Assembly: GCA_017643165.1 (NCBI GenBank)
Contig: JAEPNY010000004.1
Coordinates: 124,001-188,000 of the forward strand
From: Psychroserpens sp.
Lineage (GTDB): Bacteria; Bacteroidota; Bacteroidia; Flavobacteriales; Flavobacteriaceae
Length of the DNA stretch: 64,000 nucleotides
Direction: 5' to 3'
Below are positions 1-64,000 of this stretch, piece after piece. Both the position numbers and the translations under genes were made by a program. Each line of letters starts with the position of its first letter. Within the stretch, counting starts at the first letter, position 1. Below the pieces are notes generated by a model. It did no database searches. It was not told the DNA's origin and saw nothing but the letters and a program-made list of their open reading frames with translations.

Positions 1-2232
1 GCAATCTATGGATCTCGTGCCGCTGGTGGTGTGGTTATAATCAAAACTAAAAGAGGTAAACAAGGTAAGCCGGTTGTGCAATTCTCTCAAGTAGTTGGAT
101 TTAGAAGTCCAACCCAGTTACTAGGTATTAGAGATTATACAGAACAGCAAATAATTGATCTTGGTGGACCAGCAAATGCTGTTCTTAGAGATTATGAAGC
201 AGAGTTATTTGATAACACAAGAGTGTCTTCAACGACTAGATTTTCTACTTCAGGTGCAAAAGAAAATACTGATTATTTCTTTGGCGTTACGCATCGTGAT
301 GAGCCAGGTCTTGTAGATAATACGGGTTATAGAAAAAGCTCAGTACGATTAAATATTGGTCAGAAATTTAACGAATGGTTAGACTTATATGTGACTTCGA
401 ATTATATCAATTCGAAATCTGATCGTGGATTCTTTAATAATGGTAACGCGAACAGAACTGTGGGTTATGCTTTAGCATTTACATATCCTTGGGAAGATTT
501 ATCACCTGTAAATGGTGTTTACCCTCAAGGTGGAGCAGGATCAAATGTCCTAGAGACCGTAGCCATTACAACGAACCGAGAAGAGGTTAATAGATTTATT
601 GGTAGTGCAACGTCTAATATTCAGATTTTATCAGAATCCAATAATAGATTGAAGCTAGTATTAGAAGGAGGATTTGATCAGTATACGTTAAGAACCACAA
701 GTATTTTCCCAAGATCCTTATCTTACTTTTCAGATCCAGCATCTTTAGGAGGTGTTTCTATTTCGGGAACAACCATCAATACGAACTACAACTTATCAGC
801 ATTTTTAGTCCATAATCTAGATCTTGATAATGGCTTAAGTTTTACGACACAAGTAGGTAGCTTCTATCAAAACTTTGATCGTAATACAGTAACGACCGTT
901 GCTACTGGACTTAATGGGTCTCAAACAAACCTAGGTCAATCAACCAATGTTTCTACATCTCAAGTAATAAGACCACAGGAAGATACTGGATTCTTTGTTC
1001 AAGAAGAGATCAACTGGAATGATAAGATCATTGGTACTATAGGTATTAGAGGTGATAAATCAACAAACAATGGTGATGCCAATAAAATGTACTATTACCC
1101 TAAAGCTAATTTGGCGGTAAACCTTCAAAACTTTGATTTTTGGAAAGTCGATGAGATTAGTTACTTGAAGCCAAGAATTGCCTATGGTGAGTCTGGACGA
1201 TTCTCAAATTTCAATGACAGATTTACATTGATGAATGCTCAGTTCATTGGAGGGCAATCAGGATTAAGTCCGGGTAATTTAAGTGGTAATGCTGATATAG
1301 GTCCTGAACGTCAGTCGGAGCTCGAATATGGTATCGACTTTGGATTATTTGACAGACGCTTAAATTTTGAAGTATCCTTCTATAATAAAAAGATTGACGA
1401 TTTATTGATTCGATCTCAAGTTCCAACTTCTTCTGGTTTCACAACTCGAGTTGTGAATGGTGGTGAGTTAGAAAACAAAGGAATCGAATTAGCATTAAAT
1501 GCTACTGTTATGGAGAAAGAGGATTTCACTTGGAATGCCTCGTTCAAATGGTGGAAAAACAAGTCTGAAGTAACACGACTTGATGTACCATCATTCACAA
1601 CTGGTGGATTTGCTGCGTCTTTAGGTACGTTCTTAATTCAGGAAGGACAAAGTGCAACACAAATTGTTGGTACCTTCGATCCTTCGGCATATACAGCCGA
1701 ACAAATTGCAGCACTAGATCCTGAAGGCGATGGATTCTTCGTTTATGGTAATGCAGAACCTGATTTCCAAATGACCTGGTTCAATCAGATCAGTTACAAG
1801 AACTTTGACTTTTCTTTCTTATGGCATTGGAAAAAAGGAGGAGACAATATCAACCTTTCAACCTTATTATATGACTTAGCGGGAACAACTTGGGATTATA
1901 ATGATTTTGGATTAGATCCATCTGGACAATTATCTAATGGTGACTATCGTGCAAGTCAAGCCTTTGTTAATCCTGATCCTGTAATAGAAGACGCTGGTTA
2001 CTTAAAATTAAGAGAGATTGGAATATTTTATAACCTGCCTAATGGATTAATAAAATATGCGGATAAGATTAGAGTTGGAATTTCAGGTCGTAATTTGATC
2101 AATATTTTTGATTATAATAGTTATGATCCAGAGGTATCGAATTTTGGTAATAATGTGCTTGCTAATAACGTAGAGGTTACACCTTATCCACTGTCTAAGT
2201 TTGTAAACCTTCACTTAAATGTCACATTCTAA
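1..2232 (+). CDS. SusC/RagA-family TonB-dependent outer-membrane receptor (5' truncated)
   Basis: The reading frame is open from the first base of the window, so the N-terminus lies upstream; 743 residues are visible. The first residues, AIYGSRAAGGVVIIKTKRG, are the typical end of a SusC/RagA plug domain. The remainder is a long beta-barrel rich in aromatic and Asn/Asp residues ending in a terminal Phe (LNVTF), as outer-membrane barrels do. The family imports glycans, peptides or other large ligands with TonB energy, working with a SusD lid lipoprotein. The next gene is that partner. No glycoside hydrolase, sulfatase or sensor lies downstream, so the substrate cannot be inferred. Confidence 0.93.
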   Translation, partial: AIYGSRAAGGVVIIKTKRGKQGKPVVQFSQVVGFRSPTQLLGIRDYTEQQIIDLGGPANAVLRDYEAELFDNTRVSSTTRFSTSGAKENTDYFFGVTHRDEPGLVDNTGYRKSSVRLNIGQKFNEWLDLYVTSNYINSKSDRGFFNNGNANRTVGYALAFTYPWEDLSPVNGVYPQGGAGSNVLETVAITTNREEVNRFIGSATSNIQILSESNNRLKLVLEGGFDQYTLRTTSIFPRSLSYFSDPASLGGVSISGTTINTNYNLSAFLVHNLDLDNGLSFTTQVGSFYQNFDRNTVTTVATGLNGSQTNLGQSTNVSTSQVIRPQEDTGFFVQEEINWNDKIIGTIGIRGDKSTNNGDANKMYYYPKANLAVNLQNFDFWKVDEISYLKPRIAYGESGRFSNFNDRFTLMNAQFIGGQSGLSPGNLSGNADIGPERQSELEYGIDFGLFDRRLNFEVSFYNKKIDDLLIRSQVPTSSGFTTRVVNGGELENKGIELALNATVMEKEDFTWNASFKWWKNKSEVTRLDVPSFTTGGFAASLGTFLIQEGQSATQIVGTFDPSAYTAEQIAALDPEGDGFFVYGNAEPDFQMTWFNQISYKNFDFSFLWHWKKGGDNINLSTLLYDLAGTTWDYNDFGLDPSGQLSNGDYRASQAFVNPDPVIEDAGYLKLREIGIFYNLPNGLIKYADKIRVGISGRNLINIFDYNSYDPEVSNFGNNVLANNVEVTPYPLSKFVNLHLNVTF

Positions 2233-2251
2233 AAAAATAAAAATGAGAATT

Positions 2252-3565
2252 ATGAAAAATAATATAATCAAATTAAGTCTTTTTAGTCTCATCCTATTTT
2301 TATCAGGATGTAATTTAGACGAAATCGAAAACCCGAATGCACCAACAGTGGGCAGTTTCGGGAGTGGTTCTAGTCAGGCAGACGTGCAATTGCTAGCTGT
2401 TGGATTAGAAGCGATAATGAGAAATGATCTCGCGTTCCATTATGATACGGTGAGTATTCTAGGACGTGAATATTATGATCTAACTGGAGTTGATCCGCGT
2501 TACACGCAGGAGTTATTAAAAGGACCGTTAGATAATAATGGGTTTTTAACAACGCGTGCCTATGCGGCATGGTATAAAGTTGTACAGTCTGCGAATGTGC
2601 TTATTAATGCTGTAGAGAATTCATCGGCTGGATTTACCGATGAGGTCAAGAATAGTTATTACGGATACGCCAAGACGCTTAAAGCTTATGCGCTGCTCAT
2701 GGTAGCTAACCGACAGTTTACCAATGGTATTCGACTTGAAGTTGAAGATCTGAATAATTTAGGGCCTTTTGTGAGTTATACTGAAGCATTAGATGGAATA
2801 ATGACACTTCTTAATGAGGCAAATACAGATTTAGCTAATGCAACGGATGATTTTGATTTTCCAATTAGCTCTGGATTTGATGGCTTCAATACAACGGCCA
2901 CTTATAGTCAATTTAATCGAGCTATAGCGGCTAGAACGGCATTGTATCAAGGTAATAATACGATGGTATTATCGCTTCTAGGGTCTTCTTTCTTAGACCT
3001 GAATGGGGATCTGTTTGATGGTCCAGCACATATCTTTGGATTAACAGGTAATGACATCCAGAATACGCAATTCCATGTTCCTGGACAGTCTGGTCAAGAA
3101 TTTATGATCTTGGATGGTTGGATTGCCGATGCGGAGCCGGGAGATACTCGAGTAACGGAGAAGTCTTTCCTCTTACCAGGAGGAACCACATTTGATGACT
3201 TATCTGCGCAATATCAAATCGCAGTTTATGATTCTAACGTTGATCCTGTATACCTTATTAGAAATGAGGAATTGATATTGATATATGCTGAAGCAAATAT
3301 AGGAACAAACAATTCTGAATCTGTTAATGCTATAAATGTTGTAAGAAATGCAGCAGGATTAGGCAATTATGCTGGAGATCAAAATGACCCTGACGCATTG
3401 TTAGATGAGGTGTTGAATCAAAGACGTTATTCTTTATTAGCTGAAGGCCATCGTTGGATAGATCTTCGACGTTTAAATCGTTTGAACGCATCAAATATTT
3501 CTCTAGATAGACCTGGAGATAATGTTATTGATGCATTCCCAACACCATTTACTGAAAATCAATAG
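2252..3565 (+). CDS. SusD/RagB-family surface lipoprotein
   Basis: A 437-residue protein with a lipoprotein signal (hydrophobic segment ending LFLSGC, Cys about residue 20), so probably anchored in the outer membrane. The C-terminal stretch RRYSLLAEGHRWIDLRRL is a recognisable RagB/SusD hallmark, and the helical TPR-like body fits the family, although the protein is a little shorter than classical SusD (about 500-550 aa). It starts 20 bp after the SusC stop and should form the lid of that transporter. The start at 2252 was chosen because it puts the signal peptide at the N-terminus; ATG at 2243 is possible, and 2219 overlaps the SusC end. The 3' end is followed by a clear terminator. Confidence 0.9.
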   Translation: MKNNIIKLSLFSLILFLSGCNLDEIENPNAPTVGSFGSGSSQADVQLLAVGLEAIMRNDLAFHYDTVSILGREYYDLTGVDPRYTQELLKGPLDNNGFLTTRAYAAWYKVVQSANVLINAVENSSAGFTDEVKNSYYGYAKTLKAYALLMVANRQFTNGIRLEVEDLNNLGPFVSYTEALDGIMTLLNEANTDLANATDDFDFPISSGFDGFNTTATYSQFNRAIAARTALYQGNNTMVLSLLGSSFLDLNGDLFDGPAHIFGLTGNDIQNTQFHVPGQSGQEFMILDGWIADAEPGDTRVTEKSFLLPGGTTFDDLSAQYQIAVYDSNVDPVYLIRNEELILIYAEANIGTNNSESVNAINVVRNAAGLGNYAGDQNDPDALLDEVLNQRRYSLLAEGHRWIDLRRLNRLNASNISLDRPGDNVIDAFPTPFTENQ

Positions 3566-3600
3566 AAACAATTAGTATAAATCGCTGAGTTCTATGTCTA

Positions 3601-3630
3601 AAAAAGCCTCAACACATGTTGAGGCTTTTT
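3601..3630. terminator. Bidirectional terminator between susD and the efflux operon
   Basis: A perfect inverted repeat AAAAAGCCTCAACA / TGTTGAGGCTTTTT around a very short loop, with an A tract on one side and a T tract on the other. It lies between the convergent SusD gene and the RND permease gene and can serve both. Confidence 0.85.
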
Positions 3631-3691
3631 GCTATTAATCAAAATATTGCTACAGATCAAAGAGCGTCTTTGATCCACCATGCAATATGCT

Positions 3692-6600
3692 TTATACTTG
3701 GGCTTCAATCCGCTGATCCAAGTTAAAATTTTCTTGAGGAAGTACTTCCGTAGCCTTATTCGAACCTCTTAAATACATTTTAAATCTCGTTATTAAATAG
3801 AATAAGATTGGCACCACAATTAATGTTAAAAAGGTTGCGATGATTAAACCATAAATAACGGTCCATGCCAGTGGTCCCCAAAAGATAACATTGTCACCTC
3901 CAACATAAATATTCGCATCAAATTCACTAAATAGTGTGAAGAAGTTGATGTTTAATCCAGTTGCCAGTGGGATTAGACCTAATATTGTAGTGATCGCTGT
4001 AAGAAGTACAGGTCTTAAACGTGCCTTTCCACCTTTAATAATGGCGTCTAATAAATCTGACTTTTCTAAGTAGGCATCCTCATCAAGATTGCGTTCTAAT
4101 TTTTTACGATCTATCAGCAGTTGCGTATAATCAAGTAATACCACACCATTATTAACGACGATTCCGGCCAATGAAATAATTCCCATCATCGTCATCATAA
4201 TAACGAAAGCTTTCCCCGTAATAATCAATCCTCCGAAAACACCAATTAAACTTAAGAATATAGCAAGCATAATTATTGCTGGTTTAGAAATTGAATTGAA
4301 TTGGAAGATCAACAGAAAGAAGATCAGTCCAAGTCCAACTAAGAATGCAAACATCAAAAATGCCATTTGTTTGTTTTGCTCCTCAATTTGACCAGTGTAG
4401 TCAATCTTAACTCCATTTGGTAACTCGTTGAATGATTTCATCTCATTCTGAATTTCGGCAACGATCGCTCCAGCATCAGTATAGCCAGCAGCTAGCGCAG
4501 AGTAAACGGTAACAACACGCTCGGTGTCTTTATGTTTGATCGCACTAAATCCTGAAGAGTTATTTTGGTTTGCAACAGCAGAAACAGGAACTTCCTTTAT
4601 TTGCCCTGAAGCCATATCTCTAAAGGTAATTTTCTGATTAAAGATGGCACTTTTATTATAGCGATTATCCTCGTTAAAGCGTACATAGATGTCATAATCT
4701 TCACCACCTTCTTTATAGGTGCCGGCTTTTGCTCCAAAGATTGAATTTCGCAGTTGCTGTCCTACTTGACCAGCAGACACGCCTAGTTCTCCAGCTTTCT
4801 TTCTATCAATATTAACCTGCATTGATGGCTTTGAGCGGTTCACATCAATCTTTAATTCTTCAATACCACGAACGTTCTTAGAATTGATGAAGTCTTTCAT
4901 ACTTTCGGCCGTCACTATGAGCTGCTCATAATCCTTACCTTCCAACTCTATATTAATTGGATACCCAGCAGGAGGACCAACTGCATCTTTTTCAACTGAA
5001 ATAGCAACACCTGGATAGATGTCATCTAATGCATCCTGAATATTTTTTAAAAGCGAATTACTATCCGCACCTTTACGATATTTGTACTCGCGCATGGTTG
5101 CCGTAATCTTTCCTCGATGAGGCATTTCGGCTGCTGATCCACCATCAGTTTGTGGATTTCCAGCACCTTCACCAACTTGAGAAACTGCACTTTCTGTTAA
5201 GAAATTATAATCGCCATTTAAATAGGCATCTTGATTAATAATATCATAGACACGCTGTTCAATTGCTAAGGTGATTTCATTTGTTTTATCAATATCAGTT
5301 CCTTCAGGATATTCGATATAAACGATGATCTGATTTGGAGTGTTATCAGGGAAAAATTCTACTTTCGTACGCTGACTTCCAATAGAAGCTCCAAATCCGC
5401 TAAATGCTATAAATAGCAATACAACTGTACCCACTGTAATGGCTACTGGCCATCGTCCTGACAAAGCACCTCTTAAAGTTTTCTCGTAGAAGTTCTCCAG
5501 CTTCGGAAGTGTTTTAGTCTGAAATCCGTTTGCCCAACCTCTTAAAAATAAGCGGTAAACCCATAATAATATTGCGGTAACAATCATTACGGTTCCGAGC
5601 CCTCTATAAGCGCCTCCGAAAAGTAATATTAATGAACCAATTGAAACCAAAATGACGGTTATTTTAATAATTTGCTTAAGCGGCATTTCTTTGTCTTCTG
5701 TAGTCATAAATTGTGAGACCATAACGGAGTTAAAGAAGATTGCTACGAATAACGAAGAGCCTAATACTACCCCAAGTGTTTTAGGGAAGTAGATCATGAA
5801 TTGTCCCATGACTCCTGGCCACAATCCTAGAGGAATAAAGGCTGCGACTGTCGTTGCTGTTGAAATAATAATAGGAAAGGCGATTTCTCCAATTCCTTTT
5901 TTTGCAGCTTCTTTTCGACTTAGTCCTTCTTCCTGCATGAGTCGATACACGTTTTCTACTAATACGATACCATTATCAACTAACATTCCCAGACCCATGA
6001 TAAGTCCGAATAGGATCATCGTATTCATTGTAAATCCAAGAAGATTCAGAATCATCAAGGACATAAACATGGACATCGGAATTGCAAATCCAACAAACAA
6101 TGCGTTTTTGAAACCTAAGAAGAACATCAATACCGTGACTACCAGAATAATACCAAAGATGATATTATTCACCAAGTCATCTACTTGTCCGATTGTTTTC
6201 TCTGATTGATCATTCGAAATGGTTACCTTAAGATCTGCAGGGAATTGATTTTCGACAGCATCGTTAACCATAACGCGTATCTTTTCGGCGGCATCGACCA
6301 TGTTTTCACCAGCACGCTTTTTAACATCTAGCATCACAACTGGTGCTCCAAATTCGCGTGCATAGGTCGTTTTGTCTTCATCTTTAAAAGTCACTTTCGC
6401 AATATCTCTAAGGTAGATTGAATTGCCTAATTCACTTTTAACTACGAAGTTTTCTAATTCATTCGGCGTATCGATCTCACCTAATATGCGTATCGTTCGA
6501 CGTTGACCACTCGAAATTAAGTTCCCAGCAGACATAGTCATATTTTCATTACTTATCGTTTGAATGATGTCATTGAAACTCACTTGAGCAGCCATCATTT

Positions 6601-7216
6601 TATAGATATCAACCGCGACCTCTACTTCTTTTTCTTGTGCGCCTCGAATATCTACCTGTTTAATCTCTAAAAGGCTTTCTATTTCGTCTTCAAGGAATTC
6701 ACCATATTCTTTCAATTTATCTACTGGGTAGTCGCCTGAGATGTTGATATTTAGAATAGGAATCTCTTCAGACATACTAAGGTCGAAAACATTAGGCTCT
6801 ACTTTAGCTTCATTAAATGTAGGCCAATCTTCACTAGCAGTTTCAGAATCTACTTCGTCCTTAATTTTCTGCTTGGCTTCTTCAACAGTAATATTCTCGT
6901 CAAACTCTACAATGATTATAGAATAATCTTCTTGTGAGGTTGAGGTAATTTCTACAACGTTACTTACGGTCTTAAGCTGATCTTCTAAAGGATCAGTAAT
7001 TAACTTTTCTACGTCTTCCGCAGTATTTCCAGGATAAATTGAACTTATATATATTTTAGTTTCTTTTATCTCAGGGAAATTTTCTCTTGGCATTCCAAAA
7101 TAAGCACTTCCACCTAAGATCAATATCAGTGCGATGAGCACATACATCGTCGTTTTATTGTTAATAGCCCACGACGATAGCGCAAATTCTTTATCTACTT
7201 TTTTCTGTTTTTTCAT
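3692..7216 (-). CDS. RND-family efflux permease (AcrB/MexB-like)
   Basis: A 1174-residue inner-membrane protein of the hydrophobe/amphiphile efflux RND type. The first transmembrane helix (about residues 24-42) precedes a periplasmic region with the family pattern PRENFPEI and YPGNTAEDVE. The helix with GLGMLVDNGIVLVENV, near residue 410, carries the proton-relay acidic residue, and the second half repeats the architecture (AGIVVNNGVVLLDY near residue 1030). It should export drugs, detergents or metabolites with the periplasmic adaptor and outer-membrane channel encoded just upstream. It is longer than E. coli AcrB (1049 aa) because of an extra membrane segment in the middle. It is the last gene of the operon, 13 bp after the adaptor gene; the substrate cannot be told. 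Confidence 0.95.
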   Translation of the reverse strand: MKKQKKVDKEFALSSWAINNKTTMYVLIALILILGGSAYFGMPRENFPEIKETKIYISSIYPGNTAEDVEKLITDPLEDQLKTVSNVVEITSTSQEDYSIIIVEFDENITVEEAKQKIKDEVDSETASEDWPTFNEAKVEPNVFDLSMSEEIPILNINISGDYPVDKLKEYGEFLEDEIESLLEIKQVDIRGAQEKEVEVAVDIYKMMAAQVSFNDIIQTISNENMTMSAGNLISSGQRRTIRILGEIDTPNELENFVVKSELGNSIYLRDIAKVTFKDEDKTTYAREFGAPVVMLDVKKRAGENMVDAAEKIRVMVNDAVENQFPADLKVTISNDQSEKTIGQVDDLVNNIIFGIILVVTVLMFFLGFKNALFVGFAIPMSMFMSLMILNLLGFTMNTMILFGLIMGLGMLVDNGIVLVENVYRLMQEEGLSRKEAAKKGIGEIAFPIIISTATTVAAFIPLGLWPGVMGQFMIYFPKTLGVVLGSSLFVAIFFNSVMVSQFMTTEDKEMPLKQIIKITVILVSIGSLILLFGGAYRGLGTVMIVTAILLWVYRLFLRGWANGFQTKTLPKLENFYEKTLRGALSGRWPVAITVGTVVLLFIAFSGFGASIGSQRTKVEFFPDNTPNQIIVYIEYPEGTDIDKTNEITLAIEQRVYDIINQDAYLNGDYNFLTESAVSQVGEGAGNPQTDGGSAAEMPHRGKITATMREYKYRKGADSNSLLKNIQDALDDIYPGVAISVEKDAVGPPAGYPINIELEGKDYEQLIVTAESMKDFINSKNVRGIEELKIDVNRSKPSMQVNIDRKKAGELGVSAGQVGQQLRNSIFGAKAGTYKEGGEDYDIYVRFNEDNRYNKSAIFNQKITFRDMASGQIKEVPVSAVANQNNSSGFSAIKHKDTERVVTVYSALAAGYTDAGAIVAEIQNEMKSFNELPNGVKIDYTGQIEEQNKQMAFLMFAFLVGLGLIFFLLIFQFNSISKPAIIMLAIFLSLIGVFGGLIITGKAFVIMMTMMGIISLAGIVVNNGVVLLDYTQLLIDRKKLERNLDEDAYLEKSDLLDAIIKGGKARLRPVLLTAITTILGLIPLATGLNINFFTLFSEFDANIYVGGDNVIFWGPLAWTVIYGLIIATFLTLIVVPILFYLITRFKMYLRGSNKATEVLPQENFNLDQRIEAQV

Positions 7217-7229
7217 GTTGATCCAGGCT

Positions 7230-8417
7230 TTATTGAGTTACAGCAGCTATTTCGTTTCTAATGATTTTAACCTGTTGGCCATCCTTAACGCTACGTGCAC
7301 CTTCTTTAATGATTTCATCTGTGCTATTTAAGCCATTTACAACTTCGATGAAGTCACCCTGAGTCTTACCCGTTTTAATGATAGCTCTTTTGGCCGTTGC
7401 CATGCTATCTGATTTATCAGTAACCGTATAAACGTACTGTTCGCCTTTTGCGTTTTCTGAAATGATACTTAACGGAATAAGTATCGCTTTCTCATTCGTA
7501 TAATCATTAATACGAAGACGAGCGGTTAGATTTGGTTTAATGCTTTTGTCCGTATTCGGAATACCCACTTCTACTTTGAACGTTCGGTTAGCTGGATTTA
7601 TGAAATTTCCTGCTTGTCTTACTTTAGCATCTAGCTTTTTACCTAAAACTGGGAATTCGATCTCAACCATTTTCCCTTCGGTTACGTTTGTGATATAACT
7701 CTCAGGTACATCTGTTTCGATATACATATCGTCTAGATTCACAATTCGGAATAAAGCTGATTGCCCTGGAGCAACAACACTTCCTTGCTCAGTGATTACA
7801 TCGTCAATAGTCCCTGAAAATGGAGCTCTTACGACTGTACGAGAAATTTGTTGTTCTAATTGCTGTACAGCTTTTTGCTGTGCCTCAAAAGTTGATTTCG
7901 CTTGCAAGTATTGAATTTCACTTCCAATATTTTGATCCCAAAGACGTTTTTGACGCTCAAAAGTTGTCTTTGCTAAATCTGCTTGTATTTCTAACTGCGA
8001 TAATTGTTGACTCAATCCGCCATCATCGATCTTGGCGAGTATTTGTCCGTTGCTTACTTTTTGTCCTTCTTTTACATAGACATAGGTCAAAATTCCAGAA
8101 TATTCTGGATAAATGACGAGATTCTTTTTTGTGTCTACATTTCCTTGTAATTCTACGTAGTGTTCAAAGACTGTTTCTTCAGCAGAAATTGTTGTAATTA
8201 ATGGAATTTTTTGTTGCGGATCAATCTCTTTAATTTTAGCAGTTAGTTGTTTTAACTGCATATCAAGTTCGGTTTGCTGCGCATCGAGTTCAGCTTTTTT
8301 AGCTCTAATTTGTTCAAGATCGCCAGTTTCGATAATAGCTTCTACACTTTGCGTTTTGTTGTTTCCACAGGAAACCAAAACTAAGGCTGTAAAAATTAAT
8401 GTGAATGTATATTTCAT
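7230..8417 (-). CDS. RND efflux periplasmic adaptor (membrane fusion protein, HlyD/AcrA type)
   Basis: A 395-residue lipoprotein: hydrophobic N-terminus ending VLVSC with the lipobox Cys at residue 17. A short coiled coil rich in Gln/Lys follows (about residues 30-65). Next come the biotinyl-lipoyl half motif (VYVKEGQKVSNGQILAKID), a helical hairpin, and the second lipoyl half with RAPFSGTIDDVITEQGSVV. The order is that of adaptors bridging an RND pump and a TolC channel. It sits between the tolC-like gene (12 bp upstream) and the permease gene, all in one direction, so it belongs to the same tripartite pump. Confidence 0.93.
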   Translation of the reverse strand: MKYTFTLIFTALVLVSCGNNKTQSVEAIIETGDLEQIRAKKAELDAQQTELDMQLKQLTAKIKEIDPQQKIPLITTISAEETVFEHYVELQGNVDTKKNLVIYPEYSGILTYVYVKEGQKVSNGQILAKIDDGGLSQQLSQLEIQADLAKTTFERQKRLWDQNIGSEIQYLQAKSTFEAQQKAVQQLEQQISRTVVRAPFSGTIDDVITEQGSVVAPGQSALFRIVNLDDMYIETDVPESYITNVTEGKMVEIEFPVLGKKLDAKVRQAGNFINPANRTFKVEVGIPNTDKSIKPNLTARLRINDYTNEKAILIPLSIISENAKGEQYVYTVTDKSDSMATAKRAIIKTGKTQGDFIEVVNGLNSTDEIIKEGARSVKDGQQVKIIRNEIAAVTQ

Positions 8418-8429
8418 GGGGTGATTCTT

Positions 8430-9773
8430 TTAATTATTTTTTGGTTTATTTAGTACGGTTTCAAGATCTGTTTTGGTATTGATAACATCCAGCATGGCTT
8501 GCAGTAATTCTTGTTGAGCAGTATATAACTGCGTCTGCGCTTGTCGGAGTTCGAAACTTGATCCAATACCTTCGAAAAACTTTGTTTGATTCTTTTTTTC
8601 TATGCGTTCTGCCAGATCAAGGTTTTGTTTCTTGTTTTCATAATCTTCAATAGCGAATTTGTAATCACTTTTGGCACTCGCAATTTGTAATTGTAGACGC
8701 TGCTCTGTTTCTTTAAGTTCAGTTTGAGCAATTTCTAAATTTATTCTAGCACGTTGAGATGCTGCACTTCGTTTACCTGAACTAAAGATTGGAATGTCTA
8801 GATTTAATCCGAATAGCGAAGCGCCAAACCATTTAGTACCAGAATCAAAAAAAACAAAGTCATTATCAAATGCCGTATAACTTCCATTTATAAAAGCATT
8901 CAGTGTTGGAAGTGCTCTACTGCGTTCCAGTTTTAACATTAAGGCTTTAGATTCTGTATCATTTTCAGCAATAATATAATCGATATTAGAGGTCACGTCA
9001 TTGCTCTCTAATAGCATAGAGCCATCCATATTCCTTAGCGCTAAGGACTCTAAATCGTCGGTGAGAATAATATCAGTATTATAGTCAATTCCGAGGGTAA
9101 TATTTAGCATCTGAATTGCAATGACTTCAAGTCGAACAGCATTATTCAAAAAACTTGTGATATTGGAAAGTGTGATCTGTAATTGCTCAACACTTTCAAG
9201 TTCTTCCAATCCATTTTCATAGATTTTTGTGGTTTCATTCAAATTTTTCTGAAGAATTTCCTTGTTCTTTTCAGCAATTTTTACACTTTCTTTAGCAAGT
9301 AAGACATTACCGTAAGCGTTTATCACTGCTTTTCTGACTTCAAGGTCTGTCTTGATTTTGGCATTTTCGGAAATTTCTAAAAATACTTTTGCAGATTGAA
9401 GACCTACAATGTAAGAACCATCAAAAAGCATTTGATTCAAAGTGGCTGTCGCCGCGGCATTTTGCTGCGTTCCAAAGATGACTTCTGCAAACTCGCCAGG
9501 GTTGCCGCCAAAAAATTCGGCAGGAACAACAGAGACCTGTTGTTTCAGAAAATTTTGATAATTAATATTGGCATCTATTTGCGGCAAACCTGTGGCAGTA
9601 GCTTCCCATTTTTGCTGTCTAGCGGCTTCTATATCTCGAGAAGCATTTTGCGCTTGTCTGTTGTTTTCAAGGGCATAATCTATAGCTTCTTGTAAGCTGA
9701 ATGATGCCTGTGCGTCTTGACTAAAACCAAGACTCGAAAACAGTAATAAAATAATAATCGAAAGGGGTTTCAT
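8430..9773 (-). CDS. TolC-family outer-membrane efflux channel
   Basis: A 447-residue exported protein (signal peptide MKPLSIIILLLFSSLGFSQ) with the two-fold repeated coiled-coil architecture of outer-membrane efflux proteins. The N-terminal half begins SFSLQEAIDYALENNRQAQN, the classical OEP start, and the second half repeats an alpha-barrel segment ending ELLQAMLDVINTKTDLETVL. It should form the exit duct of the pump encoded by the two following genes. It starts 6 bp after the TetR stop codon, indicating co-transcription with the regulator. Confidence 0.92.
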   Translation of the reverse strand: MKPLSIIILLLFSSLGFSQDAQASFSLQEAIDYALENNRQAQNASRDIEAARQQKWEATATGLPQIDANINYQNFLKQQVSVVPAEFFGGNPGEFAEVIFGTQQNAAATATLNQMLFDGSYIVGLQSAKVFLEISENAKIKTDLEVRKAVINAYGNVLLAKESVKIAEKNKEILQKNLNETTKIYENGLEELESVEQLQITLSNITSFLNNAVRLEVIAIQMLNITLGIDYNTDIILTDDLESLALRNMDGSMLLESNDVTSNIDYIIAENDTESKALMLKLERSRALPTLNAFINGSYTAFDNDFVFFDSGTKWFGASLFGLNLDIPIFSSGKRSAASQRARINLEIAQTELKETEQRLQLQIASAKSDYKFAIEDYENKKQNLDLAERIEKKNQTKFFEGIGSSFELRQAQTQLYTAQQELLQAMLDVINTKTDLETVLNKPKNN

Positions 9774-9779
9774 TAGTTG

Positions 9780-10382
9780 TTATGATTGATTGTTGATGAA
9801 ATTATTAAGTATTGTCATTCCTTTTTCGGATACGATTGCTCGAAGATGATATTCGAGATAGCTCTCCATGAGGTAATTCATTTGATATTGTTCTGATGGG
9901 AAAAACATATTGTCTTTAATCCCTGTCATTCCGGTAAAGTACATGCGCGATATAAAATCGACATCGATACTAGATCTAAATACTCCTGTTTTTACGCCCT
10001 CTTCTAAGCTTTCTTGAACTGATGCATGCATTTTTTCAAATTGCTTGTACTTTAAGGCGTCATAAATTTGTGGGTAGTACTTCTTTAACTGATATTGAGG
10101 TGACGATTGCTCATTTTTTAAATGATGCATTACGAACATCTTAATTGAATATAATTCTTCAATAGGATTAGGAGCCTTCTCGCATATGTCATCAATACCA
10201 TCACAAATGGTATCAAATAAATGAAAAGTCACTGCTTCTACGAGTTTAGTTTTGTTATTAAAATGGACGTAAATGGTTTTTTTTGAAATACCCATTGCAC
10301 TGGCAATGTCATCCATGGTAACACTCTTAAATCCCAGAGTAAGAAATAGTTCAGATGCTTTATGTATAATTTTTTCTCTCAT
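9780..10382 (-). CDS. TetR/AcrR-family transcriptional regulator of the efflux operon
   Basis: A 200-residue protein starting MREKIIHKASELF. The N-terminal helix-turn-helix (TMDDIASAMGISKKTIYVHF, about residues 24-43) is a textbook TetR DNA-binding domain; the C-terminal 150 residues form the variable ligand-binding domain. It is the first gene of the tetR-tolC-mfp-RND operon. An open frame extends upstream to 10421, but that extension overlaps the promoter and an inverted repeat, so the ATG at 10382 was taken. Autorepression relieved by a pump substrate is the expected logic (inference). Confidence 0.9.
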   Translation of the reverse strand: MREKIIHKASELFLTLGFKSVTMDDIASAMGISKKTIYVHFNNKTKLVEAVTFHLFDTICDGIDDICEKAPNPIEELYSIKMFVMHHLKNEQSSPQYQLKKYYPQIYDALKYKQFEKMHASVQESLEEGVKTGVFRSSIDVDFISRMYFTGMTGIKDNMFFPSEQYQMNYLMESYLEYHLRAIVSEKGMTILNNFINNQS

Positions 10383-10392
10383 AAAATGAGGA

Positions 10393-10432
10393 CAAAGATA
10401 GATAGGAAACTTTAAAAACAATAAAAGTTTCC
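10393..10432 (-). promoter_or_regulatory. Promoter and probable TetR operator of the efflux operon
   Basis: Reading the minus strand, TATCTTTG (10393-10400) matches the -7 consensus TAnnTTTG. Immediately upstream is a perfect 9-bp inverted repeat, GGAAACTTT / AAAGTTTCC, at 10405-10413 and 10424-10432 with a 10-bp spacer, covering the region between the -7 and -33 elements. A palindrome there, before a tetR gene, is the expected position for an autoregulatory operator. Confidence 0.7.
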
Positions 10433-10493
10433 AAAGTTTTAAACATTTTTTAACATTGCGTTAAAGTAGCGTGTTAGGTTAATTCATTTACAC

Positions 10494-10501
10494 TATTTTT
10501 G
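10494..10501 (+). promoter_or_regulatory. -7 element 4 nt before the polyprenyl synthase ATG
   Basis: TATTTTTG matches TAnnTTTG exactly. Only four bases separate it from the ATG at 10506, so transcription would begin at or next to the start codon and the mRNA would be leaderless. Confidence 0.6.
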
Positions 10502-10505
10502 TCGC

Positions 10506-11480
10506 ATGAATCAGAATTTATCCTATTACGATGCGTTCATTACGCACTTAAAAACTTCTGTAGAACGCAAGGAGCCTCTTAATCTGTATGATCCCATGCA
10601 TTACATTTTACATCTTGGTGGGAAGCGTTTACGACCTATCCTTACACTAATGGCAGCCGATTTATTTGGTGGCGATTACAATGACGCTATGGATGCAGCC
10701 TTATGTGTTGAAGTCTTTCATAATTTCTCTTTAGTACATGATGACATTATGGATGATGCACCATTAAGACGAGGAAAAGAAACGGTTCATAAAAAATGGG
10801 ATACGAATACCGCAATACTTTCTGGAGATGCGATGCTGATTAAAGCATATTCATTTTTAGAATCGTATGACAGTGTCAAATTTGTGGCACTTGTTAAATT
10901 GCTTACCAAAACCTCACTTGAGGTTTGTGAAGGGCAACAATACGATGTAGATTTCGAAACGCGTGATGATGTTACCATTCCTGAGTATCTTAAAATGATA
11001 GAATTCAAAACGGCGGTTTTAGTTGGTGCTGCCATGCAAATGGGAGCTATCGTTGCAAATGCATCATTAGAGTCGCAACAAGCTATATATGATTTCGGCA
11101 GATATTTAGGAATTGCGTTTCAGTTGCAAGACGATTACCTAGATGCATTTGGTGATCCCGAGCGTTTTGGAAAACAGATAGGAGGTGATATCATCGAAAA
11201 CAAAAAGACATATTTGTATTTGAAAGCGCTTGAATTTTCAGATGATACAAATAGGTTACAACTGGGTCATTTATATACCATCAGTCCAACAGATCCAACC
11301 GATAAAATTCAGGCTGTAAAACAGATCTTCCTATCCAGTGGTTCAGCTGAAGCAACAAAAGAGGCGATTGAAGTCTTTACTTCGAAAGCATTCGATGTCC
11401 TGGAATCAATAGATATATCTGATGAGAATAAAGCTATACTGCGTAATTTTGGTCAGGAGTTAATGAACAGGAATGTCTAA
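10506..11480 (+). CDS. Polyprenyl (octaprenyl-type) diphosphate synthase
   Basis: A 324-residue trans-isoprenyl diphosphate synthase. Both Asp-rich motifs that bind Mg-diphosphate are present: DDIMDD near residues 79-84 and DDYLD near residues 209-213. The GGKRLRP substrate motif lies near residue 39. The enzyme condenses IPP units on an allylic primer to build the side chain of menaquinone or another polyprenyl chain; chain length cannot be read reliably by eye. The start follows a -7 element by four bases. It overlaps the next ORF by 8 nt. Farnesyl/geranylgeranyl synthase is the alternative within the same family. Confidence 0.92.
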   Translation: MNQNLSYYDAFITHLKTSVERKEPLNLYDPMHYILHLGGKRLRPILTLMAADLFGGDYNDAMDAALCVEVFHNFSLVHDDIMDDAPLRRGKETVHKKWDTNTAILSGDAMLIKAYSFLESYDSVKFVALVKLLTKTSLEVCEGQQYDVDFETRDDVTIPEYLKMIEFKTAVLVGAAMQMGAIVANASLESQQAIYDFGRYLGIAFQLQDDYLDAFGDPERFGKQIGGDIIENKKTYLYLKALEFSDDTNRLQLGHLYTISPTDPTDKIQAVKQIFLSSGSAEATKEAIEVFTSKAFDVLESIDISDENKAILRNFGQELMNRNV

Positions 11481-11829
11481 ATTACCAGCTACTTATGACG
11501 CACTCGTTGAGGCCGCTGAACAATTAGCATTGTATGAAAAACTAATTGAACAAATCAATAAGGACTTTCTATTGGCCAATATTGATTTGGACTTTGACTC
11601 TAATATTTTGCCCTCCAGTTTAAAATATCTATTGCATGAGGTCGTGTATAATCTCATTCAGGAAAAGTTTGCCGAGTACTTAAACCTGCTCTATATAGTC
11701 GATGTTTCGGAAGCTAAGATTAAGGCACTAGATGGTTCTGATACGCTTAAACTATCTGAACAGGTTACATTTCTAATACTGCAAAGGGAATGGCAAAAAG
11801 TTTGGTTTAAGCAACACTTTCGGGACTAA
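11473..11829 (+). CDS. Conserved-looking hypothetical protein, 118 aa
   Basis: Not recognised. The ORF begins inside the last codons of the polyprenyl synthase gene (8-nt overlap), so it is probably translationally coupled to it. It has no signal peptide or membrane helix. The sequence is mostly helical and mildly acidic, with a hydrophobic heptad-like central region and a C-terminus rich in Trp, Lys and Gln (REWQKVWFKQHF). It ends just before the convergent barrel gene at 11836. The close coupling suggests a soluble cytoplasmic protein expressed with the isoprenoid enzyme; no function is inferred. Confidence 0.7.
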   Translation: MSKLPATYDALVEAAEQLALYEKLIEQINKDFLLANIDLDFDSNILPSSLKYLLHEVVYNLIQEKFAEYLNLLYIVDVSEAKIKALDGSDTLKLSEQVTFLILQREWQKVWFKQHFRD

Positions 11830-11835
11830 ACTACT

Positions 11836-12369
11836 TTAAAAGAATACACGAACAAAGGGTGACCATGGATCAATATACACGCTCTTCCGTTCATTGTAAA
11901 GCAGATCATATCGTATACCAAAAATCACATTATTTGACCTATAACCTAGTCCCACAAAAAATGCTGGAACCCAGTAGTTGTCATCGACACCTATGTTATT
12001 TTCAAAATTACGGTTTACGTTAAGCTGTTCAAATTCGCTTGAAATTTGTAGTTCATTTATGGGATTATAAATACCGATGAGACTCGCACCTAGAATGGTA
12101 GAATTAAACACATTTCTTTGACTGTTATAAGACCCATTTAAGCCGAGTCCCAGTCCAAACTCCTGATTAAAATTATAGATGGCGTTAGGTGCCAGAGTAC
12201 CACTAAAAAAACCATCGCCAAAACTTAATCCTATTCCTCCTCCATATTGGACATTAGACCAAAAGTTTGAATTGCTGCCCTCATCTTGTGCAATAGACGG
12301 TTGCGAATAACTCAGTAGAATTGAAATTGATACGATTAATTTACATTGAATTCGAGATGAAAATTTCAT
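11836..12369 (-). CDS. Small outer-membrane beta-barrel protein next to sucA
   Basis: A 177-residue exported protein: a signal peptide ends near SIAQ (residue 27), followed by alternating aromatic and glycine-rich strands (NVQYGGGIGLSFGDGFF, FGLGLGLNGSY, FFVGLGYRS) and a terminal Phe. This fits an eight-strand barrel of the OMP_b-brl type. It is divergent from sucA, with the start codons about 115 bp apart. Similar small proteins beside sucA can carry an enzyme name in databases; nothing in this sequence supports an enzymatic role. Function unknown. Confidence 0.75.
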   Translation of the reverse strand: MKFSSRIQCKLIVSISILLSYSQPSIAQDEGSNSNFWSNVQYGGGIGLSFGDGFFSGTLAPNAIYNFNQEFGLGLGLNGSYNSQRNVFNSTILGASLIGIYNPINELQISSEFEQLNVNRNFENNIGVDDNYWVPAFFVGLGYRSNNVIFGIRYDLLYNERKSVYIDPWSPFVRVFF

Positions 12370-12436
12370 ATTCTAAAAATTGCGTTAATTACAGTCATAA
12401 ATATAGCAAAACGATGCCTTATTTTACTAAATGTTG

Positions 12437-12444
12437 TATTTTTG
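12437..12444 (+). promoter_or_regulatory. -7 element of the sucAB promoter
   Basis: TATTTTTG matches the Bacteroidota -7 consensus and lies 39 bp before the sucA ATG. A -33 TTG at the usual distance is not obvious. Confidence 0.5.
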
Positions 12445-12483
12445 TCTAAATTTTGTTGAAGCGAAAACGACTGATACCAAATA

Positions 12484-15252
12484 ATGGATAAATTTTCCTT
12501 TTTAAACGCAGCACATACGGCATACTTTGCTGATTTATACGACCAATACCTTAAACATCCCGATTCTGTAGAACCAAGCTGGAGAGCCTTTTTTCAAGGC
12601 TATGATTTTGGTGCCGAAAGCTATGGTTTAGACGGCGATATTGTTGAAGGTGTAACCACACAAATTCCGGAACATGTTCAAAAGGAATTCCAAGTTGTTA
12701 AACTCATTGATGGTTATAGAAATAGAGGTCATCTTTTTACAAGAACTAATCCTGTTCGCGAGCGTCGTAAGTATGAGCCATCTTTGGCAGTAGAAACTTT
12801 TGGTCTATCAGCATCAGATTTAGACACCGTATTTTCGGCAGGTGACATTATCGGCATTGGGAAAGCTAGTTTACGAGAGATCATCAATCATCTAGAACGC
12901 ATATACTGCGATTCCATTGGAGTTGAATATATGTATATTCGAAAGCCTGAGGAAATTGATTGGATTCAAGGGAAACTAAATGTGAATGATAATCAGCCTC
13001 AGTTTTCCGCAGATCAAAAAAAACATATTCTAAAGAAACTTAATGAAGCCGTCTCTTTTGAAAGCTTCCTTCACACCAAATATGTAGGTCAAAAGCGATT
13101 CTCATTAGAAGGGAACGAATCATTGATTCCAGCTTTAGATGCCTTAATTGAAAATGCAGCCGACCATGGTGTTAAGGAGTTCGTTATGGGTATGGCACAC
13201 CGTGGACGTTTGAGTACACTTACTAATATCTTCGGAAAATCTGCAAAGGATATTTTTAGCGAATTTGATGGAAAAGATTATGAGCAGGAAATTTTTGATG
13301 GTGATGTTAAATACCACCTTGGATGGACCAGTGATCGTGTTACAGATGGAGGTAAGCAGATAAATTTAAATATCGCACCTAATCCGTCGCACCTTGAAAC
13401 CGTTGGTTCGGTGGTTGAAGGAATTGCAAGAGCTAAGCAAGACGAAAAATACAGTGAAAATCCGTCACAAGTATTACCAATAGTAGTTCATGGAGATGCG
13501 GCTATTTCTGGACAAGGATTGGTATATGAATTAGTTCAAATGGCCAAGCTAGATGGCTACAGAACAAATGGAACAATCCATATCGTCGTTAATAATCAAA
13601 TCGGATTTACAACCAATTACCTCGACGGAAGATCCAGTACCTATTGTACTGATGTAGGTAAAGTGACACTATCGCCAGTGATGCATGTCAATGCTGATGA
13701 TGCAGAGGCCGTAGTACATGCCATGTTGTTTGCGTTAGATTTCAGAATGACGTTTAGACGAGACGTATTCATTGATTTGCTTGGGTACAGAAAGTATGGA
13801 CATAATGAAGGAGATGAACCGCGTTTTACCCAACCTAAGTTGTACAAGGCGATTGCAAAGCATATGAATCCACGAGATATTTATGCCGAAAAATTAATAA
13901 CCGAAGGCGTTATCACAAGCGATTTTGTGGCGCAATTGGAAAAAGACTACAAAGCGAAGTTAGAAGAAAAGTTAGAAGACTCTCGCAAAGAAGATAAGAC
14001 AGTTATCACACCTTTCATGGCCGATAAATGGACAGATTTTACAACAGTTCAGGAAGATCGAATGCTTGAAAATGTCGATACAACATATCCTGTTGAAAAT
14101 CTTAAACACATAACTAAGGTCATCTCAAATCTGCCAGAAGATAAAAAGTTCATCCGAAAGATTGAGCGATTGGTTCAGTCTCGCCAAAAGATGTTTGATG
14201 AAAACAAATTGGATTGGGCAATGGCTGAGCATTTGGCATATGGAACTTTACTAGAAGAAGGTTATGATGTTAGAATTTCAGGCCAGGATGTTGAACGTGG
14301 AACGTTTTCTCATCGCCATGCTGTGATTAAAGTTGAAGATAGCGAGGAAGAAATTCTGTTATTAAATCAAATTAGTGACGATCAAGGGAAATTCTATATT
14401 TACAACTCGCTACTTTCCGAATATGGTGTCGTTGGATTCGACTATGGTTATGCCATGGCAAGTCCTAACACTTTGACCATTTGGGAAGCCCAATTTGGAG
14501 ACTTTAGTAATGGTGCTCAGATAATGATCGATCAATATATCTCTTCTGCGGAAGACAAATGGAAGCTGCAAAATGGTCTTGTTATGTTGCTCCCTCATGG
14601 TTATGAAGGTCAAGGAGCAGAACATTCTTCAGGTCGTATGGAGCGTTATTTACAGCTGTGTGCGAAAGATAACATGTATGTAATGGACTGTACTACGCCT
14701 GCTAATATGTATCATTTGTTAAGAAAACAAATAAAGACCAATTTCAGAAAACCACTTATCGTGTTTACACCGAAAAGTTTATTGCGTCATCCAATGGTAT
14801 TATCGACGGTTGATGAATTTGCGAACGGAAGTTTCCAAATGATTATTGACGACGCAGTAGTTAAGCCAGAAAAGGTAAAAACATTAGTATTTGTTACAGG
14901 TAAATTTTATTATGACCTATATGAACAAAGAGAGGACTTAAAAAGAGAGGATGTAGCTTTAGTGCGAATAGAGCAGTTATTCCCTTTACCTGAGAACGAA
15001 ATTAGAGATCTCATTAAACAATATAAAAACGCAGACGACATAGTTTGGGCTCAAGAGGAACCAAGAAATATGGGTGCTTACAGTCACATGCTTATGCATC
15101 TTGATGAAGCTAAGAACTTCAGAGCAGCAACCAGACGACCTTATGGTGCACCTGCTGCAGGAAGTAGTGTGAGGTCAAAAATACGTCATCAAGAAGTCAT
15201 TGACTATGTTTTTGATGCGACTAAGAATAATCAACGTAAATACGATAATTAA
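12484..15252 (+). CDS. sucA: 2-oxoglutarate dehydrogenase E1 component
   Basis: A 922-residue thiamine-diphosphate enzyme that decarboxylates 2-oxoglutarate in the TCA cycle and passes the succinyl group to the E2 lipoamide. The N-terminal E2-binding segment (FLNAAHTAYFADLYDQYLKH) is typical. GMAHRGRLSTL near residue 236 and the HGDAA motif near residue 337 belong to the ThDP-binding core, and GYEGQGAEHSSGRMERYLQL lies in the transketolase-like C-terminal half. Length matches the family (about 930 aa). sucB follows after 29 bp in the same direction. The E3 gene is not in the window. Confidence 0.97.
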   Translation: MDKFSFLNAAHTAYFADLYDQYLKHPDSVEPSWRAFFQGYDFGAESYGLDGDIVEGVTTQIPEHVQKEFQVVKLIDGYRNRGHLFTRTNPVRERRKYEPSLAVETFGLSASDLDTVFSAGDIIGIGKASLREIINHLERIYCDSIGVEYMYIRKPEEIDWIQGKLNVNDNQPQFSADQKKHILKKLNEAVSFESFLHTKYVGQKRFSLEGNESLIPALDALIENAADHGVKEFVMGMAHRGRLSTLTNIFGKSAKDIFSEFDGKDYEQEIFDGDVKYHLGWTSDRVTDGGKQINLNIAPNPSHLETVGSVVEGIARAKQDEKYSENPSQVLPIVVHGDAAISGQGLVYELVQMAKLDGYRTNGTIHIVVNNQIGFTTNYLDGRSSTYCTDVGKVTLSPVMHVNADDAEAVVHAMLFALDFRMTFRRDVFIDLLGYRKYGHNEGDEPRFTQPKLYKAIAKHMNPRDIYAEKLITEGVITSDFVAQLEKDYKAKLEEKLEDSRKEDKTVITPFMADKWTDFTTVQEDRMLENVDTTYPVENLKHITKVISNLPEDKKFIRKIERLVQSRQKMFDENKLDWAMAEHLAYGTLLEEGYDVRISGQDVERGTFSHRHAVIKVEDSEEEILLLNQISDDQGKFYIYNSLLSEYGVVGFDYGYAMASPNTLTIWEAQFGDFSNGAQIMIDQYISSAEDKWKLQNGLVMLLPHGYEGQGAEHSSGRMERYLQLCAKDNMYVMDCTTPANMYHLLRKQIKTNFRKPLIVFTPKSLLRHPMVLSTVDEFANGSFQMIIDDAVVKPEKVKTLVFVTGKFYYDLYEQREDLKREDVALVRIEQLFPLPENEIRDLIKQYKNADDIVWAQEEPRNMGAYSHMLMHLDEAKNFRAATRRPYGAPAAGSSVRSKIRHQEVIDYVFDATKNNQRKYDN

Positions 15253-15281
15253 TAAAACACCTAAAATAAAATAAGAGAACG

Positions 15282-16505
15282 ATGATTTTAGAAATGAAAG
15301 TTCCTTCACCAGGAGAATCGATCACTGAAGTAGAAATTGCTGAATGGTTGGTACAAGATGGAGATTATGTAGAAAAAGACCAAGCTATCGCAGAAGTTGA
15401 TAGCGATAAAGCTACATTAGAATTACCTGCTGAGGCTAGTGGAACAATAACACTTAAAGCTGAGGAAGGCGATGCTGTTGAAGTAGGAGCTGTAGTGTGT
15501 TTAATTGATACAGGAGCTGAAAAACCAGAGGGTGGAGCTGCCGCACCTGCTAAAGAAGCTGAGGAAAAGACTGAAAAAGCACCTGCGCCAGAGGCTAAGA
15601 CTCCAGAAGTAAAAACTGAAAAGACATACGCTACTGGTACAGCAAGTCCAGCAGCAAAGAAAGTATTAGCTGAAAAAGGAATTGTTGCGAGTACAGTTAC
15701 GGGAACAGGCAAGGATGGACGTATTACGAAAGAAGATGCCTTGAATGCAGTTCCTTCTATGGGATCACCTTCTGGTGGTAACCGTGGAACTTCAAGAAGT
15801 AAAATGTCAATGTTACGTCGTAAGGTTGCAGAACGTCTTGTTGAAGCTAAGAATACTACCGCCATGTTGACCACATTCAACGAGGTGGACATGACGCCAA
15901 TTTTTGATTTAAGAAAAGAATATAAAGAAGATTTTAAAGCAAAGCATGGTGTGAGTTTAGGGTTCATGAGTTTCTTTACGCTAGCAGTTGTGCGAGCGTT
16001 AAAATTATTCCCTGCGGTCAATTCTATGATTGATGGAAAAGAAATGATCTCCTACGATTTTTGCGATATTAGTATTGCCGTTTCAGGACCAAAAGGTTTG
16101 ATGGTGCCTGTAATAAGAAATGCGGAAAACTTAAGTTTTAGAGGTGTTGAATCAGAAGTTAAGCGATTGGCAATTCGTGCACGTGATGGTCAAATAACCG
16201 TTGATGAAATGACCGGTGGAACATTCACAATTTCAAATGGTGGTGTGTTTGGAAGTATGCTATCTACACCAATTATTAACCCACCTCAAAGTGGAATATT
16301 AGGGATGCACAATATTGTCGAAAGACCTGTAGCCATAGATGGAAAAGTAGAAATAAGACCAATTATGTACGTTGCGTTATCATATGACCACAGAATTATT
16401 GATGGCCGTGAGTCGGTAGGATTCTTAGTAGCAGTAAAAGAAGCCTTAGAGAATCCTGTAGAGTTATTGATGAATAATGATATTAAGAGGGCTCTTGAAA
16501 TGTAA
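15282..16505 (+). CDS. sucB: 2-oxoglutarate dehydrogenase E2, dihydrolipoyl succinyltransferase
   Basis: A 407-residue core subunit. An N-terminal lipoyl domain has the lipoylated Lys in [10 protein letters not shown] (near residue 44). An Ala/Pro/Glu-rich hinge follows (about residues 78-118), then the peripheral-subunit-binding domain ([14 protein letters not shown], about 120-155). The acyltransferase domain ends with the catalytic HxxxDG motif DHRIIDGR near residue 369. It transfers succinyl to CoA. The operon with sucA ends at the strong terminator at 16531-16566. Confidence 0.97.
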
Positions 16506-16530
16506 ATTTGGTTCTAGAATTCAACTCATA

Positions 16531-16566
16531 AAAAAAGCGCAATTCAGTTTTGAATTGCGCTTTTTT
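16531..16566. terminator. Bidirectional terminator after sucB
   Basis: Stem AAAAAAGCGCAATTCA / TGAATTGCGCTTTTTT with a 4-base loop. It serves sucB on the plus strand. The A tract becomes a U tract on the minus strand, so it can also end the 35-codon ORF transcript coming the other way. Confidence 0.9.
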
Positions 16567-16592
16567 CCTAATAAAAAATAACTAACTAATAA

Positions 16593-16700
16593 CTAAAAAA
16601 AATTCACAAGAATATTAATAGATATTACTAAAATGGCGCATAACATTAAGCCATGAATAATAATTCGGTCGAATTGACTTTGTTCTTTTTTTATTTTCAT
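16593..16700 (-). CDS. Putative 35-residue single-helix membrane peptide
   Basis: The reverse strand holds an ATG-to-TAG frame of 35 codons. The first 12 residues are charged and polar (MKIKKEQSQFDR), followed by about 22 hydrophobic residues (IIIHGLMLCAILVISINI and on) and a short Phe-Phe end, as in small bitopic membrane peptides. It lies at the end of the first unit of the tandem regulated array and just before a terminator that works in its direction, so a transcript from the palindrome-TTG-(-7) promoter at 16825-16871 would carry it. Whether it is translated is unknown. It is not recognised as a known family. Confidence 0.5.
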   Translation of the reverse strand: MKIKKEQSQFDRIIIHGLMLCAILVISINILVNFF

Positions 16701-16731
16701 GGATGCGACATTTTATCATCTAAATTTTAAT

Positions 16732-16819
16732 AAAGCTCCAAGTAAAGATGGCCCGGAGCTTTATTTACCCTAATTAATAGAGTTACTGAAAGTAAATCCC
16801 TCGAATTTATAATAACTCT
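16732..16819 (-). ncRNA. Array unit A: structured leader upstream of the 35-aa ORF
   Basis: Downstream of the unit A promoter the minus-strand RNA can form a stem from TAGAGTTA and TAACTCTA (16813-16820 with 16779-16786). A second hairpin AAAGCTCC / GGAGCTTT (16732-16763) is followed by only a weak T-rich stretch. Layout (5' hairpin, then 3' hairpin) parallels units B and C, but this unit probably reads through into the small ORF at 16593-16700. Confidence 0.4.
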
Positions 16820-16824
16820 AGCGG

Positions 16825-16871
16825 CTAAATTCGTTATAATAACATTATGAGTCAATACGTAGAAATACGTA
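16825..16871 (-). promoter_or_regulatory. Array promoter A: palindrome + TTG + degenerate -7
   Basis: On the minus strand the 16-bp palindrome TACGTATTTCTACGTA (16856-16871) is directly followed by TTG (16853-16855), then 20 bp, then GAATTTAG (16825-16832) in the -7 position. The spacing is identical to units B and C; the -7 element is the weakest of the three. Confidence 0.5.
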
Positions 16872-16902
16872 TTTTTTGCATTTAAATGTTAAAATTTCAT
16901 AG

Positions 16903-16971
16903 AAAAAAAGCTCTAAGACCACATGGGTCTTAGAGCTTATTCCTTCTTTCACGAAAGGAAATTGATTAATA
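16903..16971 (-). ncRNA. Array unit B: putative small RNA of about 70 nt
   Basis: Begins a few bases after the exact -7 element TACTTTTG (16978-16985) and ends at a strong intrinsic terminator. The terminator stem is GCTCTAAGACC / GGTCTTAGAGC (16910-16936), followed on the minus strand by seven U. A first hairpin forms from TTCCTTT and the GGAA segment at 16939-16960. The interval has no credible ORF. Its 5' region shares GCTATTA with unit C at nearly the same offset from the -7 element. Target and function unknown. Confidence 0.6.
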
Positions 16972-16977
16972 GCAGAA

Positions 16978-17024
16978 CAAAAGTAGTAAATGCACAAATT
17001 TGAGTCAATAGGTATATCTACGTG
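16978..17024 (-). promoter_or_regulatory. Array promoter B: palindrome + TTG + exact -7
   Basis: Minus strand: palindrome CACGTAGATATACCTA (17009-17024), TTG (17006-17008), 20-bp spacer, TACTTTTG (16978-16985), a perfect TAnnTTTG. The palindrome abuts the -33 TTG, where a class II activator would be expected to bind. Confidence 0.65.
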
Positions 17025-17033
17025 TTTTTTGAA

Positions 17034-17104
17034 TAAAAAAAACTCTGGATTTTTAATAATCCAGAGTCCAAATTCAATTAATTCTCCCTTAGAGAATATA
17101 ATAG
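17034..17104 (-). ncRNA. Array unit C: putative small RNA of about 70 nt
   Basis: Starts just after CATCTTTG (17111-17118) and ends at a strong intrinsic terminator: stem ACTCTGGAT / ATCCAGAGT (17042-17067) followed by eight U on the minus strand. A 5' hairpin ATTCTC-loop-GAGAAT lies at 17081-17097. Size and order of hairpins are the same as in unit B. No ATG occurs in the interval. Function unknown. Confidence 0.6.
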
Positions 17105-17110
17105 CTACTA

Positions 17111-17157
17111 CAAAGATGAAGCATAAGATTTTGCGAAACAATAGGTATATTTACCTG
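17111..17157 (-). promoter_or_regulatory. Array promoter C: palindrome + TTG + near-consensus -7
   Basis: Minus strand: palindrome CAGGTAAATATACCTA (17142-17157), TTG (17139-17141), 20-bp spacer, CATCTTTG (17111-17118), five of six defined -7 positions matching. All three promoters of the array span exactly 47 bp from palindrome to -7 element. Confidence 0.6.
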
Positions 17158-17189
17158 TTTTTGAATTTCAGGAGTGTAGAACGTTGATC

Positions 17190-17633
17190 TTAATTAGATT
17201 TTAAATATAAGTACTTCTTCTCGTAGTCAATTATTGCATGACCTTTTTTTAATAGATCTGCACCTATAATACCATGTACTGTTTGGGCATTGTGGTTTTT
17301 TAAAGCAGTATTCACATGGGTAAGATCAAAAAGGATTAAAACGACCTTTTCTTGTTTCCATTTTCCAATTTTGAGCTTGTTTTTCTTTGATAATTGAGTT
17401 TGCATATCCGATGCACCTGCACCTGCAGCCTTTATGTCAGAATCGATTACGTTTAAATTGAATGTATCAACAGCGTCAAAACCAACGCAAGAGCTAGAAG
17501 CGCCTGTGTCCAAAATAAATAGGCCCTTAACACCATTTATACTGGCTTTCACTTCAAAATGATTGGTCTTTGTAAGCTTTAATTTTACTTTGTTGTAGCC
17601 TTTTTCAAGGAGATAGTCTTTCAATGAATCCAT
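17190..17633 (-). CDS. Retropepsin-like single-domain aspartyl protease
   Basis: A 147-residue protein with the aspartic protease signature FILDTGASSSCVGF (catalytic Asp at residue 42) and a hydrophobic-hydrophobic-Gly segment GIIGADLL near the C-terminus. This is the topology of a retropepsin monomer that would dimerise. There is no signal peptide, so it is likely cytoplasmic. The open frame extends to a TTG at 17651, but that codon lies inside a -7 element; the ATG at 17633 (MDSLKDYLLEKGY) is the better start. It is divergent from tatD across about 50 bp. Its substrate is unknown. Confidence 0.85.
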   Translation of the reverse strand: MDSLKDYLLEKGYNKVKLKLTKTNHFEVKASINGVKGLFILDTGASSSCVGFDAVDTFNLNVIDSDIKAAGAGASDMQTQLSKKNKLKIGKWKQEKVVLILFDLTHVNTALKNHNAQTVHGIIGADLLKKGHAIIDYEKKYLYLKSN

Positions 17634-17648
17634 TCCTGTTTTTTTTGG

Positions 17649-17656
17649 CAAATATA
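17649..17656 (-). promoter_or_regulatory. -7 element of the retropepsin-like gene
   Basis: TATATTTG on the minus strand, 15 bp before the ATG at 17633; shares the short divergent region with the tatD promoter. Confidence 0.6.
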
Positions 17657-17671
17657 CTCCGATAATTCGAC

Positions 17672-17679
17672 TATTTTTG
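17672..17679 (+). promoter_or_regulatory. -7 element 4 nt before the tatD ATG
   Basis: TATTTTTG, exact consensus, separated from the tatD ATG by four bases, the same geometry as at 10494 and 22396; predicts a leaderless mRNA. Confidence 0.6.
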
Positions 17680-17683
17680 CAAA

Positions 17684-18451
17684 ATGATAATTACTGATAC
17701 ACATACACATTTATATAGTGAGGCCTTTGATGAAGATCGTGAACAAATGATACAACGTGCGTTGGATCAACAAATTTCTCGTTTTTTTATTCCAGCAATT
17801 GATTCTGGTTACACCGAAGCTATGCTGAAGCTTGAATCTGAATTTCCTAATCATGTCTATCTCATGATGGGATTACATCCTACTTCGGTAAAATCGAATT
17901 ATAAAGATGAGCTGAAACATGTAGAAGAAATGCTCGCTAAACGCCATTTTTATGCGGTAGGTGAAATTGGCATTGACCTGTATTGGGATACATCAACATT
18001 AGACATTCAAAAAGACGCTTTTAAGCATCAAATAAGGTTGGCTAAACAATATGGTTTACCGATTGTGATTCATTGTCGAGAATCATTTGATGAAATCTTT
18101 GAGGTTTTGGATGAGGAAAAAGATGATAAGTTATATGGCATTTTCCATTGTTTTACAGGAACATTAGAACAGGCAAAACGTGCAATAAGCTACAATATGA
18201 AATTGGGTATTGGTGGTGTGGTTACCTTTAAAAATGGTAAAATAGATCAGTTTCTTCATAATATAGATCTCAGTCATATTGTACTAGAAACAGATGCGCC
18301 CTATTTGGCTCCAAAACCATATCGCGGAAAGCGTAATGAAAGTGCCTACATTACCTTAGTTCTTAAAAAATTAGCTGAAATTTATTCGGTTTCCGAAGAA
18401 AAAATTGCCGAAATTACAACCGAAAATTCTAAAGCCGTATTTGGTATTTGA
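17684..18451 (+). CDS. TatD-family metal-dependent hydrolase (DNase)
   Basis: A 255-residue TIM-barrel hydrolase. Metal ligands visible are the HxH in DTHTHLY (residues 7 and 9), Glu in GEIGIDLYWD, His in VIHCRESFDE, His in IFHCFTGT and Asp in LETDAPYLAPKPYRGKRNE. All lie in family order, so the enzyme should be active on DNA ends or related phosphoesters in the cytoplasm. It is followed directly by the asparaginase gene, whose ATG begins one base after the TGA, indicating an operon. The exact TatD/YcfH/YjjV subtype cannot be assigned. Confidence 0.93.
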   Translation: MIITDTHTHLYSEAFDEDREQMIQRALDQQISRFFIPAIDSGYTEAMLKLESEFPNHVYLMMGLHPTSVKSNYKDELKHVEEMLAKRHFYAVGEIGIDLYWDTSTLDIQKDAFKHQIRLAKQYGLPIVIHCRESFDEIFEVLDEEKDDKLYGIFHCFTGTLEQAKRAISYNMKLGIGGVVTFKNGKIDQFLHNIDLSHIVLETDAPYLAPKPYRGKRNESAYITLVLKKLAEIYSVSEEKIAEITTENSKAVFGI

Positions 18452-18452
18452 T

Positions 18453-19484
18453 ATGATATCTAACGATCCTAACATATTGCTAATCTATACAGGTGGAACT
18501 ATTGGCATGATCAAAGATCCTGAAACCAGTGTGTTGAAAGCCTTTGATTTTAATACACTTTTAGAGCGTATTCCGGAACTACAATTATTAGATTGTAATA
18601 TTGAAACAATTTCTTTTGATCAACCCATAGATTCAAGTAATATGAATCCGACGTATTGGATTCAAATTGCGGAACTCATAGAAGCCTACTATGATAAAGT
18701 TGATGGTTTTGTTATTCTTCATGGTAGCGATACGATGAGCTATACGGCCTCAGCATTAAGCTTTATGTTAGAGAACTTAGCAAAACCAATTATTTTAACT
18801 GGATCTCAGTTACCTATAGGAGACTTAAGGACTGATGCCAAAGAAAACTTGATTACATCAATTCAAATGGCGTCACAAAGAAAATCAGGGAAACCTATAA
18901 TTAGGGAGGTTGGTTTATATTTTGAGTATAAGTTATATCGAGGAAATCGTACCACAAAAATTAATGCAGAGCATTTTGAAGCTTTTGAGTCTTTAAACTA
19001 TCCGCATTTAGCAGAATCAGGTGTTCATTTAAATATTCAGCATGAGCATCTATTGAAACCAAATACACGTAAAAAGCTTGTCGTTCATAAATCATTTGAT
19101 ACGAATATCATGTTAATCAAGCTTTTTCCTGGCATAAGTGAGACTGTACTTAAGCCTTTATTTGAAGCTCCTAATGTTAAAGGTATTATCCTAGAAACAT
19201 ATGGTGCCGGAAATACCACGACCGAATCTTGGTTCTTAAACTTATTGAAAGCAACGATTAAACGTGGTGTTCCAATAGTAAATGTTACGCAATGTTCAGG
19301 TGGTAGTGTTAATATGGGTCAATATGCTACTAGTGCACAATTGAAGTCTATTGGGTTGATATCTGGTCGAGATATTACATCAGAAGCAGCACTCACTAAA
19401 ATGATGTATATGTTAGGAGAAGGGGTGTCAATAAAAACATTTAAAACCATTTTTGAAACGGCATTACGTGGCGAAATGTCGTAA
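18453..19484 (+). CDS. ansA: Type I L-asparaginase
   Basis: A 343-residue asparaginase/glutaminase-fold enzyme. The first catalytic Thr lies in LLIYTGGTIGM and the second in HGSDTMSYTA (near residue 90), both standard. It hydrolyses L-asparagine to aspartate and ammonia. The absence of a signal peptide points to the cytoplasmic type I enzyme. The upstream extension of the frame overlaps tatD by 47 nt; the ATG at 18453 puts the catalytic motif at the usual distance from the N-terminus. Co-transcribed with tatD. Confidence 0.92.
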   Translation: MISNDPNILLIYTGGTIGMIKDPETSVLKAFDFNTLLERIPELQLLDCNIETISFDQPIDSSNMNPTYWIQIAELIEAYYDKVDGFVILHGSDTMSYTASALSFMLENLAKPIILTGSQLPIGDLRTDAKENLITSIQMASQRKSGKPIIREVGLYFEYKLYRGNRTTKINAEHFEAFESLNYPHLAESGVHLNIQHEHLLKPNTRKKLVVHKSFDTNIMLIKLFPGISETVLKPLFEAPNVKGIILETYGAGNTTTESWFLNLLKATIKRGVPIVNVTQCSGGSVNMGQYATSAQLKSIGLISGRDITSEAALTKMMYMLGEGVSIKTFKTIFETALRGEMS

Positions 19485-19503
19485 TAATAACCGAATTTAA
19501 TAT

Positions 19504-19533
19504 TTTGATTAATTAGAAGGAGTTGTAAATTTG
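19504..19533 (+). promoter_or_regulatory. Promoter of tRNA-Ser
   Basis: TTTG at 19504-19507 and TAAATTTG at 19526-19533 separated by 18 bp, a good -33/-7 pair, 12 bp before the mature tRNA. Confidence 0.65.
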
Positions 19534-19545
19534 CAATCGAATTCT

Positions 19546-19633
19546 AGAGAGGTGGCCGAGTGGTCGAAGGCGCACGCCTGGAAAGTGTGTATACTCCAAA
19601 AGGGTATCGAGGGTTCGAATCCCTTCCTCTCTG
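19546..19633 (+). tRNA. tRNA-Ser, anticodon GGA
   Basis: An 88-nt cloverleaf with a long variable arm. Acceptor stem AGAGAGG pairs with CCTCTCT, the anticodon stem CACGC / GTGTG encloses the loop CTGGAAA (anticodon GGA, reading UCC/UCU), and the T arm is GAGGG-TTCGAAT-CCCTT with discriminator G. CCA is not encoded. Confidence 0.96.
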
Positions 19634-19642
19634 CAGTATAAT

Positions 19643-19686
19643 AATCCCGATTAAAGATGTATTCTTATTCGGGATTTTGTTTTTGC
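19643..19686 (+). terminator. Terminator after tRNA-Ser
   Basis: Stem AATCCCGA / TCGGGATT (19643-19650 with 19669-19676) followed by a T-rich run interrupted by G. Confidence 0.6.
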
Positions 19687-19699
19687 GATTAAATAATTG

Positions 19700-19720
19700 A
19701 AAATCAGTCGAACTGATTTT
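19700..19720. terminator. Short perfect hairpin between tRNA-Ser and exbB
   Basis: AAAATCAGT / ACTGATTTT with a CGA loop: a 9-bp stem with A and T runs at its ends. It could be a backup terminator for the tRNA. The rest of the 324-bp gap (19634-19957) holds only a doubtful 31-codon ORF and the exbB upstream region. Confidence 0.45.
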
Positions 19721-19729
19721 ATTATCAAC

Positions 19730-19825
19730 ATGAAGAGAATAAATTCTAAAAACACATACGATTATTTTTGGGAATCACAGAAGATTTTTAAAGGGAAATC
19801 CCGAATTCCAAAACATTTTAATTAA
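19730..19825 (+). CDS. Doubtful 31-residue ORF
   Basis: An ATG-to-TAA frame encoding a basic, aromatic-rich peptide (MKRINSKNTYDYFWESQKIF and 11 more residues). No promoter of the usual type precedes it and no family is recognised. It could be chance, since the region is AT-rich. It is listed because the gap otherwise contains nothing coding. Confidence 0.2.
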   Translation: MKRINSKNTYDYFWESQKIFKGKSRIPKHFN

Positions 19826-19957
19826 ATTCGTCACCTATAAAATTCAAATTGAGTTAAACTACGTTAAACCTTAGTGCTCAAGCGGGATTTTTATTTTTTA
19901 ATTACAATTTTTTTATATCTTTAACACTTTAACTAATAAAAATTAAGAACAAGAACG

Positions 19958-20728
19958 ATGAAAAGACTATTTTCTATCTTAGCCATAGCATGTATCATGG
20001 CTTTCGGTACTGTTAATGCGACTACAAATGCTTACACAGTAGAAGCTGCAACTACGGCAGTTGCAACTACATTTCAAGAAGAAGAACCAGCTGAAGATCC
20101 GTCTTTTACTCAAGTAGTGAAAGAACGTTTTATTGAAGGAGGTCCATTCTTCATGGGAATTGTATTGCTATGTTTAATTCTTGGTTTAGCTATTGCTATT
20201 GAAAGAATTATCTACTTAAATCTTGCAACTACAAATTCAAAGAAATTAACTCAAAATGTTGAGGATGCTTTAAATTCTGGTGGAATTGAAGCTGCTAAGG
20301 AAGTTTGTAGAAATACAAAAGGACCTGTTGCATCTATTTTCTACCAAGGATTAGATAGAGCTGACGAAGATATTGATGCTGCTGAAAAAGCTGTTGTTGC
20401 TTATGGTGGTGTTCAAATGGGACAATTGGAAAAGAATGTGTCTTGGATTTCGTTATTTATTGCATTAGCACCAATGCTTGGGTTCATGGGAACAGTACTT
20501 GGTATGATTGATGCATTTGATAAAATTGAAGCTGCAGGTGATATGAATCCATCCTTAGTAGCAGGTGGTATTAAAGTAGCCTTATTAACAACGGTATTCG
20601 GTCTTATTGTTGCGATTATCTTACAGATTTTCTACAACTATATTATTTCAAAAATTGATAGCATCGTTAATGATATGGAAGATGCTTCTATCTCACTAAT
20701 GGACTTATTAGTAAGACACAAGAAATAA
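19958..20728 (+). CDS. exbB: MotA/TolQ/ExbB proton-channel family protein
   Basis: A 256-residue inner-membrane protein. The N-terminus looks like a cleavable signal (MKRLFSILAIACIMAFGTVNA), followed by an acidic periplasmic segment. Three membrane helices follow: FFMGIVLLCLILGLAIAIER, then WISLFIALAPMLGFMGTVLG and the next helix after VAGGIKVALL, in the MotA/TolQ/ExbB domain. It energises TonB or a related energy transducer with proton flow together with ExbD. It heads a cluster of exbB, a four-helix protein and two exbD genes, all with short spacers, so one operon is likely. Confidence 0.9.
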   Translation: MKRLFSILAIACIMAFGTVNATTNAYTVEAATTAVATTFQEEEPAEDPSFTQVVKERFIEGGPFFMGIVLLCLILGLAIAIERIIYLNLATTNSKKLTQNVEDALNSGGIEAAKEVCRNTKGPVASIFYQGLDRADEDIDAAEKAVVAYGGVQMGQLEKNVSWISLFIALAPMLGFMGTVLGMIDAFDKIEAAGDMNPSLVAGGIKVALLTTVFGLIVAIILQIFYNYIISKIDSIVNDMEDASISLMDLLVRHKK

Positions 20729-20754
20729 TAACCAATTATTAAAAACGACATCAT

Positions 20755-21198
20755 ATGAATATTCAAAAAATAGTCAAAATCGTTGCTTTGGTAATTGGTC
20801 TTATCGCAGTATTCTTTTTAGTGAATATTATGAGACTAGGAGATGAGGCAATTGAAGCTGACGTAGCTAATCAGGCGGTTTTAGCAAATTTTGCGACCTT
20901 GGCATATATTGTTCTTGGTATCGCAACGATTTCAGCCGTTGTATTCAGTTTGATTAATTTGGTAAGTAATCCAGATAAACTGAAAAAAGCATTATTGTCT
21001 TTAGGTGTATTTGCAGTTATTTGTTTAATTGCATGGTTTGCGTCTTCAGGAGTGGAGCGCACACTTAACGACGGTTCGATTTTAACAGCAGGTCAATCAC
21101 AATTGATCGAAGCAGGAATTAAAGCATTTATTATCTTAATTTTCACGGCAGCAGGATTAATGTTGTTCTTTGGAGTTAAGAAAATGCTTAGTAAATAA
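20755..21198 (+). CDS. Four-helix membrane protein within the ExbB/ExbD cluster
   Basis: A 147-residue protein with four predicted membrane helices: about residues 7-26, 43-67, 79-98 and 121-142. Short loops separate them, with an acidic stretch (DEAIEADVANQ) after helix 1. No family motif is recognised. It lies between exbB (26 bp upstream) and the first exbD (10 bp downstream), so it is probably an accessory or assembly subunit of this proton-channel complex (inference from position). Confidence 0.8.
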   Translation: MNIQKIVKIVALVIGLIAVFFLVNIMRLGDEAIEADVANQAVLANFATLAYIVLGIATISAVVFSLINLVSNPDKLKKALLSLGVFAVICLIAWFASSGVERTLNDGSILTAGQSQLIEAGIKAFIILIFTAAGLMLFFGVKKMLSK

Positions 21199-21208
21199 TA
21201 AGTAAATT

Positions 21209-21814
21209 ATGGCAAAACGCGCAGCACCAGAAGTGAATGCTGGATCTATGGCAGATATTGCATTCTTACTTCTAATATTTTTCCTTGTAACTACAACCAT
21301 CCCAAAAGATTCTGGGATTAACCGTAAGCTTCCTCCTATGGAAGAAAACGATGAGGATGTAATTATCAAGCAAAAGAACATTTTTACTGTTTTATTAAAC
21401 GGTAAAGATCAATTACTTGTTGAAGATGAGCTTATGGAGCTTAAAGATCTTCGAGCTGCTGCAATTGAATTCTTAGATAACGGTGGTGACGGATCATGTG
21501 ACTACTGCAACGGAGCTAAAGATCCTGCGTCATCAGATAATCCTGATAAAGCGATCATCTCTCTTAAGAATGAAAGAGAAACATCTTATTCGGCGTACAT
21601 TTCTGTACAGAATGAGTTGGTAGCAGCATATAATGATTTACGTAACCGTAGAGCATTACAGATCGGAGCGAGAAGAGGCTTCCCAGAGATGGATTTTGTC
21701 CTTATGGAGAAATCTTATAAAGACCCAAAATTCATCGGAAATAAGGATAAGCTTAAAGAGTTGATTGATCAAATCAGAAGTGAGTATCCAGAAAAACTCT
21801 CTGAAGTACAATAA
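21209..21814 (+). CDS. exbD: ExbD-like biopolymer transport protein with a Cys-containing periplasmic insert
   Basis: A 201-residue protein starting MAKRAAPEVNAGSMADIAFL; the Asp in SMADIAFLLLIFFLVTT sits in the single N-terminal membrane helix and is the proton-carrying residue of ExbD/TolR. The periplasmic part carries an insert with CDYC (about residues 97-100) and Asp/Asn-rich surroundings, making it longer than typical ExbD (about 140 aa). The two Cys could form a disulfide or bind a metal. It works with ExbB and the second ExbD that follows 18 bp later. Confidence 0.88.
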   Translation: MAKRAAPEVNAGSMADIAFLLLIFFLVTTTIPKDSGINRKLPPMEENDEDVIIKQKNIFTVLLNGKDQLLVEDELMELKDLRAAAIEFLDNGGDGSCDYCNGAKDPASSDNPDKAIISLKNERETSYSAYISVQNELVAAYNDLRNRRALQIGARRGFPEMDFVLMEKSYKDPKFIGNKDKLKELIDQIRSEYPEKLSEVQ

Positions 21815-21832
21815 TAAAAACAAACGATTACT

Positions 21833-22306
21833 ATGTCTAAGTTTAAAAAACAAAAAGATAGTTCAGTTCCAGCGGTAAATACGGCATCGTTACCTGATAT
21901 TGTATTTATGCTTCTGTTTTTCTTTATGGTTGTTACTGTAATGAGAGAGGATAATTTGTTAATTGAAAACAGATTACCTGTAGCGGATCAAATTGAAAAA
22001 TTGGATAAGAAAAACCCAATTAGTTATGTCTACGCTGGTAAACCGGCTAAAGGCTATGAAAAATTCGGTACAGAAGCTCGATTACAACTCAACGATAAGT
22101 TTGCAGAAATCACTGAAATCCAAGCTTTTATTAATGCTGAAAGAGCAGCATTACGAGAGGAATTAGTACCATATTTAACCGTGTCACTAAAAGTTGATAG
22201 AGATGCTAATATGGGAATTGTTGGAGATATCAAGCAAGAATTAAGAAAAGCGAATGCTTTAAAAATCAACTACACTACCGGAACTGGTAGTGCAATGGAT
22301 AATTAA
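21833..22306 (+). CDS. exbD: Second ExbD-like biopolymer transport protein
   Basis: A 157-residue ExbD/TolR-family protein: cytoplasmic N-terminus MSKFKKQKDSSVPAVNTAS, then a single membrane helix LPDIVFMLLFFFMVVTVM with the conserved Asp, then a periplasmic domain. Two different ExbD proteins in one operon suggest a heteromeric stator. The operon ends at the terminator at 22328-22359. The Cys-containing insert of the first ExbD is absent here. Confidence 0.88.
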   Translation: MSKFKKQKDSSVPAVNTASLPDIVFMLLFFFMVVTVMREDNLLIENRLPVADQIEKLDKKNPISYVYAGKPAKGYEKFGTEARLQLNDKFAEITEIQAFINAERAALREELVPYLTVSLKVDRDANMGIVGDIKQELRKANALKINYTTGTGSAMDN

Positions 22307-22327
22307 ACGTTCCACTTAATATGATAT

Positions 22328-22359
22328 AAAAGCATCCATAAAATGGATGCTTTTTTTAT
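22328..22359 (+). terminator. Terminator after the exbB-exbD operon
   Basis: Stem AAAAGCATCCAT / ATGGATGCTTTT with a 3-4 base loop and seven T. It separates the operon from the porT-like gene, which has its own -7 element. Confidence 0.88.
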
Positions 22360-22395
22360 TTCTTCCTATTAAAATATTTGTTATTGCGTTTCAGT

Positions 22396-22403
22396 TATAT
22401 TTG
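22396..22403 (+). promoter_or_regulatory. -7 element 4 nt before the porT-like ATG
   Basis: TATATTTG, exact consensus, four bases before the ATG at 22408. It fixes that ATG as the start, because the upstream in-frame start at 22378 would lie ahead of the promoter; predicts a leaderless mRNA. Confidence 0.65.
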
Positions 22404-22407
22404 TAGT

Positions 22408-23118
22408 ATGAAGTACCTTCTGTATATAATTATTGGCATTATTTTCATTCCTTCGTTAAATGCTCAAGATAATCCTCAATCTGTATTAAATGATACAGTC
22501 GTAGATACAAAATATCGTGAAGATCAATTTTATTTTTCTGTCACCTATAATTTGCTAGGACGAAAACCAAGAGGGATGTCACAAACTGGTTTTTCCAGTG
22601 GGTTTCATTTGGGATTTATTCGAGATATGCCTTTGAATAAGAGACGCAATATTGCTTTGGGTTTAGGTTTGGGCTTATCAACAAATTCGTATAATCAAAA
22701 TATCCAAATCACTGAAATTAATGGTACGGCTTCATATCAGATAATCGATGGCGATGTCACGTTCAGTAAGAATAAATTCACGACCTACTTACTAGAAGTA
22801 CCGTTGGAGTTACGTTGGCGAACATCTACGACAAAAGCGTATGACTTTTGGCGAATATACGCAGGCGTTAAACTAGGTTATGTAGTCTATAATTCGTCCA
22901 AGTATCGTGGACTACCAAATGATATACAAGTATCGAATATTGATGACTTCAATCGATTTCAATACGGACTTACTTTAAGTGCCGGTTATTCTAATGTAAG
23001 TGTGCATTTATACTACGCCTTGAATCCTATATTTAATTCAGATACTAAACTCGAAGATACAGGTGAAACTCTTGAGATTAACGCCGTGAAGATTGGCCTA
23101 ATCTTTTACATTCTTTAA
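22408..23118 (+). CDS. PorT/SprT-like outer-membrane protein of the type IX secretion system
   Basis: A 236-residue exported beta-barrel protein (signal MKYLLYIIIGIIFIPSLNAQ). The strands YFSVTYNLLGRKP, FHLGFIRDMPLNKRRNIALG, LEVPLELRWRTST and the closing aromatic end match the PorT/SprT pattern. PorT is needed for type IX secretion and gliding in this phylum. Its place downstream of exbBD and beside rpoN-asnS fits my memory of the flavobacterial neighbourhood. A generic barrel of the OMP_b-brl_2 type is the alternative. Confidence 0.65.
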   Translation: MKYLLYIIIGIIFIPSLNAQDNPQSVLNDTVVDTKYREDQFYFSVTYNLLGRKPRGMSQTGFSSGFHLGFIRDMPLNKRRNIALGLGLGLSTNSYNQNIQITEINGTASYQIIDGDVTFSKNKFTTYLLEVPLELRWRTSTTKAYDFWRIYAGVKLGYVVYNSSKYRGLPNDIQVSNIDDFNRFQYGLTLSAGYSNVSVHLYYALNPIFNSDTKLEDTGETLEINAVKIGLIFYIL

Positions 23119-23121
23119 TTA

Positions 23122-23727
23122 TTACATCCAATAATTAAGTAAAACAAGTTGTGGCAGTAACCCAACGAAAAAACCTACTACAAGCTCTAGCGAGTTGTGC
23201 GCTTTCATATGTAAGCGAGACGTAGCTATTCCACCCAATATAATACACATTAAGGCAATTGTTCCGTTTATATTTATTTTAAAATGAATGGCCAAGGCAA
23301 CCGCAAACATAAAAAAGCCAGAAGATGCAATCATATGAATACTTGCTTTGAACTTTGCCACAGCTAATACAAAACAAGTAATATTCGATATTAAAATACC
23401 AATAAAGAAAAAGTACAGTTCAGGAATCTCAGTTATCGGTAATACCCGAATTAAAATGAGTAAAATGATAAAGCAATTGATCAACAACGGAATGCGTCGT
23501 TCGTAAACATTATCAAGATGTATAGTTTCTACTTTATTTAAAGTTTTTAATAGATAGAACAATAAAATAGGAAGGATCATCGTAAGAATGGTCACTGAAA
23601 ATAATTTGGCCTTCATTAATTGTTCAGGAATGAATCGAGGCGTCTTAGAAAAATAGAAAAGCACACCAAGCAATGGCATGATCAATGGATGAAAGATATA
23701 GGATATGCTTTTTAATATGTGATTCAT
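23122..23727 (-). CDS. PAP2-like integral membrane protein
   Basis: A 201-residue protein with about six membrane helices. It carries three motifs in phosphatidic-acid-phosphatase order: ERRIPLL (compare KxxxxxxRP), ASIHMIASSG, and SRLHMKAHNSLELVVG (compare SRxxxxxHxxxD, here with Glu). A lipid-phosphate or undecaprenyl-phosphate phosphatase role is plausible, but the substitutions make activity uncertain. Its ATG overlaps the rpoN stop by one base (TGATG), so it is translationally coupled to rpoN. The start was taken at the ATG rather than the TTG one codon earlier. Confidence 0.7.
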   Translation of the reverse strand: MNHILKSISYIFHPLIMPLLGVLFYFSKTPRFIPEQLMKAKLFSVTILTMILPILLFYLLKTLNKVETIHLDNVYERRIPLLINCFIILLILIRVLPITEIPELYFFFIGILISNITCFVLAVAKFKASIHMIASSGFFMFAVALAIHFKININGTIALMCIILGGIATSRLHMKAHNSLELVVGFFVGLLPQLVLLNYWM

Positions 23728-23729
23728 CA

Positions 23730-25190
23730 AATTTTCTTTCTAAGTCTCGCAACAGGAATGTCTAATTGCTCGCGGTATTTGGCAACCGTACGACGTGCAA
23801 TAGGATACCCTTTTTCTTTCAGAATGTTGGCGAGTTTTTCATCAGTTAAGGGTTTCTTTTTATCTTCTTCTTCAATTACGGTTTCAAGAATATTTTTAAT
23901 CTCGCGCGTTGACACTTCTTCTCCTTCGACATTAGTCATCGATTCACTAAAGAATTCCTTGATGAGTTTCGTTCCATAAGGTGTGTCTACATATTTACTG
24001 TTAGCCACACGAGACACTGTAGAAACATCCATATCGATCTCATCGGCAATATCCTTTAAGATCATTGGTTTTAACTTGCGTTCGTCACCTGTAAGGAAGT
24101 ATTCTTTCTGATAATTCATAATAGCACTCATCGTAACGAAAAGTGTTTGTTGGCGTTGTTTAATGGCTTCTATAAACCACTTTGCCGCATCCAACTTTTG
24201 TTTGATAAACAAGACGGCATCTTTTTGTGATTTACTTTTATCTTTTGAAGCTTTATAGCCCTTCATCATATCGCTATATTCTCGAGAAACATGAAGTTCG
24301 GGAGCATTTCTTCCATTAAGCGTAAGTTCAAGTTCACCATCCACTATTTTTATCGCGAAATCTGGTACAACGTGTTCTATTATACGATTGTTTCCAGCAT
24401 AGGAACCTCCTGGTTTTGGATTTAAGCGTTCTATTTCTTCAATTGCATCACGTAATTGAACTTCGGTTATATCAAACTTTTGTAGGAGCTTTTGATAGTG
24501 TTTTTTAGTGAATTGATCAAATGCTTTATCAATAATGGCTATAGCTAATTCTACATCAGGATGTTTTTCTTTTCGGTGCAATTGTATACTTAAACATTCT
24601 TGAAGGTTTCTCGCACCTACACCAGCAGGATCTAATTGGTGAACAATAAGCAGAATCTCTTCTATTTTTTCCTCTGTTGTGAATATATTTTGTGTGAAAG
24701 CTAAATCATCCATAATGTCACTTAGTGACCGACGTATGTAGCCACTTTCATCAACACTACCAACGAGGAACTCTGCAATATCACGCTCATCATCGTCCAA
24801 CCTAAAGGTATTAAGTTGATTGCGTAAATGTTGGGTGAATGAGGTTCCGGCGGCATAAGGCACTGACTTTTCTTCATCGTCTGCACTGTAGTTATTGGCT
24901 TGCATTCGATATTCTGGAATATCATCATCGCTCAAATATTCATCAATATTGATGTCATCCGTATTAATTGTTTCGTTGTCATCAAAGTCATCACTTGTGT
25001 TATCAAATTCATCATATTTGTCCTCATCCGACTTGTCTTTTCCTGTATCCAATGCTGGATTCTCCTCCAATTCTTGTTTGATACGTTGCTCAAAAGCTTG
25101 GGTAGGCAATTGTATCAACTTCATCAATTGGATTTGTTGAGGTGATAACTTCTGTGATAACTTAAATTGTAAATACTGCTTTAACGCCAT
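23730..25190 (-). CDS. rpoN: RNA polymerase sigma-54 factor
   Basis: A 487-residue sigma-54. The N-terminal activator-interacting region has the Gln/Leu pattern YLQFKLSQKLSPQQIQLMKL, followed by a very acidic linker (about residues 45-105). Then come the core-binding domain, the DNA-binding HTH (KDIADEIDMDVSTVSRVANS) and the RpoN box ARRTVAKYREQL near the C-terminus. It needs AAA+ activators, none of which is encoded in the window. The gene overlaps the downstream membrane-protein gene. The stop codon (TGA) occupies 23727-23729. Confidence 0.96.
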
Positions 25191-25309
25191 ATTCTATTAG
25201 TCTTTTTGTTGGTTTATGGGTTGATTTTCAACTAACATACTAGTCTATTAAACAACAACTATTCCAACACGACTTTCTTTTTCTAATTTGTAATGATTCT
25301 ATATATAAA

Positions 25310-25350
25310 ACTAAAAAAACCTGTTGGTTTTTTAAACGAACAGGCTTTTT
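25310..25350 (-). terminator. Terminator after asnS
   Basis: Stem AAAAACCTGTT / AACAGG-C-TTTTT with a loop of about 13 bases; on the minus strand it is followed by a U-rich tract just after the asnS stop. Confidence 0.75.
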
Positions 25351-25356
25351 ATTTTT

Positions 25357-26787
25357 TTAAAATTCTGCATTTTGAGGTGTTCGAGGATATGGTATCACAT
25401 CTCGGATGTTATTCATGCCTGTTGCAAACATTACTAAACGTTCAAATCCAAGTCCAAATCCTGAATGTACAGCTGTACCATACTTTCTAAGGTCAAGATA
25501 CCACCAGAGCTCTTCTTCTGGGATATCGAGTGCTTTCATTTTTTCTTTAAGGACTTCTAATCGCTCTTCACGCTGCGATCCACCTACCATTTCACCAATG
25601 CCAGGGAATAAAATATCCATAGCTCTTACCGTCTTTCCATCTTCATTCAATCGCATATAAAATGCCTTGATATTTGCTGGGTAATCAAATAAGATCACTG
25701 GGCACTTAAAATGTTTTTCTACTAAGAATCTTTCATGCTCACTTTGAAGATCTGCACCCCAACCTTCAATGAGAAATTTAAATTTCTTCTTCTTATTTGG
25801 TTTCGAATTTCTAAGAATATCTATTGCTTCTGTATAACTAACACGCTTGAAATGATTATCAACTACGAACTTGATCTTTTCTATCAAACTCATTTCAGAG
25901 CGCTCTGCCTGAGGCTTGGTTTTCTCTTCGTCTAACAGTCGTTTTTCCAGAAATTCTAAATCTTCTCGATTGTTTTCTAATACGTAACTCAATACTGATT
26001 TTAAAAAGTCTTCTGCCAAATCCATATTTCCTGCTAGATCCATGAAGGCAACTTCCGGTTCGATCATCCAAAATTCTGCTAGGTGTCGAGACGTATTTGA
26101 ATTTTCGGCTCTAAATGTTGGTCCGAAGGTATATACTTTTCCAAGAGACATGGCATAGGTTTCTGCTTCCAATTGTCCCGAAACTGTTAGGTTAGTCTCT
26201 TTTCCGAAGAAATCTTCATTGTAATCGACCTTTCCATCATCATTTAAAGGTGGGTTCTTAGCATCCATTGTAGTCACTCTAAACATTTCACCCGCACCTT
26301 CTGCGTCACTACCTGTAATAATAGGGGTGTGCATATGATAGAATCCGTTTTCTGTAAAGTATTTATGAACCGCAAATGACAACGCCGAGCGTAATCGCAT
26401 AACAGCACTAAACGTATTTGTTCGTGTACGCAAGTGCGCATTTTCACGCAAGAATTCAAAGGAATGTTTCTTCGGTTGAATAGGAAAAGTATCAGGATCA
26501 GAATCGCCTAGTATATCTATTGAATTAACTTGTATTTCTACCTTTTGACCTTTTCCTTGACTTTCAACTAATTCACCTTTGACATGAACTGCTGCACCTG
26601 TTGTGATGCGTTTTAAAACGTCTTCCTCTGTATTTTCAAAATCAACAACACATTGAATATTTTGTAATGTAGAACCATCATTAAGCGCAATAAAACGATT
26701 CGCTCTAAAGGTTCTAACCCAACCTTTGATCTCGATAGGTTGAAATGTAATATCCTGTGTCAATAATTGTGAAACTGTATATGCCAT
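25357..26787 (-). CDS. asnS: Asparaginyl-tRNA synthetase
   Basis: A 476-residue class IIb aminoacyl-tRNA synthetase. The N-terminal OB-fold (about residues 15-105, WVRTFRANRFIALNDGST) binds the anticodon. The catalytic core has motif 2 (GPTFRAENSNTSRHLAEFW) and motif 3 (GFGLGFERLVMFATGMNN). GSDAEGAGEMF near residue 160 matches AsnRS rather than AspRS. It charges tRNA-Asn with asparagine. Its promoter lies in the short space after the MMPL gene. Confidence 0.96.
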   Translation of the reverse strand: MAYTVSQLLTQDITFQPIEIKGWVRTFRANRFIALNDGSTLQNIQCVVDFENTEEDVLKRITTGAAVHVKGELVESQGKGQKVEIQVNSIDILGDSDPDTFPIQPKKHSFEFLRENAHLRTRTNTFSAVMRLRSALSFAVHKYFTENGFYHMHTPIITGSDAEGAGEMFRVTTMDAKNPPLNDDGKVDYNEDFFGKETNLTVSGQLEAETYAMSLGKVYTFGPTFRAENSNTSRHLAEFWMIEPEVAFMDLAGNMDLAEDFLKSVLSYVLENNREDLEFLEKRLLDEEKTKPQAERSEMSLIEKIKFVVDNHFKRVSYTEAIDILRNSKPNKKKKFKFLIEGWGADLQSEHERFLVEKHFKCPVILFDYPANIKAFYMRLNEDGKTVRAMDILFPGIGEMVGGSQREERLEVLKEKMKALDIPEEELWWYLDLRKYGTAVHSGFGLGFERLVMFATGMNNIRDVIPYPRTPQNAEF

Positions 26788-26803
26788 TTGAATTAAATTT
26801 TTG

Positions 26804-26811
26804 CAAATATA
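26804..26811 (-). promoter_or_regulatory. -7 element of asnS
   Basis: TATATTTG on the minus strand, 16 bp before the asnS ATG and just beyond the stop of the MMPL gene, so asnS has its own promoter. Confidence 0.6.
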
Positions 26812-26815
26812 TTGA

Positions 26816-29221
26816 TTAAGATTTTAGTACTTTTTCCTGTTCGTCATCTTCTTCAGGAATGATATTAATTGAAGGCTCTCGCATTACTTCTTTATTGGCA
26901 ATACTGCGTTCTAAAGATAAAAGTAACGATGGTAATAATAATAAATTAGAGAGCATCGCAAATAACAGTGTCGCCGAGACTAATGCACCTAGAGCAACCG
27001 TTCCTCCAAAACTAGATGTCGTGAATACGATGAATCCGAAGAATAATACAATGGATGTATAGAACATACTTACGCCAGTCTCTCGTAAGGCAGCATATAC
27101 TGATTTTCTAATCTTCCAATGGTTAGCTTGAAGTTCCTGTCTATATTTAGCCAAGAAATGAATGGTATCGTCTACTGAAATACCAAATGCAATACTAAAT
27201 ACAAGGATTGTTGATGGCTTAATTGGAACGCCGAGATAGCCCATCAATCCTGCGGTGATCACTAAAGGCAGAATATTCGGAATTAGTGAAACGATAATCA
27301 TTCGCACTGAACGGAACATGTAGGCCATAAATAATGAGATCAAGAATATAGCTAATGACAGAGATATTACTAGATTCTTTACTAAATACTTAGTTCCTTT
27401 TTGAAATACCAGTGCTTTTCCGGTCATCGTGACGTTATAGCGATCTTCCGGGAATACCTTATTGATTTTGTTTTCAAGGTCTTCTTCGATACGTTCCATT
27501 TTATCGGTGCCAATGTCCTTCATAAAGGTGGTAATACGAGCATATTGACCAGTACTATCCACAAAGTTTTGTAATAGATCAACATCTGAAGATGAATTCT
27601 TAGCATATGACAGAATGAAACTATTCTCCTGACTTGTTGGGAGCTGATAGTATTTTGGATTTCCGTTATAATAGGCTTGCTTACTATACTTTACCAGACT
27701 CACTACAGAAATTGGTCGAGATAGCTCAGGCACCTCGTCTATGAAATCTTCGACCTCCGCCATGCGCTTTAAAGTGCTCAACTTCATAACACCCTTCTTT
27801 CGTTTGGTGTCCACCATAATTTCTAAAGGCATGATGCCATCGAATTCTTCCTCGAAAAATCTAATGTCTTTAAAAAACGCTTCTTCTTTAGGCATATCTT
27901 CGATCAAACTTCCCGAGATCTCAATTTTATACATGCCAATTATACTTGCAATAATAAGGACGAGCGCAGTAACATATATGGCAATTTTGTTTTCTTTTAC
28001 CATACGTTCTATCCAATTTACAAAACCACCGATCCAACGTTTATTGAGATGCTCTAAATGACGTTCTTTCGGATATGGTAGGAAGGTATATATGATTGGT
28101 ATCACGAAAAGGCACAACATAAAAATGGCAAGAATACTTAAAGAGGCAACGATACCAAATTCCTTTAGCAGCTTACTCTGGGTAAGTATGAATGTTGCAA
28201 ATCCAGACGCCGTCGTGACATTAGTCATCAACGTCGCATTCCCAATTTTAGTGATAACACGTTGTAAAGACTTAACCTTATTTCCATGTTTTTTAACCTC
28301 GTGTTGATATTTATTGATTAAGAAAATACAATTCGGAATTCCTATTACAATGATCAAAGGAGGAATTAAAGCCGTTAGAACTGTGATTTCGTATTTGAGT
28401 AAACCAAGTATTCCGAAGGTCCACATCACACCAACGCATACAACGATAAGTGAGATAAAGGTGGCTCTAAAAGATCTAAAAAATAAAAAGAAAATGAGCG
28501 ACGTCACACCAAGGGCAAGACCAATGAATAGTCCTATCTCGTCGACAATATTTTGCGAATTTAAGGTTCGGATATAGGGCATACCTGAAATGCGCACATC
28601 CAGATCATTAGCAAGCTCAAACTCACTAATCTTATCATCAAGAGTTTCCATGATGAAGTCTTTACGAACCGGAGTGTTAACGATTTCCTTTTTTAAATAA
28701 ATCGCCGTACGAATAGTTTTGGTCTCTTTGTTAAATAGAAAGTTATCGTAAAACGGATATTGTTCAAACAACTCTGATTGTAATCTTTCGATCTGATCAA
28801 TTGAAGTAATCGAATCTGAGATAAATGGAACAAGATCAAAACGCTCTTCTTTATTGTTCTTTACTAACTTCTGTAGGTCATTTATTGAAACAACAGTTTC
28901 AACTTCATCAAAGGCTTTGAAATCATCAGATAGTTGATTCCATGCATTTAATTTTTCAATTGTAAATAGACTCGAATCTTTGACGCCTAATACAATCAGG
29001 TTGCCTTCTTCACCGAAAATCTTAAGAAAATCATTGTATACAACATTGACTTCGTGGTCGTCTGGCAAAAGGTTGGCTTCCGTGTAAGTAAAGCGCATGT
29101 GTTTCCATTGCGAACTAAAGAAGATTGTGGCCAAGATAATCACTAGGAGTATCCCAATTTTATTGCGTAAAATTAGTCGCGCAACAACTTCCCAAAAATC
29201 CTTTGTAAACAATTTAAACAT
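26816..29221 (-). CDS. MMPL/RND-superfamily exporter
   Basis: An 801-residue inner-membrane protein with two repeats of one helix, a large periplasmic loop and a bundle of five helices (first bundle near residues 225-400, second near 630-770). The motif FGISVDDTIHFLAKY near residue 690 carries the Asp pair typical of MMPL/SSD proteins, and FGIVASLSILAIFMLC marks the first bundle. The family exports lipids, hopanoids or surface polymers by proton exchange, but the substrate here cannot be inferred. It is distinct from the AcrB-like pump at 3.7 kb, being shorter and lacking adaptor genes. Confidence 0.88.
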   Translation of the reverse strand: MFKLFTKDFWEVVARLILRNKIGILLVIILATIFFSSQWKHMRFTYTEANLLPDDHEVNVVYNDFLKIFGEEGNLIVLGVKDSSLFTIEKLNAWNQLSDDFKAFDEVETVVSINDLQKLVKNNKEERFDLVPFISDSITSIDQIERLQSELFEQYPFYDNFLFNKETKTIRTAIYLKKEIVNTPVRKDFIMETLDDKISEFELANDLDVRISGMPYIRTLNSQNIVDEIGLFIGLALGVTSLIFFLFFRSFRATFISLIVVCVGVMWTFGILGLLKYEITVLTALIPPLIIVIGIPNCIFLINKYQHEVKKHGNKVKSLQRVITKIGNATLMTNVTTASGFATFILTQSKLLKEFGIVASLSILAIFMLCLFVIPIIYTFLPYPKERHLEHLNKRWIGGFVNWIERMVKENKIAIYVTALVLIIASIIGMYKIEISGSLIEDMPKEEAFFKDIRFFEEEFDGIMPLEIMVDTKRKKGVMKLSTLKRMAEVEDFIDEVPELSRPISVVSLVKYSKQAYYNGNPKYYQLPTSQENSFILSYAKNSSSDVDLLQNFVDSTGQYARITTFMKDIGTDKMERIEEDLENKINKVFPEDRYNVTMTGKALVFQKGTKYLVKNLVISLSLAIFLISLFMAYMFRSVRMIIVSLIPNILPLVITAGLMGYLGVPIKPSTILVFSIAFGISVDDTIHFLAKYRQELQANHWKIRKSVYAALRETGVSMFYTSIVLFFGFIVFTTSSFGGTVALGALVSATLLFAMLSNLLLLPSLLLSLERSIANKEVMREPSINIIPEEDDEQEKVLKS

Positions 29222-29240
29222 CTGCTCTTTTAAAGAAGCG

Positions 29241-29248
29241 CAAAGTTA
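29241..29248 (-). promoter_or_regulatory. -7 element of the MMPL gene
   Basis: TAACTTTG on the minus strand, 19 bp before the ATG; no clear -33 element. Confidence 0.45.
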
Positions 29249-29394
29249 GAAAAAACCTAGGGATTGTGCGGTATAATTAAGACTTATTAACGCGAAAAAT
29301 AGAATTTTATAATATGTACGAATAATAGTACCATTTAACATTTTACTAATACATTCCTATTTGTTTAAGTGCTAACTTCACATAAAAATTGGCT

Positions 29395-32118
29395 ATGAGA
29401 AAATTATGCTTTAAACAGGGTTTAGTCGTTCTGCTGTTTTTTTTGTCTATTAATACTTCAAACGCCCAAGAATCTAAAAGATTTACACATCAATCCCTTG
29501 CCGAAAAAGTATACCTTCAAATTGATAATGATGTTTACACAACAAATAAAACCATTTGGTTTAAAGCCATATTGGTAAATGCGGTAACTCACAATTCTAA
29601 GAATACTAGTGGTGTATTATATGTTGATCTCGTTAACTCTGCGAACCGTGTTATAGAATCAAAGCTCGTTAAAGTCGTTGAGGGAATTGGCAGCGGTTTT
29701 TTTGAACTCGATAGGAGTTTTGATGAAGGAACTTATATGATTAGAGCTTATACAGAGTGGAATAAAAATTTTAATGATGATTTTATATTCAAAACCTTCA
29801 TACAGGTCTATTCTGAAAAAGCCAACACGATTACGGGAACGCCAATTCAAAATATTAGAATCGTAGATTCTACTGAAAGTACACAGAAAATCAGAGCTGA
29901 TTTTTTTCCTCAATTCCTAGATTCTGACCATGAAAATAAACTCATGATTAGGATTACTGAGAAAGGGGGTAGTACTGATACACTTTATCTTAGACCCAAA
30001 GGAAAAGACCAATTTAATTTTGAATATAATATTGCTAAGAACTCCGATATTGTCGACCTTGCCATTACAACCTCAAATGGTCAATCTTTTAAAACCCGAT
30101 TTTCGACGGTTGTAAATAATGTCGATCTGCAGTTCTTCCCGGAAGGAGGAAAACTTGTACGTGGTTTAACTAGCAAAGTAGGATTTAAGGCCGTCAATAC
30201 TAACGGACTTGGTGTTGCCGTAGAAGGTGTAATTCTAGATCGTTCTAATGATACCATAACAAGCTTTAAGAGCAATGCCTTAGGCATGGGTAGCATTTTG
30301 ATTGAAGCAAAAGCGATTGGAGACGCTTACAAGGCGAAATTTAAGTTGAATTCATCTGAAGTGTATAAGGAGGTTAACCTTCCACTTGTTCAAGCAAATG
30401 GATATGTTATGATGGTTGAGGAACGTGATCAAAATTTGATTATAGGAATTTCCTCCAAGAGTAATCCTTCAGGAACGATAAGTCTGGTTGGTGCTTGTCG
30501 CGGCTATGACTATTTTCAACAACAGGCGCAATTAATTAACGGACAGTATATTTTTGTGATACCAAAATATACCTTCCCTGAAGGTGTGATTATGTTGACT
30601 TTAATCGATGAGATGAATCGCCCCACAGCAGAACGCCTTTATTTTAACGAGCGTCTTGAGACTAGAATAGACTTGGATCTTGCTTTAGACAAGACAAATT
30701 ATAACAAGCGCGACGCTATTACACTTAGCATTGAAGCTCAAACACAAAGTAAGCGACCATTATTATCAAATGTTTCCGTATTAACCATAGATTCTAATTT
30801 AAATGGAGAGAATTACGACAACAGAACCACGATACTTTCTCATTTATTGCTAAGTTCAGATCTAAGAGGAACCATAGAAACACCTGGCGCTTATTTTCGT
30901 ATTGATGAGCCTTTAACTATTGATTACCTAATGCTTACTCAAGGTTGGCGGAACTATAAATATGATGAAGATTCCAGAAAATTAAATTTTATTAAAGAGA
31001 ACGGACTTCGAGTTTCCGGAATAGTCAATACCAAAAATAAAAAAGATAAAGATCGTAATATAGACTTAATGTTAATGACCCTTGATAAGGAGCGTTCCAT
31101 CTATACAACTGCAGTTAACGTACCTGGAAACTTTAGTATTGATCTCGAAGATATTTATGGGGATTACAGAGAAATAGCACTTCAAAGTGCTGAAAACACG
31201 AAAAGAGATAAAAAAGATTTGATAATCGCAGTAAATAAGAAACGAGCCTTTCCACCAAAATTTGAGTACAAAAATCAAAGTTTGGTTATAGATAGTTTGA
31301 CACAACGTGTGATTCACCAAAATCGCGATCAGAAATTAGAGAATGACACCTATCAATTCAATACCTATGGTACAACAGTTTTAGATGAGGTGGTACTTAC
31401 AGGGTATAATATGACCCCAAAACGACAAGAGGTGTTTGATCGTTATGGACCTCCTGATATCGTTATAAAGCAAGAAGAAATGAAGGAGAAGGAAAAAAAT
31501 TGGAATTGGGGATTGATGAGTGTATTATATGATTTTTTTCCAGACAAAGTAAGAGTCGAACCCGACGCACAAGGAAATTTGATCGCACGAGTCATTGGAG
31601 AATCAACACTTTATATCGTAGATGGCATTCCTGTACGACCTGATTTTTATAATCAATTACAATATATGTCTGTGGATGAGGTCACGAGTTTTGAAATTTT
31701 AGAGACGTCTAAGAATTATGCGAGATTATACATCCAAGTTAATGGTCCTGGACCATACATTCCAAATTTTGGTGGAATTATTTCAATTTATACACGTCGA
31801 GGAATAGGCCTTCAAGGTGCATTGAGTTCTACTGAAGATGCTTTTGATCGCCATAAGATCAAAGTATTTTCTAAGGACAAAGAATTCTATGTTCCTGAAT
31901 ATGATGTCACAAGCTTTTATGAGGATTCTAAGCCCGATACTAGACTTCCTATTTTTTGGAAATCACAAGTTAAAACGGATGTCAATGGGAAAGCCCAAAT
32001 TACATATTACCATTCTGATGATACGGGACCTTTTCAGATTATTGTCGAGGGAATTTCAGAATCTGGTCAAATTGGGTATCAAACGATAACTTATTCTGTT
32101 AAAGAAAATACCAACTAG
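29395..32118 (+). CDS. Large exported MG2-domain protein with a TonB-receptor plug-like domain
   Basis: A 907-residue protein with a signal peptide (MRKLCFKQGLVVLLFFLSIN and on, cleavage after NAQ). The N-terminal part resembles the alpha-2-macroglobulin MG2 fold: EKVYLQIDNDVYTTNKTIWF and a strand ending GTYMIRAYTEW. Several beta-sandwich repeats follow. Near residues 690-805 is a TonB-plug-like region (STLYIVDGIPV, FGGIISIYTRRG) but no barrel follows; instead the C-terminal segment TDVNGKAQITYYHSDDTGPF looks like another sandwich strand. Probably a periplasmic or surface protein; the role is unknown. The start was set at the ATG rather than the TTG two codons earlier. Confidence 0.8.
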   Translation: MRKLCFKQGLVVLLFFLSINTSNAQESKRFTHQSLAEKVYLQIDNDVYTTNKTIWFKAILVNAVTHNSKNTSGVLYVDLVNSANRVIESKLVKVVEGIGSGFFELDRSFDEGTYMIRAYTEWNKNFNDDFIFKTFIQVYSEKANTITGTPIQNIRIVDSTESTQKIRADFFPQFLDSDHENKLMIRITEKGGSTDTLYLRPKGKDQFNFEYNIAKNSDIVDLAITTSNGQSFKTRFSTVVNNVDLQFFPEGGKLVRGLTSKVGFKAVNTNGLGVAVEGVILDRSNDTITSFKSNALGMGSILIEAKAIGDAYKAKFKLNSSEVYKEVNLPLVQANGYVMMVEERDQNLIIGISSKSNPSGTISLVGACRGYDYFQQQAQLINGQYIFVIPKYTFPEGVIMLTLIDEMNRPTAERLYFNERLETRIDLDLALDKTNYNKRDAITLSIEAQTQSKRPLLSNVSVLTIDSNLNGENYDNRTTILSHLLLSSDLRGTIETPGAYFRIDEPLTIDYLMLTQGWRNYKYDEDSRKLNFIKENGLRVSGIVNTKNKKDKDRNIDLMLMTLDKERSIYTTAVNVPGNFSIDLEDIYGDYREIALQSAENTKRDKKDLIIAVNKKRAFPPKFEYKNQSLVIDSLTQRVIHQNRDQKLENDTYQFNTYGTTVLDEVVLTGYNMTPKRQEVFDRYGPPDIVIKQEEMKEKEKNWNWGLMSVLYDFFPDKVRVEPDAQGNLIARVIGESTLYIVDGIPVRPDFYNQLQYMSVDEVTSFEILETSKNYARLYIQVNGPGPYIPNFGGIISIYTRRGIGLQGALSSTEDAFDRHKIKVFSKDKEFYVPEYDVTSFYEDSKPDTRLPIFWKSQVKTDVNGKAQITYYHSDDTGPFQIIVEGISESGQIGYQTITYSVKENTN

Positions 32119-32119
32119 T

Positions 32120-33397
32120 TTACAGCGAAACGTTGAAGGTAAATTTTAATGCGAGGTTGTCAGCAAATGATGGTAAATGATAACCGCCATAACGATAAGC
32201 AAAGCTTAGCCCAAATCCGAAGAGCAATTTATTAAGTTCCATACCTGCTTCTGAATACCCTTTTGACAAGGTGTTGAATTCTATATTTTGATGACGTTCA
32301 ATATTTGACATATCACCAAAAGCGAATCGTGAGATCAAGACTAACTGAGGTCTGTAGCGTTCTGAAATCTTGAATGGTTTTATAAAGTGCTTAATTTGCA
32401 AGGTTGTAAAACGATCAGAAAAGAACTCGTTGAAATACATCGTTTCGAAACTATTAATTCCTGCTACTGAGAATCGTTGTAGCACAGTTTCTTTAGTAAT
32501 ATTATTTGGATAAGCGTGGTATAAATGGGTTAGAGGTGTATTACCCAATGCCAATCCAGAAGTTAGTGTGGCCTCAGTAAACACATCGTCATTATAATTG
32601 AATCGGTGGATGGTTCTAAAATCCGTTTTAAAAAAGTTAAAATCACCATTGAGTACATCTTTGAAACTTTGTGTAAACTGAAGTGTAAATCGAGGATAAC
32701 CTGTTTTTCGTTCAAGTATCACGCCATCGTTGGTTTCAAATTCACTAAACGGACTCCATTGAAGTGCTAGCTTTGCTGTACTAATATCAAAATTTTCAAA
32801 ACTTGTTCCATCAAAGTTAAAAACGTAGTCGTAGGTAGGATCAATTTTACTGGTGGCAAATTGAGTTTCAGTTATTAAATGATCAGTAAACTGATGCTCT
32901 ATTGAGATCGCTTTGGTGATATGTTTATGAAAAAGATCAATGTTAAGAAGTCTAGGTTCAAAAAAAGAAAAGGACCGTTTATCAGTAATAAAAGAAGAAT
33001 TTCCTGTTTCTTGCAGATCATCGGTATATGACAGATTGATCCACGTATTCGTGGCTTTGTGCACTCGAAATCCACCGCCTACTTGAAATTTAAATCGTGC
33101 ATCTCTAAAACCGTAAACCAGATACGAATTGAGTCGGTATTTTTCTGAAAAGCGGGTATTGGTTTCACCTCCTAATCCTGTTCTTAATCCCTCAAATTGA
33201 TTATACTTGAGTAAATAGCGCAAATCAATATTTATGTAGCGTGTTGGAAGAAATCCATTACCAAGTTGCTTTAAAAACTCACGTTTACGTATAGAGTCAT
33301 CTTCCTGTCGGGCTGATTCTTTTTCAGAATCGGGATTTTGTGAGTGTAATGCACAAGCACAAAATAGCAAAAGGAGAAATAGTGATGCCCTGCGCAT
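32120..33397 (-). CDS. DUF5686-like outer-membrane barrel protein (short form)
   Basis: A 425-residue exported protein with its own signal peptide (MRRASLFLLLLFCACALHSQ). The body consists of amphipathic strands ending in a barrel-like terminus (FTFNVSL). The segment FETMYFNEFFSDRFTTLQIKHF resembles the C-terminal half of DUF5686 proteins, which usually are about 800 aa with an N-terminal carboxypeptidase-like domain; here that half is missing. The longer frame from 33436 starts inside the frr terminator hairpin, so the ATG at 33397 is preferred. It ends one base away from the convergent MG2 gene. Function unknown. Confidence 0.7.
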   Translation of the reverse strand: MRRASLFLLLLFCACALHSQNPDSEKESARQEDDSIRKREFLKQLGNGFLPTRYINIDLRYLLKYNQFEGLRTGLGGETNTRFSEKYRLNSYLVYGFRDARFKFQVGGGFRVHKATNTWINLSYTDDLQETGNSSFITDKRSFSFFEPRLLNIDLFHKHITKAISIEHQFTDHLITETQFATSKIDPTYDYVFNFDGTSFENFDISTAKLALQWSPFSEFETNDGVILERKTGYPRFTLQFTQSFKDVLNGDFNFFKTDFRTIHRFNYNDDVFTEATLTSGLALGNTPLTHLYHAYPNNITKETVLQRFSVAGINSFETMYFNEFFSDRFTTLQIKHFIKPFKISERYRPQLVLISRFAFGDMSNIERHQNIEFNTLSKGYSEAGMELNKLLFGFGLSFAYRYGGYHLPSFADNLALKFTFNVSL

Positions 33398-33422
33398 TAA
33401 CTTGATTGAAATAGGATTAATT

Positions 33423-33452
33423 AAAAAAAGCGACATTGGTAGGTCGCTTTTA
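33423..33452 (-). terminator. Terminator after frr
   Basis: Stem AAAAGCGAC / GTCGCTTTT around an 8-base loop, with seven U on the minus strand, directly after the frr stop. Confidence 0.8.
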
Positions 33453-33456
33453 TATG

Positions 33457-34014
33457 TTATACTGTCATGATCTCGTTTTCCTTGACCTCAAAAATCTGAT
33501 CAATCTTCTTAACGTAAGAATCTGTCATTTCTTGTATATCGATTTCAGCATTTTTTTGTCTATCTTCTGAAATATCTTCCAATTGTTTGATATCGTTATT
33601 AGCTTCTTTACGTGCATTTCTTACACCAACTTTAGCATCTTCAGCTTCAGCTTTAGCTTGTTTCGATAAATCCTTTCTACGTTCTTCAGTAAGTGGTGGG
33701 ACGTTAATTATAATTGTTTCACCATTGTTCATAGGATTAAAACCTAAGTTCGCAACCATAATACCACGCTCAATTTCTTGAAGCATACTTTTTTCCCATG
33801 GCTGAACAGTAATTGTACGACCATCTGGTGTATTGACATTGGCCACTTGATTTAATGGTGTTTGAGCACCGTAATAATCAACCATTACACTTCCGAGCAT
33901 AGCAGGTGAAGCCTTTCCTGCTCTAATATTAACAAACTCCTTTTCGAGATGCTTTAAAGCAGCGTCCATGGCTTCTTGAGCAGTGTCTAATATAAATTTA
34001 ATGTCTTCGTTCAT
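33457..34014 (-). CDS. frr: Ribosome recycling factor
   Basis: A 185-residue protein of the usual RRF length, mostly coiled helices. Diagnostic stretches are MDAALKHLEKEFVNIRAGKA near the start, PWEKSMLQEIERGI in the middle, and LTEERRKDLSKQAKAEAEDA. It splits post-termination ribosomes with EF-G. It lies 48 bp after pyrH, the conserved pyrH-frr pair, and is followed by a terminator. Confidence 0.97.
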   Translation of the reverse strand: MNEDIKFILDTAQEAMDAALKHLEKEFVNIRAGKASPAMLGSVMVDYYGAQTPLNQVANVNTPDGRTITVQPWEKSMLQEIERGIMVANLGFNPMNNGETIIINVPPLTEERRKDLSKQAKAEAEDAKVGVRNARKEANNDIKQLEDISEDRQKNAEIDIQEMTDSYVKKIDQIFEVKENEIMTV

Positions 34015-34062
34015 GTCTTAATATTTTAATATATACAATGCCTACCAAAAAATAAGCCAAAT

Positions 34063-34770
34063 TTATAGATTTACCTTAGTTCCGATGTTTTCTCCTGAGA
34101 CCACTTTCAATAAATTACCTCTTTTGTTCATATCAAAAACAATAATAGGTAATTCATTCTCTTGACTTAGTGTGAATGCGGTTGTATCCATAACTTTTAA
34201 TCCTTTTCTAAGCACATCATCAAAAGTGATATGATCAAATTTGATGGCATCTGCATTCTTTTCAGGATCGTCTGTATAAATACCATCAACACGTGTACCT
34301 TTTAAAATAACATCAGCGCCAATTTCGATGGCACGAAGAACAGCTGCAGAGTCCGTAGTAAAATATGGATTACCTGTACCACCTCCAAATATCACAACAC
34401 GACCTTTGCCTAAGTGGCTGAGAGCTTTACGTCGAATGAATGGTTCAGCAACCTCATTAATTTTAATAGCAGTTTGTAAACGCGTTTGAACGCCTGCATC
34501 TTCTAAAGCGTTTTGAAGTGCCAGTCCGTTGATTACTGTTGCTAACATACCCATATGATCACCTTGTACGCGATCCATTCCATTCACTGCACCTGCAACA
34601 CCTCTAAAGATATTTCCACCACCTATTACGATGGCAACTTCAACACCAAGTTCGGTAATTTCTTTGATATCAGTCGCATATTCAGCTAAGCGTTCTGGAT
34701 CTATTCCGTATTGTCTAGATCCCATTAATGCTTCACCAGATAATTTTAATAAAATGCGTTTGTATTTCAT
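34063..34770 (-). CDS. pyrH: UMP kinase
   Basis: A 235-residue amino-acid-kinase-fold enzyme that phosphorylates UMP to UDP. Motifs: [13 protein letters not shown] at the N-terminus, [10 protein letters not shown] (near residue 50), [20 protein letters not shown] (near 130-150) and [12 protein letters not shown]. Length and order match bacterial PyrH. It has its own promoter upstream and is co-transcribed with frr. Confidence 0.97.
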
Positions 34771-34825
34771 AAGGCAGTCGCGGCGGTTTTGTTATTAGTC
34801 CGTTGAAAAATGGACATTAGTTTCG

Positions 34826-34833
34826 CAAATATA
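34826..34833 (-). promoter_or_regulatory. -7 element of pyrH-frr
   Basis: TATATTTG on the minus strand, 55 bp before the pyrH ATG, with TTTTG about 17 bp further upstream. It lies downstream of the tsf terminator, so pyrH-frr is a separate unit. Confidence 0.6.
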
Positions 34834-34870
34834 ATGATTCTTATAATTTTCAAAAGTCAAATTCGGATAT

Positions 34871-34900
34871 AAAAAAACCTCCCAAAGTTGAGAGGTTTTT
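34871..34900 (-). terminator. Terminator after tsf
   Basis: AAAAACCTC...GAGGTTTTT stem with an internal mismatch and short loop, 24 bp after the tsf stop and ahead of the pyrH promoter. Confidence 0.7.
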
Positions 34901-34923
34901 AATATTTAAAATAAGATATATTG

Positions 34924-35898
34924 TTATCCTACAGTTGCACGCTTAAATCCAGTAACTTCAACGTCACCGTATGATTTTACGTAATCTGCAACGGTTTGCT
35001 TTTCATCTTTAATGAACTTTTGATCTAATAAGCACTGCTCTTGATCTAAAGTTGTATTGTCTGAAATGAAACGCTCCATTTTACCTGGTAAGATTCTATC
35101 CCAGATTTGTTCTGGTTTACCTTCAGCTTTTAATTCAGCTTTCATAGCTTCTTCAGCTTCAGCTAAAACTTCAGGAGTTAATTGTGCCATTGAGATATAT
35201 TTAGGTACATTCTTTAAGGTTTTACCTAAACGACCTAATTCGATATTATCTTTTTCGATTACAGCAATACGAGCTTCAGTTTCCGAAGCAATAAATGCAG
35301 GATCGAAATCTTTGTAAGATAATGTCGTTGCTCCCATAGAAGCAACTTGCATCGCAACATCTTTTACTAAAACTTCTGCGTTATCAACTTTAGAAGATAA
35401 TCCTACTAAAGCAGCAATTTTATTAATGTGAACGTACTGTCCTACATAAGGTGCATCTAATTTCTCAAATGCTGTGATATCTAATTTTTCTCCGATAACA
35501 CCAGTTTGTTCAGTTAATTTTTCAGCGACAGTCATTCCACCGAAATCAGCAGCTAAAAATTCTTCTTTTGAATTGTAGTTCAATGCCACTTCTGCTAATT
35601 CGTTAGCTAATGCAACAAAGTTTTCATTTTTTCCAACGAAATCAGTTTCACATCCTAAAACGATAGCAACACCAGATGTGTTGTCAGCATTGATTTTTGC
35701 GATAGCTGCACCTTCAGATGAATCTCTATCGGCTCTTTTTTCAGCAACTTTCTGACCTTTTTTACGAAGTACTTCAATTGCTTTATCGAAATCACCTCCT
35801 GCTTCAACTAAGGCTTTCTTGCAGTCCATCATACCTGCACCTGTAGCTTGTCTTAATTTATTTACTTCTGCAGCTGTAATTTTTACAGTATTTTCCAT
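34924..35898 (-). CDS. tsf: Elongation factor Ts
   Basis: A 324-residue guanine-nucleotide exchange factor for EF-Tu. The N-terminal UBA-like domain (EVNKLRQATGAGMMDCKKAL) and the TDFV motif of the core (LGCETDFVGKNENFVALANE) are clear. Two EF-Ts dimerisation-type subdomains follow, consistent with the longer flavobacterial form (E. coli has 283 aa). It lies downstream of rpsB, separated by 85 bp that contain a strong hairpin. Confidence 0.97.
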   Translation of the reverse strand: MENTVKITAAEVNKLRQATGAGMMDCKKALVEAGGDFDKAIEVLRKKGQKVAEKRADRDSSEGAAIAKINADNTSGVAIVLGCETDFVGKNENFVALANELAEVALNYNSKEEFLAADFGGMTVAEKLTEQTGVIGEKLDITAFEKLDAPYVGQYVHINKIAALVGLSSKVDNAEVLVKDVAMQVASMGATTLSYKDFDPAFIASETEARIAVIEKDNIELGRLGKTLKNVPKYISMAQLTPEVLAEAEEAMKAELKAEGKPEQIWDRILPGKMERFISDNTTLDQEQCLLDQKFIKDEKQTVADYVKSYGDVEVTGFKRATVG

Positions 35899-35912
35899 AG
35901 TATTTAAAATTT

Positions 35913-35961
35913 AAAAAAGTCGTTTAATTTTTATGTTTCGAAGAAAACAATTAAACGACTT
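35913..35961 (-). terminator. Intercistronic terminator-like hairpin between rpsB and tsf
   Basis: A perfect 13-bp inverted repeat AAGTCGTTTAATT / AATTAAACGACTT (35917-35929 with 35949-35961), followed on the minus strand by six U. It stands between two genes of one operon, with no separate consensus promoter found for tsf, so it may act as a partial terminator or RNA-processing site. Confidence 0.65.
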
Positions 35962-35983
35962 AATTATATTGTGTAATTGTTAT

Positions 35984-36787
35984 TTATTCTTCTTCGTTAG
36001 TTGCAATTGGAGCAACTACTTCTGCTTTTGCTTCAACTTTTGCTTCTTTCTTAGCAGCTGGAGCACTTTCGTTTTTAGCATCTCTTTCTGCCTTGTCTGA
36101 TTTTCTTTCAGCTAAACCATCAGCTACAGCTGAAGTCACTACTGTTAAAATCTTATCGATAGACTTAGATGCATCATCATTAGCAGGAATGATATAATCT
36201 ACTTCACGTGGGTCAGAGTTTGTATCTACCATTGCGAAGATTGGAATATTCAATTTTTGAGCTTCTTTAATTGCAATGTGCTCACGCTTGATATCTACCA
36301 CGAATAAAGCTCCTGGTAAACGTGTCATATCAGAGATTGAACCTAAGTTCTTTTCTAATTTAGCACGTTGACGATCAACTTGTAAACGTTCTTTCTTTGA
36401 TAAAGAGTTGAATGTTCCATCTTTCTTCATACGATCAATCATCGCCATTTTCTTAACAGCTTTTCTGATCGTTACAAAGTTTGTTAACATTCCACCTGGC
36501 CATCTTTCAGTGATGTAAGGCATGTTTACAGCGCCTGCTTTTTCAGCAACGATGTCTTTTGCTTGTTTTTTAGTAGCTACAAATAAGATTTTCTTTCCAG
36601 AAGCTGCAATTTTGTGCATTGCCTGGCAAGATTCTTCAATTTTAGCTGCTGTTTTGTAAAGGTTGATAATATGGATACCGTTACGTTCCATATAAATGTA
36701 AGGAGCCATGTTTGGATCCCATTTTCTAGTAAGGTGTCCGAAGTGTACACCTGCTTCAAGTAAGTCTTTTACTTCTGCTTTCGCCAT
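35984..36787 (-). CDS. rpsB: 30S ribosomal protein S2
   Basis: A 267-residue S2. Starts with DLLEAGVHFGHLTRKWDPNM and contains FVATKKQAKDIVAEKAG, NMPYITERWPGGMLTNFVTI and FAMVDTNSDPREVDYIIPAND, all family hallmarks. The C-terminal 35 residues are an Ala/Lys/Glu-rich extension absent from E. coli S2. It lies 213 bp after rpsI, with a terminator-like hairpin between; I found no consensus -7 element in the gap, so partial readthrough from rplM-rpsI is possible. Confidence 0.97.
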   Translation of the reverse strand: MAKAEVKDLLEAGVHFGHLTRKWDPNMAPYIYMERNGIHIINLYKTAAKIEESCQAMHKIAASGKKILFVATKKQAKDIVAEKAGAVNMPYITERWPGGMLTNFVTIRKAVKKMAMIDRMKKDGTFNSLSKKERLQVDRQRAKLEKNLGSISDMTRLPGALFVVDIKREHIAIKEAQKLNIPIFAMVDTNSDPREVDYIIPANDDASKSIDKILTVVTSAVADGLAERKSDKAERDAKNESAPAAKKEAKVEAKAEVVAPIATNEEE

Positions 36788-36943
36788 TTTTTGTAATAGT
36801 TTACGTTCTGTTGAATTAGCAATGGTATAGTGGTTGCATTTGCTCGCCTAAACCATTTAGATGCTAAACTAAATCCTGATGCTTTCAACATCATGGACAA
36901 CAATAACTGGTTAAAAATTTTGCTGAATATTCAGCGGTTTCAA

Positions 36944-36985
36944 TAAAAATAGTAATCCAGAATCTGCAAATGCAGATCCTGAATT
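36944..36985 (-). terminator. Terminator-like hairpin after rpsI
   Basis: On the minus strand a 14-bp stem with two G-U pairs (36954-36967 with 36972-36985) and a 4-base loop, followed by a U-rich run. The remaining 36788-36940 is the rpsB leader, in which I see no clear regulatory fold. Confidence 0.65.
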
Positions 36986-37000
36986 AATGTGAGTTGGATA

Positions 37001-37387
37001 TTAACGTTTAGAGAACTGGAATTTCTTACGCGCTTTCTTCTGTCCGAATTTCTTACGCTCTACCATTCTTGGATCTCTAGTTAATAGACCTTCTGGCTTT
37101 AATATTGCTCTGTTTTCAGCATCTACGTCGCACAATGCACGAGAGATTGCTAAACGTATAGCTTCCGCCTGGCCGGTGATACCACCTCCATATACGTTAA
37201 CAGTAATATCAAAGTTGCCATCATTGTTAGTCATGTTCAAAGGTTGGTTCACCTTGTACTGCAAAGTTGCAGTCGGAAAATATTCCGCCATGTCTTTTTT
37301 GTTCACCGTAATGTTCCCTTTTCCTTTGGCAACATATACACGGGCAACAGCCGTCTTTCTACGGCCGATTTTGTGAATTACTTCCAT
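37001..37387 (-). CDS. rpsI: 30S ribosomal protein S9
   Basis: A 128-residue S9: [12 protein letters not shown] near the N-terminus, the central [19 protein letters not shown], and the basic tail [17 protein letters not shown] whose final Lys-Arg contacts P-site tRNA. Its ATG overlaps the stop of rplM by one base (TAATG), the conserved L13-S9 pair. Confidence 0.97.
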
Positions 37388-37842
37388 TAATTAGATTCGT
37401 TTAAATTAATTGTCTTAGGCTTTTGAGCTTCATGTTTGTGCTCAGAACCCACTACAACAGTTAAATTACGGAATAGCTCAGCACCTAATTTGTTTTTAGG
37501 GAGCATTCCTTTAATTGATTTTTCTACGATTCTTGCTGGATTTTTACCAAACATCTCAGTCGCAGTTAAACTTCTTTGACCACCTGGGTAACCTGTGTGA
37601 CGGATATACGTTTTATCTGTCCACTTGTTTCCAGTTAAGTTGATCTTTTCAGCGTTGATAACAATTACGTTATCTCCACAATCAACATGTGGTGTGAAGT
37701 TAGGCTTGTGTTTACCTCTTAAAAGTATTGCTACTTTAGAAGCTAAACGCCCTAGCGTCTGATTTTCAGCATCAACCAAAACCCACTCTTTATTTACAGT
37801 AGCTTTGTTAGCAGAAATCGTTTTGTAGCTTAATGTGTCCAC
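37387..37842 (-). CDS. rplM: 50S ribosomal protein L13
   Basis: A 151-residue L13: [39 protein letters not shown] and the C-terminal [21 protein letters not shown]. The start is GTG (37840-37842); it places the family N-terminus [16 protein letters not shown] correctly and no ATG is near. It heads the rplM-rpsI-rpsB-tsf group. Confidence 0.96.
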
Positions 37843-37888
37843 ACTTTTTGATTTTGTTATTAAACATTTCTCTCTTAAAAAGAGTTTG

Positions 37889-37919
37889 CAAATTTACGAT
37901 TAAATATTTGATTACCAAA
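37889..37919 (-). promoter_or_regulatory. Promoter of the rplM ribosomal-protein operon
   Basis: Minus strand: TTTG (37916-37919) and TAAATTTG (37889-37896) separated by exactly 19 bp. The leader of about 40 nt contains a small CTCTT / AAGAG hairpin. The rest of the gap to 38198 (about 280 bp) shows no gene, RNA or repeat that I can support. Confidence 0.75.
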
Positions 37920-38198
37920 CAGACTGTGCATATATTTTATAATCGAGAATTCCACCATGATTTGAAAGGAAAATAGTGTGATCCATTGCCTCTCAACCTA
38001 GCATGAAATTATTGCTCCATTTGGCGCCTAGATCAAATTTTATAAAATCATAATCAAGTTGTTAGTTTCATATGTACTTTCAACGATGACTATCAATTAT
38101 TTTACGATAGCAAGTACAACCAAGTTGGTGCAATTAATTTATGTTTTGAATTATAGGACAGTTCAATGCAGTAATCATTAACTAATGCAAATGTTTAA

Positions 38199-39158
38199 CT
38201 ATCGAACTGTAGCGCGCTGTAGTCTATCGTTAACTGATTTTCCTAACTCGAACTCTGGTAAACGTTCTGCTATTATTAGATCGAGATCTTGCTTGTCTAA
38301 TTTGTGCAAAGCTTCATAAAGGTTTGAAGCCGCTTCAACTGTATCTCCTTGTTCTGAGAGTACAAGCTGAAAGATCACATGTTCACTAATAATTTGATTT
38401 TTGAAAGCCAACACACCAATCTTTTTGTCATTATTCAATTCAATGGCTTGCAACAGATTATCAGTTAGTATTGTTTTTGTCAATGGTGCGTAATGTCTGT
38501 CTAGCATGCCTGGTGCATCAGGCGCAATTTCTTTTTTATTTTTTACAACAACTGAACCCACTATGGCCTCAATAGCTTCTAAGGATGTAGATCCCAGTCG
38601 GAAAACAACAGGTTCTTCGCCTTCAAATCCAATAATGGTTGATTCGATACCGCGTTGACAATAACCGCCATCCAATACCATTTGAATGTCATGTTCAAAA
38701 TAATCATTTACATGTTGCGCTGTTGTTGGACTAATACTCCCAAATGGATTGGCACTTGGTGCAGCCAATGGAAATTCAAGCTTCTCTAAAAGCTCTAAGG
38801 TGAGCTTATGATTTGGGACTCTAACCGCGACTGTCGGTTTGCCAGCCGTAATAAGATCAGGTATTGTTGATTGCTTCGGAAGTACCAATGTTAACGGTCC
38901 AGGCCAAAAGGCATCTGCTAATCGTTTTGCTTTTTCAGGAACATAAGAGGCAATAGAATGTAACAGATTTGCCGAAGGAATATGCACAATTAATGGATTG
39001 AATAAGGGTCTTTTCTTCGTACTGAAAATTCGATTGATCGCTTTTTCACTAAAGATATTGCCAGCCAATCCGTAGACGGTTTCCGTAGGTATCGCGACTA
39101 ATTCTTCCGAATTAAGAATTGCTATTGCTTTTGATATGTCTTTTGAAATTATACTCAT
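38199..39158 (-). CDS. Threonylcarbamoyl-AMP synthase (Sua5/YrdC family)
   Basis: A 319-residue protein. The N-terminal YrdC domain has VAIPTETVYGLAGN, KKRPLFNPLIVHI and AAPSANPFGSISPTTAQHV; the C-terminal Sua5 domain follows the linker APDAPGMLDRHYAPLT. The enzyme makes threonylcarbamoyl-AMP for the t6A modification at position 37 of tRNAs reading ANN codons. The open frame continues to a TTG at 39176, which lies within a -7 element, so the ATG at 39158 is the start. The following 23 bp separate it from the end of polA. Confidence 0.93.
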   Translation of the reverse strand: MSIISKDISKAIAILNSEELVAIPTETVYGLAGNIFSEKAINRIFSTKKRPLFNPLIVHIPSANLLHSIASYVPEKAKRLADAFWPGPLTLVLPKQSTIPDLITAGKPTVAVRVPNHKLTLELLEKLEFPLAAPSANPFGSISPTTAQHVNDYFEHDIQMVLDGGYCQRGIESTIIGFEGEEPVVFRLGSTSLEAIEAIVGSVVVKNKKEIAPDAPGMLDRHYAPLTKTILTDNLLQAIELNNDKKIGVLAFKNQIISEHVIFQLVLSEQGDTVEAASNLYEALHKLDKQDLDLIIAERLPEFELGKSVNDRLQRATVR

Positions 39159-39173
39159 TCTTTTTTCAGACCA

Positions 39174-39181
39174 CAAAAGTA
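39174..39181 (-). promoter_or_regulatory. -7 element of the Sua5-like gene
   Basis: TACTTTTG on the minus strand, 15 bp before the ATG at 39158, located in the short gap after polA. Confidence 0.6.
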
Positions 39182-39200
39182 GCGTAAAAAGCCATATTAT

Positions 39201-42050
39201 TTAATGTGCTTCAAGCCAATTCTCACCAATGTCTAAATCTACGTCTAATGGAACCTCTAATTTATAGGCATTTTCCATTTCAGTTTTGATCAAGGTTTTT
39301 ATGGTCTCCAGTTCTGGTTTATAGACATCAAATACCAATTCATCATGCACTTGCAATAACATCTTTGATTTGAAATTTCCTTCCTCAAGCTTATTATAAA
39401 TATTGATCATGGCAATCTTTATAATATCGGCGGCACTACCTTGAATAGGTGCGTTTACTGCATTTCGCTCAGCAGCACCTCTAACGACTGCATTTCGAGA
39501 ATTAATATCTTTTAAATAGCGTCGTCTTCCTAATACCGTTTGTACATAGCCATTATCTCTAGCGAAATCTACCTGATCATGGATATAATTTTTTAGTTTA
39601 GGATAGGTAGCATAATACAAATCGATCAACTCTTTCGATTCACTTCTCGACAGATTGGTTTGATTACTAAGTCCGAATGCTGAAACCCCATAGATAATTC
39701 CAAAGTTGACGGTTTTAGCATTACTTCGCTGCTCTCTAGTGACTTCTGAAATAGGAACATTAAATACTTTAGATGCCGTTGAGGCGTGAATGTCTTCTCC
39801 ATTATTAAAGGCTTCGATCATCGTTGGTTCTTTACTTAAAGCGGCAATGACACGAAGTTCTATTTGAGAATAATCCGCAGCTAACAAGGTATAGTCATCA
39901 TTTCTTGGAATAAAAGCTTTTCTAACTTGTCGCCCACGTTCGGTACGAATAGGGATATTCTGAAGATTTGGATTATTACTACTTAAACGTCCAGTAGCCG
40001 CTACGGTTTGCATATAGTCTGTATGGACACGACCTGTACTTTCTTCAACTTGTTGCGGCAATGCATCTACATAGGTGCTTTTTAGTTTTGCCAGTCCACG
40101 ATATTCCAAAATATTTCGAATAATTTCATGGTCTTTTGCTAATGCGCTTAAGACATCTTCAGAAGTAGAATATTGGCCAGTCTTGGTTTTCTTTGGTTTG
40201 TCTACCAATTTCATCTTTTCAAATAGAATTACACCCATTTGTTTTGGTGAAGCAATATTAAATTCTTCTCCAGCGGCCTCATAAATCTTGCGTTCTAATG
40301 CTGTAATATCTTTACTTAATTCAGCCGATAATCCATTTAAAAAGTCTTGATTGAGGTTGATACCTTCTAACTCCATTGCAGCCAGGACGCGCAGAAGCGG
40401 TATTTCAATATCATGGAATAATTTTTGCGTGTTGGCCTCACCAAGTTCCTTCTCAAAATGTTCCTTTAGCTGCAAGGTAATATCGGCGTCTTCAACGGCG
40501 TACTCCGTTTGTTTGTCTAATGCAACGTCGCGTATCGATAATTGGTTTTTACCTTTTTTACCAATAAGTTCTGTGATTGAAATAGGTGTATAATTCAAAT
40601 ACGTTTCAGCCAAAACATCCATATTGTGGCGCATATCTGGATTGATGAGATAATGCGCAAGCATCGTGTCAAAAAGTTTGCCTTTGACCTCGACATTGTA
40701 TTTGGCTAATACCTTGATGTCATATTTGAGATTCTGACCTATTTTTTCAATGTTTTCGTTTTCAAAAAATGGTCTTAATGTTTCAATTAGTTGTTGTGCC
40801 TCTTCTTTATCCTCCGGAAATGGAACATAAAAGCCTTTTCCAATTTCCCAAGAAAATGCGATTCCTACAAGTTCTGCTGTTATTGGATTTAGACCTGTGG
40901 TTTCCGTATCAAAACAGACAGATTTTTGTTGCATTAAATTATTAACAAAGAGCTTTGTAGCCATTCCTGAAGCGACGCTTTGATAAAAATGCGATGTAGT
41001 CTCTGCTGTTTTTCTAGTGTAGGATGATGTTTGTTCGGCTTCAGTCGTATCATTTCCGAATAAGGAAAATTGTCCTGCACCTGCAGCTTTTTTCTCAGTT
41101 GGCGTAGTAATCGGTTTGGATTCTGTTGTCGTTTTAGGCGCTGTATCTGTAGTCTGGTTACCACCATTAACATTAAAAGTTTTTAGAAAGTTCTCTGTAA
41201 GTCTTCTAAATTCTAAGTCCTGAAATATTTCTTTTACTCTCTCAACATCGGGATGATTAAGTTCAAAATCGGTAGCATCGAAAGTAACTGGCACATCCAA
41301 CATGATTCTTGCTAATTCTTTTGAGAGTCGTCCTAATTCTGCATTGGCTTCAACTTTCTCCTTCATTTTGCCTTTGAGCTGTTCGGTATTTTCTAATAAG
41401 CCTTCCATGCTGCCAAATTCTTTAATGAATTTTTTGGCAGTTTTTTCACCAACACCAGGTAAACCTGGAATATTGTCACTTGCATCGCCCATCATACCAA
41501 GAAAATCAATAACCTGTTCTGGTGTTTCGACTTCGAATTTCTTTTGCACTTCTGGAATACCCCAAGTTTCATAACCACCACCAAAAACGGGTTTGTACAT
41601 AAATATGTTCTCAGTAACTAATTGTGCGAAGTCCTTGTCTGGTGTTACCATAAAAGTTTTAAAGCCTTCTTTTTCAGCTTGTCGAGATAAGGTGCCTATG
41701 ACATCATCTGCTTCATAACCTTCTTTAACCATGATTGGAATATGCATGGCCTTTAGGATATTATAAATATGAGGAACTGCAGTCTTAATACCTTCTGGTG
41801 TCTCGTCACGATTCGCTTTGTAGGCTTCATACATTTCTACACGATCAACACTACCACCTTTATCAAAACAAACGGCAAGATGATCTGGACGTTCACGTTT
41901 GATAACATCAAGTAGTGAATTCATAAAACCCATTATGGCCGAAGTATCTTCGCCTTTTGAATTGATTCTAGGGTTTTTTATAAATGCATAATAGCCTCTA
42001 AAAATCAAGGCATAAGCATCAACGAGAAATAATCGTTTTTGATCTGACAT
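39201..42050 (-). CDS. polA: DNA polymerase I
   Basis: A 949-residue family A polymerase with three domains. The 5' nuclease/FEN domain covers about residues 1-290 (LFLVDAYALIFRGYYAF, GYEADDVIGTL). The 3'-5' exonuclease (about 345-540) keeps its catalytic residues (CFDTETTGLNP, IGQNLKYDIKVL, YAVEDADITL), so proofreading should be active. The polymerase has motif A DYSQIELRVIAAL, motif B RSNAKTVNFGIIYG and motif C LLQVHDELVFD. The linker between the first two domains is Thr/Lys-rich and low in complexity. Roles: Okazaki fragment processing and repair. Confidence 0.97.
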   Translation of the reverse strand: MSDQKRLFLVDAYALIFRGYYAFIKNPRINSKGEDTSAIMGFMNSLLDVIKRERPDHLAVCFDKGGSVDRVEMYEAYKANRDETPEGIKTAVPHIYNILKAMHIPIMVKEGYEADDVIGTLSRQAEKEGFKTFMVTPDKDFAQLVTENIFMYKPVFGGGYETWGIPEVQKKFEVETPEQVIDFLGMMGDASDNIPGLPGVGEKTAKKFIKEFGSMEGLLENTEQLKGKMKEKVEANAELGRLSKELARIMLDVPVTFDATDFELNHPDVERVKEIFQDLEFRRLTENFLKTFNVNGGNQTTDTAPKTTTESKPITTPTEKKAAGAGQFSLFGNDTTEAEQTSSYTRKTAETTSHFYQSVASGMATKLFVNNLMQQKSVCFDTETTGLNPITAELVGIAFSWEIGKGFYVPFPEDKEEAQQLIETLRPFFENENIEKIGQNLKYDIKVLAKYNVEVKGKLFDTMLAHYLINPDMRHNMDVLAETYLNYTPISITELIGKKGKNQLSIRDVALDKQTEYAVEDADITLQLKEHFEKELGEANTQKLFHDIEIPLLRVLAAMELEGINLNQDFLNGLSAELSKDITALERKIYEAAGEEFNIASPKQMGVILFEKMKLVDKPKKTKTGQYSTSEDVLSALAKDHEIIRNILEYRGLAKLKSTYVDALPQQVEESTGRVHTDYMQTVAATGRLSSNNPNLQNIPIRTERGRQVRKAFIPRNDDYTLLAADYSQIELRVIAALSKEPTMIEAFNNGEDIHASTASKVFNVPISEVTREQRSNAKTVNFGIIYGVSAFGLSNQTNLSRSESKELIDLYYATYPKLKNYIHDQVDFARDNGYVQTVLGRRRYLKDINSRNAVVRGAAERNAVNAPIQGSAADIIKIAMINIYNKLEEGNFKSKMLLQVHDELVFDVYKPELETIKTLIKTEMENAYKLEVPLDVDLDIGENWLEAH

Positions 42051-42134
42051 GTATTCTAATTTTCAAGTCTATAAAACTACAAAACTTAGTGGTCAATGAG
42101 TAGAAAATCGCTAAACAAATTCGTCTTTTAAGAA

Positions 42135-43229
42135 TCATTTTTCTGAAGGCATTCTTCTCTTCCAAGAGAAAAAATAAAAAATGAGCGTCCAGACAATTAC
42201 GACATTTAAAATGAACAGCATCGTTCTATGGTTATATAAGATCACATAGGATCCCATATCTAAAATCATCAACCCAATGAAGAAGTTTGGGGTATAAAGT
42301 ATTAGATCTTTTAGCGCATGATGATTTGTGATTGTTTTATCACCATAGCTTAATTTGAGCCAGAAATTCTCCGAATCCAATGGTATCCATTTCTGTTTAT
42401 TATCGCGATCTAGAAATTGAAATATAGATTTTAGATACTTAGAAGTCTGACTTCGATATTGTATGAGCATTTGCGTTTTGGGCATATTTAAAAAAGCCAA
42501 TAACACGATTGCTAGTGATTCAATAAAATGACCAAAACGAAAGGAGGTGAGTGTAAATAGTAACGTGTGGAAAATAATTATGAACCATACCGTGAGTAAG
42601 CGGGTTCTTTTAAATAGTATCGTCACTGCAATTGCAAATTCAGTAAACATGGCTATATACGATAGCATTTTCGCGAATACCATTTCAGGCAAAAGATCTG
42701 AGACGTATAAATACACTGGATTTTCTCGCGCACTGCCTAACCACGTTTCCATGAAGTTTCCATTCCACCAGTCAATATCGAGAAACTTATTTATTGAGGC
42801 ACCGAAATAAACTAAACTCAATTGATATATGAGTAAGTATGGCGGATCCTTATCATTGGTGAGACCAGCTAGAAATAATGCACAGCCACAAATAAAGGTA
42901 TGATTATAGAATAAGGTTTTAGATGCTAAAATATTTACAATAACAACTAATCCGATGGTTAAACTCGCCGTTCGAGCACGGATATTAAATATTAAGGCGA
43001 ATGCACTCAGAATATAGAGCGTTCGCATTGCATACTTAAATACATTAGGATATTCATTTAAAAAATCTATTGCAGGAATAAAAGGTATAAACGGATCCGT
43101 AATTTTGAAGAACATATGATGTGCTGTCATTAGATAAACCAACATCTTACACATCAATAGCACATTGGGATGAAGTTTTGTGCCTTCAAATTGAAAAGGT
43201 CTTAATAGAAACTGTGATAGTACGCTCAT
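42135..43229 (-). CDS. HTTM-like multi-pass membrane protein
   Basis: A 364-residue protein with about nine membrane helices. The segment YFGASINKFLDIDWWNGNFM followed by a helix, the Arg/His-rich cytoplasmic ends and the pattern FTLTSFRFGHFIES resemble HTTM (vitamin-K-dependent gamma-carboxylase-like) membrane domains. It lacks the soluble C-terminal lobe of true carboxylases. It starts within the last codons of the 113-aa protein gene (4-nt overlap), so the two are translationally coupled and probably interact. The substrate is unknown. Confidence 0.7.
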   Translation of the reverse strand: MSVLSQFLLRPFQFEGTKLHPNVLLMCKMLVYLMTAHHMFFKITDPFIPFIPAIDFLNEYPNVFKYAMRTLYILSAFALIFNIRARTASLTIGLVVIVNILASKTLFYNHTFICGCALFLAGLTNDKDPPYLLIYQLSLVYFGASINKFLDIDWWNGNFMETWLGSARENPVYLYVSDLLPEMVFAKMLSYIAMFTEFAIAVTILFKRTRLLTVWFIIIFHTLLFTLTSFRFGHFIESLAIVLLAFLNMPKTQMLIQYRSQTSKYLKSIFQFLDRDNKQKWIPLDSENFWLKLSYGDKTITNHHALKDLILYTPNFFIGLMILDMGSYVILYNHRTMLFILNVVIVWTLIFYFFSWKRRMPSEK

Positions 43230-43567
43230 TCTTTATAAGTCCATTTTTTTTCAGGATGACCATTAATAGAATAGATCATATAAACATCTGCCTCATCAAA
43301 TTTTCCGTAGGTGAGCTCGTATTGAGAGATTAGGGATATGACATTATAAATTGAGCGTTGTTCCCAGCCTTTCATTTTGTAGCCGTAACGCGATTCAATT
43401 TCAGCATTAGTTAAATCTTTTCCGTCAATAGAAACAAACACTTCAAACTTTGTATGGATGTCGTATGGTGCCCAACAGAAGTAACGCTCAGGTATAAATC
43501 GAGCATAGGCAATAGCTGCTACTTGAAGTAACAAAAATAGTACGCCAATTAATAGTCTCCCTTTCAT
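43226..43567 (-). CDS. Small membrane-anchored partner of the HTTM-like protein
   Basis: A 113-residue protein with one N-terminal membrane helix or uncleaved signal (LLIGVLFLLLQVAAIAYA). A soluble domain follows, with aromatic and charged residues (ERYFCWAPYDIHTKFEVFV and YGYKMKGWEQRS). Its stop overlaps the start of the next gene by 4 nt (ATGA), so both are made in step. No family was recognised. The pairing suggests an extracytoplasmic subunit of the HTTM-like protein (inference). Confidence 0.7.
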   Translation of the reverse strand: MKGRLLIGVLFLLLQVAAIAYARFIPERYFCWAPYDIHTKFEVFVSIDGKDLTNAEIESRYGYKMKGWEQRSIYNVISLISQYELTYGKFDEADVYMIYSINGHPEKKWTYKE

Positions 43568-43653
43568 CTGACTCTAAACTAAAACATTACATAGACTCAG
43601 TAAAAAATTTTAGACTAAAGGTCATTCCAATAGAAGAAATGAAACTATGTATC

Positions 43654-43685
43654 AAAAAAAAACCGAAACTACTGTTTCGGTTTTT
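43654..43685. terminator. Strong terminator upstream of the small secreted protein gene end
   Basis: Perfect stem AAAAACCGAAAC / GTTTCGGTTTTT with a TACT loop and long A and T runs on either side. It lies 20 bp beyond the stop of the gene at 43706. Confidence 0.88.
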
Positions 43686-43705
43686 ACATCTATTTTTAAA
43701 ACTAA

Positions 43706-43972
43706 TTAACAAAGCTTAATGTCTTTTACTTTAATTTGTAAACTTTTACGATAAGCTTTAATACTGATAATATCTTGACTCTTCTTTTTGTTGATCTTTA
43801 ATAATTGAGATTTTACAGCAGAGTTCGTTGAAGTAGACTTATTAACCTTCTGAATTTCTGTCTTTTGTTTAATGACAGCTTCAGTACGGATATTAGGGGT
43901 CGTAGTTGTTTCCTGTCCTACTGAAAGCAGCGGTAACATTACAATAACTAATATGGTTAATAATTTTTTCAT
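43706..43972 (-). CDS. Small exported hypothetical protein, 88 aa
   Basis: Signal peptide MKKLLTILVIVMLPLLSVGQ, then about 68 residues that are Thr/Lys/Gln/Asn-rich and basic (IKQKTEIQKVNKSTSTN). Not recognised. The open frame reaches to 44107, but the long N-terminal extension would hide the signal peptide, so the ATG at 43972 was chosen. It has its own terminator and may be a small periplasmic or surface protein. Confidence 0.6.
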   Translation of the reverse strand: MKKLLTILVIVMLPLLSVGQETTTTPNIRTEAVIKQKTEIQKVNKSTSTNSAVKSQLLKINKKKSQDIISIKAYRKSLQIKVKDIKLC

Positions 43973-44144
43973 AATTACAAGAGATCTGTTTTTTAATCTC
44001 ATGCCAAAGAAACGCAAGAAATTGAGCGATTTTGAATATATTAGATAAAGTGAGTGATTTTTAGACAAGATGAACTCGTTCGTAAAAAACATCGATGAAA
44101 TGCACAAAATGGGCTCGCAGCCCAGTAAATACGTTTAGGTTTAA

Positions 44145-45557
44145 ATGACAAATTTTTCAGATAATAGGTATTATGAACTCTTTGAAAGGCAAAAAAAGAA
44201 TCAATTTCGAGTAGCGTCAACGAATTATAAAACGCGAATAAAAAAACTTAAGGCCTTACGGCTTGCTTTAGAAAAAACATATAAGCAAGACATTAGGGAT
44301 GCTATTTATGCGGACTTTAAAAAGCCAAAATTAGAAGTAGATCTAACAGAGATCTATCCTGTAATTGATGAAATTAACTTTGCTACAAAACATCTCAAGT
44401 CATGGTTGAAGAAACAACGAGTAGATACACCAATTGCCTTATTAGGTTCTTCATCATGGATTAAAAACGAACCCAAGGGAGTGTGTTTAATCATTTCGCC
44501 TTGGAATTTTCCAGTGAATTTAACTTTTGGACCTTTAGTTTCAGCAATTGCGGCAGGCAACACAGTGATATTGAAACCTAGTGAAATGACATCGCATACG
44601 TCAAAATTGATGAAAAAGATTATCGAAGACTTGTTCGAAGAAGACGAAGTTGCACTTGTAGAAGGTGAAGTTGCTGAAGCGCAAGAATTATTAAAACTAC
44701 CTTTTAATCATATCTTTTTTACAGGATCACCTCAAGTTGGTAAAATCATCATGAAGGCAGCTTCAGATCATTTAGCATCGGTTACCTTGGAGTTAGGAGG
44801 CAAATCTCCCGTGATTATTGATGATAGCTCTAATCTGGATAAAGCAGTACGAAAGTTGGTTTTTGGTAAGTTTATGAATTCTGGTCAAACCTGTATTGCG
44901 CCAGACTACGTATTTATAAATGCTTCCGTTAAAGAAAAATTTATTTCATTATTTAAAAAGGAAGTTGAAGCCTTCTACACAGCAAAGCCCGAAGTGTCAG
45001 ATTCATTTTCAAGAATTGTAAATCAGAAACATTTTAAGCGTCTATCCGGTTACCTTGATGATGCAAGATCATCAGGTGTGGAAATAGTCTCAGGTGGTGC
45101 TGTGAATGAAAATGATAATTATATTGAGCCAACATTAGTATTTGGTTCGAAGTCAGATAGTGCTCTAATGACCAATGAAATTTTCGGACCAATTTTACCA
45201 GTCATGTTGTATGAAACTATTGACGAAGTATGTGATTATATCAATGGTAATGAAAAGCCACTGGCCTTATATATTTTCAGTAAAAACAAACGAACTATTA
45301 ATACGATAGTAAACAATACTCGAGCAGGAAGTACGTGTATAAATCATAATTTATTACAGTTTCTAAATCACAACTTACCTTTTGGTGGCTCAAATAATAG
45401 TGGAATAGGAAAGTCTCATGGGTATTATGGATTCCTTGAATTTACTAATCAACGATCTGTATTAAAACAACACACTATCGCTGCAGTGGATCTTTTAATG
45501 CCACCCTATAACCGATTTAAACAACGTATGGTAAATGCTACCATTAAATGGTTCTGA
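44145..45557 (+). CDS. Aldehyde dehydrogenase (NAD(P)-dependent)
   Basis: A 470-residue ALDH-superfamily enzyme. Seen are the Rossmann-fold WNFPVNLTFGPLVSAIAAGN with KPSE (near residue 143), FTGSPQVGK, the general base in VTLELGGKSPVI (near residue 217) and the catalytic Cys in NSGQTCIAPDYV (near residue 250). The C-terminal hydrophobic end (AVDLLMPPYNRFKQRMV) is like that of class 3 ALDHs that act on long-chain or aromatic aldehydes at membranes. It oxidises an aldehyde to its acid. It converges with the glycan cluster, with 9 bp between stop codons. A hairpin GGGCT-CGC-AGCCC lies just upstream (44109-44121). Confidence 0.93.
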   Translation: MTNFSDNRYYELFERQKKNQFRVASTNYKTRIKKLKALRLALEKTYKQDIRDAIYADFKKPKLEVDLTEIYPVIDEINFATKHLKSWLKKQRVDTPIALLGSSSWIKNEPKGVCLIISPWNFPVNLTFGPLVSAIAAGNTVILKPSEMTSHTSKLMKKIIEDLFEEDEVALVEGEVAEAQELLKLPFNHIFFTGSPQVGKIIMKAASDHLASVTLELGGKSPVIIDDSSNLDKAVRKLVFGKFMNSGQTCIAPDYVFINASVKEKFISLFKKEVEAFYTAKPEVSDSFSRIVNQKHFKRLSGYLDDARSSGVEIVSGGAVNENDNYIEPTLVFGSKSDSALMTNEIFGPILPVMLYETIDEVCDYINGNEKPLALYIFSKNKRTINTIVNNTRAGSTCINHNLLQFLNHNLPFGGSNNSGIGKSHGYYGFLEFTNQRSVLKQHTIAAVDLLMPPYNRFKQRMVNATIKWF

Positions 45558-45566
45558 TGAGTTGTG

Positions 45567-46592
45567 CTAAACGTTTTCTTTATTAAAAAAGTCAGATTGA
45601 ATTTGTTCATTTACACCATCCTGAAATTTAGTCATACTAAACCATTGGTGTATTGAGTAACTGCCCGTTTGCCCATTCTTATTAACTGCTATATAGCCAA
45701 CTTGAAAATCTTTGTAGTTGCTATTCGGTTTATTGACAATTCTACTAATGGCTTCTTCACAGGCTTCTTGAGGTGACTTTCCTTGACGCATCAGTTCTAC
45801 AACTAGGAAGCTACCAACCGTTTTTACCACTTCTTCACCTAATCCAGTTGCGACACAAGCGCCTATCTCGTTATCTACAAATAACCCTGAACCAATTATT
45901 GGTGAATCACCAACGCGACCTCCCATCTTGTACGCTAGGCCACTGGTCGTACAGGCGCCTGAGATATCTCCATTCTTATCGATCGCGAGCATACCGATAG
46001 TATCGTGATTCTCTATATTGATTATAGGTTTGTATTTTGCTTCAACTTTCCATTTCTCCCAAGCTTCCTTGGAGGCCTCAGTTAAAAGATCTTCAGCTTC
46101 AAACCCTTGAGATATGGCGAATTTTTTAGCGCCTTCACCTGCAAGCATAACATGTGGTGTGTCTTCCATAACTTTACGTGCCACAGAAACCGCATGTGTA
46201 ATGTTTTGTAAGTAAACGACAGAACCACAATTGCCATGCTTATCCATGATACAGGCATCCAGCGTGACATTTCCATCACGATCTGGCAATCCTCCTTTAC
46301 CTACAGATTGTCCTTTTTCATTTGCTTCTTCAACCATGCACCCTTGTTCTACTGCATCTAACGCATTGCCACCCTTCTGTAATACTTCCATCGCTTTTGC
46401 CGTAGCCTCCTTTACGTGCCATGTGGCTATTACTAGAGGTAATGTGCCAGTTGAGTTACTTGCTGTTACAATTTCAGAATTGTTGTTTTCCGTTGTGTCT
46501 GTCTTTGTATCAGCGCAAGCGGCTAACGTACTACCAACAGCAAGTCCAACTCCTGTTAATGATGCATTTTTTAAAAACTTTCGTCGTTTCAT
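45567..46592 (-). CDS. N4-(beta-N-acetylglucosaminyl)-L-asparaginase (glycosylasparaginase)
   Basis: A 341-residue N-terminal-nucleophile hydrolase precursor. The exported N-terminus has twin Arg and a lipobox (MKRRKFLKNASLTG, then STLAAC). The self-cleavage site is before Thr in NHDTIGMLAIDKNG (near residue 199). The second half has GGRVGDSPIIGSGLFVDN and GLGEEVVKTVG. It cleaves the Asn-GlcNAc bond of glycopeptides. Start overlaps the MFS gene by 4 nt. With the GH92 enzyme upstream it fits N-glycan breakdown in the periplasm. Confidence 0.92.
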   Translation of the reverse strand: MKRRKFLKNASLTGVGLAVGSTLAACADTKTDTTENNNSEIVTASNSTGTLPLVIATWHVKEATAKAMEVLQKGGNALDAVEQGCMVEEANEKGQSVGKGGLPDRDGNVTLDACIMDKHGNCGSVVYLQNITHAVSVARKVMEDTPHVMLAGEGAKKFAISQGFEAEDLLTEASKEAWEKWKVEAKYKPIINIENHDTIGMLAIDKNGDISGACTTSGLAYKMGGRVGDSPIIGSGLFVDNEIGACVATGLGEEVVKTVGSFLVVELMRQGKSPQEACEEAISRIVNKPNSNYKDFQVGYIAVNKNGQTGSYSIHQWFSMTKFQDGVNEQIQSDFFNKENV

Positions 46593-47896
46593 ACTAGAAT
46601 TTTTTTAGAGTTTCTATAACCATACCATAAGATATAAGTATAGCAAATGATTATAAAGAATAATGCGGATTTAAATCCGATTTGATCGGTAAAGTAACCA
46701 TAAAGCGGCGGAATTAGAGCACCACCAACAATGGCTGTACAAAGCAAACCAGAACCTTTTGGTTTGAGTTCTCCAATGCCATCGATAGCTAAAGTGAAAA
46801 TTGTTGGGAACATGATCGAATTGAATAGTCCTACGGCTAAAATACTCCACATACTTACTAACCCAGTCGTAGAAATAGACGTTATGATCAAAATAATTGC
46901 AATTGTAGCGAATATTCCGAGGACTTTTCCAGGTTTAATAATTTTCGTTAAATATGAACCAACAAATCTACCTATCATTGCTCCAGACCAATAGAAGGTT
47001 ACGAATACGCCAACAATAGCTTTGTTGTCATTTTCAGTCAGTCCAGAATTCAATATACTTTCCGCAATAGAACGCATCAAACTATTTTCCTTAATTACAT
47101 CTACGAGATTCATGTCTAAGAAATAGTTTACCAAGTAACTTCCTATTGCAACTTCAGCACCAACATAAAAGAAGATTCCGAGAACGCCTAGCATAAGGTT
47201 TTTTTCTTTAAATGCTGCTGAATAAGTGCCTTCTGTTTTTTCACTCATTAATTTGGGAAGTTTAGCAAACAGGAATATGCCGGCGATCAATAGTATAAAA
47301 ACAGCAAGGCCTATAAATGGTTTTTGAACAGCAGAAGCTTCACTAGATAAATACGCTTCTTTAGCACTTAAAGACAAAGCATCAATTTCTTCAGATGATT
47401 TGATTTTATCGCTTAGTATAAATAAGGCGCCTATTGCAGGCGCAATAGCTGTCCCTAAAGAATTAAATGCTTGAGACAAGTTTAATCGACTGGATGCGCC
47501 ATCTTCTGATCCCAAAACTGCTACATATGGATTTGCCGCGACTTGTAGAATCGTCATTCCACCTGCTAGTATAAAATAGGCCAGCATAAATATGCCAAAT
47601 ACACGATATGATGCAGCAGGATAAAATAGAACGCATCCTAAGGCCATTGTGCAAAGTCCAAGTATTATTCCGCGTTTATAGCCAATCTTTGATAGAATAT
47701 AACTTGCAGGAATGGACAATAAAAAATAGGCGCCGAAAAATGCGAACTGAACCAGTCCGGCTTGAAAATAGGTAAGTGTAAATAATTCACGTAACCTAGG
47801 AATAAGCGAGTCTACTAATACCGTTATAAATCCCCAAAGAAAAAATAAGGTCGTTAATAAAATAAAAGATGAGGTATATGATTTATTTTGATTCAT
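46589..47896 (-). CDS. MFS sugar transporter, FucP/NagP-like
   Basis: A 435-residue major-facilitator protein with 12 helices. Helix 1 FILLTTLFFLWGFITVLVDS and the following LFTLTYFQAGLVQFAFFGAY match FucP-type sugar:H+ symporters. NPYVAVLGSEDGASSRLNLSQAFNSLG is the diagnostic motif of this subfamily. Fucose, N-acetylglucosamine, glucose or mannose may be the substrate. Placed between GH92 and glycosylasparaginase, mannose or GlcNAc uptake is the best guess (inference). Co-transcribed with both neighbours. Confidence 0.88.
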   Translation of the reverse strand: MNQNKSYTSSFILLTTLFFLWGFITVLVDSLIPRLRELFTLTYFQAGLVQFAFFGAYFLLSIPASYILSKIGYKRGIILGLCTMALGCVLFYPAASYRVFGIFMLAYFILAGGMTILQVAANPYVAVLGSEDGASSRLNLSQAFNSLGTAIAPAIGALFILSDKIKSSEEIDALSLSAKEAYLSSEASAVQKPFIGLAVFILLIAGIFLFAKLPKLMSEKTEGTYSAAFKEKNLMLGVLGIFFYVGAEVAIGSYLVNYFLDMNLVDVIKENSLMRSIAESILNSGLTENDNKAIVGVFVTFYWSGAMIGRFVGSYLTKIIKPGKVLGIFATIAIILIITSISTTGLVSMWSILAVGLFNSIMFPTIFTLAIDGIGELKPKGSGLLCTAIVGGALIPPLYGYFTDQIGFKSALFFIIICYTYILWYGYRNSKKILV

Positions 47897-47910
47897 GGTT
47901 AGGGAAATAA

Positions 47911-50865
47911 TTAGTTAATCGAGATCTCATCAATAAAAATCCAGCTTCTACCATCATGTGGATAGCCTAAATGCCATTCGGGTAGTTCGCCTAATTTTTT
48001 AGCAATAATTTTAACGTAACGGATATTCTTAGGAAATACTAAAAACTGATGTGTGTCTATTGTGACTTCTTCTGATGGTTTAACGGCATCAATTGTTCTA
48101 ATACCTTTTTCTATTGCATTGAAATTTTTACCGTCTGAAGAAACAAGACATTCAATCTGTGTAGGGTAAAAGATCCAACTACGCTGATCTTGTAAGAAAT
48201 TGACTTTGACTTCATTTATTGATTTAAGTGTGCCAAGATCGACTGTAGCGATTACATCTTCGTTCCAGTAGCCTTGCCATGTTCCTGTTCTAAAGTCTTG
48301 TGTGCCTAGGATGCCATCTATAAGTGCATCGTTGCCTCCTGCGTTGTATTGATTGGCATATTCAGTTTCAAGTGTTATTGACAAATTAGGATCGATTTTA
48401 TAGAACCTAGTTTCTACTGTAGTGCTTTTATTTCCTTTATCATCAGAGGCATAAACTTTTAACGTTGTGGCATCTGAAATTTTAAATGGCTTATCATATC
48501 GATTGAATTCACCGTCATCTAAACTAAAATAGATCTCTGTTTCCGAAGCTACGATGCCTAGTTGAACTTCAGTCTCACCTTTAAAGGCAACATCACCTTT
48601 TGCAATGAATGGAACAGGAATAATTTTGTGATCTGTGATTTCGGTTTTTGGAATTTGTCTGTCGCGACTACCCCATACCGCAGGATTATCGGTCATGTGG
48701 AACTCCAATGTGCCGCCTTTCATGATTTCCTCATGTGTAATATACGTGCGATCTAATTTATCACCATTTAGATATGCATACTCGATGAATATATTTATAT
48801 CGCTTAAATTTTGAGCCGATATGGTAAAAGTATTTCCATTTTCCAGATTGATTGTGGCTTTGTCAAAGAGTGGTTTGCCAATAATATATTCATTTGATCC
48901 AGGTGTTACAGGATAGAAGCCCATAGAAGAAAATACATACCATGCGCTCATTTGTCCGCAATCTTCATTTCCTGAAACGCCATCAGGTTCATTAGTGTAT
49001 AGATCAGTAAGTATCTCGTGAACACGTTGCATCGTTTTATGCGGTTTCCCAACAAAATTATAGAGGTAGGCCATATGGTGACTAGGTTCATTACCATGCG
49101 CATATTGCCCAATTAGTCCTGTAATATCTGCTTGATTTCGGCCAGAAGTTTCGGCATCAGCACTAAACAATTCATCGAGTTGTGCCTCGAGTTGTTCTTT
49201 GCCTCCTAATAATTCCATAAAGCCGGAAATATCTTGCGGCACATAAAAACTGTATTGCCAAGAATTAGCTTCAGTATAATTGAAATTGACTTCGTAAGGA
49301 TCAAAAGGCGCAAACCAAGTGTTTCTGAAACGTCCTCTCATAAACTGAGATTCTGGATCAAAAATATTTTTATAATACTGTGCACGTTCAGTGTAAGTTC
49401 GATAATCTTCGGTTTTATTCATGGCTTTTGCCATTTGAGCAATGGTCCAATCATCGTAAGCATATTCCAGAGTTTTAGAGACCGACTCGCTTTCTTCTTC
49501 CACAGGGATGTATCCAAACGCTTTGTACGATTTCAATCCCAGTTTATCTCTGGTAGCTGAATGTTTCATTGCTTCTAATGCCTTTTCGGCATCATAATTC
49601 TTTATGTCTTTTAAATAGGCGTCTGCAATAACCGGAACAGCATGGTAGCCAATCATACATCCTGTGTAGTTGGCACTCAAGTCCCAAATTGGCATGATAC
49701 CACCTTCGTCATATTTTGCTAGAAACGTATTGATGAAATCATTTGTGCGTTCTTGTTCAATAATCGTATAAAGTGGATGAGCCGCACGATAGGTATCCCA
49801 TAATGAGAAGACAGTGTAATAATCAAAATCGGTTGTTTCGTGAATCTCCAAGTCCATCCCGCGATAACGTCCGTCAACATCTTGATATAAATTTGGTGCA
49901 ATCATCGTATGGTATAAGGCCGTGTAGAAATTAGTTTTATAGTCATTATTATCAGATTCGATAACAATTTTTTCTAATTGCTTTTCCCAAGTGCGTTGTG
50001 CTTCAATCTTCACATCCTCAAAAGATTTAGATCCAATTTCTTCTGTTAAGTTTTGTTTTGCGCCTGAATTATCTACTGCAGAAATACCAAGCTTTACAAT
50101 AACAGGATCGTTATTTGGATTGTCAAACTCTACTATTGCTTGCTTACTATGAAATTTGTAATTCTTAGATATGGGAACACCGTCTTCTAAGTAGGTGATG
50201 TTCTTTATAGGATGCGAAAATGACATATGGTAAAAGAGGCGTTGGTCTGTTGCCCAAGCCTTCGAATGTCTAAAGCCGGAAATGTTGAAGTCATCAATCA
50301 TCTGTATTTTGTAATCTAAGACTTGATCGCGATGTTCGAGATCAATAACCATCATTTGATCCTCACTTGATGGATATTGATATTTATGGATACCACTGCG
50401 ATATGAGACTGTTAACTCAACATCAATATTTGTAGAATCTAATTTTACGCTGTAATAACCTGGCTCTGCAATTTCATTATCGTGAGAGAAGTGAGCGCGA
50501 TATCCCTTTTTGCCATCACTACCATTATTAAATTCTACAGCATTCGTTGGCATTAGAAGCACATCACCGTAATCGCTCACGCCAGTACCGCTTAAATGGG
50601 TGTGTGAAAAACCATAGATGTAAGTGTCACTGTAATGATAACCAGAACAACCATCCCAACCATCTAAACGTGTATCAGGACTAAGTTGCATCATACCAAA
50701 AGGCATAGTCGCTCCAGGATACGTATGACCATGACCACCAGTTCCTATGAACGGATTAACATAGTTGATCAATGCTTGATCTTTTTTGGCAATATTTATT
50801 TGAGAATCATTAGTACAACTTAATATTAGAAATACTATTAGCGTTAGTGAAAACAATTGTTTCAT
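47911..50865 (-). CDS. GH92 alpha-mannosidase lipoprotein
   Basis: A 984-residue lipoprotein (VFLILSCTN, Cys 17). The GH92 N-terminal domain (YVNPFIGTGGHGHTYPGATM, then GMMQLSPDTRLDGWDGCSGY) and the catalytic (alpha/alpha)6 barrel with GNEDCGQMSAWYVFSSMGFY are unmistakable. The enzyme is Ca2+-dependent and removes alpha-linked mannose from N-glycans. The C-terminal 240 residues hold a beta-sandwich (FSLDDGEFNRYDKPF) and an F5/8-type-C-like carbohydrate-binding module (TWQGYWNEDVIATVDLGTL). It leads the cluster with the MFS and glycosylasparaginase genes. Confidence 0.95.
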   Translation of the reverse strand: MKQLFSLTLIVFLILSCTNDSQINIAKKDQALINYVNPFIGTGGHGHTYPGATMPFGMMQLSPDTRLDGWDGCSGYHYSDTYIYGFSHTHLSGTGVSDYGDVLLMPTNAVEFNNGSDGKKGYRAHFSHDNEIAEPGYYSVKLDSTNIDVELTVSYRSGIHKYQYPSSEDQMMVIDLEHRDQVLDYKIQMIDDFNISGFRHSKAWATDQRLFYHMSFSHPIKNITYLEDGVPISKNYKFHSKQAIVEFDNPNNDPVIVKLGISAVDNSGAKQNLTEEIGSKSFEDVKIEAQRTWEKQLEKIVIESDNNDYKTNFYTALYHTMIAPNLYQDVDGRYRGMDLEIHETTDFDYYTVFSLWDTYRAAHPLYTIIEQERTNDFINTFLAKYDEGGIMPIWDLSANYTGCMIGYHAVPVIADAYLKDIKNYDAEKALEAMKHSATRDKLGLKSYKAFGYIPVEEESESVSKTLEYAYDDWTIAQMAKAMNKTEDYRTYTERAQYYKNIFDPESQFMRGRFRNTWFAPFDPYEVNFNYTEANSWQYSFYVPQDISGFMELLGGKEQLEAQLDELFSADAETSGRNQADITGLIGQYAHGNEPSHHMAYLYNFVGKPHKTMQRVHEILTDLYTNEPDGVSGNEDCGQMSAWYVFSSMGFYPVTPGSNEYIIGKPLFDKATINLENGNTFTISAQNLSDINIFIEYAYLNGDKLDRTYITHEEIMKGGTLEFHMTDNPAVWGSRDRQIPKTEITDHKIIPVPFIAKGDVAFKGETEVQLGIVASETEIYFSLDDGEFNRYDKPFKISDATTLKVYASDDKGNKSTTVETRFYKIDPNLSITLETEYANQYNAGGNDALIDGILGTQDFRTGTWQGYWNEDVIATVDLGTLKSINEVKVNFLQDQRSWIFYPTQIECLVSSDGKNFNAIEKGIRTIDAVKPSEEVTIDTHQFLVFPKNIRYVKIIAKKLGELPEWHLGYPHDGRSWIFIDEISIN

Positions 50866-50954
50866 ACAGAGGATTTTAATCGCATCAAAAGATAGTAAAT
50901 CTTAAGGTATCGTTAAATATAATTTATCCACAGCGTTAGCACTTGAAAATGAGC

Positions 50955-50962
50955 TATCTTTG
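50955..50962 (+). promoter_or_regulatory. -7 element of the metallophosphoesterase gene
   Basis: TATCTTTG, exact consensus, 14 bp before the ATG at 50977; no clear -33 element at the usual distance. Confidence 0.5.
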
Positions 50963-50976
50963 GAAAAACTTGATCT

Positions 50977-52203
50977 ATGTTACGTTGGGTAATCTTCATA
51001 ATTATCTACTCACTTTTTACTTTTTATGGTTTCCAAGCAATTAAAACAATTACAAAAGCGACTTGGTTACAATTTCTTTTTATTGGATTGGCAATATTGA
51101 TTGCAGGTAATTTTATCTATCAATTTTCAGTTGGAACCGAAGGCAGAGTATTAAGTCCTGCAAAGAGTTATGCATTTGGTTTTTTGCTTGCATTTATGTC
51201 AATTAATCTTGTCATTGTGCCGATTCTTTTAGGAGAAGATATTTTACGATTAATATATGGCGCATACGAAAAGGTGGTTTCGAAAGAAGCATTTACAATA
51301 CCTTCGCGACGAAAGTTTATTAGCCAGATAGCACTTGGATTAGCCGCAATACCTTTTACCTCGCTCTTGTATGGAATGTATAAAGGAAAGTACAACTTCA
51401 GAGTCCTAAATTATACATTGCACTTTGAAGATCTTCCCGAGGCTTTTGATGGTTATCGCATTACTCAAATAAGTGATATTCATTCTGGTAGTTTTGACAA
51501 TCGTGAAAAATTGGAATATGGCATAAACCTAATTAATGAACAGGCATCAGATGCGATTATGTTCACGGGAGATATGGTAAATAACAAGGCCAGTGAGATG
51601 ATTCCTTGGAAAGATCTTTTTGGTAGTCTGAATGCTAAGGATGGGATATATTCGGTTTTAGGAAACCATGATTATGGCGATTATGTAAGATGGGAATCTA
51701 AAGACGCTTACAACCAGAATTTGGAGGATCTAAAACAAATTCAAAAAGAAATGGGCTACGACCTGCTCTTGAACGAAAGTAGGTTTATCGAAAAGGACGG
51801 ACAACGCATTGCTGTAGTTGGTGTGGAGAATTGGGGAAAAGGTGGATTTAAAAAAGCTGGAGATTTAAGAAAAGCAGCCGAAGCTGTAGATGCAGAAGAT
51901 TTTAAGATCTTAATGAGTCATGATCCAAGTCACTGGGAAGAATGTGTGGTTAATGATGATTACCACTATCATTTAACCTTGAGTGGTCATACGCATGGTA
52001 TGCAATTCGGGATTGAAATTCCGGGTTGGATAAAATGGAGTCCAGTAAAATGGCGTTATAAACATTGGGCAGGCGTATATCAGGAGTTTGGTCAATATCT
52101 TAATGTGAATAGAGGATTTGGATACTTAGCATATCCTGGCCGCGTGGGAATATGGCCTGAAGTTACGGTCATCACCTTAAAAAAAGGCGCGTCTGAAGCT
52201 TAA
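50977..52203 (+). CDS. Membrane-anchored metallophosphoesterase
   Basis: A 408-residue protein with about four N-terminal membrane helices (first at residues 2-20). A calcineurin-like domain follows: ITQISDIHSGSFDN, MFTGDMVNN, GNHDYGDYVRW, LMSHDPSHWEE and LSGHTHGMQFG supply all metal ligands. It resembles the YkoQ/UDP-diacylglucosamine-pyrophosphatase-like group of membrane phosphoesterases. The phosphoester substrate is unknown. A thioredoxin-fold gene follows in the same direction with its own promoter. Confidence 0.92.
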   Translation: MLRWVIFIIIYSLFTFYGFQAIKTITKATWLQFLFIGLAILIAGNFIYQFSVGTEGRVLSPAKSYAFGFLLAFMSINLVIVPILLGEDILRLIYGAYEKVVSKEAFTIPSRRKFISQIALGLAAIPFTSLLYGMYKGKYNFRVLNYTLHFEDLPEAFDGYRITQISDIHSGSFDNREKLEYGINLINEQASDAIMFTGDMVNNKASEMIPWKDLFGSLNAKDGIYSVLGNHDYGDYVRWESKDAYNQNLEDLKQIQKEMGYDLLLNESRFIEKDGQRIAVVGVENWGKGGFKKAGDLRKAAEAVDAEDFKILMSHDPSHWEECVVNDDYHYHLTLSGHTHGMQFGIEIPGWIKWSPVKWRYKHWAGVYQEFGQYLNVNRGFGYLAYPGRVGIWPEVTVITLKKGASEA

Positions 52204-52280
52204 TGGATTGTTATAGTGTAAGTTAAGCTGATTTTTTTTATTTTTATAAATAATTGATGTGCACGCTATACAACCGATAT

Positions 52281-52312
52281 TTTGAGGGATTACCGAAAAA
52301 AGTGTAGGTTTG
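52281..52312 (+). promoter_or_regulatory. Promoter of the thioredoxin-fold gene
   Basis: TTTG (52281-52284), 20 bp, TAGGTTTG (52305-52312): a clean -33/-7 pair, with a leader of about 30 nt before the ATG at 52345. Confidence 0.75.
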
Positions 52313-52344
52313 TACTATCAAATATGATTTAAAGATTTAAATCT

Positions 52345-52641
52345 ATGTCAAAATTTGGGGAACTTATAGATGTCGATATTCCAGTGTTGCTAGATTTCTT
52401 CACTGAATGGAATGAACAATCTACTGCGATGCATCCTGTTATGCGTGATGTTGCGGCAGCACTTGGCGATAAGGCAAAAGTGATTAAAATTGACGTTGAT
52501 AAGAATAAGGAACTTGCTGAAGCACTTCGCGTAAAAGGACTACCAACATTGATCATTTACAAAAATGGTGAAATGAAATGGAGGCACAGTGGTGAACAAG
52601 ATGCCAATACATTGATTGGAATTGTTCAAGAGTATATGTAA
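52345..52641 (+). CDS. Thioredoxin-fold protein lacking the CXXC motif
   Basis: A 98-residue protein of thioredoxin length and fold: VLLDFFTEWNEQSTAMHPVM in place of the WCGPC segment, then KVIKIDVDKNKELAEALRVK, the cis-Pro loop KGLPTLIIYKNGE, and HSGEQDANTLIGIV. There is no Cys anywhere in the protein, so it cannot do dithiol chemistry; it is more likely a binding or scaffold protein. It is cytoplasmic (no signal peptide) and has its own promoter. Confidence 0.88.
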   Translation: MSKFGELIDVDIPVLLDFFTEWNEQSTAMHPVMRDVAAALGDKAKVIKIDVDKNKELAEALRVKGLPTLIIYKNGEMKWRHSGEQDANTLIGIVQEYM

Positions 52642-52644
52642 TAC

Positions 52645-53289
52645 CTAATCAATCGCTTTGAATATATAGCCTTGATCACTAAATTCTTTTAATATCTGAG
52701 GAAGGGTAGCCATCAAATTTTTTGAAGCCTTTACACTGTCATGGAAGACAATAATACTTCCCGGTTTACTTTTGGTTTTTACATTATTCAGACACTGTTC
52801 AGCAGAAATACTCTGGTCCCAGTCAAATGATAGTACATCCCACATCACAACCTCATATCCTAATTCAGAAATTGCTTTTCCTTGTTTGGGCTTTATTTGA
52901 CCATAAGGTGGCCTAAATAATTTTCGACGTTGTTTAATCTCAGCATTTGAATTAATCGTAGCCTCTGTAGTTTTTACTTCCGAGAGGTAATCATTAGTAT
53001 TTGTTTTCCAGCCCTTTATATGATGTTGTGTGTGATTGCCTATCGCATGTCCTTGGTGTAGTATCTTTTTAAATATTTCGGGATGTTTGTCAATATTAGC
53101 GCCAATACAAAAGAAGGTCGCTTTAGCCGAATAGGTCTCCAATACATTTAATGTCCACTCGGTTATTTCGGGAGTAGGACCATCATCAAAGGTGAGGTAC
53201 AGTTCTTTTTCGGTCGTTTCAACATTCCAAAGGTAGTTTGGAAAGGCTTTCTTAGCAATGACCGGAGTTTTGACTGGCGTGATTCTCAC
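52645..53289 (-). CDS. Polysaccharide deacetylase (NodB-like, CE4)
   Basis: A 214-residue protein with the NodB homology domain: motif 1 LTFDDGPTPEIT, motif 2 GHAIGNHTQHH, motif 3 KLFRPPYGQIKPKQG, and the later WDVLSFDWD and IVFHDS. The Asp and two His metal ligands are present. It removes acetyl groups from N-acetylglucosamine in peptidoglycan or other polysaccharide. There is no clear signal peptide; the start may be further downstream, or the protein is cytoplasmic or peripheral. It follows the DUF2723 gene by 6 bp, so they are co-transcribed. Confidence 0.92.
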   Translation of the reverse strand: MRITPVKTPVIAKKAFPNYLWNVETTEKELYLTFDDGPTPEITEWTLNVLETYSAKATFFCIGANIDKHPEIFKKILHQGHAIGNHTQHHIKGWKTNTNDYLSEVKTTEATINSNAEIKQRRKLFRPPYGQIKPKQGKAISELGYEVVMWDVLSFDWDQSISAEQCLNNVKTKSKPGSIIVFHDSVKASKNLMATLPQILKEFSDQGYIFKAID

Positions 53290-53295
53290 TTTTCC

Positions 53296-56200
53296 TTAAT
53301 TATCGATACCTATTATAGTATCTATGGTATCCTTAGGAATATCACGTTCCTCACGTTGAGGATCACTTTCCATATCATCTTCCATAAAATGTGAGAAGAG
53401 ACTCAAGTAATTATTGAATTTTTCGGTTTCCTGAAGTGCAAAGTCCTTATCATTATAGATTACTAGTAAATCGACAAGATTCCTATACCACTCAATATCG
53501 GTCACAATTTCATCCAGATATCGTGTTTGGTTGTCAATTGAAAGACCACTCCAGTATGTTAATTTCTCCTGATAGACTCTAGAGACTTCCAAATATAACT
53601 GTCTAGCTTTCTCCTCTTTTTCAATTTCGTAATAACCACTAATGTAAGGTTCTAACAAGGTGTAGAATCCGAATTTATCTACGGGCATTTTTTCCATAGC
53701 TAGATCTGCCACGTTTTCTGCCTTATCATATTGACCTTCCTCTATAAGCTTCTCTAATAAGCGCGCAAGGTTTCCACGATAGGTAATACCATTTTTACGA
53801 GATTCTACGTCATGATAAATAGCATCACTACCACTGTTACCCCAATCCCAAGACATTACTTTGTCGTACATTAATTCAGAATCTACACGTCCCATATCAA
53901 AAGGATTCGCGCGATCAACAGGTGTTCTTATAGGTACGAGTTTATAGCAAAGTCCATCAAGTTGTAAGAAGTCCTTCATCCAAATATAGTCTTCATCGCT
54001 AAATGCGCCGCCAGTAAAATATATAGGTCGTTTCCAATCATTGTTTGCGATGATATCTAACATGAGTAGCCTATTTTTATAAAGTGCACTTCCCGAAATT
54101 TTCACGTCTAGATAAGGTTCGATCTTATCTGCATCTTTTTCTTTTGCAATACCATATTTCAATACATTGCCCTTATTGACAGGGACTCTAATATTCTTGG
54201 TAGGTACATAATTAGAATTTAAGAGTTGTTGTGGGTATAAGCTAGGATCATCTCCAGTGGCTTTCAATGCATAGGCCAATTTATATCTCGGATCATCACT
54301 AGATACAAAATTCACAAAATCCTTGATCATAAAAGTATCTCTCGTAATCTCATTCGTCATGATATAATCACGTGTGCCATATTTGTACTGATCATGGGTT
54401 AATTGCGACGGAATTGGATCACTTTCGTACGCCTTTCGTTTCATCTGATCTATATACCAATCCGTTTGAAATAAACTCGTATTAACAACTCTAACATCGG
54501 TTCTAACACCTTCTATTTCTTGTAAATACCATAATGGGAAACTGTCATTATCACCAATAGTGAAGAGTATAGCATTAGGTGCACATGATTCTAGGTACTT
54601 TCTCGCCATCGCTTGGGCTGTATAGCGCTCAGAACGGTCATGATCATCCCAGTTTTCGGATGCCAAAATTCCTGGTACTAGCAATAAACAAACTAATGAA
54701 ATTGCAGGTGCGATGAATTTTGATTTTGAATAATTTTTTAAGAGATCAATGATAGCGTAAACACCAAATCCGATCCAAATCGCAAATACATAAAATGAGC
54801 CAACAACGGAATAATCACGTTCTCTTGGTTCAAATGGTCTTACATTAGTATAGAATTGAATTGCCAATCCCGTAAATAAAAAGAAGACCAATAGTACCCA
54901 AAAGCGCTTAGGATCTTTAGACAGAACGAATAAGAATCCGATGATTCCTAATATTAACGGTAAGAAGTAATACTTGTTGCGGGCTTTATTATCGCGAACG
55001 TCACTTGGTAAATTATCTTGAGATATCCCTAAGTGCCATTCGTCTATCGCGTCAATACCACTAATCCAGTTTCCATGAAGCTTGGTATATTTACCTTGAA
55101 TATCATCTTGTCTACCAGCAAAATTCCACATGAAATATCTCCAATACATGTAACCAAATTGATAATCTATCATATAATATAAATTATCACCAAAGGATGG
55201 TTTTTCTATATCTAAAAAGTCACGGCCAAATTGCTTTAAAAAGTTATGGTAGTCCTCATAATCAATTTTACCTTCAGCGACTTCTTTTTGAAAATCAGCA
55301 ACCAGTGCACGCACTTGATTTTCCATCTGATATTCAGGCTTAATTTTGAAATCAAGCAATCCTGTGAACATCATATAATTTTCTGCATGTTCACCACTCC
55401 ACATACGTGGTAACCAAGATGCATGTTCTGAATTATAATTCTGTTTAGCATTCTTCCATTCGTTGACAATAACGTACGAGCCATTCTCATAGTCTTTCTC
55501 ATATTTTGGCTTATCATCAAGATATGGATTATTCTTATCTAGTCCAGAGTACTGATCTGTGAATAACGGCCCATGGAATAAATGTGTTTCTGGATATTGT
55601 TCTAGATTATAATATGCTAATAATTCTCTTGCACTCGATGGGTTGTTTTCATTAATGATAACATTAGCATTCGCTCTTATTGGAAGCATAACCCAAGATG
55701 AAAAACCTATAAATATAAAAATGAGACAAAGCGTAAGCGTATTGGCATACTTGTAGTTTTTATCTCTCGTGTATTTCAGCGCATAGAAAAACACACCAAC
55801 TATAACTAAACCTGCGATAATTGATCCAGAGTTAAACGGTAAGCCAACGGTATTCACAAAGAAAATTTCCGATACACTGAATAATCTTAAAGCATTTGGA
55901 AGTAATAATTTAAATATGAATAATAGTATGGCTGCCGATACAACATTAGCAATAACAAATGTTTTAGCTGTTACAGTTTTATAGTTTTTAAAGTAATAGA
56001 TTAATCCTAATGCTGGAATCGTTAGAAGTCCCATGAAGTGTACTCCAAAAGATAATCCAATCACAAATGCGATTAAGATGAGCCATCGATGCCCTCTTGG
56101 TTTTTGCATATCCCTTTCCCAGCAAAGCCCTAGATAAAATAAAATAGACATAATTAAGGTTGCCATTGCATATACCTCAGTTTCCACAGCGTTAAACCAA

Positions 56201-56616
56201 AAGGAATCCGTAAATGTAAAGGCTAAACTTCCAACAAAGGCACTACCCAATATTGCAATCCCTGTATTTTGATCTATGCCTGATTCATTCACACTTACGA
56301 GTTTTCGCAATAACATAGTGATCGTCCAAAACATAAATAATATGGTAAACGCACTTGATACGGCACTCATCATATTCAACATCATACCTATTTGAGCAGG
56401 TTCTAATGCAAATAGTGAGAAAAAGGCACCTAACATTTGAAACAGTGGTGCTCCTGGAGGATGTCCAACTTGTAGTTTAGAAGAGGTTAAAATATATTCA
56501 CCTGCATCCCAAAAACTAACTGTTGGTTCAATTGTAAGCGCATATACTATAAGGGCTACAGTAAATACCGACCAACCTAAAATTCGATTCCATTTCTTGA
56601 AGTTGAAATGTGTCAT
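53296..56616 (-). CDS. DUF2723 family membrane protein (GT-C-like)
   Basis: A 1106-residue protein. About 12 membrane helices lie in the first 640 residues, starting with WSVFTVALIVYALTIEPTVS; SFWDAGEYILTSSKLQVGHP (near residue 30) carries the acidic pair seen at the start of GT-C glycosyltransferases. A large C-terminal soluble region with TPR-like helices follows (about residues 950-1106). DUF2723 proteins of Bacteroidota are thought to be polyprenyl-linked sugar transferases, perhaps for protein O-glycosylation; that role is inference. It heads the two-gene operon with the deacetylase. Confidence 0.85.
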   Translation of the reverse strand: MTHFNFKKWNRILGWSVFTVALIVYALTIEPTVSFWDAGEYILTSSKLQVGHPPGAPLFQMLGAFFSLFALEPAQIGMMLNMMSAVSSAFTILFMFWTITMLLRKLVSVNESGIDQNTGIAILGSAFVGSLAFTFTDSFWFNAVETEVYAMATLIMSILFYLGLCWERDMQKPRGHRWLILIAFVIGLSFGVHFMGLLTIPALGLIYYFKNYKTVTAKTFVIANVVSAAILLFIFKLLLPNALRLFSVSEIFFVNTVGLPFNSGSIIAGLVIVGVFFYALKYTRDKNYKYANTLTLCLIFIFIGFSSWVMLPIRANANVIINENNPSSARELLAYYNLEQYPETHLFHGPLFTDQYSGLDKNNPYLDDKPKYEKDYENGSYVIVNEWKNAKQNYNSEHASWLPRMWSGEHAENYMMFTGLLDFKIKPEYQMENQVRALVADFQKEVAEGKIDYEDYHNFLKQFGRDFLDIEKPSFGDNLYYMIDYQFGYMYWRYFMWNFAGRQDDIQGKYTKLHGNWISGIDAIDEWHLGISQDNLPSDVRDNKARNKYYFLPLILGIIGFLFVLSKDPKRFWVLLVFFLFTGLAIQFYTNVRPFEPRERDYSVVGSFYVFAIWIGFGVYAIIDLLKNYSKSKFIAPAISLVCLLLVPGILASENWDDHDRSERYTAQAMARKYLESCAPNAILFTIGDNDSFPLWYLQEIEGVRTDVRVVNTSLFQTDWYIDQMKRKAYESDPIPSQLTHDQYKYGTRDYIMTNEITRDTFMIKDFVNFVSSDDPRYKLAYALKATGDDPSLYPQQLLNSNYVPTKNIRVPVNKGNVLKYGIAKEKDADKIEPYLDVKISGSALYKNRLLMLDIIANNDWKRPIYFTGGAFSDEDYIWMKDFLQLDGLCYKLVPIRTPVDRANPFDMGRVDSELMYDKVMSWDWGNSGSDAIYHDVESRKNGITYRGNLARLLEKLIEEGQYDKAENVADLAMEKMPVDKFGFYTLLEPYISGYYEIEKEEKARQLYLEVSRVYQEKLTYWSGLSIDNQTRYLDEIVTDIEWYRNLVDLLVIYNDKDFALQETEKFNNYLSLFSHFMEDDMESDPQREERDIPKDTIDTIIGIDN

Positions 56617-56717
56617 AAAAGCGTCTATTTGATGCGAGCGAATTTAATAATAAATATGTTACACGCTAGTGATTTTAAGTAAACGTTACCATTTTTTGAT
56701 TATTTTGCAAAAAATTA

Positions 56718-56748
56718 TTTGTGCAAATAAAACTTTGTACTAAATTTG
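56718..56748 (+). promoter_or_regulatory. Promoter of tRNA-Gln
   Basis: TTTG (56718-56721), 19 bp, TAAATTTG (56741-56748), ending 17 bp before the mature tRNA. Confidence 0.8.
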
Positions 56749-56765
56749 CATGCTCATTATGAGAA

Positions 56766-56838
56766 TGGCCCATGGTGTAACTGGCAACACGTCTGGTTTT
56801 GGTCCAGAAGAGTCTAGGTTCGAGCCCTAGTGGGCCAA
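56766..56838 (+). tRNA. tRNA-Gln, anticodon TTG
   Basis: A 73-nt cloverleaf. Acceptor stem TGGCCCA / TGGGCCA, anticodon stem TCTGG / CCAGA with loop TTTTGGT (anticodon TTG, reading CAA), T arm CTAGG-TTCGAGC-CCTAG and discriminator A. CCA is not encoded. Confidence 0.96.
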
Positions 56839-56840
56839 CA

Positions 56841-56873
56841 AAAAGTCCTCCTTTTTTATGGAGGACTTTTTTA
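56841..56873. terminator. Terminator after tRNA-Gln, shared with the UspA gene
   Basis: AAAAAGTCCTCC / GGAGGACTTTTT stem with an 8-base loop and T tract. It is bidirectional between the tRNA and the convergent UspA gene. Confidence 0.88.
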
Positions 56874-56886
56874 TTGAATCTATCTT

Positions 56887-57711
56887 TTAAATTTTAAAAG
56901 TAATTACGGGCCTATTGGCATGATTGACGAGGTCTTCACTAATACTTCCATTAAAGAAATGTGCAATTCCTTGTCGTCCATGTGTACTTATACCAATTAA
57001 ATCAGCATCTATTTGTCTGGAAAAATTAAGAATGCCTTTTTCTACAGACTCGTCATTGTAGATTGTAATGGTATAGTTTTTAAAACTGTAATCAGCTATA
57101 AAATCATTAATACGATCATTCGCCTTTTGCGTCGTTGTGAAATTACTTGCGGTATTCACCATTAATAAATGTAACTGTGCACCAAAGGCAGTGGCCAATT
57201 CAGTGGCTTGTCGGTAGGTTTCTTTGTTGTCGTTTTTAAAATCCGATGCAAAAACAACGTCATCGATGCTAAAATCATCATGGTCATTTTTTATTACGAG
57301 TACAGGAACGTCAGAATTCCGAACCGCTTTTTCCGCATTTGATCCAACAAACATTTCTTTTATTCCACTTGCGCCATGTGATCCCATGGTTATCATTGAA
57401 ATATTATGTTCTTTACAGATTTCAGAAATTCCATTGAAAGAGCCATCAGGCTTAACGATTTCATGTACGGTTAAACCGTCAAGGTGTTCACTGTTTTTAA
57501 TGTCTTCAAATTTTTGATGCGCCATTTTCATGAAGAACATCACCTCTGGAACTTCAGCTTGGCTGCTCACAGCATCGATTTCTTGCATCGGAATTTCGAG
57601 CATGTGCAATAAATAGATTTCACTACCATGCTTTTTTGCAATTTGAGAAGCCACTTTTATGGCATGTTCTGCTTCCTGTGAAAAATCGGTTGGAACTAAT
57701 ATTTTTTTCAT
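56887..57711 (-). CDS. Universal stress protein with two UspA domains
   Basis: A 274-residue cytoplasmic protein with two tandem UspA domains of about 140 residues. Domain 1 starts MKKILVPTDFSQEAEHAIK and ends with the ATP-binding glycine motif GSHGASGIKEMFVGSNAEKA. Domain 2 has VVFASDFKNDNKETYRQA and the matching STHGRQGIAHFFNGSISEDL. Both glycine motifs are kept, so ATP binding is possible in each. It is likely stress-induced, with no enzymatic role inferred. Divergent from rimP. Confidence 0.93.
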   Translation of the reverse strand: MKKILVPTDFSQEAEHAIKVASQIAKKHGSEIYLLHMLEIPMQEIDAVSSQAEVPEVMFFMKMAHQKFEDIKNSEHLDGLTVHEIVKPDGSFNGISEICKEHNISMITMGSHGASGIKEMFVGSNAEKAVRNSDVPVLVIKNDHDDFSIDDVVFASDFKNDNKETYRQATELATAFGAQLHLLMVNTASNFTTTQKANDRINDFIADYSFKNYTITIYNDESVEKGILNFSRQIDADLIGISTHGRQGIAHFFNGSISEDLVNHANRPVITFKI

Positions 57712-57769
57712 GTGGATAGAGTGATTTAGTGTTACATAAATTTAATAATAAAAATCGAAATTTCCGTGC

Positions 57770-57801
57770 TTGTGAAAATCAATTAAAATGTTGTATATTT
57801 G
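57770..57801 (+). promoter_or_regulatory. Promoter of rimP-nusA-infB
   Basis: TTG (57770-57772), 21 bp, TATATTTG (57794-57801). Transcription would start near 57806, giving a leader of about 60 nt. Confidence 0.7.
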
Positions 57802-57827
57802 CAGCGTTGTTTGAAGAAAAAAGAATA

Positions 57828-57884
57828 ATGAGCGGACGAAAAGTCCGCTCTTTTTATAGCCGTTATGTTCAAGGAGACCGTTAA
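57828..57884 (+). CDS. Possible 18-codon leader ORF overlapping the rimP attenuator
   Basis: ATG at 57828 opens a frame of 18 codons (MSGRKVRSFYSRYVQGDR) ending with TAA at 57882-57884, running through the terminator hairpin and over the rimP start in another frame. Translation would keep the hairpin from forming; whether it is translated is unknown. Basic residues are frequent. Confidence 0.3.
   Translation: MSGRKVRSFYSRYVQGDR
57830..57855 (+). terminator. Attenuator-like terminator in the rimP leader
   Basis: Perfect 8-bp stem GAGCGGAC / GTCCGCTC with loop GAAAA, then five T, placed between the promoter and the rimP ATG at 57865. A complete intrinsic terminator here must be read through for the operon to be expressed. 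Confidence 0.8.
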
Positions 57885-58329
57885 ACAATTATTAGAGGAT
57901 GCGTTGGCAGAAAGACAAGATCTGTTTTTGATCGAATTTGAGGTGTCACAAGATCATCGAATTAAAGTGATTGTCGATGGAGATAATGGAGTTCTTGTTG
58001 AAGACTGCATGTTTTTAAGTCGTGCTATTGAGCATAATCTGGATCGAGAAGACACAGATTTTTCATTAGAAGTGCTTTCGGCTGGTGCAACATCACCTTT
58101 AACGAACAAACGACAGTATAAAAAGAATGTTGGTCGAACCTTGCAAGTGAAAACCACGTCAGAAGAAACTATAGAGGGAAAACTTACTGAAGCCGATGAT
58201 GAGAAAATTAGACTCGAGTGGAAAGCAAGAGAACCAAAACCTGTAGGTAAAGGAAAAGTAACCGTAAAAAAGCAGGCTGAGATTTCGTATGAAACGATTT
58301 CAAAAGCCCAAGTTGTAATAAAATTTTAA
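57865..58329 (+). CDS. rimP: Ribosome maturation factor RimP
   Basis: A 154-residue protein with the two-domain RimP organisation: an N-terminal alpha/beta domain (LEDALAERQDLFLIEFEVSQ, VEDCMFLSRAIEHNLDREDT and LEVLSAGATSPLTNKRQYKK) and a C-terminal SH3-like barrel (about residues 90-154). It is required for 30S subunit maturation. It heads the conserved rimP-nusA-infB operon and lies directly downstream of an attenuator-like terminator. Confidence 0.95.
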   Translation: MFKETVKQLLEDALAERQDLFLIEFEVSQDHRIKVIVDGDNGVLVEDCMFLSRAIEHNLDREDTDFSLEVLSAGATSPLTNKRQYKKNVGRTLQVKTTSEETIEGKLTEADDEKIRLEWKAREPKPVGKGKVTVKKQAEISYETISKAQVVIKF

Positions 58330-58338
58330 ATCGTAGTT

Positions 58339-59571
58339 ATGGAAAATATTGCGTTAATTGATTCGTTTTCAGAATTTAAGGATGATAAATTAATTGATCG
58401 TGTCACCCTAATGGCCATCTTAGAAGATGTTTTAAGAAATGCCTTGAAAAAGAAATATGGCGATGACGATAATTTTGATATCATTATTAACCCTGATAAA
58501 GGAGATTTAGAGATTTGGAGAAACCGAATTGTAGTTGCAGATGGCGAAGTTGAAGATCCAAATCAAGAAATTGAACTTTCTGAAGCGCAGCTGATAGAGC
58601 CAGATTTCGAGGTGGGTGAAGATGTTGCTGAAGAAGTAAAGTTGGTGAACCTAGGTCGACGTTCAATTTTAGCATTACGCCAAAACTTGATCTCTAAAAT
58701 TCATGAGCACGACAATACCAATATCTACAAACAATTTAAGGAGCTTGAGGGAGAGATTTATTCTGCAGAAGTTCATCACATTCGTCATAGAGCGATCATC
58801 TTACTAGATGATGAAGGGAATGAGATTATCTTGCCAAAGGACAAGCAAATTCCTTCAGATTTCTTTAGAAAAGGTGAAAATGTGAGAGGAATTATCGAAA
58901 GTGTTGAATTAAAGGGTAATAAGCCGGCAATTATTTTGTCAAGAACTGCGCCTGCTTTCTTGGAGAAATTATTTGAACAAGAAATTCCAGAAGTTTTTGA
59001 TGGATTGATCACAATTAAAAATGTGGTTAGAATTCCAGGTGAAAAAGCGAAAGTGGCAGTTGATTCATATGATGATCGTATCGATCCAGTTGGAGCTTGT
59101 GTTGGAATGAAAGGATCTAGAATCCATGGTATCGTTAGAGAATTAGGTAACGAAAATATCGATGTCATTAATTACACGAACAATTTACAGTTATTCATAA
59201 CCCGAGCACTTAGTCCTGCACGTGTCACTTCGATCAAAATTGATGAAGAAACGAAGCGCGCTGAGGTGTTATTAAAACCTGAAGAAGTCTCAAAAGCTAT
59301 TGGTAGAGGTGGTCACAATATTAGACTTGCCGGTAAACTAACTGGATATGAGATTGATGTATTTAGAGAAGGTGCAGAAGAAGATGTAGAGTTAACAGAA
59401 TTCTCTGATGAAATCGAAGGATGGATCATAGACGAATTCAATAAAGTCGGTCTCGATACAGCGAAGAGTATATTAGAACAAGATGTGGATGACTTGGTGA
59501 AACGTACCGATTTAGAAGAAGAAACAATATTAGATGTTATTAGAATTCTCAAAGAAGAGTTCGAAGACTAA
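58339..59571 (+). CDS. nusA: Transcription termination/antitermination protein NusA
   Basis: A 410-residue NusA: N-terminal RNA polymerase-binding domain (about residues 1-130, LRNALKKKYGDDDNFDI), the S1 domain (about 135-200, GEIYSAEVHHIRHRAIILLD), then two KH domains (VGACVGMKGSRIHGIVRELG and VSKAIGRGGHNIRLAGKLTG). The C-terminal acidic repeats of E. coli are largely absent, only a short acidic tail remains. It controls pausing, termination and antitermination. It lies 9 bp after rimP. Confidence 0.97.
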   Translation: MENIALIDSFSEFKDDKLIDRVTLMAILEDVLRNALKKKYGDDDNFDIIINPDKGDLEIWRNRIVVADGEVEDPNQEIELSEAQLIEPDFEVGEDVAEEVKLVNLGRRSILALRQNLISKIHEHDNTNIYKQFKELEGEIYSAEVHHIRHRAIILLDDEGNEIILPKDKQIPSDFFRKGENVRGIIESVELKGNKPAIILSRTAPAFLEKLFEQEIPEVFDGLITIKNVVRIPGEKAKVAVDSYDDRIDPVGACVGMKGSRIHGIVRELGNENIDVINYTNNLQLFITRALSPARVTSIKIDEETKRAEVLLKPEEVSKAIGRGGHNIRLAGKLTGYEIDVFREGAEEDVELTEFSDEIEGWIIDEFNKVGLDTAKSILEQDVDDLVKRTDLEEETILDVIRILKEEFED

Positions 59572-59639
59572 TACCAAGTTAACAATTAAAAGATGTGTGT
59601 TTGGTAGAATAGAATTTTAAGTTATATTACAAGCAATTT

Positions 59640-62297
59640 ATGGCTCAAACTAGATTAAATAAAGTATTAAGGGAATTGAATATCTCTATTGATCGCGCAG
59701 TAGATTTTTTAGAATCTAAAGGCGTTCAAATAGAGAAAAGTCCTAATACAAAAATCTCAGAAGAGGTTTACGCAATTCTTTCCGACGAATTTCAAACGGA
59801 TGCGAGTAAAAAAGTAGCATCGTTAGAAGTTAGTGAAGCTAAGCTGAAAGAGAAAGAAGAATTACGCGTGCAGCGTGAGCGTGAATTAGAGGAAAAGGCG
59901 CAGAAGGAAGCTGAGAGCCGCAAAGTTGTTAAGGCTAAAGCCGAATTAAGTGGGCCGAAGCAGGTTGGTAAAATAGAGCTTGACAAAGCAGAAGAAGAGC
60001 TTGAGGCTAAAGTTGAGGAAAAAGCGTCTGAGCCAGAGAAACCAGCTGAGGTAGAACAGCCAAAAGTTGAAACTGAAAAAGCAAAACCGAAGCCAGCTAA
60101 GAAAGAAGTTAAAGCAGAGGAGCCTCAAGCCGAAGAACCGGTAGAAGAAACCTTAAAAACACAATACAAAAAGCTTTCAGGGCCAAAAATCGCAGGTGAT
60201 AAGATCGATCTTTCTCAATTCAATAAACCTAAGAAAAAGAAAGAAGAGAAAAAGACTGAAAAAGATACCGATAATAAAAAGAAAAGACGCCGAATTAGTA
60301 AAGGACCTTCTGCTGGTGGAGATGCTCGCGGAGGAAACCGAGGCGGTCAAAAAGGATTCAAGAAAAAACGTACAATTGTCAAAGAAGAGCCTAGTGCAGA
60401 AGAGGTACAAAAACAAGTACGTGAAACCTTAGAAAAGCTTCAAGGTAAGTCCAACAAGGGTAAAGGTGCCAAGTATCGTAGAGAGAAAAGAGAGCTTCAT
60501 AGAGAACAATCTGAAAAAGAATTACAGGCAGAAGCAGCGGAAAGTAAAATCCTTAAAGTAACAGAATTTGTTACGGCGAGTGAAGTTGCTACAATGATGA
60601 ATGTGTCAGTAACTGAGATTATCTCGGCATGTATGTCTTTAGGAATGATGGTTACTATGAACCAAAGACTTGATGCAGAAACCTTATCGGTAGTAGCAGA
60701 CGAATTTGGATATGAAGTCGATTTTGTAACTGCTGATATTGAGGAGGCAATTGAAGAAGAAGTTGATAAACCAGAAGATTTAGAAGCAAGAGCTCCTATC
60801 GTAACGGTAATGGGACACGTTGATCACGGTAAGACATCATTACTGGATTACATTCGTGAAGAAAATGTTATTGCTGGAGAGTCTGGAGGTATCACACAGC
60901 ATATCGGTGCATATGGTGTAACCTTAAGTAGCGGACAACAAATTACATTCTTAGATACACCAGGTCACGAAGCCTTTACGGCAATGCGTGCTCGTGGTGC
61001 GCAGGTAACAGATTTAGCTATTATCGTAATCGCAGCCGATGATGCTGTTATGCCACAAACTAAAGAAGCAATTGCACACGCACAAGCTGCTGAAGTGCCA
61101 ATCGTTTTTGCAATAAATAAGATTGATAAGCCAGGCGCTAACCCAGAAAAAGTTAAAGAAGAATTAGCTAATATGAACCTTTTGGTTGAAGATTGGGGAG
61201 GAAAAATTCAGTCACATGATATTTCAGCTAAAAATGGTACAGGTGTTAAAGAATTACTCGAAAAAGTGTTGCTTGAAGCAGAATTATTGGAGCTTAAAGC
61301 AAATCCTGATAAGAAAGCTAACGGTACTGTTGTAGAAGCATTTTTAGATAAAGGACGTGGTTATGTATCAACGATTTTAGTTCAAGCGGGAACATTGAAA
61401 GTTGGAGATTATGTCTTAGCTGGTAAAAACAGTGGTAAGGTTAAAGCTATGCATGACGAGCGTGGTAACGAAGTTAAAGCGGCTGGACCTTCAAGACCTG
61501 TATCTATTTTAGGTTTAGACGGAGCACCTCAGGCAGGTGATAAGTTTAATGTCTTTGAAGATGAACGAGAAGCGAAACAAATTGCTGCTAAACGTACACA
61601 ATTACAACGTGAGCAATCGGTAAGAACGCAACGTCATATCACATTAGATGAAATTGGTCGTCGAATTGCGCTAGGAGACTTCCAAGAATTGAACATTATT
61701 TTGAAAGGTGATGTGGATGGTTCTGTTGAAGCTTTAACAGATTCATTCCAAAAATTATCTACGGAAGAAATACAAGTTAATATCATACACAAAGGCGTTG
61801 GAGCGATCACGGAAAGTGATGTGTTATTGGCAACAGCTTCAGATGCCATTATCATAGGGTTTAATGTAAGACCAATGGGTAATGCACGTCAAATTGCAGA
61901 TCAGGAAGAAATTGATATCCGAACATATTCAATTATCTATGATGCGATCAATGACCTGAAAGATGCGATGGAAGGTATGTTATCTCCAGAATTGAAAGAA
62001 GAGGTAACAGGTACAGCTGAAATTAGAGAGACATTCAAGATCTCTAAGATTGGAACCATTGCAGGTTGTATGGTGACTAACGGAAAAATCTTCAGAAATT
62101 CTGGTATTCGTTTAATTAGAGATGGTGTTGTTATCCATACAGGAGAACTGATTTCACTCAAGCGATTCAAGGATGATGTGAAGGAAGTTTCTAAAGGTTA
62201 CGATTGTGGAATGCAATTAAAAGGCTACAACGATATTCAGATAGATGATGTTTTAGAAGCCTTCCAAGAAGTAGAAGTGAAGAAAACATTAAAATAA
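59640..62297 (+). CDS. infB: Translation initiation factor IF-2
   Basis: An 885-residue IF-2. The N-terminal third is highly charged and of low complexity (Lys/Glu-rich, about residues 60-300), the usual variable region. The G domain begins at [20 protein letters not shown] (near residue 383), with switch [15 protein letters not shown] and the NKID motif. Domains II-IV follow with [18 protein letters not shown] in domain IV. It recruits initiator tRNA to the 30S subunit. Downstream is a bidirectional terminator at 62296. Confidence 0.97.
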
Positions 62298-62327
62298 AAA
62301 AAAGCGACTTAAAGTCGCTTTTTTTGT
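62296..62327. terminator. Bidirectional terminator between infB and the SPOR gene
   Basis: AAAAAAAGCGAC / GTCGCTTTTTTT with a short loop, with A and T runs; it ends both convergent genes. Confidence 0.9.
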
Positions 62328-62337
62328 GTTCGCATAT

Positions 62338-62724
62338 TTAGTTTTTGTCGTCTTTCTTTGGAATGAATACCATGGCTTTGGTAAATTTCTTCTTTATTTC
62401 TAGAAGCGCAATATCAGCTTCAAGTCTTGTGCTAAAATTCCCCACCCATACCTTATAGTTCGGGGTTTCGTATACCAATTCAGAAGGCCACTGAGAAAAT
62501 GTATTTCTAAAATTTTCACGAAGCTTCATAGCTTCAGATCGCGATCCAAAATCCAACTGAATTTTGTAGACTTCCGCAGTTTTAACGTCTTTTTTATAAT
62601 CGAGTAATTTAGCGATATCTTCATCTTGATCAATCGTTACCGTTGCATCCTGAGCGAAGCCAAATTTCCCAAGGCCTACGATAAGACAAAATAAAGTAAT
62701 GATTTTTAGGTTTTTAGTTTTCAT
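62338..62724 (-). CDS. SPOR-domain exported protein
   Basis: A 128-residue protein. A signal peptide (MKTKNLKIITLFCLIVGLGK and a few more, cleavage near FAQ) precedes a C-terminal SPOR-type region (about residues 55-128): VYKIQLDFGSRSEAMKLREN, YKVWVGNFSTRLEADIAL and the final KKFTKAMVFIPKK. SPOR domains bind denuded peptidoglycan. The frame is open to 62778, but the ATG at 62724 puts the signal peptide at the N-terminus. Probably periplasmic. Confidence 0.85.
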   Translation of the reverse strand: MKTKNLKIITLFCLIVGLGKFGFAQDATVTIDQDEDIAKLLDYKKDVKTAEVYKIQLDFGSRSEAMKLRENFRNTFSQWPSELVYETPNYKVWVGNFSTRLEADIALLEIKKKFTKAMVFIPKKDDKN

Positions 62725-62879
62725 AAAAATTGAAATTTGATACAAATAAAACGAATTTTTTAGAGAGTAAAATGCCAATCTAAAATTATTAACGAAATCT
62801 TGTTCGAAATTGTTATTTAGAATCTTTATAAATTAGAAATTAACACTTATCTAACATTTCTAAAACGGACTAGATATCT

Positions 62880-62887
62880 TATTTTTG
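62880..62887 (+). promoter_or_regulatory. -7 element of the cytochrome gene
   Basis: TATTTTTG, exact consensus, 36 bp before the ATG at 62924. Confidence 0.6.
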
Positions 62888-62923
62888 CCTGAGATTTTAC
62901 AAACGTTTTTTTCAATTTCATTA

Positions 62924-64000
62924 ATGAAAAAATCATACCAAAGTTTAGAAGATAATTCAACTAACAATATGATACAGGTGATCTACCGTCGATTGGCCTC
63001 AAAGATGTCTTCTTTGGGACTAGTTATTTTACTTACGTTATCCACTTCACTTAATGCTCAAGAAGGCGATCCTGTTAAAGGAAAGCAATTATACAATACG
63101 AATTGTGCTGCATGTCACCAATTAGATAGAAAGATGACAGGTCCTGCTTTACGTAATGTTGAAGCAAGATTAGCTGAAGAGCAAGGTTTAGACAGAGAAT
63201 GGCTTAATAGCTGGATTAGGAATAGTGCAGGAATGATCAAATCTGGTGATGCGTATGCCAACCAAATTTGGAATGAGTACAATCAAACTGCGATGACTGC
63301 ATTCCCAACGTTATCTGATCAAGACATTTCAGATATTTTGGCGTATACGGCTGCTACACCTCCAGAGAAGGATGACGAAGTAATCCAACAGCAAGTTGTA
63401 GTTCAAGAGCCAGGAATTTCTAACAAATTAATCCTAGGCGCTCTTGCTATTTTATTTGCTTTACTGGCAATGGCATTAGTCTTGGTGAGGCGTACACTAA
63501 ATCGTTTTGCTGAAGAGAAAGGATTAGAAACTATTGAAGAAGATAAAGGCTTACCAATTTGGAAAGCGTTCGTGCAAAATCAGTTCTTAGTTCTGTGCTC
63601 TGTGATCTTCTTAATGCTTGCTAGTGCATATTTCGTTTACGGATACTTTATGCAGGTTGGAGTAGATCAGGGTTATGAGCCTGTACAACCAATACATTAC
63701 TCGCATAGAATTCATGCTGGAGACAATGGAATCGATTGTAAGTACTGTCATTCGTCTGCAAGAGTAAGTAAGCATTCTGGAATTCCATCATTGAACATCT
63801 GTATGAACTGTCACAAATCAATTTATCAGGTGGCTGAAGAAACGCAGAAAGAAGGAATTGAAGAATACGGAATTGATTACAATGCGGAAATCCAAAAATT
63901 ATACAAAGCAGTTGGATGGGATGAAAACGAGCAAAAGTATACAGGAGAAACACAACCGGTTAAGTGGGTGAGAATCCATAATCTTCCAGACTTCGCATAT
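62924..64000 (+). CDS. actA: Multiheme cytochrome c, ActA-like subunit of alternative complex III (3' truncated)
   Basis: The frame runs off the window end; 359 codons are visible. A signal segment (SLGLVILLTLSTSLNAQ) is followed by a class I cytochrome domain with a heme site CAACH (NTNCAACHQLD), then a membrane helix (LILGALAILFALLAMALVLV). A second helix precedes a cytochrome c3-like region with DCKYCHSSAR and ICMNCHKSIY. The fusion of a monoheme domain to a multiheme domain matches flavobacterial ActA, which feeds electrons into alternative complex III. The remaining act genes would be beyond the window. Start alternatives: 62924 or 62969. Confidence 0.8.
   Translation, partial: MKKSYQSLEDNSTNNMIQVIYRRLASKMSSLGLVILLTLSTSLNAQEGDPVKGKQLYNTNCAACHQLDRKMTGPALRNVEARLAEEQGLDREWLNSWIRNSAGMIKSGDAYANQIWNEYNQTAMTAFPTLSDQDISDILAYTAATPPEKDDEVIQQQVVVQEPGISNKLILGALAILFALLAMALVLVRRTLNRFAEEKGLETIEEDKGLPIWKAFVQNQFLVLCSVIFLMLASAYFVYGYFMQVGVDQGYEPVQPIHYSHRIHAGDNGIDCKYCHSSARVSKHSGIPSLNICMNCHKSIYQVAEETQKEGIEEYGIDYNAEIQKLYKAVGWDENEQKYTGETQPVKWVRIHNLPDFAY

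Follow-up and report, generated by a model that had tools for sequence, protein, structure and literature searches.

What drives three evenly spaced copies of one palindrome-promoter block in a Psychroserpens genome that encodes no regulator beside them? The window, by which we mean the whole 64,000-nucleotide stretch analyzed here (C4:124001-188000 of G000, a draft assembly of 3.14 Mb in 8 contigs), carries these blocks on its minus strand, between a gene for a retropepsin-like protease and a convergent gene that, following the initial annotation, we take to be sucB (Table 1). To our knowledge, little is known of small-RNA regulons in Flavobacteriaceae. We propose, with a probability of roughly three in four, that the locus comprises small RNAs and a micropeptide mRNA in a tandem cluster that would be governed by one NarL/FixJ response regulator, and that this cluster has been orphaned in the window's genome.

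Table 1. Features of the array and its flanks, in window coordinates
Feature	Position	Strand	Details or basis
sucB (presumed), convergent flanking gene	15282..16505	+	ORF
Terminator-like hairpin in the gap between sucB (+) and array (-)	16531..16568		sequence
35-codon single-helix micropeptide MKIKKEQSQFDRIIIHGLMLCAILVISINILVNFF	16593..16700	-	C-terminal ending conserved in relatives
Unit C leader	16701..16822	-	strong hairpin (about 16729-16765), no long T-run after it; sequence, fold
Palindrome C TACGTATTTCTACGTA	16856..16871	-	TTG 16853-16855; -7 GAATTTAG 16825-16832; block 16871-16825 = TACGTATTTCTACGTA-TTG-N20-GAATTTAG; G016 has GAATTTTA as -7
Predicted small RNA B, 71 nt, GCTATTAATCAATTTCCTTT...	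16903..16973	-	terminator GCTCTAAGACC...GGTCTTAGAGC-T7
Palindrome B CACGTAGATATACCTA	17009..17024	-	TTG 17006-17008; -7 TACTTTTG 16978-16985; block 17024-16978 = CACGTAGATATACCTA-TTG-N20-TACTTTTG; pattern scan
Predicted small RNA A', 71 nt, GCTATTATATTC...	17035..17105	-	5' hairpin; terminator CTCTGGATT...AATCCAGAG-T8
Palindrome A' CAGGTAAATATACCTA	17142..17157	-	TTG 17139-17141; 20-bp spacer; -7 CATCTTTG 17111-17118; block 17157-17111 = CAGGTAAATATACCTA-TTG-N20-CATCTTTG; pattern scan
Site of the ~211-aa NarL/FixJ regulator gene in relatives; gene missing here	17158..17189 (32 bp)		alignment with G016
Retropepsin-like aspartyl protease gene	17190..17651	-	PF13650, E=1e-11

Each of the three blocks spans 47 bp and consists of a 16-bp palindrome, an attached TTG, exactly 20 bp and a -7 element, just as first annotated. 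Two units (A' and B) lead to predicted RNAs of 71 nt that both begin GCTATTA and fold into a 5' hairpin plus terminator, and the third (C) leads to the micropeptide and the terminator on the sucB side, again in agreement with the initial annotation; its description of the unit bodies as divergent went too far, since A-type RNAs, B-type RNAs and the peptide leader have a common start and terminator type and are thus less unrelated than supposed. The -7 sequence TAnnTTTG is exact in one of the three window units (TACTTTTG), while array sites of relatives mostly carry GAnnTTTA or GAnnTTTG. The A' 16-mer recurs, exactly or with one change in its center, in the arrays of L033, L035, L036, L037, L039, L040, L042 and L043, and the unit-B sites of relatives read TACGTA-N4-TACGTA.

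Relatives of the window's genome offer a candidate for the driver. The initial annotation saw no regulator nearby, which holds for G000 and fails for the other 22 of 23 genus genomes, in all of which a NarL/FixJ response regulator of ~211 aa adjoins the array (E 3.4e-74 or better). At locus L164 of Gelidibacter, such a protein, 211 aa long and with REC and GerE domains (PF00072 and PF00196), is encoded by the ORF that immediately precedes the array; the genus regulators are 60-68% identical to it. The regulator precedes the array in further genera too, and in both L164 and G016 the retropepsin-like gene comes before that of the regulator. Residues D9, D10, D54, T82 and K104, presumably those of the phosphoacceptor site, are invariant in 43/43 loci, and the stop codon of the regulator gene lies within the first palindrome in 25 of these 43 (24/42 without a duplicate, L052 and L167 being one genome). 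Across the family, 180 of 397 genomes have a regulator match (E<=1e-30), and they include 71 of the 82 site-bearing genomes versus 109 of the 315 site-free ones (Fisher p 5.6e-18, odds ratio 12, a test that makes no correction for phylogeny, at a threshold that paralogs may also pass). The association runs short on both sides: 11 of the 82 site-bearing genomes, G000 included, have no match at this threshold, and 109 of the 180 regulator-bearing genomes have no exact site. Read as TACGTAG-N2-CTACGTA, the operator forms an inverted repeat of the 7-2-7 type next to the -33 box. According to the available part of PMC7419079, many NarL sites of E. coli are of this type too, and the yeaR and ogt promoters each carry one immediately upstream of -35. 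Because of the adjacency, the invariant residues, the stop-codon overlap, the co-occurrence and this NarL-like operator, the neighboring response regulator is probably the regulator of the array, and we infer that it binds the palindromes. The initial idea of one activator for several RNAs and a micropeptide thus gains good support from comparison, with a candidate activator in 22 of 23 genomes.

Two further observations concern the regulator genes. In L036 (G017), a decayed first palindrome TACGTAGAACATAGCATTG sits at the regulator stop codon and is probably the remnant of a lost unit A. A second regulator group (31-35% identical, 210-220 aa, grouped by score and length) is present in 15 genus genomes among the matches listed, with no counterpart of like score in G000 among them.

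G000 is the only one of the 23 genus genomes without a close homolog of the regulator, its best match being 25% identical. The gene order in G016 is retropepsin gene, regulator, A', B and C; in G000 the retropepsin gene is followed by 32 bp and A'. As judged from this draft assembly of G000, the regulator gene has most likely been lost and the array orphaned, because the gene is missing while the promoters persist. The window's array might then be a dead remnant, with no unit transcribed since the loss, a reading that is compatible with our explanation for the relatives and that we regard as possible but rather doubtful. Besides the missing gene, it draws on the operators of B and C, each of which differs from G016 at 3/16 positions, and on the -7 element of unit C (GAATTTAG versus GAATTTTA), whereas the operator of A' is identical to that of G016, the terminators and the peptide frame are intact, and TAGGTAAATATACCTA and TAGGTAGAAATACCTA, two more palindromes elsewhere in the genome, each have TAnnTTTA at a distance of exactly 20 bp. 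Four of the five palindromes in G000 have a good -7 element at 20 bp, which counts against the proposed history itself, as it would not be expected long after loss of the regulator.

The same persistence bears on a second alternative, in which another transcription factor binds the palindromes and still runs the G000 array, the neighboring regulator being a mere passenger. This would suit the five palindromes that G000 keeps without a close regulator homolog, and also the existence of two site classes, TACGTA..TACGTA and YAGGTA..TACCTA, the second of which is found outside arrays as well. The string YAGGTANNNNTACCTATTG occurs at 17 places in 12 of the 23 genus genomes (reversed control 0); nine of these places lie outside arrays (seven in other genomes, two in G000) and have a -7-like element 20 bp away, though in one of them (TAACTTGT) the fit is only loose; the second class thus resembles a promoter class as well. 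A passenger would nevertheless hardly be found adjacent to the array in 22 of the 23 genomes, with its stop codon in the operator in 25/43 loci, with family-wide co-occurrence and before sites of NarL-like 7-2-7 form, and we consider this alternative unlikely. WYL-type regulators, a candidate modeled on DriD, PafBC and BrxR, were rejected as the other factor: PF13280 has no match in G000, versus matches in 7/14 control genomes. By eye, the sites L118 and L126 (G017, G000) lie behind a similar small membrane-protein gene with different genes downstream, a setting that resembles an insertion hot spot.

What the units encode can be judged from 74 of them for which a terminator was found within 100 nt: 31 of A type, 28 of B type and 15 others. 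From these, 27 A-like and 23 B rows were picked by eye, omitting duplicates, rows that an early T-run had truncated (L042, L043, L047) and odd rows (L132, L212, L230 and others). The predicted RNAs in these alignments are 65-74 nt long. Double compensatory changes occur at 12 of 17 consensus pairs in the A-type and at 6 of 11 in the B-type alignment, nearly all of them within the terminator stem in both. The 5' hairpin shows weak covariation in the A-type (2/5 pairs) and is absent from the consensus fold of the 23 B-type rows, of which the first 14 nt are identical throughout. Inspection by eye found a single GGGA in A-type rows and a GGA on the 3' arm of the 5' hairpin in B-type rows, and in neither set several unpaired GGA motifs per RNA. 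The initial annotation had proposed a check against Rfam: at the gathering score, the window and nine array loci match tRNAs only, and we rejected assignment to any Rfam family, all other matches being below that cut-off. Candidate small RNAs with no Rfam match have also been described in F. columnare, according to the available text of PMC5395568. A model (R1) matches the A' RNA, which was among its input rows, and 46 of its 51 matches in the genus fall inside the arrays from which the rows came, the other five being weak (E 0.003-0.007); R1 matches were accordingly dropped as proof of such RNAs elsewhere.

The peptide of unit C is small and hydrophobic, with one helix, and is recognizable across several genera by its ending NILVNFF or a close variant. 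Its pN/pS is 0.23 over 25 ungapped rows from relatives, namely those of exactly 36 codons ending in NFF, other genera included where they fit and the window's 35-codon copy excluded. The peptide pattern is unmatched in 12/48 loci rows (11/46 without the duplicates L130 and L131); these include the genus loci L047, L053 and L054, and the rows of L167 and L198 end early. A conserved, hydrophobic single-helix peptide brings to mind a locus of the type I toxin-antitoxin kind, in which a toxic peptide would be held in check by small RNAs acting on its mRNA; the self-complementary AUUAAU within their shared 5' end also speaks for this. Such an arrangement appears improbable, as the predicted units are on the same strand without overlap, so that none of the RNAs is antisense to the mRNA of the peptide, all units have one promoter layout, and the peptide pattern goes unmatched in 11 of 46 array loci.

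The promoter layout itself is sharply defined. The exact pattern of palindrome plus TTG, TASGTANNNNTACSTATTG, occurs 91 times in the 23 genus genomes, 63 times in the array and 28 times elsewhere by manual count of the listing, and the reversed pattern 0 times. Spacing was assessed on 281 distinct sites with the -7 pattern [TGC]AnnTT[TC][GA], which does not include the unit C element GAATTTAG, leaving out L176 and six loci titled non-Bacteroidota. A -7-like element lies at exactly 20 bp at 140 of the 148 sites whose leader is of the array type and at 96 of the 133 others, an approximate split, the leader test being loose enough to put the lipoprotein locus L103 with the arrays; no other distance in the range of 8 to 32 bp has more than 4. 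Since sites from the named collection were chosen with a fixed GWWC center, statistics on the center are biased and the spacing test is not. Chance or a repeat artefact is refuted by the reversed control (91 versus 0) and the fixed spacing. Two outcomes that the initial annotation had named as fatal to its reading did not arise, the array being present in 23/23 genus genomes and the palindromes keeping a promoter-like spacing rather than random positions.

How widely is this layout distributed? TACGTANNNNTACGTATTG is present in 82 of 397 family genomes, those of the genus included, with a reversed control of 0. An order sample of 395 genomes, family members included, contains 13 with TACGTANNNNTACGTATTG (the reversed control is found in 2), three of them outside the family (G517, G668, G717); the pattern is therefore largely a Flavobacteriaceae feature within the order. 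In a scan of a named collection, at least 117 stretches matched, 80 of which are the matches listed here. Among these matches listed, arrays with the GCTATTAAT leader are found in Gelidibacter, Subsaxibacter, Mangrovimonas, Xanthomarina, Ichthyenterobacterium, Winogradskyella, Olleya and a Lacinutrix MAG, and matches also come from Psychroserpens burtonensis, damuponensis, jangbogonensis, mesophilus and luteolus and from Subsaximicrobium. Six of the matching loci listed are titled as other phyla, including three Chloroflexi with repeated sites. In those three (L209, L185 and L219, titled Chloroflexi HGW-Chloroflexi-2/-3), TTGACTC follows the palindrome, and L209 has four sites in 3 kb (one with an altered center), three of them before secreted-protein-like genes, which amount to two distinct genes. 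As far as genome sequences can tell, the array and its promoters are a control unit common to many marine flavobacteria. A full-text search of largely open-access journal papers returned no match to the palindrome string, and searches of the same literature pairing small RNA and response regulator with Flavobacteri, Psychroserpens, Bacteroidetes/Flavobacterium and Winogradskyella showed no such system among the results listed.

The sites outside arrays stand before varied genes, with the 20-bp spacing kept at 96/133. A target gene set was built from 96 non-array sites of a separate compilation by dropping 24 without an ORF of 90 aa starting within 420 bp and using 69 of the remaining 72, six loci titled non-Bacteroidota being excluded. 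Defense-like targets comprise a TIR protein (L117), a SIR2-TPR protein (L107), L137 (PDC-S15, FRG-like) and an AAA ATPase that matches PtuA (with PADLOC E values as low as 3e-215 among the 69 members of the set). Other targets are an Endonuclease_NS protein (L115), an MBL protein (L113), many lipoproteins (by eye) and contractile injection parts, namely a sheath (L110, by eye), one CIS_TMP match and the tail-tube-like L357 and L363 (by eye); in two members from other genera (L136 and L139), ruvB lies behind a palindrome promoter. Enrichment of the regulon in defense genes was not established: in a random 30 of 70 target/neighbor pairs, PADLOC at 1e-10 matched 3/30 targets versus 0/30 upstream neighbors, which is too few, and one of the three (L113) has no single passing stretch. 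Many of the sites outside arrays (L109, L117, L162, L165, L168, L170, L172, L203, L226 and others) have a common leader, TAACTTCG-c/tttaac...gatat...attgaaac...atatc, that by eye may form a hairpin with AAC/GTT ends and is followed by unrelated genes; to the eye they look like a cassette (an integron-like idea) or an insertion hot spot.

Under the proposed explanation, a phosphorylated dimer of the NarL/FixJ regulator would occupy the 7-2-7 palindrome adjoining the -33 box and make contact with RNA polymerase where the -7 element is weak, in the manner of E. coli NarL at yeaR and ogt. The resulting RNAs of ~70 nt, with the common 5' end GCUAUUAAU, may act in trans, and unit C would be a micropeptide mRNA with a structured leader, switched from the same type of promoter. 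In relatives, the gene of this presumed regulator stands directly before the array, its stop codon often inside the first operator; in G000 the promoters are still there, the operators of B and C having changed, and the array may be decaying or run by another regulator.

Parts of this scheme have precedents. GacA is itself a NarL/FixJ-family response regulator, the NarL half-site consensus is TACYYMT, and CiaR, unlike the candidate array regulator with its NarL/FixJ type, inverted-repeat sites and tandem RNAs, is an OmpR-type regulator with direct-repeat sites and dispersed csRNA genes. In Pseudomonas, as described in the available part of PMC2375449, rsmX, rsmY and rsmZ have a palindromic upstream activating sequence, a potential GacA site, so that both systems combine such a palindrome with several small RNAs per regulator; in contrast to the several unpaired GGA motifs of Gac/Rsm RNAs, A-type RNAs have one GGGA hairpin, and the RNAs here are in tandem beside the regulator with a micropeptide within the cluster. 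The Streptococcus CiaRH system has five similar csRNAs under one response regulator (PMC3091779 and PMC4507080, as far as available), a likeness of layout. At yeaR and ogt, where activation by one NarL dimer is reported in the accessible text (PMC7419079), the 7-2-7 repeat is likewise just upstream of -35, although the array differs in its half-site TACGTAG, its Bacteroidota -33/-7 promoter and the small RNAs among its targets. For Bacteroidota sigma-ABfr promoters, the available portion of PMC7366714 gives a -7 element of TAnnTTTG; that of the arrays is mostly GAnnTTTA or GAnnTTTG, with a palindrome on the -33 side. The layout is most likely akin to Gac/Rsm or CiaR-csRNA and the RNAs themselves new.

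A broader reading, tentative and rather less likely than not, is that this is a family-wide post-transcriptional switch in which one regulator would serve 2-5 paralogous units (RNAs of ~70 nt and a membrane micropeptide), its operator cassette having spread before accessory genes (contractile injection parts, TIR, SIR2, Septu-like and other defense-like genes, surface lipoproteins), and in which the G000 operators, moving to TAGGTA..TACCTA, might record a hand-over of the regulon.

Beyond the initial annotation, then, the regulator is kept in relatives and missing here, and many unlinked genes are preceded by a promoter of this layout. The locus yields a candidate regulator, an operator, a promoter spacing, RNA types and a micropeptide together, and is directly testable because it is conserved over several genera with cultured strains. 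The window's genome provides a natural case of regulator loss, and the operator is a ready motif for charting a wider regulon of accessory genes.
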